Assembly: GCA_016934315.1 (NCBI GenBank)
Contig: JAFGSY010000004.1
Location: 1-49,541, forward strand
DNA: 49,541 nucleotides
From: Candidatus Anaeroferrophillus wilburensis
Lineage (GTDB): Bacteria > Desulfobacterota > Anaeroferrophillalia > Anaeroferrophillales > Anaeroferrophillaceae
Reading direction: 5' to 3'
Made by a program: the position numbers and the translations under genes. Below the pieces are notes generated by a model, which had not been told where the DNA came from, did no database searches, and worked only from the letters and a program-made list of their open reading frames with translations. Of this stretch, positions 1-49,541 are shown one piece after another. Position 1 is the stretch's first letter. The number at the start of each line of letters is the position of its first letter.

Positions 1-50
1 CAAGCGCCCAAATGCCTTTCGGCAATTTGCGGTAAAAGCCCTTGTTGGAA
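1..50 (-). other. probable integron attC site, truncated by the window edge
   Basis: On the plus strand CAAATGCC (9-16) pairs with GGCAATTTG (21-29) around a 4-base loop. The arm nearer the flavoprotein gene carries one extra unpaired A, as the L'' arm of an attC does. GTTGGAA (44-50) reads TTCCAAC on the minus strand and would be the R'' box; it agrees at five of seven positions with the complement of cassette 3's own 5' core (GTTGGCC). The matching R' core would lie outside the window. Seen: hairpin with one bulged base and a core-like box. Inferred: attC identity. A plain hairpin is the alternative. Confidence 0.45.
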
Positions 51-300
51 CTTATCGATTCAGGATTACTTGGTTGTAATGAGGTCACAAGTGTCATTTC
101 CTATGTTGCCCAATCGCCGCGGATCAGTCGCGAGCGAGTTGACAAGCTTGCTTGTCTGGCTCGTGTAGCCGACTGCAGCCGCGCCAACAACCGACGGGGA
201 AATCAGCAAACGTTCTCGCGGTCTGGTTAACCGTCTGATTGGGCAGTGGCTTATGCTGTTATCTCAGTCCTGTGTCAAAACCTGATCCTTTATCTTTTCG
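51..300. other. gene-free 3' part of integron cassette 3
   Basis: About 250 bases lie between the stop codon of the flavoprotein gene and the probable attC at the window edge. A 62-codon open frame on the plus strand has no recognisable domain and no convincing ribosome binding site. No tRNA, rRNA, promoter or terminator was recognised. Non-coding tails of this kind occur in integron cassettes. Confidence 0.4.
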
Positions 301-1842
301 CTAAACGACATCATTTTTTCCTGCTATGTTATTTTGAATAATGCTTCTTACCGCAATACGTCCGGAACTGAGAGCAAAACTGCTTGCAGAACCTTCCGCA
401 AGAAGGTCATATGTACTGTCATAAAGACCGCCTATATCTTGGCCGGTTACATACAAACCCGGAATAATGTTATCCTTGTTGTCAAGAGCTTGCATATTCG
501 TGTTTATCTTGACTCCACCCAGAGTCAGGAAAAAAGCACGTAGGCCTTTCAGGGCGAAGTAAGGACCATTCAGAGTATCAAATCTGACTAGGTGATCTGG
601 TTTTCGGCTGAAATCCGGATCATTTTTCTGGTCAGCATAGCGATTGACCTTTTCAATTGTTTCACGCAATTTCGTTGGTTCTATGTGTATTTTATTTGCT
701 AAAGCTTCAATTGTATCGGCCTTGAAGGCAAAGCCTGATTCAATACCCTTCTGAATACCTATATCAAGTGCTGTCATTTTTTGTCCCGGAACAACAATGT
801 CGTTAAATGGTGTAAGAGGGCCATTCTCGACCATATATTGTTTCATGTGGCCGTCAAAAATAGACCACATCAAACCACCGTTTGAAGTCATTGCATTGTA
901 GACATCGCTAAAAACCGAACCGAAGGACTCATTGTAGAAACGATCACCATGTCTGTTCACCCATAGAAATGGCTGGCTCAACGCACAACGCATTTGCTTC
1001 ATATGGTCCGGTCCTCTGAATTGTCGAATTGCCGGCTCATTGTCAAGATAAGGGCTATTTCCTGCAAGAGTTCCCATGCCGGCAAGCGCGGCATTGACGC
1101 TTAACGCCAGATTAATTCCGTCACCTTCCCTACCATCAATAGCTGGCCCACGATACATGAGTTTTGCCATTCCCGGAGTACTGACATCCGGTACATATTT
1201 CTTCAACATCTCCTTGTTGCTGACAAAACCGCCAGTTGCCATGATGACAGCCTTCGCAGTAACGGTTAGCGTCTTACCCGAAACGTTCTCAGCTACTATT
1301 CCGATAACGGCTCCATCATCATTGATCAGTAATTTTTTTACTGGCGTATTGGTTAATATCAGTCCACCCTTCTTTTTTATGTTCTCAGACATTATCTTCA
1401 CAACTCGAGATCCTGAGCCCTTAAAAATGTGCCACACATTCAGGCTTTTTTCAGGCGGAAACATTGTTCTAATTCCCTTAATTTCGACCCCATAATCCGT
1501 TAACCAGTCGATTGTTTTGCCAGACTCGTTGAGAAGCGTGCGAATGACCGATGCATTGCAGCGCCAATGGTGAAATTCCATTACTTTGGCAAAAACCTCA
1601 GCAGTCGTTGTCTGAATCTCATTTTTTTTCTGGTACCGAGTGCCGATTCCAAGAGAACCTTCCGGGAAAATGCCGGCACCGCCGAGAAAAGGCAATTTTT
1701 CAAGAACAATTGCCTTTACGCCACTTTCAGCTGCAGTTAGTGCTGCCGAAAGCCCGCTTAGCCCGCCACCTGCGATAACAATATCAGTATCATACTTCAG
1801 ATCTTCTGTGGACGATACCGGAGACTTCTTTATGGATATCAT
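301..1842 (-). CDS. FAD-dependent oxidoreductase of the fumarate reductase/ketosteroid dehydrogenase flavoprotein superfamily
   Basis: This 513-residue protein has an N-terminal Rossmann FAD-binding motif (GGGLSG at residues 25-30, with the adenine-ribose acidic residue E48), a GGAG stretch near 54-57 and a C-terminal second FAD motif (LGGVKINT, then GLYVTGQDIGG and a final GSASSFALSSGRIA). That layout is typical of soluble FAD_binding_2 enzymes such as fumarate, urocanate or 3-oxosteroid oxidoreductases. No Tat or Sec signal and no haem motif are present, so a cytoplasmic enzyme using another electron donor is likely. It is the coding part of integron cassette 3 and is large for a cassette. 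Its start lies 23 bases after the attC core GTTGGCC. The substrate cannot be told from the sequence. Confidence 0.85.
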   Translation of the reverse strand: MISIKKSPVSSTEDLKYDTDIVIAGGGLSGLSAALTAAESGVKAIVLEKLPFLGGAGIFPEGSLGIGTRYQKKNEIQTTTAEVFAKVMEFHHWRCNASVIRTLLNESGKTIDWLTDYGVEIKGIRTMFPPEKSLNVWHIFKGSGSRVVKIMSENIKKKGGLILTNTPVKKLLINDDGAVIGIVAENVSGKTLTVTAKAVIMATGGFVSNKEMLKKYVPDVSTPGMAKLMYRGPAIDGREGDGINLALSVNAALAGMGTLAGNSPYLDNEPAIRQFRGPDHMKQMRCALSQPFLWVNRHGDRFYNESFGSVFSDVYNAMTSNGGLMWSIFDGHMKQYMVENGPLTPFNDIVVPGQKMTALDIGIQKGIESGFAFKADTIEALANKIHIEPTKLRETIEKVNRYADQKNDPDFSRKPDHLVRFDTLNGPYFALKGLRAFFLTLGGVKINTNMQALDNKDNIIPGLYVTGQDIGGLYDSTYDLLAEGSASSFALSSGRIAVRSIIQNNIAGKNDVV

Positions 1843-1864
1843 TTACAGCCTCTAATGATATTTT

Positions 1865-1926
1865 GGCCAACGGCCGGTTTCAGCGGGCGCATGGTCCTCG
1901 CGATCCGCTGAAAACCGAGGTTAGAA
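1865..1926 (-). other. integron attC recombination site (end of cassette 2)
   Basis: On the minus strand the order is R'' TTCTAAC (1926-1920), L'' arm (1917-1905), an 18-base loop, L' arm (1886-1875), R' GTTGGCC (1871-1865). The L arms CGGTTTCAGCGG and CCGCTGAAAACCG pair perfectly except for one extra A in the L'' arm, the extrahelical base that sets strand choice in attC sites. R'' begins 7 bases after the stop codon of the PIN gene. R'' is exactly complementary to GTTAGAA, the 5' core of this same cassette at 2984-2978, as cassette excision chemistry requires. Confidence 0.85.
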
Positions 1927-2983
1927 ACCATTTTATTTAAAAGGAGTTTTCAATTTATATTTAATCGTTTTTCTACCAATAGTAATATTTGAAACGCCCA
2001 ATATGTGGTGGCCGAAGCCTGGTATTTCATTCCCGTCAGTATCGTATGTTTTATGAGATCTTAACGAAAGATTCTCTATATCCTGAGATCCAATGTTCCA
2101 CATACACGATCCTTCGACTTTTCGAATGGCAGGTATGCCGGTCTTTTCGTTTAAGGGAATCACATTTGACAGGTCATATATAATACTAAAATCAACCGCT
2201 ATCAAACTCGGGTTCTCTGTAAGATATAGCGCAACTTTTTTACCAGACATTCCTTCAAAAAAGGCACCCTTTTTCTCTATTTCTTCGATCACTTTAGGAT
2301 AAATATATTCACTTATTTTAGAGGTAATAATTTCTCTATTTATTGGAGGTAGACTTTGGCTTATTTCATCTAAAAATGTTTTCGTTTGATAATAAACATA
2401 TACCTTGTTTTTCAGACTATCTAATTCAGATATTAGTTCCTGAGCAATTCCTCTATTTGGACTTGTCTCCTTAAAAAATCCCTTGTCTTCAGTAATGAAA
2501 TGAACGTCGCTTTTTTCAGAAAGGAATAGGATAGATTCCCATATAAGAGAATCCTTATATTGTTGATTTTTCATTCCATTTGGAGGCGTTCCATTGATCA
2601 CTCGAACTAAGGCGTTTTTATACATGGAGAGAGTAGTCGGTATAGAAAAGCAATTAAGACCTAATTCAGATAACCTCTCTGAGAAGCGGTTTTTAAAAGA
2701 AGTTTCATCAGGAACTTTATAATCGTCACGCTTGCCCATAAGGGTTTCAATAATTTTATAGTTATCGTCGATTTTTTCTACTGCTTCTAGCCCATGTTTG
2801 ACAACGTGTTTTTGTACTTCACCATTAACGACCTCAGGGATTGCTATCACATAGCTATTTCGCTTTATAGCTGAAGCTAAAGCTGCGCCAAGAGGGGATG
2901 CCATGAGCTTAGTGCTATAAACCCAAACATTAGTGTCTAATATGATGATATCGTCCATTAAAATATATCTTTCAGCTTTCTAA
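1871..2983 (-). mobile_element. integron gene cassette 2 (PIN-domain protein)
   Basis: The boundaries are set by the G|TT cleavage points of the cores at 2984-2978 and 1871-1865, giving a 1113-base cassette with one gene, a 25-base leader and a 62-base attC. The DNA is visibly AT-richer than the housekeeping genes to the right, consistent with separate origin. Orientation agrees with the neighbouring cassettes. Confidence 0.8.
1933..2958 (-). CDS. PIN-domain protein, predicted metal-dependent ribonuclease
   Basis: The 341-residue protein starts with the PIN signature LDTN (D8, T9, N10). Further acidic residues sit where the PIN active site needs them: E42 or E47, D136 in KDSLIWES, and D158 in ITEDKGF. 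The domain covers about residues 3-165. It resembles the long PIN-like DUF4935 group rather than short VapC toxins. The C-terminal half (about 170-341) shows no domain I recognise. It is the only gene in its cassette and no antitoxin-sized frame lies beside it. RNA cleavage is inferred from the family; the target is unknown. Confidence 0.75.
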   Translation of the reverse strand: MDDIIILDTNVWVYSTKLMASPLGAALASAIKRNSYVIAIPEVVNGEVQKHVVKHGLEAVEKIDDNYKIIETLMGKRDDYKVPDETSFKNRFSERLSELGLNCFSIPTTLSMYKNALVRVINGTPPNGMKNQQYKDSLIWESILFLSEKSDVHFITEDKGFFKETSPNRGIAQELISELDSLKNKVYVYYQTKTFLDEISQSLPPINREIITSKISEYIYPKVIEEIEKKGAFFEGMSGKKVALYLTENPSLIAVDFSIIYDLSNVIPLNEKTGIPAIRKVEGSCMWNIGSQDIENLSLRSHKTYDTDGNEIPGFGHHILGVSNITIGRKTIKYKLKTPFK

Positions 2984-3076
2984 CGCATGAATTCAGCGGC
3001 GTTTTAGGCGACGCCTGTTTTTGCGGAAGCAAAAATAGGTGGCGGGTCAAACGTCCGCTGCAATGAATTGTTATGT
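2978..3076 (-). other. integron attC recombination site (end of cassette 1)
   Basis: Read on the minus strand, R'' ACATAAC (3076-3070) overlaps the stop codon of the upstream gene and R' GTTAGAA (2984-2978) opens the next cassette. Inner arms CAGCGG (2994-2999) and CCGCTG (3055-3060) pair, followed inward by CGTTT and AAACG with one extra T at 3054 on the R'' side as the extrahelical base. The apex is a 7-bp hairpin TTTTTGC/GCAAAAA with a GGAA loop. Total length is 99 bases, in the normal attC range. The extended R'' GCAACATAACAA is exactly complementary over 12 bases to the cassette's own 5' end near 3800. Confidence 0.92.
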
Positions 3077-3803
3077 TGCGCTGGAAAGAACATTGATCTT
3101 CTCAATTTTGACCTCTTCCCACAGCCTAAAATAGGCTGGGATAAGACTGTCATGACACCTAACTAGATAGTCCATGACATTCACTTCAGGTGCTGTTTTC
3201 TGAGTCCTGCAAAAACCACCCTGACTATCGAGAGAGACACCTTCATAGGTTATTTCTTCAAACTCGAGGCGTCTCCAATTATTCTTCACACGCAGCAGGG
3301 TTCTATGCTTCATGGCATTCGTATAGCCCCGCAGCAGCTGAAATTCTTCATTTACACAAAAACTTTTAAGCGCTCCACCAAAGGAAAAACCGCGATACTT
3401 CGCCATGAACTTCTTGTTCCACGTCACATCAGAACTTTCAGGATCAGTAACTGGAAAGAATAAATTGAGTACGTAAGGAAAGGAATCTAGTAATGCATGC
3501 AGGTTTTGAATAAATGCGAAGATATTTGCTTCATAGACAAAGCGGACAGCCACAGTGTCGCCTGATCTCCGATATACCCCTAATCGGTCTAAAACGAGAT
3601 TCTTTTCCGATACTATCTCTTCTAGAACGGAATAGTGATACTCACAAAACTGCGCCCGATGATAAATCGACTGAGTACTCAACTCTAGGCGCTTGAGCAC
3701 GTCATTTTCTTCGCCGCCTATTTCCTGCCGCTTCAGAGCGACAACTTCAGCAATATCCAATTTGGATTCAGGCATTTATCGTTATCCTTGCTTAGCAACA
3801 TAA
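2984..3803 (-). mobile_element. integron gene cassette 1
   Basis: The 5' core GTTATGT reads on the minus strand at 3804-3798, and the 3' boundary is the GTTAGAA core at 2984-2978, so the cassette is 820 bases. On the plus strand GCAACATAACAA at 3795-3806 and TTGTTATGTTGC at 3068-3079 form a 12-base inverted pair bracketing the gene. This is expected because a cassette's first bases come from its own R' box in the circular form. Confidence 0.85.
3071..3775 (-). CDS. cassette-encoded protein of unknown function, possibly HEPN-like
   Basis: The product is 234 residues, mainly alpha-helical in appearance, without signal peptide or membrane segment. A helix around residues 81-107 is followed by RGYTNAMKH (R149 to H157), loosely reminiscent of the Arg/Asn/His cluster of HEPN ribonucleases, although R and H are seven residues apart where canonical HEPN has four to six. 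I do not recognise the family with confidence. The start ATG at 3775 lies about 30 bases after the cassette core and the stop overlaps the attC R'' box. A nuclease role is only a guess. Confidence 0.55.
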   Translation of the reverse strand: MPESKLDIAEVVALKRQEIGGEENDVLKRLELSTQSIYHRAQFCEYHYSVLEEIVSEKNLVLDRLGVYRRSGDTVAVRFVYEANIFAFIQNLHALLDSFPYVLNLFFPVTDPESSDVTWNKKFMAKYRGFSFGGALKSFCVNEEFQLLRGYTNAMKHRTLLRVKNNWRRLEFEEITYEGVSLDSQGGFCRTQKTAPEVNVMDYLVRCHDSLIPAYFRLWEEVKIEKINVLSSAT

Positions 3804-3952
3804 CAAGTTATTCTATGGTTTCCTGATATCTACTCAAACCAGCTAATCTTGACAAAGAAATATCGGTTGTGTCTCTTGTTTTATAACCGGATATCATTCA
3901 TTAATGAGCGATATACGTTGAAAGATATCTACTGCCAAACTATACTTTCCGG
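3804..3952. other. junction between cassette array and chromosome; candidate attI or Pc region
   Basis: This is where an attI site and cassette promoter would be expected for the minus-strand array. The sequence is AT-rich. The word GATATCTAC (GTAGATATC on the minus strand) occurs twice, near 3826 and 3924, and TGGTTT/AAACCA make a short inverted pair just outside the core. No integrase gene and no full attC fold are visible on this side. No clear promoter could be fixed. Confidence 0.3.
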
Positions 3953-4061
3953 TCAATCAGCAACTTGAACTATATCGTAAAACCTTTTATCTTGCCACGT
4001 CGTGGCTATCTCTATCTGTTCCTGCATCAATAAATCAACCACGCGCAAACCAGACGGCATT

Positions 4062-4551
4062 CTACAGGTGTTTGCCTCCTGCCGGCGAAGTGTGTCGGTT
4101 AATTCCTGCCGGGCATACGGCCATGCACTGCCAGCAGTTATATTGAAAACCGATAAACCCGGCTTGGTACAGTTCGAGAAAAACGGGCTCCTTGAGCAGG
4201 TTTTTCTGCTCTTCAGGCGATGCACTGATAAATGAGTGCAGATACGAAAGGGTTGCGCCAATGCCATACGGTTGGGAATTTTTCAGGCAACGCAGTTCGT
4301 GAAGCCATGGAGATGCGTTTATTAGGGCTTTCGACGGCGCCGTCATTTTCCCGATATCCGGTAACCACCAGGGACTGCACATCGGGCATGATGTTCTGCG
4401 GCGCCGGGGAGAGCGGCGAGTTGTAATCGGCAATAGCGGCAAATCCCACCACATCCGCACCGACATCCATGGCGTATTGGCGAATAAGTTCCTTACTCAT
4501 ACGGCATCTCATGGCATCCATAGTATTCTGGTAGTTGGCCTTGGTTCTCAT
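4062..4551 (-). pseudogene. remnant of a 4Fe-4S protein (epoxyqueuosine-reductase-like)
   Basis: The first frame from ATG 4551 encodes MSKELIRQYAMDVGADVVGF followed by a stretch ending VVTGYRENDGAVESPNKRI, typical of the N-terminus of QueG-like double-cluster proteins. Around 4320-4340 that frame degenerates. Another minus frame continues with FLELYQAGFIGFQYNCWQCM and the ferredoxin-like Cys motif CWQCMAVCPAG before a stop at 4062. The two parts together are far shorter than an intact family member (over 200 residues), so there is at least one frameshift and probably a deletion. It begins 26 bases after the stop of the TPR-synthetase gene. Confidence 0.6.
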
Positions 4552-4576
4552 TGGCCAAGATGGTAATTGTATTGTC

Positions 4577-5755
4577 TTATCCTGACATTATTTCTTTTTG
4601 CAGCAGCCTGACCTCCGGGGCATCAGGGTGGTGCTTCTGCAGTATCCCGAAGACGTTGCGGGCTTCTGAGTGCAGCCCCAGGTCCATCAACAGGCGGATT
4701 CGCTGCTCGGCAGATTCAAAAAAGCCGGGATGTAATTCGCTGCTCTTTGCAAATGCTTCAATAGCTCTGTCAAACTCCTGCAGGACTTTGTGTGCCAGAC
4801 CTAAATTGTACCATGCCCGAAAGTTGCCTTCGTCCAGTTCTTTGGCCGAACGAAAATCGGCTTTGGCGGCGTTGTTTTCGCCCAGGGCAAAATAAGCCAT
4901 TCCGCGATGGTTCAGCAAAATCGAGCGGATGTGTATTTCGGCGGGAAGTTTAAGGGCCCGGGAGTAGAGGCGGATTGCCCGGCTGAAATCTTCCTCGGCA
5001 TGGGCCGTGAGTGCCTTGAGGATGATTTTTCCCAAGTCCACTTTGTCATCATCCCCCTGGGGCTCGCTGCCCAACTGTTGACGCAACTCATGTGAGGAGA
5101 GGATGCCTGTCCGGGCATTCTGGATGCTGCGTCGTTTATCCTGTTTGAGCACAATCTCCTTCTGGAAGTCACGCAACTCCTGGAAAATGATGTCGCTGAG
5201 GGTGAGATTGGCATTCAGCGCCGCAAGTTTCCTTCTGATCTGATCCGTTGGGATGGACCAGTCGGACTTGTAAATCAAATCATGCTCCACTTCGGCCCAG
5301 GCATCCTGGAGAAGAGTCCGCAGCTGGATTTCGCAGACCCCATCCACCATCGGCAGCGGATGGGGGACGGTTTGTCCCTGCAGGTCCAGGAGCAGATGAA
5401 TGGAGTCGTAGCCAAACTCTCTGAAAGACTGACGTTCTCCCTTATGATCCACTTCCCGGATGGGAAAGTGTTCGAGCAGCGTTTTTTCCACCACGGTGAG
5501 ATCATCGAGGAAGGGACAGATAATGCGCATGCCAAGAAAGTCAGTTATGCCTGCGGTATCCGCCGTCGATTTGGTGGATATTTTTTTAAAATAGCTGCTG
5601 AAATCCTTCACCCGGGCTTTGATCTGGTATTTCAGCGGTAAAGGATTCAGCTGTTCACTCAGGTCTGCAGCAAGCTTCATAAGCAGGGTTTGGTATTCCG
5701 CCTGGGCGAATGAGTTGTATAAATCCTGCAGCTTGCGTGCATCAAAAGATGACAT
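4577..5755 (-). CDS. RelA/SpoT-type (p)ppGpp synthetase fused to C-terminal TPRs
   Basis: A 392-residue protein. Residues about 42-165 form a RelA/SpoT nucleotidyltransferase domain: basic K42 to K50 region, D72xxG75xR77, GYDSIH (115-120), EIQLRT (142-147) and WAEVEHDL (153-160). These are the residues that bind ATP/GTP and magnesium in alarmone synthetases, so activity is plausible. There is no HD hydrolase domain and no TGS or ACT domain, as in small alarmone synthetases. Residues about 245-385 are TPR helices (NHRGMAYFALGE, AWYNLGLAHKVLQEFDRAIEAF). The product would transfer pyrophosphate to GTP or GDP in the cytoplasm. It follows kdsB on the same strand after about 100 bases. Confidence 0.85.
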   Translation of the reverse strand: MSSFDARKLQDLYNSFAQAEYQTLLMKLAADLSEQLNPLPLKYQIKARVKDFSSYFKKISTKSTADTAGITDFLGMRIICPFLDDLTVVEKTLLEHFPIREVDHKGERQSFREFGYDSIHLLLDLQGQTVPHPLPMVDGVCEIQLRTLLQDAWAEVEHDLIYKSDWSIPTDQIRRKLAALNANLTLSDIIFQELRDFQKEIVLKQDKRRSIQNARTGILSSHELRQQLGSEPQGDDDKVDLGKIILKALTAHAEEDFSRAIRLYSRALKLPAEIHIRSILLNHRGMAYFALGENNAAKADFRSAKELDEGNFRAWYNLGLAHKVLQEFDRAIEAFAKSSELHPGFFESAEQRIRLLMDLGLHSEARNVFGILQKHHPDAPEVRLLQKEIMSG

Positions 5756-5856
5756 GATCCCAACTCAGTTAAGGTGCAACTGCCGAAACAGTATTGCCAG
5801 GTGTCTTGACCAAAGTGATCCCCAAGGTGGAGATATTGCAGCATAGGGCAAGGGCA

Positions 5857-6606
5857 TCATTTTTTTTCTTCCCACCTGTCTGCCAGGGAGGTAAGGTCTT
5901 TGGGGGTATCGATGCCCTTGCTATGGTATTCGGTGGTGACAACCTGAATACGGTAGCCGTTCTCCAGCCAGCGCAGCTGCTCCAGCTTTTCCATTTCTTC
6001 CAAAATGCCAGGTCGTAACGCTGGCAGCTGCTGAAGAAAAGAGCGGTGGAAGCCGTAAATCCCCACATGCTGCCGGCAGCAGGGGTTGGGGAATTTCAAA
6101 TCTTTCCCGGCGAGATCCCGATGGTGGGGGATTGCCGAGCGGGAGAAGTAGAGGGCACGGCCGGCTTGATCGGTAACGACTTTGACGACATGGGGGGAGA
6201 GAAAATCATCAAGACAGGTGATGGGGGTGCAGGCGGTGACAATGGTTTCGGCGCTGCTTTTCTGAAGTTCTTCGGCCAGCCGGTCAATAAGTGCTGGGGC
6301 GATATCCGGTTCATCCCCCTGGACGTTGATCAACCATGATACGTCCGGATGACGGCCGGCTACCTCGGCAATCCGATCAGTACCGCTGGCGTGATCAGCT
6401 TTGGTCAGTTCCGCCTCACCCCCCATCTCCCTGACGGTCTGGACTATTCTTTCATCATCGGTGGCAACCAGCACCCGATCAGCAAGTCGGGCCTGACGGC
6501 AGCGTTCCACTACCCATTGGATCATCGGCCTGCCTTTGAGCAGCGCCAATGGTTTTCCCGGGAAGCGGGATGACTGATAACGAGCCGGGATAATGATCAT
6601 CAGCAT
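5857..6606 (-). CDS. kdsB: 3-deoxy-manno-octulosonate cytidylyltransferase
   Basis: This enzyme activates Kdo with CTP to give CMP-Kdo for attachment to lipid A. The N-terminal signature IIIPARYQSSRFPGKPL is diagnostic, followed by ATDDERI, NVQGDEPDI and a C-terminal GIDTPKDL. ATG 6606 is preferred over a GTG at 6618 because AGGAG abuts the GTG but stands 11 bases before the ATG; the product is 249 residues, normal for KdsB. The remaining lipid A genes of the window lie about 12 kb away at 18773-23271. Confidence 0.95.
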   Translation of the reverse strand: MLMIIIPARYQSSRFPGKPLALLKGRPMIQWVVERCRQARLADRVLVATDDERIVQTVREMGGEAELTKADHASGTDRIAEVAGRHPDVSWLINVQGDEPDIAPALIDRLAEELQKSSAETIVTACTPITCLDDFLSPHVVKVVTDQAGRALYFSRSAIPHHRDLAGKDLKFPNPCCRQHVGIYGFHRSFLQQLPALRPGILEEMEKLEQLRWLENGYRIQVVTTEYHSKGIDTPKDLTSLADRWEEKK

Positions 6607-6764
6607 ACTTGTCAACACTCCTCTTTGAAGCTGTGCTCAGCCTTTCTCTCCAATTAGTATCTGGCAGAAAAATCTTGACAAAGCAACAATTAATCATTTA
6701 GCTATACACTACGATTAACGCAAACACCTGCAATAAGGATTTTCAGGTTAGTGGGGGAGGGGTC

Positions 6765-7319
6765 ATGGAAGACAGCGCAGCTCAGACCGGGAAATCGGTA
6801 CTGGGAAAAATCAGCTTTGAAACCGGTAAACTCTGTCGGGTTGCTACCCGGCAGGTCAAGTTAACTTCCATCCGCCGCCAGCGGAAACATTATTTTCAGA
6901 ATTTAGGTGAACGGCTCTACATCTTCAAGATGCTCCAGAAAGAAGAAAACGTCTGGGACAAGGAGGAGATATCCCAATTGCTCCTGACGCTGTCTGACCT
7001 TGATCAGGAGCAGGAGCTGCTGATTCAGGAAATCAACGAGATTAAGGCGGAGATGATGCCCGGAGAGCCGGAAGTCGTCGTGGGCGAGCCTGAAGTGTCT
7101 GAGCCGACGGTTGAGAAGGCTGCCGCTTCTCCGGTTGAACCTGTTTCCGATCCGACTGGCCAGGAAAAGAAGGCATCGAAAAGAAAGCCGGCGGCGAAAC
7201 CAAAGGCAAAGCCGGCTGCCGCCGGCAAAACCGCCAAGAGCGGAACTCCCAAGACCGCAGCAAAGAAGGTTGCCCCTGAAGCTGAAACCGGCGAATCCAA
7301 GCCAGCGACCGAAAACTGA
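6765..7319 (+). CDS. protein with coiled coil and a histone-H1-like Lys/Ala/Pro tail
   Basis: The 184-residue product has an N-terminal charged helical region (about 25-100, with LLLTLSDLDQEQELLIQEIN suggesting a coiled coil). An acidic linker follows, then from about residue 130 a low-complexity tail of repeated Lys, Ala and Pro (KRKPAAKPKAKPAAAGKTAK). Such tails resemble eukaryotic linker histones and bacterial AlgP/Hc1-type proteins that bind DNA. No named family is recognised in the N-terminal part. It is monocistronic: divergent from kdsB, with a strong terminator immediately downstream. Confidence 0.7.
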   Translation: MEDSAAQTGKSVLGKISFETGKLCRVATRQVKLTSIRRQRKHYFQNLGERLYIFKMLQKEENVWDKEEISQLLLTLSDLDQEQELLIQEINEIKAEMMPGEPEVVVGEPEVSEPTVEKAAASPVEPVSDPTGQEKKASKRKPAAKPKAKPAAAGKTAKSGTPKTAAKKVAPEAETGESKPATEN

Positions 7320-7330
7320 TCTTTTCTGAA

Positions 7331-7366
7331 AAAACGACGGGTTGCGGTTCGGCAGCCCGTCGTTTT
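7331..7366 (+). terminator. Rho-independent terminator, likely bidirectional
   Basis: AAAACGACGGG (7331-7341) and CCCGTCGTTTT (7356-7366) make a perfect 11-bp stem with a 14-base loop. It is followed by a T-rich stretch on the plus strand and by T residues on the minus strand (the A-run before the left arm). It sits just after the stop of the coiled-coil gene and also downstream of the response-regulator gene on the other strand. Confidence 0.85.
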
Positions 7367-7442
7367 CTATTTCCCCCCCTTTTTTTGCACTTTCCCGACT
7401 TTTTCAAGTGATCCGGTTGCCGGTCCGTCTGTGGTGCTGCCC

Positions 7443-7811
7443 TCAGATGTGGGTTTGCAGAATCCTTTTAACCAGCTTCTTCAATTCGGTCAGATCCCCC
7501 GATTTTACCACATAATAATCGGAAGCCATGGCAGAGACATCACGTTTGAAGGAGCTGTAGGCTGACAGGAGAATTACCGGCAGGTCATAATATCGGTCAC
7601 GGATGGTACTCAGCAGTTCTATCCCGCTTAGATGCGGCATCTTGATATCCAGGATGATGATGTCCGGCTGCTGTTGGGCGATGATCTCCATCGCCTGCAA
7701 CGGATCGCCGAGACTGATGACCTCATAGCCCTCCTCCTCCAGTTCGCAGGCCAGCAGCAGCCGGATATTTTCCTCGTCGTCTATACAGAGAATTTTTTTC
7801 TGTTTTTCCAT
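7443..7811 (-). CDS. single-domain response regulator (CheY-like receiver)
   Basis: A 122-residue stand-alone receiver domain with the acidic pair D11/D12 (CIDDEEN), phospho-acceptor D55 (ILDIKMP) and a switch Ser in LLSAYSS. At the lysine position it reads VVKSGD rather than the usual KP. ATG 7811 is preferred to ATG 7823 because GGAG lies 7 bases upstream of it. No output domain is present, so it works through a partner protein. It lies 23 bases downstream of the glycosyltransferase gene, so the two are probably cotranscribed. No histidine kinase is adjacent. Confidence 0.88.
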   Translation of the reverse strand: MEKQKKILCIDDEENIRLLLACELEEEGYEVISLGDPLQAMEIIAQQQPDIIILDIKMPHLSGIELLSTIRDRYYDLPVILLSAYSSFKRDVSAMASDYYVVKSGDLTELKKLVKRILQTHI

Positions 7812-7834
7812 GGTTTTCTCCATTTCCTTCGATA

Positions 7835-9100
7835 TTATTGCTGCTGCCAGCGCTCCAGCAGGTATGGTTTGCTGTCTTCAAAAACCTCGCAGAGCTTTTC
7901 CACCACCTCTTCCGCCTGGTAGTCATCGAGATTTTCAGTTTCATGAACGAAAGATGAGATGAAGCCGTAATACAACGGAATCAGCGACTCCAGCAGGGCG
8001 GCGCGCTCGGTGGTCGATTGGTAGAAAACGGCAAAATCATAGATAATCCTGACCCATAATGTTTTCGGAAAATCGATTGTTCTGCCGGCCATCTCAGCAA
8101 CTTCGAGCAGCTTTGCAAAGGTTTCCGGGGTGAGGACCCGGCGGTAGAGATCTGTATGGGCCGAGACGCCGTCGGTAAATTTTGCCATCATGCGGGAGAC
8201 GTTCACCTGCAGGGGGCGGGGAGCGGTTTCCGACTGGAAGCCGAGAATAGCGGTCGGGCGGCTGCCGATGACTTCCTGCCAGCGGGCTTTGTTGGCCGCC
8301 ATGAGGGAGAAAATGGTTCCCACCACCTGGATGAACATCGGGCCGAGATCAGCACCCGGATCTTTGACATCATGGATTTTAGCGCCCATAAATGACTGGC
8401 AGATTTTAGTGTTTTCAACGATGGCAGTGGTCGTCATCCAGATATCGATGCCGAACCGGGTGACGTCGGTTTCCCACACATCCTGCTGCAGATAGAGGTC
8501 AATCAGGCTGCCGGCGAAACCGAAATCACCGCCAATTGGCTGACGCACCCGCCGGCCGTACAGAGCCCTGGTCAAGGGGTAGGCAATGCTGTTGGTAATG
8601 GTACCATCGTATTTGTAGCGCCGGTAAAAGGGGCAGACATAGCCATAGTCTTTGTGTAAGACGGGAGCCAGAAGCAGTTGGATCCACTCGGGAGTTACGC
8701 TGCGCAGGTCAGAATCCAAAACGGCACATGCCTTGACCTTGAGGAGCCGGGCGGCTTCGAAAATAGCCTTGAATGCGGATCCTTTGCCGGGGGAGCCGAT
8801 GTAGGGAGTCGAAATGGCTGCCAGGGGGGTGTGTGGTTCGCTGACAAAGAACGTATCATAGGAATTGGTCTTGGCAACCCGTTCGAAGATGATGCTGGTC
8901 TGGTCGCTCGAACCGCCGTCGGAATTGAAAAGCACCGCCTTGGCGTCAGGATAGTATTTAGCCAATCCCAGCTTTGCTGCTTCGGCAACGTGACCGATGG
9001 TTTCCTCATTATTGTAGCTGGGAATGCCCACCAGGATGTCAGCATTTTTTATGGTTGCCACAGCCTTGCCGGCCTGATCATTGAGCGCGCTGGTTTTCAT
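7835..9100 (-). CDS. family 2-type glycosyltransferase (glucosyl-3-phosphoglycerate synthase-like)
   Basis: The 421-residue protein opens a GT-A fold with VGIPSYNNEETIGH (24-37), a nucleotide-binding NSDGGSSD segment (59-66) and the metal-binding DSD (129-131). It then has the GGDFGFAG region (190-197) seen in GT81-type glucosylglycerate/mannosylglycerate enzymes. No membrane helices are evident, so it is cytosolic or peripheral. The C-terminal 150 residues are helical. If it does make glucosyl- or mannosylglycerate, it would serve compatible-solute synthesis; the donor and acceptor are not decided by the sequence. An AGGAGG site 11 bases before the start supports ATG 9100. Confidence 0.75.
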   Translation of the reverse strand: MKTSALNDQAGKAVATIKNADILVGIPSYNNEETIGHVAEAAKLGLAKYYPDAKAVLFNSDGGSSDQTSIIFERVAKTNSYDTFFVSEPHTPLAAISTPYIGSPGKGSAFKAIFEAARLLKVKACAVLDSDLRSVTPEWIQLLLAPVLHKDYGYVCPFYRRYKYDGTITNSIAYPLTRALYGRRVRQPIGGDFGFAGSLIDLYLQQDVWETDVTRFGIDIWMTTTAIVENTKICQSFMGAKIHDVKDPGADLGPMFIQVVGTIFSLMAANKARWQEVIGSRPTAILGFQSETAPRPLQVNVSRMMAKFTDGVSAHTDLYRRVLTPETFAKLLEVAEMAGRTIDFPKTLWVRIIYDFAVFYQSTTERAALLESLIPLYYGFISSFVHETENLDDYQAEEVVEKLCEVFEDSKPYLLERWQQQ

Positions 9101-9454
9101 TATCCATGACCTCCTCTGTTTGGCGGCGCTTTTTGCTATAGACTAATCCTTGGCGCTGCAACTGTCAATAGGGTGGGGGATGCTTTTCAGGTAAGGATGA
9201 GAAGAAAGAAGAATAACGTCATCATAAAGTAGTGGCGTTGCAGAAAATAATAAAACGTTTTTTTATAAAAAATCACTGCCGGCAAAGGTGGCTGTGGCTC
9301 AGCATTCGTTATTGATTATTGTCAGTGACTATGGTATGGATGCCTACTGATTTTTCCGGTGCCAGCCGGTTTTTCACCGGATATTTTTACCGTGTGGTCG
9401 CTGGTATCTTGTTTGAAGCTTGCGGTTGGGAAAAAGGAAAGGGATTGACTGACA
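9101..9454. other. intergenic region between divergent genes
   Basis: This 354-base stretch separates the minus-strand glycosyltransferase from the plus-strand TPR membrane protein, so it must hold the promoters of both. An AT-rich tract near 9245-9275 (AAAACGTTTTTTTATAAAAAA) is the likeliest opening region. I could not fix a -35/-10 pair. No RNA gene or conserved regulatory fold was recognised. Confidence 0.4.
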
Positions 9455-10141
9455 ATGGCAAAGGGTCGCATTACGGTCAGGCGGGAATTGCGCCAGCCTG
9501 ACGGTTTCATGAAAACCGCCACCATGGCGCTTGGTTATGTTAAGGGACACCGGCGGTCCGTCATCGTTGGTGCTGTGGTGCTGGCGATTTCTCTGGCGGG
9601 CGTTGTCGGCGTCTCCAGCTATTTCAACTATCAAAACCGCCGGGCATCGCAGGTGCTGACCACTGGTTTGCAGGCGTATGCCACAGCAGCCGGCAGCAGC
9701 AGTCAGGTTCAGGAGATGCTTGCGGAACTGAAAGCCGGGGCTGAAAATGCGCCACTGGCGGCATCATATCCTCTTTTATGTTATCTTCGCGGGAACGGCT
9801 ACTATGACCTGCAGGACTATGACCAAGCCCGTCATGCTTATGAGGAGGCTTTGGTCAAAGCGGACGGCTATGTTGCTGATTTGTGCCGGCTTGGCCTTGC
9901 CTATGTTGCCTTTGCTGAGCAGGCATACGCCAAGAGTATAGAGATTCTCGAGGCGCTGCAGGCTGATAAAACATCGTTCCGCGAAGATGTGTACCTGCTC
10001 ATGGGGATGAGTTTTGAACAACTGAACAAGGTCGATGATGCAGTGGCGGCCTATGAGAACATGATTCAGTTCGTACCCGATTCTCAATTGCTGCCATGGG
10101 TTGAAGGCCGGCTGGAGCGCCTGAAATTGATCGGCAGTTAA
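9455..10141 (+). CDS. membrane-anchored TPR protein (YfgM-like)
   Basis: The 228-residue product has a basic N-terminus, one transmembrane helix at about 36-54 (VIVGAVVLAISLAGVVGV) and a TPR-rich C-terminal part likely in the periplasm (NGYYDLQDYDQARHAYEEAL; MGMSFEQLNKVDDAVAAYEN). This architecture matches YfgM-type ancillary subunits of the Sec translocon, which act as chaperone docking sites. Overall similarity cannot be measured here, so the family name is tentative. The next gene also encodes an envelope TPR protein 64 bases downstream, suggesting an operon. Confidence 0.7.
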   Translation: MAKGRITVRRELRQPDGFMKTATMALGYVKGHRRSVIVGAVVLAISLAGVVGVSSYFNYQNRRASQVLTTGLQAYATAAGSSSQVQEMLAELKAGAENAPLAASYPLLCYLRGNGYYDLQDYDQARHAYEEALVKADGYVADLCRLGLAYVAFAEQAYAKSIEILEALQADKTSFREDVYLLMGMSFEQLNKVDDAVAAYENMIQFVPDSQLLPWVEGRLERLKLIGS

Positions 10142-10205
10142 TGCTTTTTATGAAAGCGCCAGATTTTGTGAATATGCTCATCTTTTCAGTTGCGGGTCAT
10201 CAGTT

Positions 10206-10997
10206 ATGAGCCGTGCGGTTACCTTGGGTGTGCTGGTCTGGCTCGTGCTGCTGTTCGGCTGTGCTGGCACCGGGGCTGATAAACCGTCCGCCCCCTCCCT
10301 GCCGGATGATGTTTATGAGGAGATTCTCCATCACTTCAGCAGCGGGAATTATGATCTTGTTAAACAGTATATCCAGCGTACCCACGACCGTGGTATCCGG
10401 GATAAGCGGCTCTATTTTTTAACCGGGGTGATGGCCTGGCAGGTGCAGGACTATGCCCAGGCAGAAACAGCCTTCCGCCAGGCCACCGAGCTTGATCCGG
10501 AGTATTCTGATGCCCATAATAATCTGGGGACCCTCTATCTTTTGTCCGGTGATGATGCCAAAGCGGAGGAGTCGTTCCGCACTGCATTGAAAAATCCCCT
10601 ATACCGCACCCCGGAACTGGCTTTTAACAACTTGGGCAAGGTTTTGGAAAAACGGGGTGAGCGTCAGGGTGCCGAACAGTGCTATCGTCGGGCAATCTCC
10701 CTGAAACAGAACTTCCCCCTCGCCTATTACAACCTGGGGTTGCTGCTCTATCAGGATGGCAGATTTGATGATGCGCGGGTATGCCTTGAGAAGACAACAA
10801 CATTGTCGCCCCGTCAGGTTGATGCCTGGTGGTGGTACGGCATGGCATCTGTCCAGCTTGGTGACCATGAGAAGGCCAGGGAAGCTTTTTCCCAGGTGCT
10901 GACCATGGGACAGGGAACGGAATGGGCCGAACAGGCCAGCGAACAATTGCAGCGGCTTGATGATGCCGGACTGCCTAAGGCAGGGACCCTTCATTAA
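10206..10997 (+). CDS. TPR lipoprotein
   Basis: The 263-residue protein has a lipoprotein signal with lipobox LFGC (lipid-modified C19). It is followed by about five TPR units between residues 60 and 245, for example AQAETAFRQATELDPEYSDA, HNNLGTLYLLSGDDAKAEES and ALAYYNLGLLLYQDGRFDDA-like repeats. It resembles PilF/PilW and similar outer-membrane assembly lipoproteins, but no pilus genes are adjacent. The residue after the lipid Cys is Ala, not Asp, so sorting to the outer membrane by the downstream Lol system is likely. Confidence 0.8.
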   Translation: MSRAVTLGVLVWLVLLFGCAGTGADKPSAPSLPDDVYEEILHHFSSGNYDLVKQYIQRTHDRGIRDKRLYFLTGVMAWQVQDYAQAETAFRQATELDPEYSDAHNNLGTLYLLSGDDAKAEESFRTALKNPLYRTPELAFNNLGKVLEKRGERQGAEQCYRRAISLKQNFPLAYYNLGLLLYQDGRFDDARVCLEKTTTLSPRQVDAWWWYGMASVQLGDHEKAREAFSQVLTMGQGTEWAEQASEQLQRLDDAGLPKAGTLH

Positions 10998-11087
10998 ACG
11001 ATGCAACGAAATGGTTGCGGTTGAGTTGCCGCTTTTGACGGTTTATGTACCGGTGACTGCTGAGAAGGAAATAATGGTGATAACCTG

Positions 11088-12590
11088 ATGGGGATTACGC
11101 AGGAAAAACAGACGTTGCGGGATCAGCGACTCGAAAAGATTGAAAAGCTCCAGGCTTTGGGGGTTAATCCCTTTGCGAATGATTTCATTCCCGGAGATAC
11201 AGCCGCCGCCGTTCTCGGCCGCTATGGCGATGTTGATGACAAAGAGCTGGGAGAATTTCCGCCCCGGGCTTCCGTGGCTGGCCGGCTCATGTCGCTGCGT
11301 TTTTTTGGCAAGGCGGCATTCGGTCATCTGAAAGATCGAACGGGCAGGATTCAGGTGTACGTCCGCAAAGATAAAATTGGTGATGATTTCTTTGAGGTTT
11401 TTAAACTGTTTGATATCGGTGATTTTATCGGTGTGGAGGGGGAGGTTTTTCGCACCCGGACCGGAGAATTGACCATTCTGGCCAACCGGGTCTGCCTGTT
11501 GACCAAAGCCATCCGGCCTTTGCCGGAAAAATGGCACGGGCTGAAGGATGTTGAAACCCGCTACCGGCAGCGCTATGTCGATTTGCTGGCTAATGATCAA
11601 GTGGCGGAAACGTTTGTGAAGCGGGTAAAAATCATCGACGGCATGCGTGATTTTTTTAAACAGCGTGAGTTCCTTGAGGTTGAGACGCCGATGATGCAGC
11701 CGGTTGCCGGCGGCGCAACCGCTCGGCCATTCACCACCCATCACAACGCCTTGAATATGGAGCTTTTTCTCCGGGTTGCCCCGGAACTCTACCTGAAGCG
11801 CCTGGTGGTCGGCGGATTTGAACGGGTGTTTGAAATCAACCGGAATTTTCGCAATGAGGGCATCTCCATCCAGCATAATCCTGAGTTTACCATGCTGGAG
11901 TTTTATCAGGCCTATGCCACCTATCTTGACCTTATGCAACTTACGGAGGAGTTGTTTGCCCACCTGGCCGTATTGGTATGTGGTGACACCAGGATCATCT
12001 ACCAGGGTCAGGATATCGATCTGACCCCCCCGTGGGATCATCTGACGGTAGTTGAGGCAATTGAAAAATATGGTAACATCCCGCAGGCGCAGCTCCTGGA
12101 TTTCGCATCGGTCCGGCAAGTGGCGGATGAACAGCACATCGAGGTGGCTGAAGCGGACAGCAGCTACGGCAAGCTGTTACTGAAAATTTTTGATGAGAAG
12201 GTTGAACATCAGCTGATTCAGCCGACGTTTATTACCGATTATCCTGTCGAAGTCTCTCCCCTTTCCCGGAGAAATGAGACCAACCCCGCAGTTACCGATC
12301 GCTTCGAACTGTTTATCGGCGGTCGTGAAATGGCTAATGCTTTTTCCGAGTTGAACGATCCCCTTGACCAGCGGGAGCGCTTCATTCAGCAGGTAAAGGA
12401 GAAAGCCGCCGGTGATGAGGAAGCGCATCAGTATGATGCCGATTACATCAGAGCACTGGAATACGGTCTGCCCCCGACGGCCGGAGAGGGAATCGGTATC
12501 GACCGCCTGGTTATGCTGCTGACCGATTCGCCCTCCATCCGTGATGTCATCTTTTTTCCGTTGTTGAAGCCCGAGCAAAAAGAGTCCTGA
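11088..12590 (+). CDS. lysS: lysyl-tRNA synthetase, class II
   Basis: A full-length 500-residue LysRS that charges tRNA-Lys. It has the N-terminal OB-fold anticodon-binding domain (about 55-150; [20 protein letters not shown]), class II motif 2 ([20 protein letters not shown]) and motif 3 near the C-terminus ([20 protein letters not shown]). It ends one base before the GTG start of the lolC/E gene, so it likely heads the envelope operon. Confidence 0.97.
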
Positions 12591-12591
12591 G

Positions 12592-13830
12592 GTGTTTCTT
12601 GAGTTTTTCATTGCTTTTCGGTATTTGGTTGCCAAGCGAAAGCAGATATTCATCTCCCTGATAACCTTTATTTCCATTGGCGGGGTTGCCGTTGGCGTGG
12701 CCGCCCTGATTGTGGTGATGGCGGTTATGAGCGGTTTTGAAAGTGAGCTGAAAAGCAGGATTTTGGGGAATAATGCCCACGTGGTGGTCATGCGTTATGG
12801 CGGGGCGGTGGCCAACTATCACCAGGTCATGGCGCAGGCAGCCACCGTTGCCGGGGTTCAGGATGTTGCCCCGTTTATTCTCAATCAGGTGATGATCGCC
12901 CACGGCCGAACGGTAAGCGGGGTGGTTTTCAGGGGGATTGACCCTGATCGGGACCCCATGGGCATGTCATTGCGATCGCATCTGACTGCCGGTTCCTTCC
13001 TGGATGGCGGCAATGATGCCGCTGCATCCGCAAAAGCCTATCCTGCCATTGTTGTCGGGGTGGAACTGGCTAAGAATCTTGGCGTTTCGGTGGGCGGCCT
13101 GGTCAGGGTAATCTCTCCTGTCGGTTCGCCAACCCCGCTGGGGATGGTGCCGCGGATGAAGCTGTTCCAGGTTGAGGGAATTTTCTCATCCGGGATGTAC
13201 GAATATGATACATCGCTGGTTTATGTCGAACTGGCTGCCGCTCAGCGACTGTTTGGACTGGAGGATAAGGTATCAGGTATTGCCGTTCAGGTTGATAATG
13301 TGTATCAGGCCCGGGCTGTCGGTGAACAGATTCAGCAGCTCCTTGGTTACCCTTTCTGGTCACGCGACTGGATGGACATGAATCGCAACCTGTTCTCGGC
13401 CCTCAAACTTGAGCGGGTGACGATGTTTGTCATTCTCATGCTTATTATTCTGGTAGCTGCATTCAATATTATTTCTACTCTCTTCATGGTGGTCATGGAG
13501 AAACATAAGGATATTGCCATTCTCAAGGCCCTCGGGATGCCTTCCCGCCGGATCATGAGAATATTTATCTGGGAGGGGATGATTGTCGGTCTGGTGGGTA
13601 CCTCCATGGGTCTGCTGGCCGGCATCGGTATCTGCTACCTGTTGAAAACCTATCATTTTATCAATCTCCCCAGTGACATATACTACATCACCACCTTGCC
13701 GGTTAATCTGAAGCCGTTTTATGTGTTTCTGATCTGTCTGGTCTCTCTGGTGATTTCGTTTTTAGCAACTATTTTTCCATCATACAGGGCATCCAAGATG
13801 CTGCCCGCTGAAGCCTTACGATATGAGTAG
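12592..13830 (+). CDS. lipoprotein-releasing ABC transporter permease (LolC/LolE/LolF type)
   Basis: The 412-residue inner-membrane protein has one N-terminal helix (about 20-48), a large periplasmic MacB-like domain and three C-terminal helices (about 275-301, 329-351, 377-399) with the FtsX signature ending FPSYRASKMLPAEALRYE. It frees mature lipoproteins from the inner membrane for LolA, powered by LolD. Translation starts at GTG 12592, one base after the lysS stop. Only one permease gene is present, so a homodimeric LolF-like arrangement is inferred. An unrelated gene separates it from lolD. Confidence 0.92.
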   Translation: MFLEFFIAFRYLVAKRKQIFISLITFISIGGVAVGVAALIVVMAVMSGFESELKSRILGNNAHVVVMRYGGAVANYHQVMAQAATVAGVQDVAPFILNQVMIAHGRTVSGVVFRGIDPDRDPMGMSLRSHLTAGSFLDGGNDAAASAKAYPAIVVGVELAKNLGVSVGGLVRVISPVGSPTPLGMVPRMKLFQVEGIFSSGMYEYDTSLVYVELAAAQRLFGLEDKVSGIAVQVDNVYQARAVGEQIQQLLGYPFWSRDWMDMNRNLFSALKLERVTMFVILMLIILVAAFNIISTLFMVVMEKHKDIAILKALGMPSRRIMRIFIWEGMIVGLVGTSMGLLAGIGICYLLKTYHFINLPSDIYYITTLPVNLKPFYVFLICLVSLVISFLATIFPSYRASKMLPAEALRYE

Positions 13831-13833
13831 CTT

Positions 13834-15006
13834 ATGAGTGCCATGTTTTTTGCAAAAAAGGACAGGGGAGAAAATCTCTCTACTCGCATTCGCCGCCTGC
13901 AGGATCAACTCCAGAAGAATCCCGACAGCTTTCATCTGCGGGTAAAACTGGCTGAGGCCTATATCCAGAGCGGCGACCAGGATACCGGCATCTCCCAGCT
14001 GATGAAAATAGCTGAAAGGGATTCCCGTGAAGGGTCGGTTGATAAAGCTATCGCCGTCTATAAGCTAATTCTTCGATATGACCCAGGGAACCTCAAAGTC
14101 AAGGATGTACTCTCGACGGTCTACAGTTATAAAGGGCTTAGTGCCGAAGCGGCTGAGCTTGGTGATCTGCTGAAAAATGAGATTGAGCCGGAGCCTATTG
14201 ATGCCGGTTTTCTGCCACAGATTTCGGTGGCTGAACTGGAGCGTTTAAGCGCCATCTCAACCCTCCTGCCGGTCAAAACCGGAGATGCCATTATCACCCA
14301 GGGCGAATATGGCGATACCCTCTATATCATTCTTGAAGGGGAGGTCGAGGTCTACAGTCCTGATTCTGATAACCAGGACTATGAGGCGATGCACCTCAAG
14401 GCGGGAAATTTCTTCGGCGAAATGAGTGTCCTGGGTGGCGGACCCCGGGTTGCAACGGTTCGGGCCGTATCCGACTGCCGGCTGCTGGCGATTAAAAAAG
14501 AGCAGTTCAGTGTGATTGAAGAGCAGTTTCCCCAGTTGCAGCAGCAGATTATTGAAGGATACCACCAGCGAATGATTGATGTGGTGCTTGCCTCCTTGAT
14601 CTTTTTTCAGCGCATTCCTGCCCAGCGGCGCAAAGAGATTGTGTCGCGGCTCCATATCCGGCCGATGGTCAAGGGTGACACTATCGTCAGAGAAGGGCAG
14701 CAGAACAAATCTCTCTATATTATTCTTGTCGGCGAGGTGGAGGTCTATTTGCACTCCAATGAGCATGCTGTCCATCTGGCTGATCTCGGCAGGGGTAATT
14801 TTTTTGGCGAAATATCAATGATTACCGGGCGTCTGGCAATTGCCAGTGTGGTGGCTAAAAGTGATGGTCTGCTGGCGGCGATGGACAGAACCCTGCTGGA
14901 TGAAATTGCCATGCAGTTTCCCCATTTTCTGCGTAAAGTTATGGATCGTCTCAAACAGCGCAATCAGGATACCATGATCCGGATGATAGAGCATTATCAT
15001 CATTGA
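13834..15006 (+). CDS. TPR protein with tandem cyclic-nucleotide-binding domains
   Basis: The 390-residue soluble protein has TPR-like helices at about 30-115 and two cNMP-binding domains at about 130-235 and 258-375. Domain 1 keeps a phosphate-binding cassette GEMSVLGGGPRVATV with E196 and R205. In domain 2 the Arg position is A335 (GEISMITGRLAIASV), so ligand binding there is doubtful. There is no DNA-binding, kinase or cyclase domain. The gene starts 3 bases after the lolC/E stop and lies inside the lol-bam-lpx run, implying a role in tuning envelope biogenesis; this is inference. No cyclase is found in the window. Confidence 0.88.
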   Translation: MSAMFFAKKDRGENLSTRIRRLQDQLQKNPDSFHLRVKLAEAYIQSGDQDTGISQLMKIAERDSREGSVDKAIAVYKLILRYDPGNLKVKDVLSTVYSYKGLSAEAAELGDLLKNEIEPEPIDAGFLPQISVAELERLSAISTLLPVKTGDAIITQGEYGDTLYIILEGEVEVYSPDSDNQDYEAMHLKAGNFFGEMSVLGGGPRVATVRAVSDCRLLAIKKEQFSVIEEQFPQLQQQIIEGYHQRMIDVVLASLIFFQRIPAQRRKEIVSRLHIRPMVKGDTIVREGQQNKSLYIILVGEVEVYLHSNEHAVHLADLGRGNFFGEISMITGRLAIASVVAKSDGLLAAMDRTLLDEIAMQFPHFLRKVMDRLKQRNQDTMIRMIEHYHH

Positions 15007-15159
15007 TGTTCAGCGCAATAGTGTGTTTTCCGGTGAACATCCTTACCGGGCAGTGGACGGTCAGCGATCAGGTGGAGCGTCAGGGCCTTCTCAAGGCTTC
15101 GTGCGATCTTCTTCAGCCAATCACCTGTCTGCTGATGCCTGAGAGAAATTGTGGGGATC

Positions 15160-15849
15160 ATGGCTGATAATCTGCTGAGAGTTGAAAAGCTTACCAAAGA
15201 ATTTGTTTTGGACGGCGCTCTTGTCCCCGTACTCCGGGGGGTTGATATCGGTGTCGCTCCCGGAGAGCGGCTGGCCATTTGCGGCGAATCAGGGGCTGGC
15301 AAAACGACCCTTCTGCAGATCATGGGCACCCTGGATCATCCCAGTAGCGGTCAGGTGTACTTTGACGGCCATGATGTGTTTTCCTGGACGGCGGAGAAGC
15401 TTGCCTCCTGGCGTAATGCCAAAATCGGTTTTGTCTTTCAATTTCATCATCTTTTGCCGGAATTTACCGCTTTGGAGAATGTTATGGTTCCGCCCTTGGT
15501 ACAGGGGGTGTCGCGAAAATCGGCGACAACCATGGCCGGTGATATGCTTGCCCGGGTGGGCCTGACTCCGCGCCTGCACCATAAGCCGGGGGAACTATCT
15601 GGTGGTGAACAGCAGCGGGTGGCCCTGGCCCGGGCATTGGTGTTGCGCCCAGTCCTGGTTCTGGCAGATGAGCCGACCGGTAACCTGGATTTGAGGAATA
15701 GCCTGGAAGTGGAAAAGCTTCTTTTGGAACTTAACGATGAGTTTGGCATGGCGCTGGTGGTGGTGACCCACAGCCGGCGCCTGGCAGAATCTATGAGTCG
15801 GACTGTCTATCTAGAAGACGGGTTGGTGAGAAAGGATGCAACTCAGTGA
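15160..15849 (+). CDS. lolD: lipoprotein-releasing ABC transporter ATPase
   Basis: A 229-residue ABC ATPase with Walker [11 protein letters not shown]-loop [12 protein letters not shown], signature [15 protein letters not shown] and Walker [12 protein letters not shown]. It supplies ATP-driven force to the Lol permease. ATG 15160 is preferred over a GTG at 15151 because GGGG precedes it at normal spacing. The stop overlaps the GTG start of bamA by four bases, indicating translational coupling. The 150 bases between the cNMP gene and lolD contain no gene. Confidence 0.94.
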
Positions 15850-18134
15850 TTCGTCGATCCCTGTTGTTCACGTGTGTCAGTTTGTTTTGTTTTTTTGCTT
15901 TTCTGCTGATTCCGGGTGTCACTGGTGCTGCCGATGTTGACTATAATGGTCTGGTGGTCGCCGATGTCGTGGTCTTGGGGAATCAGAAAGTTGCCAAAAA
16001 TACCATCCTTGACAAGATGAAAACCCGTCCCGGAGAGCAGTTCTCCGATGCTCAGCTCGATGCGGATTTGAAAGTCATCTATGCGCTTGGTTTTTTTGAC
16101 AATATTATCATGAATCTGAAGCCGGTCAACGGCCGGGTTGAAGTAGCTGTCGTCGTCGTGGAAAAACCTTCGGTTGCCTCAATTGATATCAACGGCAACC
16201 GGAAGATCAAACGCAAGGACCTGCTGAAAGAGATAACCGTCCGCACCTTCGCCATCTTAAGCCAGGAGAGAATCAGTGAAAGTGAGGAGAAAATTCGCAC
16301 CTTCTACCATGACAAGGGCTTTTACTCGGTCACTGTGCGTTCGAAAACGGTTGCTGCCGGCAAGAATCGGGTAAAGGTTGTTTTTACCATCAACGAGGGG
16401 CGTAAAAGTTATATCAAAAAAATCAGGTTTAATGGCAATGATGCTTTCAGCGACTGGCGGTTGCGGCGCGAGATCCAGACAAAAACCTATTCATTCTTTT
16501 TAACCTGGGCTACTGACTCCGGTATTTTGAAGCAGGAAATGCTGGACCAGGATGTCCGGATGTTGAAATCCTATTATTTGAGCAAAGGCTATGTTCAGGC
16601 AAAAATAAGCAAGCCGAAAATCACCCTGAGCGACAATAAAAAATGGATCTATCTTGATTTTGATGTCGAGGAAGGGAAAATCTTCACCCTCGGTGCCATT
16701 GATATCGATGACGCTGATCTCGCCCAGGAGATGAAGGAGAAAATTCTCAAGGTTCTCAAGGGAAAACAAGGGGAGGTTTTCAGCAACCTCAATCTGCATG
16801 ATGATATCGAAACGCTGACTACCTATTATGCTGATCAGGGATATGCTTTTGTCGATGTCAACCCGCTGACCAAGGTTGACGGTGAAAGCCGTAAGGTGGA
16901 TATTACCTATGCCATCGACCGGGGTAAACAGTTTCGTTTCGGCCGGATTGAGATCAACGGCAATGACAAAACCAGGGATAAAGTGATTCGTCGGGAATTG
17001 CGCTTTGCCGAAGGAGAGCTGTTCAGTTCATCCCGGTTGAAACGAAGCCGTGAGCGGTTGACCAATACCCAGTTTTTTTCCGAGGCGGATATCAAGACCG
17101 AGCCGGCCGACAATGATTTGATGGATGTGGAGGTCAGTGTTATCGAGGGGCAGACCGGCTCCTTCAGTGTTGGTCTTGGTTACAGCACGGTCGACTCAAT
17201 CATCGGCATGGCCGGCATCACCAAGAAAAATTTTCTTGGCAAAGGCTGGGACATGGCGTTCAATATGGAAATTGCCGGCAGTCGAAGCCGTTATAGCATC
17301 AGTCTGACAGATCCCTACTTCCTTGATATTCCTCTCCAGGCCGGATTCTCGATCTACAACGAGGAGATTGAGTATGATGCCTATGATACCAAGCAGCAGG
17401 GGATGAGTGTTCATTTCGGCAAACCCATTGATGAGTATACCAGCTGGAGCGCCGGCTACCGCTGGGAAAAGGTGGATATCTTTAACATCAATTATTATGC
17501 TTCTGATTATATCCGCGACGAGGAGGGGAAGACGACCACCAGCCAGGTCTTTTTGAGCCTTATTCGTGACAAGCGTGACAACTATTTCTTTCCCCGACGC
17601 GGCTACCGGTTGAAAGGTACTGCAGTATTGGCCGGAGGGCCGCTGGGCTTTGACAACCAGTATTATAAGTTTATTCTTGAAGCGCATAAGTTCTTTCCCC
17701 TCCATTGGGACAGTGCCCTGCACCTGCGCAGCATTCTGGGCTATGCTGATGGTTACGGCGGCGAAGACCTGCCCCTTTATGAACGATTTTATGTCGGCGG
17801 CATGAATTCGGTTCGGGGGTTTGATTTCGGTGAAGCGGGACCTGAGGACAGGCTGGGAGATGTGATTGGCGGCACCAAGGAGCTGATTCTCGGGGTTGAA
17901 TGGATTTTCCCTCTGGTTAAAAGTATGGGGTTGAATGGCTTGATTTTTTATGATGCCGGCAAAGCCTATGACGATAATGAGATGTATGATTTTGATTTGC
18001 GCCATAGTGTCGGGTTTGGGATTCGCTGGAAATCTCCCATGGGACCGCTGCGCATCGAGTGGGGTTTCAACCTGAGTCCTGAAGATGATGAAAAGGATCA
18101 TGTCTGGGATTTTTCAGTGGGGGCGTTCTTCTAA
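15846..18134 (+). CDS. bamA: outer membrane protein assembly factor BamA
   Basis: This 762-residue precursor has a signal peptide (about 1-29), five POTRA domains (about 33-430) and a C-terminal Omp85 16-stranded barrel. The barrel carries the conserved loop-6 VRGF motif near residue 657 ([10 protein letters not shown]) and ends in aromatic Phe-Phe, the recognition signal of barrel proteins. It inserts and folds outer-membrane proteins. GTG is the start and overlaps lolD, joining lipoprotein sorting and barrel assembly in one transcript. No bamB, bamD or bamE was recognised nearby. Confidence 0.97.
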
Positions 18135-18205
18135 AGGTTTCAGCTTGGCTGAAACATAATCAAGGTGGTTTTTTTATCAACAGGGGAGTTGAAAGGAGTA
18201 GGTAG

Positions 18206-18763
18206 ATGGTGCGTCATAAGATATTGACAGTGATGCTGGTAGTGGGCTTTATCCTGACTGTTTGTCCTTTCGTCGGTGCTACTGATAATGAGCATGTGAC
18301 GAAAATAGCCTATATTGATCTGCAGAAGGTTATGGCTTTGTCTGAAGAGGGGAAGCAGGCCCGGGAATCGCTGGAGAAAAAGCGGGCGGAGATGGGCAAG
18401 TTGATTCAAGAGAAAAAAAATCAGCTTGATCAGGTGAAGGAAGAACTTGAACGCCAGGGAATGATGCTCAGCAAGGAAGCCCGGGCAGAGAAAGAGGCTG
18501 AGTACCAGAAAGAGGTGCGGGATTTTAAACGGTATGTCGCCGACTCTGAGGAAGAGCTGAAGAAGACCTATGAAGAGCTGACCAAGGCAATTCTCCAGGA
18601 TCTGGAAAAGGTTGTGGTCCAGGTGGGTCAGGAAGGCAAGTATACCATGATCCTTGGCCGGCAGGAGAGTGCAATTTTCTATGCTGACAAAAAGGTTGAT
18701 ATTTCCCAGCAGGTTATTGATGCCTACAATGCCTGGAAACAGCAGCCTGCACCGAAAAAATAG
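18206..18763 (+). CDS. skp: periplasmic chaperone Skp/OmpH
   Basis: The 185-residue precursor has a cleavable signal (about 1-25, LTVMLVVGFILTV) then KIAYIDLQKVMALSEEGKQA, the usual start of mature OmpH proteins. A long charged coiled coil (about 60-140) forms the tentacles that hold unfolded outer-membrane proteins. It lies between bamA and lpxD, the conserved order in many proteobacteria. Confidence 0.93.
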   Translation: MVRHKILTVMLVVGFILTVCPFVGATDNEHVTKIAYIDLQKVMALSEEGKQARESLEKKRAEMGKLIQEKKNQLDQVKEELERQGMMLSKEARAEKEAEYQKEVRDFKRYVADSEEELKKTYEELTKAILQDLEKVVVQVGQEGKYTMILGRQESAIFYADKKVDISQQVIDAYNAWKQQPAPKK

Positions 18764-18772
18764 GAAGATGAC

Positions 18773-19849
18773 GTGCCGGCAAAGCAAACAAACTTTTCCG
18801 TTACCCTGGCTGAACTCGCTGCCCATGTCGACGGGGAACTGCTGTCTGCCGACCCCGGTTGGCGGGTTACCGGTATTGCCCCGCTGCAGGAGGCCGGGCC
18901 GCAGGATGTAACGTTTTTCCACGACCGCAAGCTGGCTGCGTTGCTGCCGGCATGCCGGGCCGGGGTGGTTATTGTTGCGGAACAGTGCCCTGCGTGCGGG
19001 CGGCCGCAGATCATTGTTCCCCGCCCTGATCTGACCATGATCTGCATTCTTGAACTGTTTTACCCCCCCAAGGTCTACGGTTCAGGGGTAGCCAGGGGAG
19101 CTTTTGTTGCCGCCAGTGCCAAACTGGGGGAACAGGTATTCGTAGCTCCGGGGGCATATGTCGGTGAGGGAACAATTATTCATGACGGCGTCGTTCTCTG
19201 CCCAGGTGTGGTGGTTGGTGATCGCTGTGTTGTCGGTGCCGGCTCCATTCTCTATCCCAATGTGACCATGTATGACGGCTGCCGCATCGGCCAACGGTGC
19301 CGGATTCATGCCGGTACTGTCATTGGCAGTGATGGCTATGCTTTTACCCGTGATGGCGAACAGCACCGTAAAATTCCCCAGGTGGGGATTGTGGAAATCG
19401 GCGATGATGTGGAACTCGGGGCTAATAATACCATTGACCGGGCGGCGTTGACGGTAACCCGCATCGCCAACGGTGTGAAGACGGACAACCTGGTCCATAT
19501 TGCCCATAATGTGGAGATCGGCGAACACTCCCTGTTGGTTGCCCAGGTGGGCATTGCCGGCAGCACCAAGATTGGCAGAAGTGTTATTCTGGCCGGCCAG
19601 GCCGGGATAACCGGGCATGTTACCATTGGCGATAGTGCCATCGTTGGTCCCCAGGCCGGAGTCAGCCGGGATATTGCCCCCGGAGAGGTGGTTTCCGGGT
19701 CGCCGCAGATGCCGCACCGCGATTGGCTGAAAGCCGCAGGATTGTATGCCAAACTGCCGGAGATGCGAAAAAAAATGCGTCAACTCGAGCACGAAATGGC
19801 CGTATTGAAACAACGGCTATCCCTGATGGATGGTGATGACAATGATTGA
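18773..19849 (+). CDS. lpxD: UDP-3-O-(3-hydroxyacyl)glucosamine N-acyltransferase
   Basis: LpxD adds the N-linked hydroxyacyl chain in lipid A synthesis, using acyl-ACP. The 358-residue protein has an N-terminal uridine-binding domain (about 8-100) and a left-handed beta helix of hexapeptide repeats. The catalytic-His region NLVHIAHNVEIGEH is present, and a C-terminal helix carries acyl-carrier contacts. Start is GTG 18773. Its 3' end overlaps the fabZ start in another frame. Confidence 0.96.
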   Translation: MPAKQTNFSVTLAELAAHVDGELLSADPGWRVTGIAPLQEAGPQDVTFFHDRKLAALLPACRAGVVIVAEQCPACGRPQIIVPRPDLTMICILELFYPPKVYGSGVARGAFVAASAKLGEQVFVAPGAYVGEGTIIHDGVVLCPGVVVGDRCVVGAGSILYPNVTMYDGCRIGQRCRIHAGTVIGSDGYAFTRDGEQHRKIPQVGIVEIGDDVELGANNTIDRAALTVTRIANGVKTDNLVHIAHNVEIGEHSLLVAQVGIAGSTKIGRSVILAGQAGITGHVTIGDSAIVGPQAGVSRDIAPGEVVSGSPQMPHRDWLKAAGLYAKLPEMRKKMRQLEHEMAVLKQRLSLMDGDDND

Positions 19850-20279
19850 TATTGTAAAGATCATGAGCTACCTGCCGCACCGTTACCCTTTTTTGCTCAT
19901 TGACCGGGTTTTGGAGATGGTGCCGGATAAAACCATAACCGCCTTGAAAAATGTAACCATCAATGAGCCGTTTTTCGTCGGTCATTTTCCCGGCAACCCG
20001 GTGATGCCCGGGGTGTTGATTGTTGAGGCCATGGCCCAGGCCGGCGGTCTGCTGGCGTTGTACAGTGAGGGAATAGAGTTGGGCAGCGACACGGATGCCA
20101 AAGTCTATTTTCTCGGTATTGATAAGGCGCGCTTTCGCAAGCCGGTAACTCCCGGTGATTCTCTCAGACTGGAAATAAGGATTCTCCAGCACCGGGGTAA
20201 AATCTGGAAAATTCATGGTGAAGCCAAGGTTGGGGAAACACTGATGGCCGAAGCTGAGATGATTGCCAGTATTGCCTAA
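19842..20279 (+). CDS. fabZ: 3-hydroxyacyl-ACP dehydratase FabZ
   Basis: FabZ dehydrates 3-hydroxyacyl-ACP in fatty acid elongation, competing with LpxA/LpxD for the same hydroxyacyl-ACP pool. The 145-residue form begins [20 protein letters not shown], with the catalytic His in PHRYPF and the helix Glu in [18 protein letters not shown]. In-frame ATGs at 19830, 19836 and 19842 are possible; the last matches the usual FabZ N-terminus. It overlaps lpxD by eight bases. Confidence 0.96.
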
Positions 20280-20320
20280 AAACAGCTTCATTGTTCTCAT
20301 ATTTTGTGTAAGGAGTTTTT

Positions 20321-21106
20321 GTGGCTACAATTCATCCCACGGCCATCATCTCACCGGCGGCATCCCTTGCCGATGATGTGACCGTCGGACCGTATACCGT
20401 TATTGACGGTGAAGTGGTCATCGGTCAAGGTACGGTTGTTGACCATCACGTTACCATCGCCGGCCAAACGACCATCGGCAGCGGGTGTCGGATATACCCC
20501 TATGCCCTGGTAGGTACCGATCCCCAGGATCTTAAGTACCGGGGTGGTGACAGTGCGTTGACCATTGGTGACCAGACAGTCATCCGGGAGTATGTGACCG
20601 TCAGTCGGGGAACACCAACCGGTGGTGGAATTACCAGGGTTGGGAGTAACACTTTTTTTATGGCCTACTGTCATGTGGCCCATGACTGCCAAATCGGCAA
20701 CCAGGTTATTATGGCCAACGGGGCGACCCTGGCGGGCCATATTCTGATTGAAGACCAGGCGATCATCGGCGGCTTGGCTGCTATTCATCAGTTTTGTCGC
20801 ATTGGTTGTCATGCGATGATTGCCGGTATGGCCGGGGTCAGTCAGGATGTGCCGCCTTATTGTATGGCTTCCGGCAACCACTCCCGCCTCTATGGTTTAA
20901 ATCTCATCGGCCTGCGGCGCCAGGGTTTTTCCCGCGAAACCATTTCAGCCTTGAAAAAAACCTTTCGCATTCTTTTCCGGACGTCGGGGTTGAATCTGAA
21001 CAAAGCGATGGCGCAGGTGGAAAGCGAACTGCCTCCCTTGCCGGAGATTACCCATATGTTGGACTTTATTCGTGGTACTGAACGGGGTATTTGTCGAAAG
21101 TCATAA
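20321..21106 (+). CDS. lpxA: acyl-ACP--UDP-N-acetylglucosamine O-acyltransferase
   Basis: LpxA catalyses the first step of lipid A synthesis. The 261-residue hexapeptide-repeat protein begins with IHPTAIISPAASLADDVTVG and contains the catalytic-His segment YCHVAHDCQIG and the C-terminal helical domain. Start is GTG 20321, with AAGGAG 8 bases upstream. The neighbouring Gfo/Idh gene raises the possibility of a diamino-sugar substrate (UDP-GlcNAc3N), but no gnnB-type aminotransferase is nearby. Confidence 0.95.
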   Translation: MATIHPTAIISPAASLADDVTVGPYTVIDGEVVIGQGTVVDHHVTIAGQTTIGSGCRIYPYALVGTDPQDLKYRGGDSALTIGDQTVIREYVTVSRGTPTGGGITRVGSNTFFMAYCHVAHDCQIGNQVIMANGATLAGHILIEDQAIIGGLAAIHQFCRIGCHAMIAGMAGVSQDVPPYCMASGNHSRLYGLNLIGLRRQGFSRETISALKKTFRILFRTSGLNLNKAMAQVESELPPLPEITHMLDFIRGTERGICRKS

Positions 21107-21128
21107 TGTGCCGGCGTGGAAAGGGAAA

Positions 21129-22100
21129 ATGACCGATAGCGAAAAAATTGTCAAAGTCGGCGTTGTTGGTGTTGGCCACCTGGGTCGTTACCATGTGCAG
21201 AAATATGCTGCTCTGCCGGGTGCTGAGCTGGTTGGCATCAGTGATCTCGATCAGCCGCGGGCCGCGGAGCTGGCCGGCCAGTATCATGCCAGGGTGTTTG
21301 CGGATCTGGATGAGTTGTGTTCCCAGGTTGATGCGGTATCGGTGGTGGTGCCGACCGTTGATCATTGCCGGGTGGCTTCCCGGTTTTTAGCTGCCGGTGT
21401 CCACGTGCTGCTGGAAAAACCCATTGCTGCTACGCTAGCTGAAGCCAGGGAACTCGTTGCCATGGCTGACAGCCGGCGGGTGGTTCTGCAGGTCGGTCAT
21501 CTGGAGCGCTTCAACCCGGTGTTCACCGCCGCAGCAAAAAAGATTACCGCTCCCCGTTTTCTTGAAGTTCATCGATTGTCACCTTTTACCTTCCGCAGTG
21601 TTGATATTGATGTCATCCTTGACCTGATGATCCATGATATTGATCTGGTTCTCAGTCTGGTCAAAAGCCCCATTCGTGATATTTATGCCGTTGGCGTTCC
21701 CGTGTTGTCCCACCAGGTGGATATTGCCAACGTCAGAATCCATTTCGCCAATGGTGCAGTCTGTAATCTTACCGCCAGCCGGGTATCGGTGCAGCGGGAA
21801 CGGAAAATCAGGCTGTTCCAGCAGGATACCTACTTTTCACTTGATTTGGGAAATTTTTCCCTCATTGAGTGTGCGAAAAAGGAGTTTGATTATTCTGCTC
21901 CCATTCCGGCTATTGATCTCCATAAGGAGGAGTTCCCCGACTCTGACTCCCTGATGCTGGAAATAGAATCATTTCTGCACGCAGTACGCCATCATGAGCA
22001 ACCGGTAGTTTCCGGCAGGGATGGCCTGGCGGCACTGGAAGTGGCCTTTCTGGTGAAGGAGGCGATTGCCGGGCAGACTGCCGGTTCATGGCCGGGGTGA
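21129..22100 (+). CDS. Gfo/Idh/MocA-family NAD(P)-dependent sugar oxidoreductase
   Basis: A 323-residue protein with a Rossmann motif (VGVVGVGHLGRYH), the family EKP motif (LLEKPIAATLAEA) and the catalytic-region DLMIHDIDLVL. ATG 21129, after GGAAAGGGAAA, is preferred over an upstream start inside lpxA. It occupies the slot between lpxA and lpxB. Known relatives in this context include GnnA, which oxidises UDP-GlcNAc at C3, and uncharacterised deltaproteobacterial proteins; which applies is open. Confidence 0.88.
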   Translation: MTDSEKIVKVGVVGVGHLGRYHVQKYAALPGAELVGISDLDQPRAAELAGQYHARVFADLDELCSQVDAVSVVVPTVDHCRVASRFLAAGVHVLLEKPIAATLAEARELVAMADSRRVVLQVGHLERFNPVFTAAAKKITAPRFLEVHRLSPFTFRSVDIDVILDLMIHDIDLVLSLVKSPIRDIYAVGVPVLSHQVDIANVRIHFANGAVCNLTASRVSVQRERKIRLFQQDTYFSLDLGNFSLIECAKKEFDYSAPIPAIDLHKEEFPDSDSLMLEIESFLHAVRHHEQPVVSGRDGLAALEVAFLVKEAIAGQTAGSWPG

Positions 22101-22131
22101 ACACGATTTTACCAGGGGGCGGCAAGTAGGT

Positions 22132-23271
22132 ATGAACCGCAATCCAGCAGTGAAAATATGTATCATTTCCGGCGAAGATTCAGGCGATTTTCATGGCGCC
22201 AGGCTGGCCAGGGCGATCAGGGAACTCCTTCCCGATGTACAACTGGACGGGGTCGGTGGTGCACAAATGGCTGCCGCCGGCGTTTCCCTGATATTTCCCT
22301 CTTCCCGGCTGGCTGTCGTCGGCATCACCGAGGTTATTGCCCGCTTGCCGGCTGTCTATGAAGGCTGGCGGGCGATAAAAACCTATCTGGCTCAGGAACG
22401 GCCAAATCTGGTTGTTCTGATTGACTTTCCCGACTTCAACCTCCAGCTTATCGCCCCGCAGGTGAAAAAGCTTCATCTTCCTCTGGTCTACTATATCAGC
22501 CCCCAAGTCTGGGCGTGGCGCCGGGGGCGGGTGAAGAAAATCCAGTCGCTGGTTGACCGGATGCTGGTTATTCTCCCCTTTGAAGAGGAATTTTACCGGC
22601 GCTACGGGGTGGAGGTGACCTATGTGGGTCATCCGTTGGTGGATGAATTTGCCCATTTTCAGCTCCTGCCCCGTCGCCAAAGGCCCTTTATTGCCTTGTT
22701 GCCCGGTAGTCGAACCACGGAAGTACGCCGCCTGCTGCCGGAGATGCTGGAAGCGGCACGGGTGATCCGAAGAACCCACTCCGGACAGCAGTTTATCCTT
22801 CCCCTGGCGCCATCAATGGATAAAAAACTGGTTGCCGCCCTGCTGCCGCCAGATGCTGATACATGGTTGACCTTGGTTCGTGAACCGCTGTCGACCTGCC
22901 TGCAGCATGTTTTTTTTGCCGTGGTTACTTCGGGAACTGCAACCCTGGAAACTGCCCTTGCCGGGGTGCCAATGGTGGTTGTCTACCGGGTTGGCAGGCT
23001 TTCGTACGAGATAGGTAAGCGGTTGATCTCTGTACCGCATATCAGTTTGGTGAATTTGGTAGCCGGCAATGAAGTGGTTCCGGAGCTGATTCAATCTGAG
23101 GTTCTGGGGCAGACGATCGCTGGCACCGCACTGGCAATTATTGATGATCCGGAGCGTTATGAGCAGATGGCCATGGCGTTGGCGAGCGTCCGGCAGAAAC
23201 TTGGCGCTGCCGGTGGCAGCAGGAAGGCGGCAACTGAGGTTATTCGCTGCCTGCCTTCGGGGGCTCACTAG
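22132..23271 (+). CDS. lpxB: lipid-A-disaccharide synthase
   Basis: LpxB (GT19) condenses UDP-diacylglucosamine with lipid X to form the lipid A disaccharide. The 379-residue protein carries the N-terminal GEDSGDFHGARLARAI signature, LAVVGITEVIARLP, ISPQVWAWRRGRVKKI and the C-terminal TSGTATLETALAGVPMVVVY. ATG 22132 gives the usual N-terminus and excludes overlap with the previous gene. No lpxI or lpxH gene was recognised between lpxA and lpxB. Confidence 0.95.
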   Translation: MNRNPAVKICIISGEDSGDFHGARLARAIRELLPDVQLDGVGGAQMAAAGVSLIFPSSRLAVVGITEVIARLPAVYEGWRAIKTYLAQERPNLVVLIDFPDFNLQLIAPQVKKLHLPLVYYISPQVWAWRRGRVKKIQSLVDRMLVILPFEEEFYRRYGVEVTYVGHPLVDEFAHFQLLPRRQRPFIALLPGSRTTEVRRLLPEMLEAARVIRRTHSGQQFILPLAPSMDKKLVAALLPPDADTWLTLVREPLSTCLQHVFFAVVTSGTATLETALAGVPMVVVYRVGRLSYEIGKRLISVPHISLVNLVAGNEVVPELIQSEVLGQTIAGTALAIIDDPERYEQMAMALASVRQKLGAAGGSRKAATEVIRCLPSGAH

Positions 23272-23418
23272 GAGATTACGTTATATGGTGCTGCCGGCGT
23301 CGGTAGCGGCTGGCTCAGGAGGCCAGCGAACCGGGTTGCCAATCGCTGATCCTGGGATGTGGTTTCCCATGGGGTATGCTTCTGCCGGATATGGCTGCCA
23401 CATCTGCAAAGGTATCCC

Positions 23419-24276
23419 ATGGCCTGTATAGTGTTTCTCTTTACCAGCTTTGTCCTGCTGGTGTTTGTCTTCCGTCTGTTTGCCTATCTGGTTCGCTGGC
23501 TGGAAATCAGCAACCGGCCAGACTTTCAGCTTCCTTGCCGGTCACCATCCGCCTGGCTGCCGGCCTCTCTTTCCGCTGCCCAGATTTTGGCCTTGGTGAT
23601 GGAGTTGGCCAGCAGCTTTTACATGGTTGTTGCCTGGCTGATCGGCTTTCCCAAAAATTTCTGGCTGAAAAGCAGAAAACCCTGCCATTCCCTACTGCGC
23701 AAGAAGGAATCGCCTGTGGTGGTCCTGGTTCCCGGCTACCTGATGAATGGGACGACCTTGTGGGTACTCTCGCAGCGGTTGAAACGTGATGGTTTCCAGG
23801 TGCTGGTTTTTGAACCAGGAAACATCATGCACTCCATTGACCGGCATGCGCGGGATCTCGGTGATTTTGTCAAGGCAGTCGTGCCCAGAAATGGGTTGCT
23901 GGTGCTTATTGGCCACAGTATGGGGGGCTTGATCTGCCGCCAGTATGCCGCCCGGTATGCTGAAGATTACACTGTAACAAGCATCATCACCCTGGGCACT
24001 CCCCATCGGGGAACGATGCTCTGGTCGCTTGGTATTGGTGCTGCAGCTCATGATCTGCGTCCAGGTTCTACGTTTTTAAAGCAATTGAACTCACTTGGCA
24101 GTCCTGAACATCCCCGGCAATGGGTTTCCCTGGCTTCCGACTTTGATGAACTGGTGATTCCCAATGAATATGCCGATTTCCCCGGGGGTGAGCAGCTGCA
24201 CGTTTCCCTGATTGGCCATTTCAGGCTGGTATTGAGTGCCGGTGTCTACCGCATTATCCGTGGCTATCTTCCCTGA
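23419..24276 (+). CDS. membrane-anchored alpha/beta-hydrolase (lipase-like)
   Basis: The 285-residue form (ATG 23419 after AAAGG) starts with a hydrophobic helix (about 3-27) and a second hydrophobic segment near 55-76. The alpha/beta-hydrolase fold follows: oxyanion region LVPGYLMNG, nucleophile elbow GHSMGG with S167, a likely Asp in ASDFDELV and a late His in IGHFRLVL. This is the pattern of triacylglycerol lipases and PGAP1-like esterases. It is the last co-directional gene next to lpxB, so a role in envelope lipid turnover is possible but unproven. Confidence 0.8.
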   Translation: MACIVFLFTSFVLLVFVFRLFAYLVRWLEISNRPDFQLPCRSPSAWLPASLSAAQILALVMELASSFYMVVAWLIGFPKNFWLKSRKPCHSLLRKKESPVVVLVPGYLMNGTTLWVLSQRLKRDGFQVLVFEPGNIMHSIDRHARDLGDFVKAVVPRNGLLVLIGHSMGGLICRQYAARYAEDYTVTSIITLGTPHRGTMLWSLGIGAAAHDLRPGSTFLKQLNSLGSPEHPRQWVSLASDFDELVIPNEYADFPGGEQLHVSLIGHFRLVLSAGVYRIIRGYLP

Positions 24277-24351
24277 TGATCAATGATCAGTCAATTATCA
24301 TTATGGTGCCTTTATTCCGCTGCTGGCTGACGACCGGGTCATTTTTATGAC

Positions 24352-24379
24352 TTGCAATTTGCGTTTTGCCGGTTATAAT
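24352..24379 (+). promoter_or_regulatory. predicted sigma-70-type promoter for the phosphoesterase gene
   Basis: TTGCAA (24352-24357) and a perfect TATAAT (24374-24379) are 16 bases apart, 54 bases upstream of the start codon at 24433. It would make this gene a separate transcription unit from the lpx run. Confidence 0.5.
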
Positions 24380-24432
24380 TATGGTGATGGTGAAAAGCTC
24401 ATTAATGCTTTTCTCATAGAAGGGGTGGAAGG

Positions 24433-24996
24433 ATGAAGATTGGGGTTATCAGTGATACGCATGGCTCAGCATCTGCCTGGCAGCAAGCGGTGAACGGCCC
24501 TTTTAATGATGTTGATTTTGTTTTTCATGCCGGAGATGTCCTTTATCATGGCTCACGCAACCCGTTTCCTTTCGGCTATCAGACCAGTGAACTTGCCGAT
24601 CTGCTGAACAGCAGTCCGGTGCCCATGCTCATAGCCAAGGGAAATTGTGATTCTGATGTGGATCAGACAGTGCTTAATTATCCTTTGCAGCCGGTTGTAT
24701 TCGCCCAGCTGGAAGGGGTGAGGTTTTGTGTTATGCATGGGGATTCAGGGGGGCTGGCTGATTTGTTGCGCCAGGGACATCGATTCCAGGCGGATTTCCT
24801 GATTACCGGCCACTCCCACATCCGCCGGTTGGCAAAAGAAAATTCCCTGATCCATATCAACCCCGGTTCCGCAGCCCTGCCCAAGGACCATATCAACGGT
24901 TCGGTGGCAGTGGTGGACAGCCTGCAGCGTACCGTTGCCATTATTGACCTGGAAACCGGAGAATCGTTACAGCACCTTACCTTTTCCCCCCGCTGA
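24433..24996 (+). CDS. YfcE/MJ0936-type metallophosphoesterase
   Basis: A 187-residue calcineurin-like phosphoesterase with all metal-ligand blocks: GVISDTHG (D8, H10), FHAGDVLYHG, KGNCDSD, MHGD and TGHSHIRR, then NPGS. Proteins of this size hydrolyse phosphodiesters in vitro and rarely have known substrates. It is shorter than LpxH (about 240 residues), yet no LpxI/LpxH was found in the lipid A cluster just upstream. Its last 30 bases overlap the 3' end of the convergent acyltransferase gene. Confidence 0.88.
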   Translation: MKIGVISDTHGSASAWQQAVNGPFNDVDFVFHAGDVLYHGSRNPFPFGYQTSELADLLNSSPVPMLIAKGNCDSDVDQTVLNYPLQPVVFAQLEGVRFCVMHGDSGGLADLLRQGHRFQADFLITGHSHIRRLAKENSLIHINPGSAALPKDHINGSVAVVDSLQRTVAIIDLETGESLQHLTFSPR

Positions 24997-25974
24997 ATTT
25001 TTTTTGTTGCTTCCTGCAGCTTCCACCCTTGGATGTTTCTTCCGCTTGACTTTCCGTTTCAGCAGCTGTTGGTCATACAAGGGGGGCTCCCCTTCAGGCC
25101 GGCGCTTAAAGCGTCGATGGACCCAGAAATACTGTTCCGGCATCAGGCGAATGCCCTCTTCAATGGTTTGATTCATCAAGGTGGTGTCAGCCAGCAGGTC
25201 ACCGGTGGGGAACGGATTAAGCGGTGGGCCAAAAATGATTTCCAATCCCCGGCCATAGGGCATAAATCTGGTGAAGCAGGGGATGACCACCGCGTCAGCC
25301 AGTTGGGCAAAACGACTGAGCATGGGGAAGGTCGCGGTCGGAATGCCGAAAAACGGCACAAAGAGTCCCTGGCCGCCGGGGCTCTGGTCCGGCAGATAAT
25401 AAAAGGGCAACCCCTGGCGCAAAAGGCGAATCAAGGGTCGTAAAGGGGCGTTGCGCTCAAGCAATACGCCGCCGAAATGGGTACGTCCCCGGCGTACCAG
25501 GTGGTCAACCACCGGGTTGTGCAGTTTTTTATACAGACTGAGCGCTTCCCTTTCCATGCCGATGGCCAGCCCCCCGAGTTCAAGGCCGAGAAAATGGGGT
25601 GCCAGGAGGATGATGTTGCGTTTTTCAGCCAACGCCTGGTCATAATAACTGCGGTTGTAAAAGTGGACCAGTTTTTTGAGACGCCGGCGGGAGATTCCCC
25701 AGTTCATGCCGGTGGTTAACAACCCCAGTCCGAGACAGGAGAAGTGTTTTTTTGTCAGCTGGTCGATCTCTTTGGCTGAAAGTTCGGGAAAGCACAGCTC
25801 GATGTTCCGCCGGGCGATGCGCCGCCGACTGCCGGCCAGGTGATAGGCCAGGCGTCCCAATGCAGTTCCCAGGCCCCAGAGCACCGGCAAAGGCAGCAGC
25901 CCTGATGCCAGAATGCAGGGTACGGCGAACCAGATGGGCCAATAGCGAGGTTGGAAGAGCCGGTGGTCAGACAT
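24967..25974 (-). CDS. lysophospholipid/lipid A acyltransferase (LpxL/HtrB family)
   Basis: The 335-residue protein has an N-terminal hydrophobic helix (about 12-36) and the acyltransferase motif H127-x4-E132 (HFLGLE). It also has DQSPGG, VPFFGIPTAT and C-terminal PEQYFWVHRRFKRRP, the Lys/Arg-rich signature of LpxL proteins. It adds secondary acyl chains to Kdo2-lipid A at the inner membrane. A very basic tail (about 300-335) extends beyond the usual end and overlaps the convergent phosphoesterase gene by 30 bases. Confidence 0.92.
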   Translation of the reverse strand: MSDHRLFQPRYWPIWFAVPCILASGLLPLPVLWGLGTALGRLAYHLAGSRRRIARRNIELCFPELSAKEIDQLTKKHFSCLGLGLLTTGMNWGISRRRLKKLVHFYNRSYYDQALAEKRNIILLAPHFLGLELGGLAIGMEREALSLYKKLHNPVVDHLVRRGRTHFGGVLLERNAPLRPLIRLLRQGLPFYYLPDQSPGGQGLFVPFFGIPTATFPMLSRFAQLADAVVIPCFTRFMPYGRGLEIIFGPPLNPFPTGDLLADTTLMNQTIEEGIRLMPEQYFWVHRRFKRRPEGEPPLYDQQLLKRKVKRKKHPRVEAAGSNKKNSAGGKGKVL

Positions 25975-26046
25975 GACGGAGCGGCAGCAGGGTGATGATC
26001 ATTGGTATGGAAACCCTCGGATTGTAGTAATGGTAGAGATATTCTA

Positions 26047-27390
26047 TCAAAAAAAGTATTTACTGCGGGGGGAAAGTTCTTCTCCGGTCAGGGTGAGATA
26101 CTCTCGATCAACCCGGTTGATCAGCTTGATGATCTGGTAGCGCATGGCATTTTTTGCCTCATCCAGCCGCCGCAATCCAGCTTCCCGGCATCGCCGACAG
26201 GCATCGACAGGAATTTCAATGCCAAGACAGCGCTGGTTTGCCGCTGCCTGTGATTCAATGAGCAGCAGGCCGGCACAGGAAGAACAGACCATTACCTTTT
26301 CCGTCTGTTCTTCAGAAATTCCGTCAGTATCATAGTAAATCGATTTGTGGCGGGCATCAAACTGACCATCCCTGCCGGTGGTTTGGTGTGATTGGCGGTA
26401 GCTGGTCATAATATCCCGGCAGAGATTTTTGATGTAGTTGTCGATCTGGGGTGATTGCCGCAGCTGTTCGGGGTTGTAGCCGGGCTCGCGTACATGGGAA
26501 TAATCCGTCCCGGCCATGGCCAGCACAATACCCAGATTGACATAGGGCAGTGCCCCTTGGATGGCGTAACCCCCCTCAAGGACGGCAATATCCGGATTGA
26601 GCTTTTCATTCAATCGGGCATAGCCTTGGGCGGAAAAGTTCATATTGGTAATGGGATCGCTATAGTGGTTGTCCTGCCCGGCTGAATTGATGATTAAGTC
26701 CGGTTTGAAGTCCTCGAGTATCGGCAGGACAACCTCGTCAATGACGGTTAAAAAACCGGCATCAGAAGTTTGCGGCGGCAGGGGAATATTTATGGTTCTG
26801 CCGACGGCATTGGGGCCGCCCCGTTCGTGAATAAAGCCGGAACCGGGATAGAGGGTACGGCCATCCTGATGCAGAGAAATGAACAAGGTGTTGGGATCAT
26901 GCCAGTAGATGTCCTGGGTGCCATCCCCATGGTGGCAGTCGGTGTCGACGATGGCAATTTTTTTTTGGCCATACTGTTCGCGGATAAACTCGATCATGAC
27001 CGCTTCATTGTTGATGTTGCAGAAACCCCGGTTGCCGTGGACTACCTTCATGGCATGGTGCCCCGGCGGTCGTACCATGGCAAAGGCTTTGCTGACCTCG
27101 CCCTCCATCACCAGCTGGGCAGCCTTGATCGCGCCGCCGGCGGCAATCAGGTGGGATTCGGTGGTTACCGCGGCGACTGAGGGGAAGCAGAAATGGGTCC
27201 GTTCAATGGCTGCCGGTTTGGCAATTTCCGGCTTGTATTCCCTGACCCCCGGAAGGTCAAAAACTCCCTCCTCCCGCAGCTGATCCTGGGTGTAGAGCAA
27301 TCTTTCTTCCCTTTCGGGGTGGGTGGCATCAATGGCCCAATCATAAGCCGGGAAAAAAATAATTCCCAATTTGTTGGCAGGTTCGCTCAT
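26047..27390 (-). CDS. histone deacetylase-family amidohydrolase with C-terminal zinc ribbon
   Basis: The 447-residue protein has an intact HDAC/acetoin-utilisation domain (about 1-330): RPPGHHA with catalytic H111-H112, zinc ligands D151 and H153 (DTDCHHGDG) and D240 (SAGQD), and the transition-state Tyr Y275 (EGGYA). Residues 340-447 are unusual: CSSC (369-372) and CRRC (398-401) look like a zinc ribbon, followed by a helical segment. It should cleave an N-acetyl or similar amide from a protein Lys, polyamine or small molecule. Its start overlaps the stop of the upstream HyuA-like gene by four bases. Confidence 0.88.
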   Translation of the reverse strand: MSEPANKLGIIFFPAYDWAIDATHPEREERLLYTQDQLREEGVFDLPGVREYKPEIAKPAAIERTHFCFPSVAAVTTESHLIAAGGAIKAAQLVMEGEVSKAFAMVRPPGHHAMKVVHGNRGFCNINNEAVMIEFIREQYGQKKIAIVDTDCHHGDGTQDIYWHDPNTLFISLHQDGRTLYPGSGFIHERGGPNAVGRTINIPLPPQTSDAGFLTVIDEVVLPILEDFKPDLIINSAGQDNHYSDPITNMNFSAQGYARLNEKLNPDIAVLEGGYAIQGALPYVNLGIVLAMAGTDYSHVREPGYNPEQLRQSPQIDNYIKNLCRDIMTSYRQSHQTTGRDGQFDARHKSIYYDTDGISEEQTEKVMVCSSCAGLLLIESQAAANQRCLGIEIPVDACRRCREAGLRRLDEAKNAMRYQIIKLINRVDREYLTLTGEELSPRSKYFF

Positions 27391-29066
27391 CGGTTCCGCA
27401 GTCCCTCCCCGTATCCAGGTTGAATGCCCGGTTTCAACTGACAGCTGACCCGGATATTCTTCCCGACGGTAAAGTAGTTGCTGATCATGTTGAATGAATC
27501 GGCCTCGACGATATCGATATCATCTTTATGAACATCGGTAATCGCACATTGTTCGAGGAAATTTCCCAAATAGTTTTTACAGTCAGTCAGTGCTTCATCC
27601 AGTGAATACTGGAAAGGGATCTGTTTGACGATGTTAAGGTTGGGGAGCAGGAGGGTTTTCTTTTCCGTATCGGCAAACAGTTCAACCTCCATGGTGGTTC
27701 TGGTTAAAGCCGCGCCGATGGCGTTGGCGATCGAGTATTCTTCCGGAATAGTCGTCTCAAGATCAAAGGCCTTTGCCAGGGTGCATCCCAGAACCTTGGC
27801 CGGCCCGCCCATGATATAGAGATGTTCAGGAACCAGTTTCCTGGCTGCCAGCAGCTCATGGATAGTATAAACCGGCTGGTTGTTTAAATCGCTGATCAGT
27901 TTTCCGGCGGCTTCACAGATCTCTCCGACCGCATAGTCAATCGCCTGTTTGGCAACATCCGTCACGCCGGTTCCCCAACGCCCGGCCAGGTCAGCCATCC
28001 CGCTCATCGATGCCGATACCTCTCCCGCTTGGCAGAGATTCATGACATTGCAGGCATCAACCAGGGTTGGCTGCCGGCCGCCAAAAGCCATGGCCGGTCC
28101 CTGTCGCCGGGGGCCTACCTGGATATTCCCGGCTGTTTGATGAATCAGGGAATCGCCACCAATGCCGATGGACCTGGTGATGATTGCCCGTACCAGGGTT
28201 GGGCGACCGTCAATGGCAATGCCGTCATTTTCCAGTAATGGCGCCCCGGCGGCAAAAATGGCGATGTCGGTGGTTGTACCGCCAATGTCAAGAATGACCG
28301 CGTCCTCGCTAATGTTGCACAGGGCAACAATGCCCATGACGCTGGCCGCCGGACCGGAAAGAATTGACTGTACCGGAGAAAATCGTGAGGCGGCAAACGG
28401 CATAGTGCCGCCATCGGCTTTCAAAATATCAATGCGGGCCTTGAGGCCGAATTCAGCGATGCTGTGTTCTATGGCATCGGCAAAACAGTTGTATGATTGC
28501 CAGATGGCCGAATTGTAGAATGCCGTTGCAACCCGCCGGGGGAAATTAAGTCGACCCGACAGGCGATGGCCGATGCTGATGAAATCGGCCTGTGGTTCAA
28601 GCAGTTTGCTTAAGGCTATTTCGTGATCCGGGTTGCGGGGGGAAAACTTAGTGACAACGGCGTAGGCTCTGACATTATTATCGCGGCAATGCCGAGCGAA
28701 CCCCGCAACCGCTGCCGGGTCAAAAGGTTGCTGCTCTTTGCCCCGGTGATCAATGGAACCGCTGCCGGTAAAAAAATAGCTGCCTACCCGGCAACGTTGC
28801 GGGTTGATCCCCGGACCGGCCAGCACCACCATGCCCACCGGATCCAGTTGCTGTTCGACAATGGCATTGGTGGTCAAGGTTGTACTCAGGTTTATTTTTT
28901 TGATCAACTCCGGGTTGGTGCCCTGCAGTACCTCCCGGAGTACCAGCTTCACTGAGCCGAGCAGGTGGTCATGATCGGTAGCCACTTTGGCGGCTTTGAC
29001 AACCCCCTGGCGGTCAATGATTACCGCATCGGTATGGGTGCCGCCTACATCAATTCCCAGTAGCAT
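27387..29066 (-). CDS. hydantoinase/oxoprolinase A-like ATPase
   Basis: The 559-residue protein shows the actin/hexokinase-fold nucleotide motif GIDVGGTHTDAVIID (4-18), NLSTTLTTNAIVE and a mid-protein LDIGGTTTDIAIF. It is the A (ATP-binding) subunit type of hydantoinases and 5-oxoprolinases, which couple ATP hydrolysis to ring-opening of cyclic amides. No HyuB partner is present; it is instead translationally coupled (four-base overlap) to the HDAC-family gene. A stand-alone HyuA and an amidohydrolase may act in sequence on one amide substrate; that is inference. Confidence 0.85.
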   Translation of the reverse strand: MLLGIDVGGTHTDAVIIDRQGVVKAAKVATDHDHLLGSVKLVLREVLQGTNPELIKKINLSTTLTTNAIVEQQLDPVGMVVLAGPGINPQRCRVGSYFFTGSGSIDHRGKEQQPFDPAAVAGFARHCRDNNVRAYAVVTKFSPRNPDHEIALSKLLEPQADFISIGHRLSGRLNFPRRVATAFYNSAIWQSYNCFADAIEHSIAEFGLKARIDILKADGGTMPFAASRFSPVQSILSGPAASVMGIVALCNISEDAVILDIGGTTTDIAIFAAGAPLLENDGIAIDGRPTLVRAIITRSIGIGGDSLIHQTAGNIQVGPRRQGPAMAFGGRQPTLVDACNVMNLCQAGEVSASMSGMADLAGRWGTGVTDVAKQAIDYAVGEICEAAGKLISDLNNQPVYTIHELLAARKLVPEHLYIMGGPAKVLGCTLAKAFDLETTIPEEYSIANAIGAALTRTTMEVELFADTEKKTLLLPNLNIVKQIPFQYSLDEALTDCKNYLGNFLEQCAITDVHKDDIDIVEADSFNMISNYFTVGKNIRVSCQLKPGIQPGYGEGLRNR

Positions 29067-29488
29067 CTTTTCTCCTCGGGCGTTGCCGCCAAGCTTGTTC
29101 TTTGCCTGGCGGTCGGCTTTTCTGCCAGCTGCCCTCTCTGCGGGAATGTATCATGGTGGTTTTGTCGTCGTCCAGCAAAAATCATCCGAAACCTGCTAGC
29201 CTGAAGTGATTTCCGCCCATATTTGTACCCGGCTCAAGTGGTCGCTTCAGGCCAGTCAGCATATAAAGCTGGCGGCTTCCTTCGGATATTAAACGTTAGA
29301 CAACTTGAGGTGTAAGGGGTCCAGGCATGGATGTAATCGGGTTTGCCTCTGCTGTTATCTGTCACTTAGCCTCTGAGCTATAGCCGGTTTCTTTTCATGG
29401 TGTCAAGTGAGGGAATTTTTATCCAGACGGTCAAGATAATAATAAATTTTTTTATCAACGTGCCGAAAACGCAGATAATGTCATAGGT
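29067..29488. other. intergenic region upstream of cheA, with an inverted repeat
   Basis: This stretch separates the minus-strand hyuA-like gene from cheA and must hold both promoters. GCCTGAAGTGA (29199-29209) and TCGCTTCAGGC (29242-29252) are an inverted pair with one mismatch in 11, separated by 32 bases, a possible operator or RNA hairpin. The 60 bases before cheA are AT-rich. No canonical sigma-28 or sigma-54 promoter was found by eye. Confidence 0.45.
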
Positions 29489-31750
29489 ATGGAGGGGCGT
29501 GTGCAGAAAAAAATTCAGCAGTTAATTGATGAATTGTCAGAAACAATAGTTATCATGGAACCGGGTGATTTGTCCGGTTGCGGTCGGATGCTTAATATTA
29601 TTGATCTCCTTGAGGGGCAGGAGATCCGTAATTCGTATGACTACCTTGGTAGTGAACTGCAAAAGATCAGAGAGATTCTGGTGGAAATTATTTATAATGA
29701 AACCGCTGATTCCACTAAAGATATCCCGGTTCTGACCGCAGCAGTTACCCGACTTCAGGAGCGTTTTATCAACGGTCCGGAGGTCCGAGAGCCAGATGGC
29801 GACGATGATGAGCATGGTGATCTGTTTTTTCAATTGGCGACCGGAGAAGAAGAGTCTGTGAGCGAAGCGCGTTCATCCCCGCCCGATACTGCTGCCCCGG
29901 AGATGACTGATGGTGAGGAAGAGTTGTTTGCCGGAGTTGATTTTTCCCAGGATCAGGATCTTTTTGAAGGCTTTATTGCCGAATCCCATGAACATCTGGA
30001 TTCCATAGAAAACAATATTTTGAACCTCGAGCAGGATCAAGGCAATAGTGATACTATTAATTCCATCTTCCGCCCTTTTCACACCATAAAAGGGGTCTCC
30101 GGGTTTATGAACCTAAAGCAGATGAATGTTGTTGCCCATCATCTGGAAAATCTGTTGGATGATGCCAGGAACGGCAAGCTTGAACTGACAGGCATGGCAA
30201 CGGATCTCATCCTTGACGGGGTTGATTTTATCAAGGGCATGCTTGATCAGGTACTGAATGCCCTCCAGGGGCAGCCAATGGAACCAATGCCGGTACATGC
30301 CTTTGTGTCAAGGATTGACCAGGTCCATGATCGTCTGCTGGCCGGGGAAGATGATGCGGAAGAACATGCTGCCGATGATTTCCAGGCAAAGCATGATAAA
30401 ATTGGTGAAATTCTGCTTGAAGAACAGTTGATCAGTGAGGCGGACCTCCAGGAAGCTCTGAAAGAGCAGGCGCTGGCAAAAGCTGCCGGGGAATCAAAGA
30501 AGCTGGGGGAGGTCCTGCTTCACGACAAGAAAGTTAATCCGAAAAGCATGGTCCAAGCTTTGCGGCAGCAATCTGCTGCTAGGCTGAAAGAACCAGGCAC
30601 TTCGGCAATCAAGGTTAATACGGAAAAGCTTGATAATCTCATTGATATGGTCGGGGAGCTGGTTATTGTCCAGGCAATGATCAGCCAGGATCCCGACATC
30701 ACCGGCCTGAGCAGCAGAAAGCTGATCCAGAATCTTGCCCAGTTCAGCCGTATCACTTCGTCGCTGCAGAATATTGGCCTTTCCCTGCGGATGGTTGAAA
30801 TCAAGCAGACATTCAATAAAATGGTTCGCCTGGTTCGGGATCTGGCTAAAAAAAGCGGTAAAGAGGTTGATCTGCAGATGTCTGGCGAAGAGACAGAAGT
30901 AGACAAGAATATGGTCGATCTTCTCTATGATCCCCTGGTACACATGATTCGCAATTCAGTCGATCATGGCATCGGTACCCCGGCTGAACGGCAGGCGGCA
31001 GGCAAGCCGGCAACCGGTACTGTTCAGTTGAAGGCCTATCATCGTGGCGGCAATATTATTATCGAGATCATTGATGACGGGAAGGGGCTTGACGCTGAAA
31101 AAATCAGACGTAAAGCTATTGAACGTGGCGTCATCAGCCAGGATGACCATCTTTCAGAACAGGAAATCTTTGCCCTTATTCTCCTGCCTGGTTTTTCCAC
31201 TGCTGATCAAATTACTGATGTATCTGGCCGTGGGGTGGGGATGGATGTAGTCAAAAAATCCATCGAAAAACTCCGCGGGGTGATTGAACTGGATTCAGTG
31301 GCTGGCCAGAAGACGGTGGTGAGCATCAGAGTTCCGCTGACGCTGGCGATTATCGATGGCATGGTGGTGAATGTTCATAATGAACGCTATATCATTCCGA
31401 CACTGAATGTGGTTGAGTCCTTGCGTCCTGCCAGGGAGCAATGTTTTACCGTCCAGCAGCAGGGCGAAGTTATCAAGGTCAGGAACCGGCTGGTACCTCT
31501 GGTGCGTCTGCATAAAGTTTTTTCCCTTTCCGATACGGGACCTCAGCCTTGGGAGTCGCTGGTCGTTGTAGTCGAGAACGAGGGGGAGCAGCGTTGTCTT
31601 CTGGTTGATGAGCTGGTGGGCAAACAGGAAATTGTTATCAAGAGTTTAGGTGAACAGTTGAAAAATATTCCCGGCCTTGCCGGTGGAGCAATTATGGGTG
31701 ATGGTCGGGTTGGCCTGATTTTGGATGTTGCCGGTATGGTTGCCCACTGA
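29489..31750 (+). CDS. cheA: chemotaxis histidine kinase CheA with MshEN-like insert
   Basis: The 753-residue kinase has an extra helical N-terminus (1-100), an HPt domain with phospho-acceptor H198 (FHTIKG) and an insert at 303-361. The insert is two repeats, KIGEILLEEQLISEADLQEA and KLGEVLLHDKKVNPKSMVQA, resembling MshEN/GspE-N domains. It then has a dimerisation helix pair (373-435), HATPase (N-box H485-N489, DDGKGLD 529-535, GRGVGMD 580-586) and a CheW-like domain (about 620-753). No P2 domain is recognisable. GGAGGGG just before an in-frame GTG at 29501 suggests the true start may be four codons later. It heads the chemotaxis operon. Confidence 0.95.
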   Translation: MEGRVQKKIQQLIDELSETIVIMEPGDLSGCGRMLNIIDLLEGQEIRNSYDYLGSELQKIREILVEIIYNETADSTKDIPVLTAAVTRLQERFINGPEVREPDGDDDEHGDLFFQLATGEEESVSEARSSPPDTAAPEMTDGEEELFAGVDFSQDQDLFEGFIAESHEHLDSIENNILNLEQDQGNSDTINSIFRPFHTIKGVSGFMNLKQMNVVAHHLENLLDDARNGKLELTGMATDLILDGVDFIKGMLDQVLNALQGQPMEPMPVHAFVSRIDQVHDRLLAGEDDAEEHAADDFQAKHDKIGEILLEEQLISEADLQEALKEQALAKAAGESKKLGEVLLHDKKVNPKSMVQALRQQSAARLKEPGTSAIKVNTEKLDNLIDMVGELVIVQAMISQDPDITGLSSRKLIQNLAQFSRITSSLQNIGLSLRMVEIKQTFNKMVRLVRDLAKKSGKEVDLQMSGEETEVDKNMVDLLYDPLVHMIRNSVDHGIGTPAERQAAGKPATGTVQLKAYHRGGNIIIEIIDDGKGLDAEKIRRKAIERGVISQDDHLSEQEIFALILLPGFSTADQITDVSGRGVGMDVVKKSIEKLRGVIELDSVAGQKTVVSIRVPLTLAIIDGMVVNVHNERYIIPTLNVVESLRPAREQCFTVQQQGEVIKVRNRLVPLVRLHKVFSLSDTGPQPWESLVVVVENEGEQRCLLVDELVGKQEIVIKSLGEQLKNIPGLAGGAIMGDGRVGLILDVAGMVAH

Positions 31751-31833
31751 CGGCTGTTGCCTGGCTTATGGGTTTGCAGGTGGGCGGCAAGTGAACTCTT
31801 GGCATGTTCTAATGTGAATGAGGAGAAAATGTA

Positions 31834-32334
31834 ATGAATGATGTGAATCAGGAAATTCAGCAAACAACATCCAGGGAGGGCAAGTATCTGACCTTTGTCC
31901 TGGCTGGCGAAGAGTACGGACTGGAGATCCTTAAAGTCAAAGAAATTATCGGCATGTTGGATGTTACGGCCATCCCCCGTACTCCCGATTATGTTAAAGG
32001 TGTGATCAACCTGCGGGGCAAGGTTATTCCCGTTATTGATTTGCGTTTGCGATTTGGGCTGCCGGCGCAGGACTATGATGAGCGTACCTGCATTGTGGTC
32101 ATGGAAATTGCCGGCGAGGATAGCCAAATGTTGATGGGTATCGTGGTGGATGCTATCCATGAGGTTCTCAACATATCCGCTGATGAAATTGAACCGACTC
32201 CGGCTTTTGGGACGCAGGTGAAAACGGACTATATCCTCGGTATGGGAAAGATAAAGGATACGGTTAAAATTCTTCTGGACATCGACCGGGTGCTGACTTC
32301 GGAAGAGTTGCAGCTGGTAAGTTCAACCACATAA
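31834..32334 (+). CDS. cheW: chemotaxis coupling protein CheW
   Basis: A 166-residue single CheW domain (about 20-160) with the typical KYLTFVLAGEEYGLEILKVK start, RGKVIPVIDLR and DYILGMGKI. It links chemoreceptors to CheA. AGGAGA precedes the start at good spacing. It lies 83 bases after cheA in the same operon. Confidence 0.95.
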   Translation: MNDVNQEIQQTTSREGKYLTFVLAGEEYGLEILKVKEIIGMLDVTAIPRTPDYVKGVINLRGKVIPVIDLRLRFGLPAQDYDERTCIVVMEIAGEDSQMLMGIVVDAIHEVLNISADEIEPTPAFGTQVKTDYILGMGKIKDTVKILLDIDRVLTSEELQLVSSTT

Positions 32335-32352
32335 TACCAGAGGGCGCAGGTT

Positions 32353-33189
32353 TTGAGCCAGGAGCTGGGCGGGACCATATCAACCAAGGATTTTCGACGC
32401 TTTTGTCAGTTTATCTACGGGCGATGCGGGATTAATCTTCATGAGGGCAAACGTGATCTGGTCCGTTCGCGACTGGCGAGGCGTTTGCGAGCGCTTGGCT
32501 TGTCATCCTATAAAGACTATTTCGATCGTGTTTTTGAGGATGATAATGATCAGGAGATAGTCTATCTGCTGGACGCCATTTCCACCAATGTCACCTATTT
32601 TTTTCGTGAGGAGAAACATTTTGACTTTCTGACGCAGGAAGTTTTGCCCGCACTGGTTGGCAAGCCCCGAACCGGTGCCAATGACTGCATCAAGGCCTGG
32701 TCGGCTGGTTGTTCCTCGGGAGAGGAACCCTATTCTCTGGCTATTACCCTGAGTGAATTCCTTGAGCCTCACAGCCAGGGGTGCAAGTTGCTGGGAACCG
32801 ATCTTTCCACCAGTGTGCTGCAGAAAGCAAAACAGGGAGTCTATGAGGCCGGCAAACTGGAGAATATACCCCGGCCGCTGCTGCGCAAATACTTTAATCC
32901 TCATGGTGATGGTGTCTTCTATCAGGTCGCTCCCCGGGTGAAAAGCCTCCTCAGGTTTGCCCGACTCAATCTGATGCATACGTTTCCCTTCAAAGGCCGC
33001 TTTGATATTATTTTCTGCCGCAATGTTATGATCTATTTTGACAAGCCGACCCAGGAAACTTTGGTGAACAAGTTCAGCCATGTTCTCAACCCTGGCGGCT
33101 ATCTGATGATTGGTCATTCTGAGAGTCTAACCAGTATCAAACACGATCTGCAATATATTCAGCCAGCGATTTACAGGAAGAAACGATAG
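32353..33189 (+). CDS. cheR: chemoreceptor glutamate methyltransferase CheR
   Basis: CheR methylates receptor glutamates with S-adenosylmethionine for adaptation. The 278-residue protein has an N-terminal helical CheR_N domain (about 10-75), the SAM-binding motif AWSAGCSSGEEPYSLAI, LGTDLSTSVL and FDIIFCRNVMIYF. The start is a TTG at 32353 (no nearer ATG gives a complete N-domain). The stop shares a base with the following GTG of cheD. Confidence 0.94.
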   Translation: MSQELGGTISTKDFRRFCQFIYGRCGINLHEGKRDLVRSRLARRLRALGLSSYKDYFDRVFEDDNDQEIVYLLDAISTNVTYFFREEKHFDFLTQEVLPALVGKPRTGANDCIKAWSAGCSSGEEPYSLAITLSEFLEPHSQGCKLLGTDLSTSVLQKAKQGVYEAGKLENIPRPLLRKYFNPHGDGVFYQVAPRVKSLLRFARLNLMHTFPFKGRFDIIFCRNVMIYFDKPTQETLVNKFSHVLNPGGYLMIGHSESLTSIKHDLQYIQPAIYRKKR

Positions 33190-33671
33190 TGGGTAACATC
33201 ACCGTAGGCATCGCAGATATGAAAATCAGTGCTACTTCCACTGATACTTTGGTGACCTATTCCCTTGGATCATGTATCGGGGTGGCCATTTATGATCCGG
33301 TAGTCAAAGTTGGCGGTATGCTTCACTATATGTTGCCGGACGCCTCGATCAATAAGGATAAAGGGGTGAAAAATCCTTATATGTTTGCCAATACGGGCAT
33401 TCCTTTGTTGTTTAAAACCTGCTATCAGCACGGTGCTGAAAAAAAACGGCTGGTGGTCAAGGTTGCCGGTGGCGGTCAGATTATGGATGAGAGCGGTGTT
33501 TTTAATATAGGCAAGCGGAATTATGCTATTCTGCGAAAGATGTTTTGGAAAAATAATATCTTGATAGATTCGGAAGATATTGGCGGCATGGTGAACAGGA
33601 CCATGTATCTGCGACTGTCTGATGGTCAGCTAATGCTGAAGGTGTCAAAGAAAGGGCTGGTGGAGCTATGA
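33189..33671 (+). CDS. cheD: chemoreceptor glutamine deamidase CheD (first copy)
   Basis: A 160-residue CheD that deamidates receptor glutamines and, in many bacteria, binds CheC/CheX. The catalytic triad is intact: T23, C29 (SLGSCIG) and H46 (LHYMLP), with VAGGGQIM and EDIGG blocks. It starts at GTG 33189, sharing one base with the cheR stop, and overlaps the next gene by four bases, so three genes are translationally coupled. A second, divergent CheD is encoded at 35402. Confidence 0.93.
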   Translation: MGNITVGIADMKISATSTDTLVTYSLGSCIGVAIYDPVVKVGGMLHYMLPDASINKDKGVKNPYMFANTGIPLLFKTCYQHGAEKKRLVVKVAGGGQIMDESGVFNIGKRNYAILRKMFWKNNILIDSEDIGGMVNRTMYLRLSDGQLMLKVSKKGLVEL

Positions 33672-34531
33672 AACATATGGATGAAATTCTTGCCAGCATC
33701 CAGGAAATTCCTCCCTTTCCCCAGGTTGTCCTGAAAGCAATGGATATTATCAGTGATCCTGAATACAGTGTGGAAAACCTGACTCGGGTGATCAGCCTTG
33801 ATCAGGCAATTACCGCAAACGTGTTGAAAATTTGTAATTCTGCCTATTTTGGTTTATCCCGCGAGGTAGGATCTCTGAAAGAAGCCGTTGTTTATCTGGG
33901 GGCAACACAGTTGCGGCAGTTGCTACTGGCTGGCGGGGCTAAAAAAGTTTATGATCAACCACATGAAGGCTATACGTTTTTTGCCGGCGAATTGTGGCAG
34001 CATGCGGTAGCCTGTGCGGTTATGGCTCAGGTTGTTGTCGGGCATTTTAAAAAAAGTTCGCTTGATTCCCAGATGGTATTCACTGCGGCCCTGCTTCATG
34101 ATGTGGGCAAGGTGGTGCTCAGTACCTATGTACAGCAGGAATTTGCCCATATAGAAGCGATGGTGGCCGGCAATAAATGTTCCTTTCAGGAAGCTGAGCG
34201 GGAAATCCTTGGCTATGATCATGCCGAAATCGGTGGTAAACTTACCGAGTTCTGGCAGTTTCCTGAACCTATTGTGGCGGCAATCCGCCACCACCATCAG
34301 CCTGAACAGGCCCCCAAAACCCATCGCTTGCTAACAGAACTGGTATCCTTTGCCGACAGCCTGGTAATTTTGGTCGGTTATGGTACCGCTGCTGATGGCC
34401 TTGCCTATCACATGCCCCATGCCTTGGCTGATAAAGCCAGTCTGCAAACTGTTGATGTTGAAATCCTGCTTGCAGAATTTCAACAGGAGATGGTGAAAAC
34501 ATCAGGGATGATTGGGGTTCAGGAGGAATAG
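33668..34531 (+). CDS. HDOD-domain signalling protein
   Basis: The 287-residue protein is a single HDOD domain (about 8-215) beginning ILASIQEIPPFPQVVLKAMD, with the partly conserved HD-like residues in LLHDVGKVVL and a tail of helices. HDOD proteins are regulators related to HD hydrolases; some act in chemotaxis and motility operons. Here LLHDVGK retains His-Asp, so residual phosphohydrolase chemistry cannot be excluded. ATG overlaps the cheD stop (ATGA). Confidence 0.88.
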   Translation: MKHMDEILASIQEIPPFPQVVLKAMDIISDPEYSVENLTRVISLDQAITANVLKICNSAYFGLSREVGSLKEAVVYLGATQLRQLLLAGGAKKVYDQPHEGYTFFAGELWQHAVACAVMAQVVVGHFKKSSLDSQMVFTAALLHDVGKVVLSTYVQQEFAHIEAMVAGNKCSFQEAEREILGYDHAEIGGKLTEFWQFPEPIVAAIRHHHQPEQAPKTHRLLTELVSFADSLVILVGYGTAADGLAYHMPHALADKASLQTVDVEILLAEFQQEMVKTSGMIGVQEE

Positions 34532-34576
34532 GGATAGTGAAAATCCTGGACAACAGCTTGAGGAGGGAAGAGACTA

Positions 34577-34999
34577 ATGGCGTTTAATCTGTTGGTTGTG
34601 GATGATTCGGTTTCCATGAGGCAGATCATCAAGCGGGTTATCTCACTATCCGGTTTTGATGTGGGGACTGTTTTTGAGGCTGGAAACGGCAAGGAAGCTC
34701 TCGCTGTTTTAGATGATCACTGGGTGGACATCATTGTCACTGATATTCATATGCCTGAGATGAATGGTATTGCGTTGCTTGAACAGGTAAAAAGTGATCA
34801 GTTGCTGCAAGCTATTCCGGTAGTCATGGTAACTACCGAAGCCCGCGAGCAGATTGTTGACCGGGCGACCGAACTTGGTGCTTCAGGGTATCTGAAGAAA
34901 CCGTTTCATCCTGAAGAAATAAAACAGCTGCTACTGTCAGTGTTAGGAGTGGAAAATGTTGATGTCAGTAACGCAGAATCTGACGAATGTGATTTCTAA
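34577..34999 (+). CDS. cheY: chemotaxis response regulator CheY
   Basis: A 140-residue receiver domain with acid pocket D9/D10, phospho-acceptor D56 (VTDIHMP), switch Thr in MVTTEA and Lys in YLKKPF. It should carry the CheA signal to the motor or another output. The short C-terminal extension overlaps the next gene by 44 bases in another frame. A G-rich AGGAGGG lies upstream. Confidence 0.92.
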   Translation: MAFNLLVVDDSVSMRQIIKRVISLSGFDVGTVFEAGNGKEALAVLDDHWVDIIVTDIHMPEMNGIALLEQVKSDQLLQAIPVVMVTTEAREQIVDRATELGASGYLKKPFHPEEIKQLLLSVLGVENVDVSNAESDECDF

Positions 35000-35402
35000 T
35001 GTTCTGGAAAACATGTTTTTTACTTTTGTCAGGCCGGTTTCCTGTGCCGAGTGTGCTCAGTCTTTGGTCGGGGTTTTTTTCCACAAGGTGCAGGTCAGCC
35101 TGGCTGACCGTGATCATCGCTTGGATGTTGCCATTTTTTTTGCCAGTGATTTGGCGGAGCAGATGACTGCCAGCTTTCTTGGCGAGGAAAGAGGGCAGGT
35201 GTCCCTGAGTCAAATCAGCGATGTTCTTAAGGAAGCGGTGAACATGATTGGTGGCGGGTTGATCAATATATGTGACCCTGAGGGCATAATGGTCCTTGGA
35301 ATTCCCGAAACTTTCGGGGTTGGTGAGGCGACGATCTCCGACGGGATGGTCTGCTATGATACTGACGGCAGTTATCTGCTGGTGGGCTGGACAGAAACAT
35401 AA
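34956..35402 (+). CDS. CheX/CheC-like phosphatase-fold protein
   Basis: The 148-residue protein contains the phosphatase-helix signature KEAVNMIGGGLIN (ExxN), as in CheX/CheC enzymes that dephosphorylate CheY-P. Only one such helix is obvious, which fits CheX. ATG 34956 follows AGGAG at six bases and lies inside the end of cheY, so the two are tightly coupled. Its stop overlaps the ATG of the second cheD by one base. A separate canonical CheX is encoded convergently at 37517. Confidence 0.75.
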   Translation: MLMSVTQNLTNVISNVLENMFFTFVRPVSCAECAQSLVGVFFHKVQVSLADRDHRLDVAIFFASDLAEQMTASFLGEERGQVSLSQISDVLKEAVNMIGGGLINICDPEGIMVLGIPETFGVGEATISDGMVCYDTDGSYLLVGWTET

Positions 35403-35881
35403 TGTGTTCCGCATCCAGGGAGTACTACCTGAAACCCGGCTATATCTACTGTTCGCGCGAACCGGTAGTGGTGTATACCGTTTTGGGATCATGCGTTGCG
35501 GTAACCCTCTGGGATAGCAGGGGTCGTTTCAGTGCCATAAATCATTATTTGCTGCCCTCCTGTCCTGAGGGTGAAGCGCCTACGGCCCGATATGGTGAGG
35601 TTGCCATGTTTGCCTTGTATAAAATGATGCGGGAGCAGGGAGCAAAACCACATACGATGACCGCCCAGATTTTTGGCGGCGGTGATTTGCGCGGCAGCCG
35701 GATTGGCTCGGATAATATTGCTGTGGCCAGAGAATTTCTGCAGGCCAAGAAGGTCTACGTGTCTTCTGAGGATGTGGGAGGGACCCTGGGTCGTAAAGTT
35801 GTTTACCATGCCCACACCAATGAGACGGTGGTGCTGAAAGTCGAAAAACTCCGACGCTCGGACTGGTATCCTTATGAGTAA
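35402..35881 (+). CDS. cheD: CheD-like glutamine deamidase (second copy)
   Basis: This 159-residue paralogue retains C31 (VLGSCVAV) and H48 (INHYLLP) plus IFGGGDLRGSRIG and SSEDVGGTLGR. The Thr normally six residues before the Cys is Tyr here, with a Thr one position later. It differs strongly from the first CheD and is coupled to the CheX/CheC-like gene, hinting at a dedicated CheC-CheD-type pair. Whether it deamidates receptors or mainly acts as a binding partner is open. Confidence 0.88.
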   Translation: MCSASREYYLKPGYIYCSREPVVVYTVLGSCVAVTLWDSRGRFSAINHYLLPSCPEGEAPTARYGEVAMFALYKMMREQGAKPHTMTAQIFGGGDLRGSRIGSDNIAVAREFLQAKKVYVSSEDVGGTLGRKVVYHAHTNETVVLKVEKLRRSDWYPYE

Positions 35882-35979
35882 CGGGAGGCAGAAGGATGCG
35901 CGGGAAAAACAGCCCATGGCTGACTGGGTGAAACGGATAGCGTAGGTTTATGTGCAGAATGGAATGTCGAGAAGGATAG

Positions 35980-37014
<1,035 letters not shown>

Positions 37015-37132
37015 AGTTTTCTCTATTTTTGACGATAACCTATTGAAATAAAAAGCTAAAAATAGCCTTGCACCCAGGCGGGTGTGTCATTGTTGCAAAT
37101 GGGGGGTGCGAGGCGGCCGGGAGATTTATACG

Positions 37133-37462
37133 ATGATGAAGGGGATGGTTTTACCGTCTAGTGATGATCTTTCTGTGGGTGCCAGCATGTCATCTTTGCC
37201 GTTGTTGGCTAAGCTTGACAGCCACCTGAAAACAATGAATGACCGGGTTGAGCAACTGACAGCTTTGCTTAACCTGTATATGGAGTTTGAAGAGGTCGTT
37301 CGTAGTTTTATTCTCGATGACAACCCGAGTCTGGAGAAACAGCTGGAGGCCATAGAAGAATGCAAGGGAGAGACCGATCCAGAGGGTGCAGGGGAGGACT
37401 TAGCCTCCCTAGTTGAAGAATCGGTAAGCGTTATTGAACAGCTTAAAGTATTGCAGCAATAG
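37133..37462 (+). CDS. small coiled-coil protein of unknown function
   Basis: The 109-residue product (ATG 37133, with GGGAG upstream) is acidic and helical: a central heptad-like stretch LAKLDSHLKTMNDRVEQLTA, then an acidic linker and a final helix. No signal peptide, membrane span or known domain is seen. Its position after cheB and before the terminator suggests it is the last gene of the chemotaxis operon, perhaps an accessory or scaffold protein; that is inference. Confidence 0.6.
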   Translation: MMKGMVLPSSDDLSVGASMSSLPLLAKLDSHLKTMNDRVEQLTALLNLYMEFEEVVRSFILDDNPSLEKQLEAIEECKGETDPEGAGEDLASLVEESVSVIEQLKVLQQ

Positions 37463-37485
37463 TTCTTTGCTGTTGGTATGATGCT

Positions 37486-37522
37486 GAATAAATAAGGCGG
37501 CCTTTGGCCGCCTTATTTATTC
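37486..37522. terminator. bidirectional terminator between convergent genes
   Basis: GAATAAATAAGGCGGCC (37486-37502) and GGCCGCCTTATTTATTC (37506-37522) form a perfect 17-bp stem with a TTT loop. The AT-rich base gives T-tracts on either strand. The TAA stop codon of the convergent cheX gene (37517-37519) lies within the stem. Confidence 0.9.
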
Positions 37523-37978
37523 GAGAAATGAAAATTCAACCGAAAAGCCGCCATAATCAGTGACAAAAGGCAGCACAATGATTGGTGATGACGTGATGTG
37601 GCGGACAGTGTGGTTGGTGCCGGCGATGATGGTTGGAATGCCGGCTTTCAAGTTGATGTTCACTGATTCGAGCTTGTTGCGGGCCTGGCCACAGATCATG
37701 TTGGTCAGCTCGCCCACCGCGTCGTTCACTTCCTCGTTAAGCTCGTCATGGATCTCACCCAGCATGTTTTCCAGGATGCCTTTGATGCAGGAAAAGGAGA
37801 AGGAGATCGACAGTGATCCTTCACGGTCACCGGACAGACCAATGATGCCCGTAATGTCTCCTGTTGCTGTTTGATCTTTTTTAACAAAGGGTTTTCCAGG
37901 CGTTGAGGTCACGAAGGCCATGGTTTTGAGAACATGAATGGTAGCCTCCAGAAAAGGGTTTATATAGCGAACATCCAC
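37517..37978 (-). CDS. cheX: CheX-type CheY-P phosphatase
   Basis: A 153-residue CheX with the canonical catalytic helix NDAVGELTNMICGQARNKL (Glu and Asn separated by two residues). It should dephosphorylate CheY-P to end signalling. GTG 37978 is preceded by GGGAG at good spacing. It is convergent to the chemotaxis operon and shares its terminator, so it is regulated separately from the operon's own CheX/CheC-like gene. Confidence 0.9.
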   Translation of the reverse strand: MDVRYINPFLEATIHVLKTMAFVTSTPGKPFVKKDQTATGDITGIIGLSGDREGSLSISFSFSCIKGILENMLGEIHDELNEEVNDAVGELTNMICGQARNKLESVNINLKAGIPTIIAGTNHTVRHITSSPIIVLPFVTDYGGFSVEFSFLE

Positions 37979-38289
37979 AGAAATCTCCCACTCTGCTTCT
38001 TGGTTTCAGGTTGATTGTTCCAGTACTAACCATGCTTCAGATATCAAATCAAATGCCAATGTTCAAGTATTTTCTAGATTTTTTTCATTGTTATTGGTAG
38101 AGTAATCGACATATTTCATAATCGCTAGGTTTATGGATCTTTATGGTCGTCTGATCGCCATAGCCATAAACAAGCCCCTGGTCCACTGGAGAGTGCCTGT
38201 TGTCTTAACCGTCATTGTTCAGTGGCGTCAGGCTGATATTTTGATGACCGTATCGGTTTTGCCGGGCATGTCCAAGAGATAGATCGACA
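37979..38289. other. intergenic region upstream of cheX and mltB-like genes
   Basis: This 311-base region must hold the divergent promoters of cheX and the transglycosylase gene. It contains a short open frame at 38133-38282, listed separately. An AT-rich stretch at about 38040-38110 is the most promoter-like part; no clear -35/-10 pair, RNA gene or repeat was found. Confidence 0.4.
38133..38282 (+). pseudogene. 49-codon open frame resembling the N-terminus of an RND-type transporter
   Basis: The frame starts ATG 38133 and encodes MDLYGRLIAIAINKPLVHWR followed by PVVLTVIVQW before a stop at 38280. The pattern of a short amphipathic start, a Lys-Pro and a hydrophobic helix is common at the N-terminus of RND-superfamily exporters. 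The rest of such a protein is missing. It could be a decayed gene stub or chance. There is only a weak ribosome binding site. Confidence 0.2.
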
Positions 38290-39183
38290 ATGTTGTTGCT
38301 TTTTTTCCGCCGTTGCAGGCCGGCCGTCTGTCTGTTGACAACCGTACTGGTTGCTATGCTCATTGTTTTCCAAGGGTATGCCGCCCAGGATTCCCATGGC
38401 TTATTGCCCATGGATGGGCTGATTAACCGTTTGCAGGCCGAAAAGGATATTGATTCCCGACTCATTCATAAGTATCTGGTTGTCAACCCGGTTGTACTGG
38501 ATCACGCTATTATCGCCAAAAATCTTAAACAGGTGGAAAAAAAGGCTTCCTACGACTATTTTCTTACCGACAAGCCCCTGCAGCTGGCGCGAAACTTTCT
38601 CGACCAGAACCATGATTGGCTGACCAAGATGGAGACCGGTTCACCGGTTCCCAAGGAGCTGGTGGTGGCTATTTTCCTGCTGGAGTCCCATTTTGGCCGG
38701 TATGACGGCCGTTATCCTCTGCTGCAGGTTTTTGCCTCGCTTTCTCTTTGCGACCAGGAACCTGTGTTGCAGCAAACCTATGACTTGCTGTGCCAATCCT
38801 ATCCCCAACTTGATTACCAATGGCTGGTTAAGCGGGCCACCAGGAAATCTTCCTGGGCCTACGGCCAGTTGAAGGCCTTGCTGCAGATGGGGGAGAAGGT
38901 GGATGTCGCCGAGCTGAAAGGGTCATGGGCCGGTGCTTTCGGGATTCCTCAGTTTATTCCTGCCAGTCTGCTCTCATATGGCGTCGATGGCAACGGGGAC
39001 GGTCGGATAGACCTGTATGATTATCATGATGCCGCTGCCAGTGTGGTCAATTATCTTGAACGCCACGGGTGGCAGCCGCACATGACTGCCGACCAGGAGG
39101 AAAAAATTATCTGGTCCTATAACCACAGTGCCTTGTATGTGAAAACTATTCTGGCAATTCGTAACCACTTGATCCAGCAGTAA
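38290..39183 (+). CDS. lytic murein transglycosylase (MltB family)
   Basis: The 297-residue precursor has a signal peptide (about 1-31, no lipobox Cys, so soluble rather than a lipoprotein like E. coli MltB). The SLT fold has catalytic E132 in FLLESHFGRYDG and the classic AGAFGIPQFIPASLLSYGVD, NGDGRIDLYD and VVNYLERHGW motifs. It cleaves peptidoglycan glycan strands to 1,6-anhydro products in the periplasm. A terminator follows. Confidence 0.9.
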   Translation: MLLLFFRRCRPAVCLLTTVLVAMLIVFQGYAAQDSHGLLPMDGLINRLQAEKDIDSRLIHKYLVVNPVVLDHAIIAKNLKQVEKKASYDYFLTDKPLQLARNFLDQNHDWLTKMETGSPVPKELVVAIFLLESHFGRYDGRYPLLQVFASLSLCDQEPVLQQTYDLLCQSYPQLDYQWLVKRATRKSSWAYGQLKALLQMGEKVDVAELKGSWAGAFGIPQFIPASLLSYGVDGNGDGRIDLYDYHDAAASVVNYLERHGWQPHMTADQEEKIIWSYNHSALYVKTILAIRNHLIQQ

Positions 39184-39260
39184 ATTATTTGCTGATAACA
39201 TGCTGATTTCGTGATAGCCATCGGTCTGCTGCGCGGGTGGTTTTTTCATGTTTCTCTGGC

Positions 39261-39292
39261 AGGGAGGGGAAGATCCCTCCCTTGCTTGTTTG
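39261..39292 (+). terminator. Rho-independent terminator after the transglycosylase gene
   Basis: AGGGAGGG (39261-39268) and CCCTCCCT (39275-39282) form an 8-bp GC-rich stem with loop GAAGAT, followed by TGCTTGTTTG on the plus strand. It separates the transglycosylase from the tmk operon. Confidence 0.65.
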
Positions 39293-39398
39293 ACCGACAG
39301 CTAAGGGAGAGCGGTTCTCCTGCTTTGCCGCGCATTTCCTGCCTTTTGCAACGCCTGAGTGTTGTAGCAGCGGTAATCGCCTGAGATGAGGTTGCCCC

Positions 39399-40055
39399 AT
39401 GGAGCAACAAGACCCTGGAGTACTGATTTCCTTTGAAGGGATTGAAGGGTGTGGCAAGTCCACCCAGATAACGCTAGCGGCCGACTATCTGCAAGGGCAA
39501 GGGGTTGATGTGCTCCTGACCCGGGAGCCGGGGGCTTCAGTGATTGGAGCCGAAATCCGCCGTCTTCTCCTGTCTCCGGAATTTTCTCCCGAAGTCATGA
39601 CCGAACTGTTTCTCTATCTGGCCGATCGCCGGGAGCATGTGATGAAGGTGGTCAGACCTCATTTGGAGCGCGGCGGTCTGGTGCTGATTGACCGCTACAT
39701 TGATTCCACGTGGGTGTATCAGGGCTATGCCCGCAGTGGAGATTGTGACCTGATTGAAAAACTTAATGGCCTGGTTACTGAAGGCCTCGAACCACAATGC
39801 ACCATCCTCTTCGATTGCCCGCCGGAAATGGGGATGCAGCGGGCCAGAGAGCGTAACCGGGTTGCCGGGATACAAGGGGCGGAGGATCGTTTTGACCAGT
39901 TGGCATTGGATTTTCATCAACGGGTGCGGGCCGGATTCATGGTGCTGGCCCGCCGGCATGCCGATCGTTTCAGGATCCTTGATGGCAGTCGGCCGATTCG
40001 GGATCTTCATCTCCGGGTGAAAACTATCCTGCAGGAGTTCCATGTCTTTTCGTGA
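39399..40055 (+). CDS. tmk: thymidylate kinase
   Basis: The 218-residue kinase phosphorylates dTMP to dTDP. It has P-loop FEGIEGCGKST (12-22), the DR(Y/H) motif in LIDRYIDST and the lid-region Arg cluster ARERNR. It overlaps holB by 14 bases. The order tmk-holB-ricT-metG is conserved in several phyla, so this is an operon for DNA replication precursors and translation. Confidence 0.95.
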   Translation: MEQQDPGVLISFEGIEGCGKSTQITLAADYLQGQGVDVLLTREPGASVIGAEIRRLLLSPEFSPEVMTELFLYLADRREHVMKVVRPHLERGGLVLIDRYIDSTWVYQGYARSGDCDLIEKLNGLVTEGLEPQCTILFDCPPEMGMQRARERNRVAGIQGAEDRFDQLALDFHQRVRAGFMVLARRHADRFRILDGSRPIRDLHLRVKTILQEFHVFS

Positions 40056-41046
40056 TGTTTTAGGCCAGTCTCTGGCTGTCTCCCGGTTGCAGGGTATGAT
40101 CATGGCCGGTACTCTGCCGGCTGCCCTGCTGCTGACCGGAATGGAGGGGGTCGGTAAATGTTTCACCGCTTTCCAGGTGGCCAAGGCATTGAACTGCAGC
40201 CATGGTCACGGAGATGCCTGTGATGCTTGTGCCGATTGCGGCCAGATCAGCCGTCGGGTACATCCTGATGTCATGCTGGTGGCGGCGGAAAAAAATCAGA
40301 TTAAAATCGACCAGATTCGGGAACTGCAGGGTTATCTCGGCTATGCTCCTTTAAGCGGCAGCTGGAAGGTGGCTATCATTGAAGATGTCCATTTGCTGAA
40401 TACTGCCGCTGCCAACGCTCTCCTGAAAACCCTTGAGGAACCGCCTGATCAGAGCCTGATCATGCTGGTAACCCATCTGCCGCAGGTTTTGCTGCCCACC
40501 GTCCTTTCGCGTTGTGTGGTGATTCCTTTTCTGCCATTGTCAGCCAAAGATCTTGGACATATTGTGCAGCGTCTGGTGGGTGATGCTCTGAGTGGACCAC
40601 AACAGTTGGCACAGGCCATTGCTTTAGGCGGCGGCAGCGTCTCCCGTTCCCTTTTTTTCCTTGAGGACAACCGGCTTCAGTGGCGTGATGAACTGCTTTT
40701 CCGCTTATGTTCTTTAACGCCGGAACGGCTGGATGAACTGTTTTCCTTGGCCGAGGAGCTGAGCCAGAAATCGGCCGAAGCCGAGCATGCCTGGTATGTG
40801 ATCGATACCTTTATTCGCGACGCTTTACTGTTGGCTGCCTGCCGTTCAGCTGCCGATCTTTTCCATGTCGGGCATGAAAAGGCCATGAAAGACCTGCTTC
40901 AAAAGATTAAACCTGATGACTTGCTTGCCTGGCGGGACGAGCTTATTCGCTTGCAAAGCAACCGCCTTTTCAATATAAATGTCAGACTGGCTTGGGAGGC
41001 ATTGCTGCTGCAGTTTGTTGGGCAGCAGGTTTCAGGCTGCGTGTGA
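40042..41046 (+). CDS. holB: DNA polymerase III subunit delta'
   Basis: The 334-residue clamp-loader subunit has an AAA+ N-domain with P-loop GMEGVGKC (Cys40 replaces the usual Ser/Thr after the Lys), the zinc-binding CDACADC (60-66) and the SRC arginine-finger motif in LSRCVVIPF. A modified P-loop is usual for delta', which does not hydrolyse ATP. Zinc Cys residues and context identify holB rather than dnaX. Confidence 0.92.
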   Translation: MSFRDVLGQSLAVSRLQGMIMAGTLPAALLLTGMEGVGKCFTAFQVAKALNCSHGHGDACDACADCGQISRRVHPDVMLVAAEKNQIKIDQIRELQGYLGYAPLSGSWKVAIIEDVHLLNTAAANALLKTLEEPPDQSLIMLVTHLPQVLLPTVLSRCVVIPFLPLSAKDLGHIVQRLVGDALSGPQQLAQAIALGGGSVSRSLFFLEDNRLQWRDELLFRLCSLTPERLDELFSLAEELSQKSAEAEHAWYVIDTFIRDALLLAACRSAADLFHVGHEKAMKDLLQKIKPDDLLAWRDELIRLQSNRLFNINVRLAWEALLLQFVGQQVSGCV

Positions 41047-41109
41047 AAACTATAAACCCTGTTATGCCAGCGTGGCTGGTGCTGTCGGGGATGACGAACG
41101 AGGGATAGT

Positions 41110-41817
41110 GTGAAACGGTTTGCCGGTATAAGTATTCGCGGTTCGAGGAAAATTTATTATTTTGAAGCTGGTGCGCTTCACCTTGAGATTGGCAATGATG
41201 TTATTGTTGAAACCGAACGGGGTGTCAATATTGGCAAGGTGATGGTTCTGCCGATCCATACGCTGCCTAAAAAAGCCATGGGCCACAAGGGTGAGGTGAA
41301 AAAGGTGATCCGGCTAGCCCGGGAGGATGATTTTGAAAAACTGGCCGAGCACCAGTTGAAAGAAAAAGCAGCCCTTGCTCTCTGTAATGAGTTTGTTAAA
41401 GAGCATGACCTGGAAATGAAACTGGTGCGGGTTGAATATCTCCATGATGGCAGTAAAGCGATTTTTTATTTTACGGCGGAAAATCGGGTTGATTTCCGGG
41501 AACTGGTAAAAAATCTCGCCCATCAGCTTCATATCCGCATTGAAATGCGGCAGATCGGGATCAGAGATGCATCCGGCATGCTTGGCGGCTTGGGCGTCTG
41601 CGGCCGGGAGCTCTGCTGTGCCTCTTTTCTCAACAGTTTTGAGCCGGTAACCGTTAAAATGGCCAAAGAACAAGGTTTGGCGCTCAATCCGGTAAAAATT
41701 TCAGGCCTGTGCGGCCGTTTAATGTGTTGTCTTGGATATGAGTATGAGAATTACATTAAAATGAGAAAAGACAAACGGCAGGTCGGAAAACAGCGCAAAG
41801 GGGACAAGAAAGAATGA
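41110..41817 (+). CDS. ricT: PSP1-domain protein (RicT/YaaT-like)
   Basis: The 235-residue protein has the PSP1 domain (about 30-130) and a Cys-rich C-terminal block CGRELCCASF and CGRLMCCLGYEYE near 158-210, as in RicT, which with RicA/RicF carries an Fe-S cluster and modulates RNA processing in Bacillus. The role outside Firmicutes is poorly known. Start is GTG 41110. It overlaps metG by four bases (ATGA). Confidence 0.88.
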   Translation: MKRFAGISIRGSRKIYYFEAGALHLEIGNDVIVETERGVNIGKVMVLPIHTLPKKAMGHKGEVKKVIRLAREDDFEKLAEHQLKEKAALALCNEFVKEHDLEMKLVRVEYLHDGSKAIFYFTAENRVDFRELVKNLAHQLHIRIEMRQIGIRDASGMLGGLGVCGRELCCASFLNSFEPVTVKMAKEQGLALNPVKISGLCGRLMCCLGYEYENYIKMRKDKRQVGKQRKGDKKE

Positions 41818-43352
41818 CCGATAAACCAAAATCCGTCTATTATATAACCACGCCCATCTATTACGTTAATGATGTTCCCCATATCGGCCATGCCTACACC
41901 ACGGTGGCGGCTGATGTCATGGCCAGATACCAGCGTCTGTTGGGCCGGGAGGTTTTCTTCCTCACCGGAACTGATGAACATGGGGTGAAAATTGAAAAAA
42001 CAGCCCAGCAGAAGGGCGTGACCCCCCGGGAATTGGTTGACCAGGTGGTGAAACGTTTTATCTATCTCTGGGAGGTGCTCAATATTTCCCATGATGACTT
42101 TATCCGCACGACCGAGGATCGCCACAGTCGGGCGGTGTTGACTTTTTTCAAGGCGGTCCAGGAGAACCAGGATATTTATCTGGGATCGTATGAAGACTGG
42201 TACTGTGTTCCTTGTGAAACTTTCTGGACAGATAAGCAGCTGGATAATGGAAATTGTCCGGAATGCGGCCGGCCGGCTGAGCGTCTTAAGGAGGAGAGCT
42301 ATTTTTTCCGCATGTCCAAATATCAGCAGCGGCTGCTTGAGCATCTGGATGAACATCCCGATTTTATTCTACCACCGGCAAAACGCAATGAGATTTTAAG
42401 CTTTGTCAGGGAGGAATTGCGTGATTTAAGTATCAGTCGGACCAGCTTTACCTGGGGTATCCCGGTTCCCGACCATGAAAAGCACGTTATCTATGTCTGG
42501 TTCGATGCCCTGATCAACTATCTGACCGCCGCCGGTTATCCTGATGATCCCGAACGGTTTGCCCGCCTCTGGCCTGCTGATGTGCATCTTATCGGTAAGG
42601 ATATCCTCCGCTTCCATGCGGTGTATTGGCCGACGTTCCTGTTTGCCGCCGGCCTTCCCCTGCCGAAAAAGGTGTTTGCCCACGGCTGGTGGACGGTTGA
42701 GGGGGAGAAGATGTCCAAGTCGCTGGGCAATGTGATTGATCCGGTGCAGGTGGCAGAAGAATATGGGGTTGATGCTTTTCGCTATTTTCTCCTGCGTGAG
42801 GTGCCTTTTGGCCTGGATGGTGATTTTTCTCAGGCGGCCATGAAAGGCCGTCTGAACAGTGAACTGGCCAACGATCTCGGCAACCTGTTCAGCCGTTCAA
42901 TCTCCATGATCAGTAAATACCGCCAGGGGGTTATCCCCGTTCCTCAACCGGAGGATCAGCGATACAGAGAGTTTGCCGCACTGGCTGATGAGGTGTTTCA
43001 CGAAGTTGCCGCCGGCATGGATGATCTGGCCTTTTCCCGGGTCTTGCAGTCCATCTGGAAGCTGGTGGTCAGGGGAAACAAGTTTATTGACCAGCAGGCT
43101 CCCTGGCAGCTGGCTAAAGATGAAAGCCAGTCAGCCTCCCTGGATCAGGTGCTGTATTGTATTGCCGAAGTTCTGCGCCTGCTGTCAGTGTATCTGTTGC
43201 CGTTTATGCCGGATAAAGCTGCCGCGATGGCTCGCCAGCTTGGGGTGACGGATCAGCCTGATCAGTGTGGCCCACAGTTGTTTTCCTGGGGACGCCTGGC
43301 AGCGGGGGTGGTGGTGGAGCCCGGGCAGGTTCTTTTTCCGCGTCTTGATTGA
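41814..43352 (+). CDS. metG: methionyl-tRNA synthetase
   Basis: A 512-residue class I synthetase with HIGH (23-26), a four-Cys zinc knuckle (C131, C134, C148, C151) and KMSKS near residue 300. It lacks the C-terminal tRNA-binding dimerisation domain seen in E. coli MetG, a common short form. It is coupled to the PSP1 gene by a four-base overlap and followed closely by the DUF721 gene. Confidence 0.97.
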   Translation: MTDKPKSVYYITTPIYYVNDVPHIGHAYTTVAADVMARYQRLLGREVFFLTGTDEHGVKIEKTAQQKGVTPRELVDQVVKRFIYLWEVLNISHDDFIRTTEDRHSRAVLTFFKAVQENQDIYLGSYEDWYCVPCETFWTDKQLDNGNCPECGRPAERLKEESYFFRMSKYQQRLLEHLDEHPDFILPPAKRNEILSFVREELRDLSISRTSFTWGIPVPDHEKHVIYVWFDALINYLTAAGYPDDPERFARLWPADVHLIGKDILRFHAVYWPTFLFAAGLPLPKKVFAHGWWTVEGEKMSKSLGNVIDPVQVAEEYGVDAFRYFLLREVPFGLDGDFSQAAMKGRLNSELANDLGNLFSRSISMISKYRQGVIPVPQPEDQRYREFAALADEVFHEVAAGMDDLAFSRVLQSIWKLVVRGNKFIDQQAPWQLAKDESQSASLDQVLYCIAEVLRLLSVYLLPFMPDKAAAMARQLGVTDQPDQCGPQLFSWGRLAAGVVVEPGQVLFPRLD

Positions 43353-43369
43353 TGGGGGAGAAAGTCACG

Positions 43370-43870
43370 ATGGCAGCTGATAACCGCCAACGTGCGGGAT
43401 GGAGCGGGATGGTCGGCGATCTGCTGCCCGGGGTTCTTGATCGCTATAAGTTGCGCAAAAAAATGGCTGTCTACCAGCTTTTTTCCCGCTGGCAGGAGGT
43501 GGTGGGCCCCCAACTGATGGAAAAATGTCAACCGTTGTTTATCCGGGGTAGAACCCTGCATATCAAGGTGGTTAACCACGGCTGGATGCACCAGCTGTAT
43601 TTTTTTCAGGATAGGATTATTGAACGTTTCAATGCCTTGAGCAGACACAAGCCGGTGGTTACCCACCTTCATTTTGAACTTGGCGAACTTGCAGCTGAGC
43701 GATTGATGCCCTCTGCACCCCGGCGTCACTCTTCAGTGGAACTTATCAGTGATCGTGAAAAGCGGCAGATCAAAAAAGATATCTGCCGCTATGTAAAAGA
43801 TCCAGAGCTTGCTGATATTATCTATACCGTGCGCCTCAAAGATCGGGTTCGCCAGCTGGTCAGTGATTAG
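43370..43870 (+). CDS. DUF721/DciA-like protein
   Basis: The 166-residue form (ATG 43370 after GGGGGAG) has a DUF721 domain (about 10-95) with FSRWQEVVGPQLMEKCQP and IKVVNHGWMHQLYFFQDRII. DUF721 includes DciA, the ancestral loader of the DnaB helicase in bacteria without DnaC/DnaI. The C-terminal part (about 100-166) is basic and unlike known domains. The stop shares a base with the next gene's possible GTG start. Confidence 0.8.
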   Translation: MAADNRQRAGWSGMVGDLLPGVLDRYKLRKKMAVYQLFSRWQEVVGPQLMEKCQPLFIRGRTLHIKVVNHGWMHQLYFFQDRIIERFNALSRHKPVVTHLHFELGELAAERLMPSAPRRHSSVELISDREKRQIKKDICRYVKDPELADIIYTVRLKDRVRQLVSD

Positions 43871-43872
43871 TG

Positions 43873-44718
43873 ATGGCTGCCCCTCCCGGAACCCTCTATA
43901 TCATTCCCACGCCGATCGGCAATCTTGGCGACCTTACCCTGCGGGCCTTGGAGGTGCTGAAAGAGGTGGATCTGGTGGCTGCCGAAGATACCCGGACGGC
44001 GCGCAAACTTTTTTCCCGCTTTGCCATTTCCACTCCCCTTCTCTCCTTCCATGATCACAGCCCTGATCATAGAATAGAGCGCCTCCTTCAGGATTTGCTT
44101 GATGGTCTCAGTATCGGCCTGATCAGTGAAGCGGGCACTCCCGGCATTTCCGATCCCGGTTATCCCCTGATCAGGAAAGTTATCGATGCCGGGCTACCGC
44201 TGGTATCCTTGCCCGGTGCCTGTGCTGCGATCACCGCCCTGGCTGGTTCCGGGCTGCCTCTACATGAATATTATTTTGTCGGTTTCCTGCCGGTCAGGAA
44301 AGCTGCCCGGGAGAACCGCCTTCTAGCATTGCGGCAGATTCCAGCGACCCTGGTTTTTTATGAATCACCCCGCCGCCTGCCGGCGACGTTGGCAGCACTT
44401 GAAAAAGTTTTCGGCAACCGCCGCATCTGCATTGGCCGGGAATTGACCAAGATCCATGAAGAATATCTCCGTGGGCATCTTCGGGAGCTTATTGCCGCCA
44501 ACGAGGATCGACACTGGCGCGGTGAAATTACCTTGATGGTTGAGGGGGCGACCGAGAAGGCTGATGCTCCTGCCGATGTCGGAATGGTGGGGGAGCGGCT
44601 ACGTCAACTGCAGGATGAGGGTGTGCTTTCTGTGCGGGATATGGTGAACCAGCTTGCTGAAGAGTTTCCTGAATGGCGCAGAAAAGATATCTATGCCCTG
44701 GTTCTCCAAACAGGCTGA
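43873..44718 (+). CDS. rsmI: 16S rRNA (cytidine1402-2'-O)-methyltransferase
   Basis: RsmI methylates C1402 of 16S rRNA using SAM. The 281-residue protein has the tetrapyrrole-methylase fold motifs LYIIPTPIGNLGDLTLRAL, AAEDTRTARKL, LISEAGTPGISDPGYPLI and FYESPRRL. ATG 43873 or the GTG just before it could be the start. A terminator follows. Confidence 0.95.
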   Translation: MAAPPGTLYIIPTPIGNLGDLTLRALEVLKEVDLVAAEDTRTARKLFSRFAISTPLLSFHDHSPDHRIERLLQDLLDGLSIGLISEAGTPGISDPGYPLIRKVIDAGLPLVSLPGACAAITALAGSGLPLHEYYFVGFLPVRKAARENRLLALRQIPATLVFYESPRRLPATLAALEKVFGNRRICIGRELTKIHEEYLRGHLRELIAANEDRHWRGEITLMVEGATEKADAPADVGMVGERLRQLQDEGVLSVRDMVNQLAEEFPEWRRKDIYALVLQTG

Positions 44719-44742
44719 CAGCAGGTGCCTGGATTTTGAAAA

Positions 44743-44772
44743 AGAGATGCCGCTTTTTAAAGCGGCATCTCT
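44743..44772. terminator. bidirectional terminator between rsmI and nrdJ
   Basis: AGAGATGCCGCTTT (44743-44756) and AAAGCGGCATCTCT (44759-44772) form a perfect 14-bp stem with a two-base loop as written (the inner A-T pairs would open to give a larger loop). It lies between the 3' ends of two convergent genes. Confidence 0.8.
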
Positions 44773-44803
44773 CGTTGGGGGAATCATCCTGCCTGACTAT
44801 CTC

Positions 44804-47065
44804 TTAAGCGCATTCCGAATATCCGCAGGCGTGGCAGACCATGCAGCCGCCTTCATGCTCAACAACCCCGCCGCATTCTGGACAGGCACCAAACCCCGGA
44901 TTCTCACTGTTGAGGGATTCATCCCTGCAGCCGTTGCATTGTTCCAGGTGCAGGCGGATCGCCTGGGCGATGGCGTCAGCGCAGGAGGTGACCTTGTTGT
45001 CACCGAACCCGAAAGGTTTATGACAGCTGATGCCGATCAGCTGTTTGACCATCGATTCCGCCGATAAGCCGCTGCGCCAGGCCAGAGACACCAGTCGACC
45101 GATGGCTTCACACTGGCTGGCGGCACAGCCGCCGGCCTTGCCGATGGTATTGAACAATTCAAACTGGCAGCCTTGCTCGTCAACATTGATGGTGACGTAG
45201 AGGGGGCCGCAGCCGGTGGTCATCTGGTAGGTATGGCCGGTCAAGACTCGTGGCCGATCCCGTTTGATGGGCGTCTCCGCCACTGGCATGACGGCTTGTT
45301 TGCGGTCGGTTTTGCCAATGTTGAGAACCTGGTTCTCGCGGCAGCCATCCCGGTAGATGGTTACCCCCTTGCAGCCCATTTTGTATGCCTGGATAAAGGC
45401 TTCCTCCACCTCTTCCACCGTGGCGTCATGGGCAAAATTGATCGTTTTGCTGACCGCATTGTTCGTGTACTTCTGGAACGCAGCCTGGGTGGCTATATGA
45501 TCTTTCGGGCTGATATCATGGGCAGTTTCAAAAATTTGCCGGTATTTCACTGGCACGTCATCAATGCCATGGACACTGCCGTTGTGGGCGATTTTTTTAA
45601 GTATTTCCGGAGTATAAAAATTATGTTCTTTAGCCATCCGGGCAAAGATGGGGTTGACTTCAAAAAACTCGTCGTCATCCATAACCCGGCGGATAAAGGC
45701 AACGGCAAACAGCGGCTCAACGCCGCTGGAACAGCCGGCTATAATGCTGATGGTGCCGGTGGGGGCAATGGTTGTTCTGGTGGCGTTGCGTACCGGTACG
45801 GCGGGGTTGCGCTGTCCATAGATGCTTTCGGGGAAGTTGGGGAATGCACCGCGTTCTTCAGCCAGACGGATGGAGGCGGCCAACGCCCGTTCATCAATGA
45901 AAGCCATCAGCTGTTCCGCCGTCTGGCGGGCTTCCAGGGAGGAGTAGGGCAGCTCAAGTTGTAGGAGCAGGTCGGCATAACCCATGACTCCCAGGCCGAT
46001 TTTTCGATTGTCCTTGGTGTTTTTTTCAATTTCCGGCAGGGGGTAGCAGTTGATATCCACCACATTATCAAGAAAATGTACTGCCAGGTCAACAGTTTTC
46101 CCCAGTTTCTCATAATCAATAGCACCGTCGGTGACCATATGAGCCAGGTTGATGGAGCCCAGGTTGCATGATTCATAGGGCAACAGGGGTTGTTCGCCGC
46201 AGGGGTTGGTGCTCTCAATCATGCCGACTTTTGGGGTGGGGTTGTCGGCATTGATCCGGTCAAGAAAAACAATACCCGGCTCGCCGGAAAGCCAGGCCTG
46301 TTTGACCAGCTGCCGAAAAATTTTCAACGCATTTTGCTTCCTGATGATTTGACCATCACGGGGATTCAGCAGATTGTAGTCGCTGTCGGTTTCCACCGCC
46401 TGCATGAACTCTTCCGTTATGGCCACCGAAAGATTAAAATTATGCAGCACAGACAAATCAGACTTAACTTTGATAAAGTCCATGATGTCGGGATGGTCAA
46501 CCCGTAAAATGGCCATATTGGCCCCCCGGCGGGTGCCACCCTGCTTAATGGTTTCCGTGGCGCTGTCAAAGACGGTCATGAACGAGATGGGGCCGCTTGA
46601 AATACCTTTGGTGGAGTGGACCACATCGTTTTTAGGGCGGATGCGGGAGAAGGAAAAGCCAGTGCCGCCGCCGCTTTTATGAATCAGGGCGGTATGCTTT
46701 ACGGCCTCAAAAATACTTTCCATGGAGTCATCAACCGGCAGCACAAAACAGGCGGAAAGCTGGCCAAGTTCACGGCCGGCATTCATCAGGGTAGGGGAGT
46801 TGGGGAGGAAATCCAGGTTGGCCATCAACTCATAAAAGGCCTTGGCCAGGGTATCGACATCAGCGGCTGGATTATATGTGCGCTCTCCGGCGGCGATCGT
46901 CCGGGCAACGCGCCAGAGCATGTCAGCCGCTTTCTCCAGGACTTTACCCTGATCGTCTTTTTTTAAATAGCGTCGTTCAAGAACTGTTTGGGCATTGTCG
47001 GCAAGCGTTGGCATGGTGGCCCCAGCCGGCAGGACAGTGCTGTTCGGTGAATTCTTTCTTGCCAT
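44804..47065 (-). CDS. nrdJ: adenosylcobalamin-dependent ribonucleotide reductase (class II)
   Basis: The 753-residue enzyme reduces ribonucleotides to deoxyribonucleotides with an AdoCbl radical, needing no oxygen. It shows the redox Cys C106 (LSACFVLP), the N-x-C-x-E active-site motif NPCGE (287-291), KSGGGTGF and the C-terminal zinc-ribbon CPECGG and CMVCHACGYSEC that carries the re-reducing cysteines. No ATP-cone is apparent at the N-terminus. ATG 47065 is preceded by CAGGAG. Two NrdR-like boxes sit 50-96 bases upstream. Confidence 0.96.
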   Translation of the reverse strand: MARKNSPNSTVLPAGATMPTLADNAQTVLERRYLKKDDQGKVLEKAADMLWRVARTIAAGERTYNPAADVDTLAKAFYELMANLDFLPNSPTLMNAGRELGQLSACFVLPVDDSMESIFEAVKHTALIHKSGGGTGFSFSRIRPKNDVVHSTKGISSGPISFMTVFDSATETIKQGGTRRGANMAILRVDHPDIMDFIKVKSDLSVLHNFNLSVAITEEFMQAVETDSDYNLLNPRDGQIIRKQNALKIFRQLVKQAWLSGEPGIVFLDRINADNPTPKVGMIESTNPCGEQPLLPYESCNLGSINLAHMVTDGAIDYEKLGKTVDLAVHFLDNVVDINCYPLPEIEKNTKDNRKIGLGVMGYADLLLQLELPYSSLEARQTAEQLMAFIDERALAASIRLAEERGAFPNFPESIYGQRNPAVPVRNATRTTIAPTGTISIIAGCSSGVEPLFAVAFIRRVMDDDEFFEVNPIFARMAKEHNFYTPEILKKIAHNGSVHGIDDVPVKYRQIFETAHDISPKDHIATQAAFQKYTNNAVSKTINFAHDATVEEVEEAFIQAYKMGCKGVTIYRDGCRENQVLNIGKTDRKQAVMPVAETPIKRDRPRVLTGHTYQMTTGCGPLYVTINVDEQGCQFELFNTIGKAGGCAASQCEAIGRLVSLAWRSGLSAESMVKQLIGISCHKPFGFGDNKVTSCADAIAQAIRLHLEQCNGCRDESLNSENPGFGACPECGGVVEHEGGCMVCHACGYSECA

Positions 47066-47114
47066 GTGGTCTCCTGATCAGGTTAAGATGTTGAAATTAT
47101 TGAAAGTTGATAAG

Positions 47115-47130
47115 ATACTATATGTAGTGG
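47115..47130 (-). promoter_or_regulatory. NrdR-box-like operator, nrdJ-proximal
   Basis: ATACTATATGTAGTGG on the plus strand matches most of the imperfect palindrome known for NrdR boxes (acaCwAtATaTwGtgt). Its centre is 31 bp (about three helical turns) from the second box. NrdR represses ribonucleotide reductase genes when (d)ATP is plentiful. Confidence 0.65.
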
Positions 47131-47139
47131 TTGATAGTC

Positions 47140-47168
47140 ATAAAGACACAACATGTAGTGCATGTCAA
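47140..47168 (-). promoter_or_regulatory. predicted nrdJ promoter
   Basis: On the minus strand TTGACA (47168-47163) is followed 17 bases later by CTTTAT (47145-47140), a strong -35 with a weak -10. The distal NrdR-like box fills the spacer. Confidence 0.5.
47146..47161 (-). promoter_or_regulatory. NrdR-box-like operator, distal
   Basis: ACACAACATGTAGTGC on the plus strand fits the NrdR palindrome acaCwAtATaTwGtgt at about 13 of 16 positions. It sits between the -35 and -10 elements read on the minus strand, ideal for repression. Confidence 0.7.
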
Positions 47169-47435
47169 GGGGAAATTGTCTGGAAATGACCTGCTGTGGA
47201 ATTTTTTATGAAACGCTAATAGTTCAGCGAAGTTAGCCTTACCTGATGTTGGTCATGCATGCTGCGGGGAATTGTCTCCAAAGCATTTATCTCGTCCATG
47301 GGGCTGCTGGTTGCCAGCCCGATAATTTTTCAGGCGTTCATGGGTGAACCACTGCAGCTTGGAGACACCTTTTTGGTCGGGAAGGTATGGATTGGGATTC
47401 CAGGCATTTTTCTGTCCTGGGTTCTTTGGCTGCTA

Positions 47436-47473
47436 AATAGTGAAGGCCGGCTTCTACGCCGGCCTTCACTATT
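47436..47473 (-). terminator. Rho-independent terminator after the chemoreceptor gene
   Basis: AATAGTGAAGGCCGGC (47436-47451) and GCCGGCCTTCACTATT (47458-47473) form a perfect 16-bp stem with a six-base loop, about 20 bases beyond the chemoreceptor stop codon. No long T-run follows, so efficiency is uncertain. Confidence 0.75.
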
Positions 47474-47493
47474 AGAGGGGGAGAAATGGAAGT

Positions 47494-49113
47494 TTAAAAA
47501 TCATCAAAATTTTCCTGGTCATCATCAAAAGGGATGATCTCTTCCGGGGTGATTGTTTTTGCTGTTTGATTATGAGCCCTGGGTGCCGGCGGCTGACTGT
47601 TCCCGGTTGTTGCCTGAAGACGTGGTTTGGATGATGGTTTTTTCTTGTTGAACAACATGGTGTCCGTCGAGGCCATGGTGCCGCTACTGCCGGTGACAAT
47701 GACATCCAGAGTCTGGACAATACCTTTCATCTTATCAGCCTGGGCGTTCATCTCTTCAGCGGCCGCGGCCATCTCTTCAGAGTTTGCCGCGCTTTGCTGG
47801 GTGACCTTGTCAATTTCGGTAATGGCTTTATTAATCTGATCTATGCCTTCGGTCTGTTCTTTCGAGGCAGCGGAAATTTCAGCGATCAGGTTGCCTACCT
47901 TTGTGGTGCTTGTTGCCACCTGGATAAAAGCTTTGCTGGTCGTCGTGACCAGATTGGAACCCTGATGGATTTTGGTCACTGTATCGTCAATCAGTTCAGC
48001 CGTGTTTTTCGCCGCATCGGCGCTTCTTTTGGCCAGGTTCCTGACCTCTTCGGCGACCACAGCGAAACCGGCGCCGGCTTCTCCTGCCCGGGCGGCCTCC
48101 ACCGCGGCATTGAGGGCCAGCAGGTTGGTCTGAAAGGCGATTTCATCAATAGTTTTGATGATTTTCTGCGTCTCTTCGCTTGATGATGAAATGTCCTCCA
48201 TCGATTTTGTCAAATCGTTCATCGAAATATTGGCAGAATCCACCAGTTTGATGGCATCGCTGACCAGATTGTTGGCCTGCTGCGTATTATCGTTATTCTG
48301 CTTGGTCATGGCTGAAATTTCTTCAAAGGAGGCCGAGGTTTCCTCCAGTGACGATGCCTGGCTGGATGCCCCCTCAGCCTGACTTTGACTGGAGGCCGAT
48401 ACTTCGGAGGCTGCGGAGGCTACCTGATGCGCGCCTTCATTGAGCATCTGGGTTAATTTTTTCACCGGCTTGATGACAATGGTTGCAATCAGGAAGTAGA
48501 AAATCACAATGGCCAGCAGAATCCCCAGGCAACCGGTGCCAATATTGTTCAGGCGGGCGCTGCTGATGGCGGCATAGACATCGGAGACTTCATGCCTGAC
48601 CAGCATGCCGCCGAGGACCTGACGGCTTTGACCATGACAGTGCCGGCAGCCGGGTTCATTATTGATGGGACAGATGATCGAAAGGTTTGGTTTGTCGTTG
48701 ATCGTCTCCTCGTAAATTCTTTCCGTGTTCTGGCTGGTCAGCAGGGCTTTGATGCCGTTGTTGAGGTCGACTGAAGCGGAAATACTTTTTATTGCTGAAC
48801 CCACTTTACTTTTTTCAGAAGCATATGTGACGCGCTCATCAGCATCAAAGATATAGACCTCCACTCCTTCCATATGTTCCTGAATGTCCTGCATCTGGCT
48901 CAAAATAGTTGCGGTATCATTGATGGCCATGGGATGACGGATGCCGTTCAACAGGGTGTCAGCGAGAATGGCGGAGGCGTGTTCAACCTAATGGAGAATA
49001 TTTTTTTTCAGGTTAACCACATTAAGCGTGGTAAGACAGCCAAGAATGATAACGAAAAGAATGGCGAGACTGCAGGTGATTTTGAACTGTAATCCTTTTC
49101 CGTGGGTATTCAT
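47494..49113 (-). CDS. methyl-accepting chemotaxis protein with c-type haem sensor, interrupted by an in-frame amber codon
   Basis: From ATG 49113 the frame encodes a basic start and a transmembrane helix (about 12-33, [20 protein letters not shown]). It then meets TAG at codon 42 (48990-48988) and continues open for 497 more codons. The periplasmic part holds CRHCH (156-160), a covalent c-haem site. A second helix (about 190-214) and a methyl-accepting signalling domain follow, with the conserved hairpin tip [20 protein letters not shown], and an acidic tail ending FDDF. No clear HAMP domain is seen. The start overlaps the cytochrome stop (TAATG), which supports the longer frame. A TTG at 48951 or ATG at 48930 could restart translation but would lose the first helix. 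Confidence 0.8.
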
Positions 49114-49541
49114 TAGTGCGCCCCTCCGTAAATCATTGGCTTATAGTCAAAAGTGGCAACCCGCTCGGCGTTATGGCAGGTTTCGCAGTCGGCTACCGAG
49201 AGCTTGCCCTTGATGTCATCGGGATCTTCACTTTCGATATGGACACTGCCGGGACCGTGGCAGGCCTCGCAGCCCAGGTTTTTTAACTGGGGTGTCTGGG
49301 CCAGCGAAACAAATCCGCCTGGCTGGCCATAGCCGGTGGTGTGGCAGGTGAAGCAGCCTTGAAACTCGGTTTCAGTCAAGCCTTTCTTCATCCTGGAGAT
49401 GTTGTCATAGGAATGGCGTTTTTTGGCATAGGTGGTGAAACTCTGATAGACTTCCTGGTGGCAGTCGCGGCAGGCCTCGGAGCCAACGTAACGCTTTTCG
49501 GCCAGGACGGTCCCGGGAAGAATCAGGCTGCAAACCAGCCA
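49113..49541 (-). CDS. multihaem c-type cytochrome, 5' end outside the window
   Basis: The visible 142 residues begin inside a signal peptide (VCSLILPGTVLAE) and contain four CxxCH haem motifs: CRDCH, CFTCH, CEACH and CETCH, plus extra His residues for bis-His ligation. This resembles cytochrome c554-type periplasmic electron carriers. It ends TAATG, overlapping the chemoreceptor start, so the two are cotranslated. The pair may form a redox sensing unit. The N-terminus is cut off by the window edge. Confidence 0.85.
   Translation of the reverse strand, partial: WLVCSLILPGTVLAEKRYVGSEACRDCHQEVYQSFTTYAKKRHSYDNISRMKKGLTETEFQGCFTCHTTGYGQPGGFVSLAQTPQLKNLGCEACHGPGSVHIESEDPDDIKGKLSVADCETCHNAERVATFDYKPMIYGGAH

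Follow-up and report, generated by a model that had tools for sequence, protein, structure and literature searches.

An integrase-less integron that retains its attI site in a Desulfobacterota draft genome, and the family to which this site belongs

The left end of the contig studied here very probably carries the beginning of a small integron, a natural device for the capture of genes, from which the integrase gene has been lost while the attI site and the cassettes were kept. The window, i.e., the whole stretch of DNA that was analysed, is the complete contig C4 of 49,541 bp from a 52-contig draft genome of 2.70 Mb, the relatives of which fall among the sulfate reducers (Desulfobacterota-type genome). 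A preliminary description of this DNA had read the interval 1865-3806 as an integron cassette array, and this reading is supported by an attC model test, by same-strand cassettes with single genes and by the complementarity of each cassette start to the R'' box of its own attC. The sites lie where that interval places them, with the qualification that the array starts with the attI at about position 3804, which is the right end of the interval, and runs from right to left. What goes beyond the preliminary description is a recognisable attI at the array start, beside ordinary chromosomal genes and with the integrase missing there. The features are as follows:

301..1842, minus strand: third gene, encoding a 513-aa FAD-binding reductase (PF00890 FAD_binding_2, 146 bits)
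1865..1926, minus strand: attC of cassette 2, 62 bp, the top model score in the genome
1871..2983, minus strand: cassette 2, its edges being the R' crossovers of both attC sites
1933..2958, minus strand: cassette 2 gene, encoding a 341-aa PIN_12 domain protein (PF16289 PIN_12, 64.1 bits, cut-off 32)
2978..3076, minus strand: attC of cassette 1, 99 bp, second-ranking in the genome
2984..3803, minus strand: cassette 1, reaching from the attI crossover to the R' crossover of attC 2978-3076
3071..3775, minus strand: cassette 1 gene, an open reading frame for a family-less protein of 234 aa
3802..3822, minus strand: attI core GAAACCATAGAATAACTTG^TT, with the crossover falling between positions 3804 (G) and 3803 (T), an exact match to the phylum motif
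3802..3914, minus strand: attI leader of about 113 bp (85% identity over 113 bp with G021:C35:12051-12163)
3827..3855, minus strand: weak Pc-like promoter (TTGTCA, 17 bp, TAGATA), read directly, of putative function
3953..4551, minus strand: broken chromosomal gene at the integrase-missing junction, with overlapping frames and no intact ORF

With the interval read on both strands, the array direction is that of the minus strand, on which attI, cassette 1 and cassette 2 are followed by the flavoprotein gene (gene 3775-3071, attC-like site 3076-2978, gene 2958-1933, attC-like site 1926-1865, gene 1842-301). Cassettes 1 and 2 hold a single gene each, in the same orientation. For the protein of cassette 1, searches of Pfam, NCBIfam and PADLOC gave zero matches, and its gene has no relative in the plasmid collection. 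The closest NCBIfam models to the third gene are vinyl phenol reductase and flavocytochrome c, both below cut-off; as a cassette this gene is unproven, its own attC not having been found. The contig stops about 300 bp beyond it, and the array can be followed only up to there. An Rfam search of the window gave zero matches.

Cassette 1 opens with GTTATGT (3804-3798). When the bases before it were searched against the host genome, one other copy was found (C13:131153-131183), which stands directly before a cassette-like start, GTTGGGC. Outside the window, the leader shows weaker homology to C13:131083-131183 of the same genome and shares shorter pieces with G037, while the identity to G021 spans the 113 bp and then stops; all leader matches in relatives end within one base of 3802. 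Neither the leader in the plasmid collection nor the core in the viral contigs has a copy. Weak leader repeats in contigs C48 and C25 of the host lie in unrelated places and were dismissed as chance. The TTGTCA-17-TAGNTA layout of the Pc-like promoter recurs in C13 and G021; a consensus promoter scan of the window ranks a different weak pair, TTGAGT-16-TAGAAT at 3837-3810, above it and gives only 9 of 12 matches. The end of C13 (L011 8164-8817) carries an attI of the same family and an integrase remnant with an in-frame stop, then a short gene pair, the second member of which is weakly ParE-like (16 bits, below cut-off), and then the contig end.

A pattern scan of 395 Desulfobacterota genomes with GAAACYATRNAATAACTTGTT, one mismatch being allowed, found the 21-bp core at 48 places in 31 genomes (about 8%) from 19 genera, with up to five copies per genome; the reversed pattern, the control on which the specificity of the core rests, gave one. 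The aligned cores are conserved through GATATNCAGAAACTATAGAATAACTTG^TT, and the information drops from 2.0 bits at the last T of GTT to 0.28 at the next base. Conservation that ends at the G^TT crossover is the footprint that one would expect if an attI is followed by a first cassette that varies from site to site. Run on all core loci up to E = 3, the attC model returned 38 matches, every one of them sharing the strand of its core and 33 lying downstream of it.

Altogether 49 core sites were examined, each along with up to 5 kb or more of flanking DNA. Three of them stand beside a full-length or near-full-length integrase, seven beside N-terminal remnants and 39 beside nothing, although five of these 39, at most 1.3 kb away from a contig end, cannot be judged. 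The integrase is divergent and lies 127-203 bp from the core in G059 (480 aa), G303 and G381; the G381 gene contains a single in-frame TGA. By NCBIfam, the G059 protein, which has an N-terminal extension, is an integron integrase (392 bits, cut-off 265), and it heads five attC sites. In a tree of 99 sequences, a quick tree with SH-aLRT support only, the three core-linked integrases form one clade with 100% SH-aLRT on a long stem, apart from the IntI of contig C27 in the host genome. The seven remnant-bearing cores include that of the host's own C13, where the integrase frame holds a stop.

Contig C4 has no integron integrase, and between 3914 and 4551 there is no integrase reading frame. In the host genome, a single integron integrase exceeds the cut-off, namely that of C27 (414 aa, 419 bits). 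Being placed outside the core-linked clade, it belongs to another integron lineage. The core is also absent from the IntI-linked loci retrieved with this integrase, so that the clade of the host's own enzyme is not the partner of the core. The C27 gene (L009 245-1489) encodes an N-terminal extension of about 108 residues, and the contig breaks 244 bp upstream of it, ending in GTTAG.

Since the genome thus has another intact integron integrase, and since this attI copy has neither an integrase nor a remnant beside it, one could imagine that the cassettes were put at a chance site (attG) by an integrase from elsewhere, e.g., that of C27, and that no platform ever stood here. Insertion at attG has been described for IntI1, according to work cited in PMC12901181. 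However, the homology of about 113 bp reaches beyond the core and connects the site to others with integrase remnants, including G021:C35, and the core, shared by 48 places in the phylum, ends at the crossover, which makes a chance site improbable.

Still less probable, in our view, is that the array is a part of the C27 integron that became separated from its integrase when the assembly broke at repeated attC sites. Contigs C4, C8, C13 and C27 do all terminate in integron material, and integrons are often broken up in draft assemblies (PMC9024848), but the attI end is located inside C4, among ordinary chromosomal genes, and the break is consequently at the far end. In addition, the clade of the C27 integrase is a different one, and the DNA upstream of this integrase lacks the core and aligns only weakly with the C4 leader.

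The attC sites were assessed with a home-made covariance model, the E-values of which are rough. It was built from 44 sites of integrase-linked arrays in other genomes and zero from the host, which were aligned with the R''/L''/L'/R' pairing and one extrahelical base imposed. Across the whole 2.70-Mb genome, four matches came up at E <= 10, namely 1865-1926 with 29.0 bits, 2978-3076 with 28.0 bits and a pair on C8 with 26.8 and 24.2 bits. The two attC-like folds of the preliminary description were hence correctly positioned and hold the top two scores in the genome, and neither lies below threshold with this roughly calibrated model. A filter-free scan of the window only returned just the 62-nt site; the 99-nt site came up in the default scans. 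Folding of both sites as single-stranded DNA, bottom strand included, gave z values against shuffles of -2.6 and -3.0 for 1865-1926 and of -4.5 (bottom strand) and -2.8 for 2978-3076. The former site (minus strand) has R'' TTCTAAC, the arms GGTTTTCAGCGG and CCGCTGAAACC and R' GTTGGCC, and the latter (minus strand) has R'' ACATAAC, the arms ATTCATTGCAGCGG and CCGCTGAATTCAT and R' GTTAGAA.

The start of cassette 1, GTTATGTTGC, is exactly complementary to the R'' of its own attC, GCAACATAAC, over 10 bases from the crossover G, and that of cassette 2, GTTAGAAA, to its own R'', TTTCTAAC, over 8 bases. The exact pairing that had been pointed out earlier therefore holds in both cassettes, whereas the 12 bases claimed for cassette 1 consist of these 10 plus two on the attI side. 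Chance palindromes without any integron are hardly credible, even if the genome-scale E-values of the two sites are modest (0.008 and 0.014), given that the two best-scoring sites share a strand and lie 1 kb from each other, that 5' core and R'' match exactly over 10 and 8 bases, and that a conserved attI is in the right place. Left of 301, an R''/R' candidate for a third attC was seen by eye but discarded, having a fold z of 0.0 and no model match, and the further site to be expected there is unsupported. On C8 (C8:50000-58067, L180), cassettes lie at another contig end around the two model matches named above; by eye, there is a further attC-like hairpin, and the genes resemble those of a cation transporter and a hemerythrin.

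To the right of the attI, the broken gene is followed by intact RelA/TPR and CTP-transferase genes. The relative of the broken gene in G013:C5 matches in two adjoining blocks (query 50-263 and 264-461), which are separated there by about 365 additional bases in its middle. An orthologous empty or complete site was sought in relatives and none was found; G018 has the neighbouring RelA/TPR gene, and the DNA beyond it is different. A misjoin of the draft may lie at 3914-4100.

For the preferred reading, a small integron that lost its integrase gene, the following course of events can be envisaged from the sequence comparisons. An integrase of the one clade would formerly have stood to the right of the attI, some 110-200 bp away and pointing rightwards, and would have placed circular cassettes into the attI at its G^TT (3804/3803). 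In this way, cassettes 1 and 2 would have entered by recombination of their folded attC with the attI, which would be the reason why the first bases of each match the R'' of its own attC. Later, the integrase gene would have been lost, probably by a deletion near the broken chromosomal neighbour, leaving behind the attI, the Pc-like promoter with its presumed function and the cassettes, which would now be immobile unless an integrase acts on them in trans.

Many Desulfobacterota chromosomes have more than one attI of a single clade, scattered over different places and mostly lacking a neighbouring integrase. With regard to such action in trans, one could speculate that these sites are served together by an integrase located elsewhere in the genome, as a distributed integron with several expression sites, which we regard as a rather doubtful possibility; several cores in one genome could also be relics of several integrons. 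When 32 genomes were searched with the clade-A protein, about 12 of them, including G037, gave only weak, Xer-like or fragmentary matches, which favours relics over service in trans in those genomes. G037 (C1, C5, C9) is 98% complete and has five cores and no integron integrase at the family cut-off; at least one of its cores is followed by an attC (L142, 35 bits).

In kind, the element is ordinary, i.e., an integrase-less (CALIN-type) integron that retains its attI. It shares with CALINs the two same-strand attC sites, the single-gene cassettes and the lack of an integrase nearby (at least two attC define the class together with that lack, and the left side is here bounded by the contig end) and differs from them in its recognisable attI. 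It has been proposed that CALINs are integrons in a degraded state, and draft genomes inflate their number (IntegronFinder 2.0, PMC9024848). Of the features of a complete integron, the attI at the array start is present and an adjoining intI is absent. The complete chromosomal integron of G059:C19 (L181) has the same attI core with same-strand cassettes downstream but, in contrast to the window, also the divergent 480-aa integrase upstream and at least five attC sites.

A further resemblance exists to class 1 and 2 integrons, in which truncated attI copies (Delta-attI) serve as cassette junctions, and the minimal motifs of which, AAACAAAGTT and AATAAAATGTT (PMC12901181), are similar to AATAACTTGTT in the window. 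Within the present family, L207 (G109:C148, 5004-5108) has an attC that abuts a bare 21-bp core within a few bases, the shortest attI remnant seen, and L188 (G137:C36, 6241-6425) has two cores in tandem, 164 bp apart; both are comparable to Delta-attI. The hairpin sequence between the tandem cores is also found right behind the attI in other genomes. The attI of the window differs from Delta-attI in that it forms a leader, about 113 bp long, where the array starts, and in that it is chromosomal and falls outside the clinical classes.

Apart from those of class 1, attI sites have been poorly described and go undetected (PMC9024848). As attI is hardly known outside the clinical classes, integrase-less arrays cannot be told from random cassette insertion. 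The attI family, its linkage to a one-clade integrase and its frequent survival without the integrase appear to be uncharacterised, none of them being described in the openly licensed papers that we searched. As such, the family provides a sequence handle in one phylum, both for the start of an array and for the integrase clade that built it, and it shows that docking site and cassettes often outlast the integrase. Whether orphan docking sites capture cassettes can now be tested directly.

A minor observation concerns the far left of the window, where a 72-bp hairpin-forming element (112-183) is 100% identical to C20:82446-82517 (L010 8447-8518), with no other strong copy in the genome. In C20, the ends of the element are perfectly palindromic and the fold is strong (z -6.5); the window copy differs at its right end.
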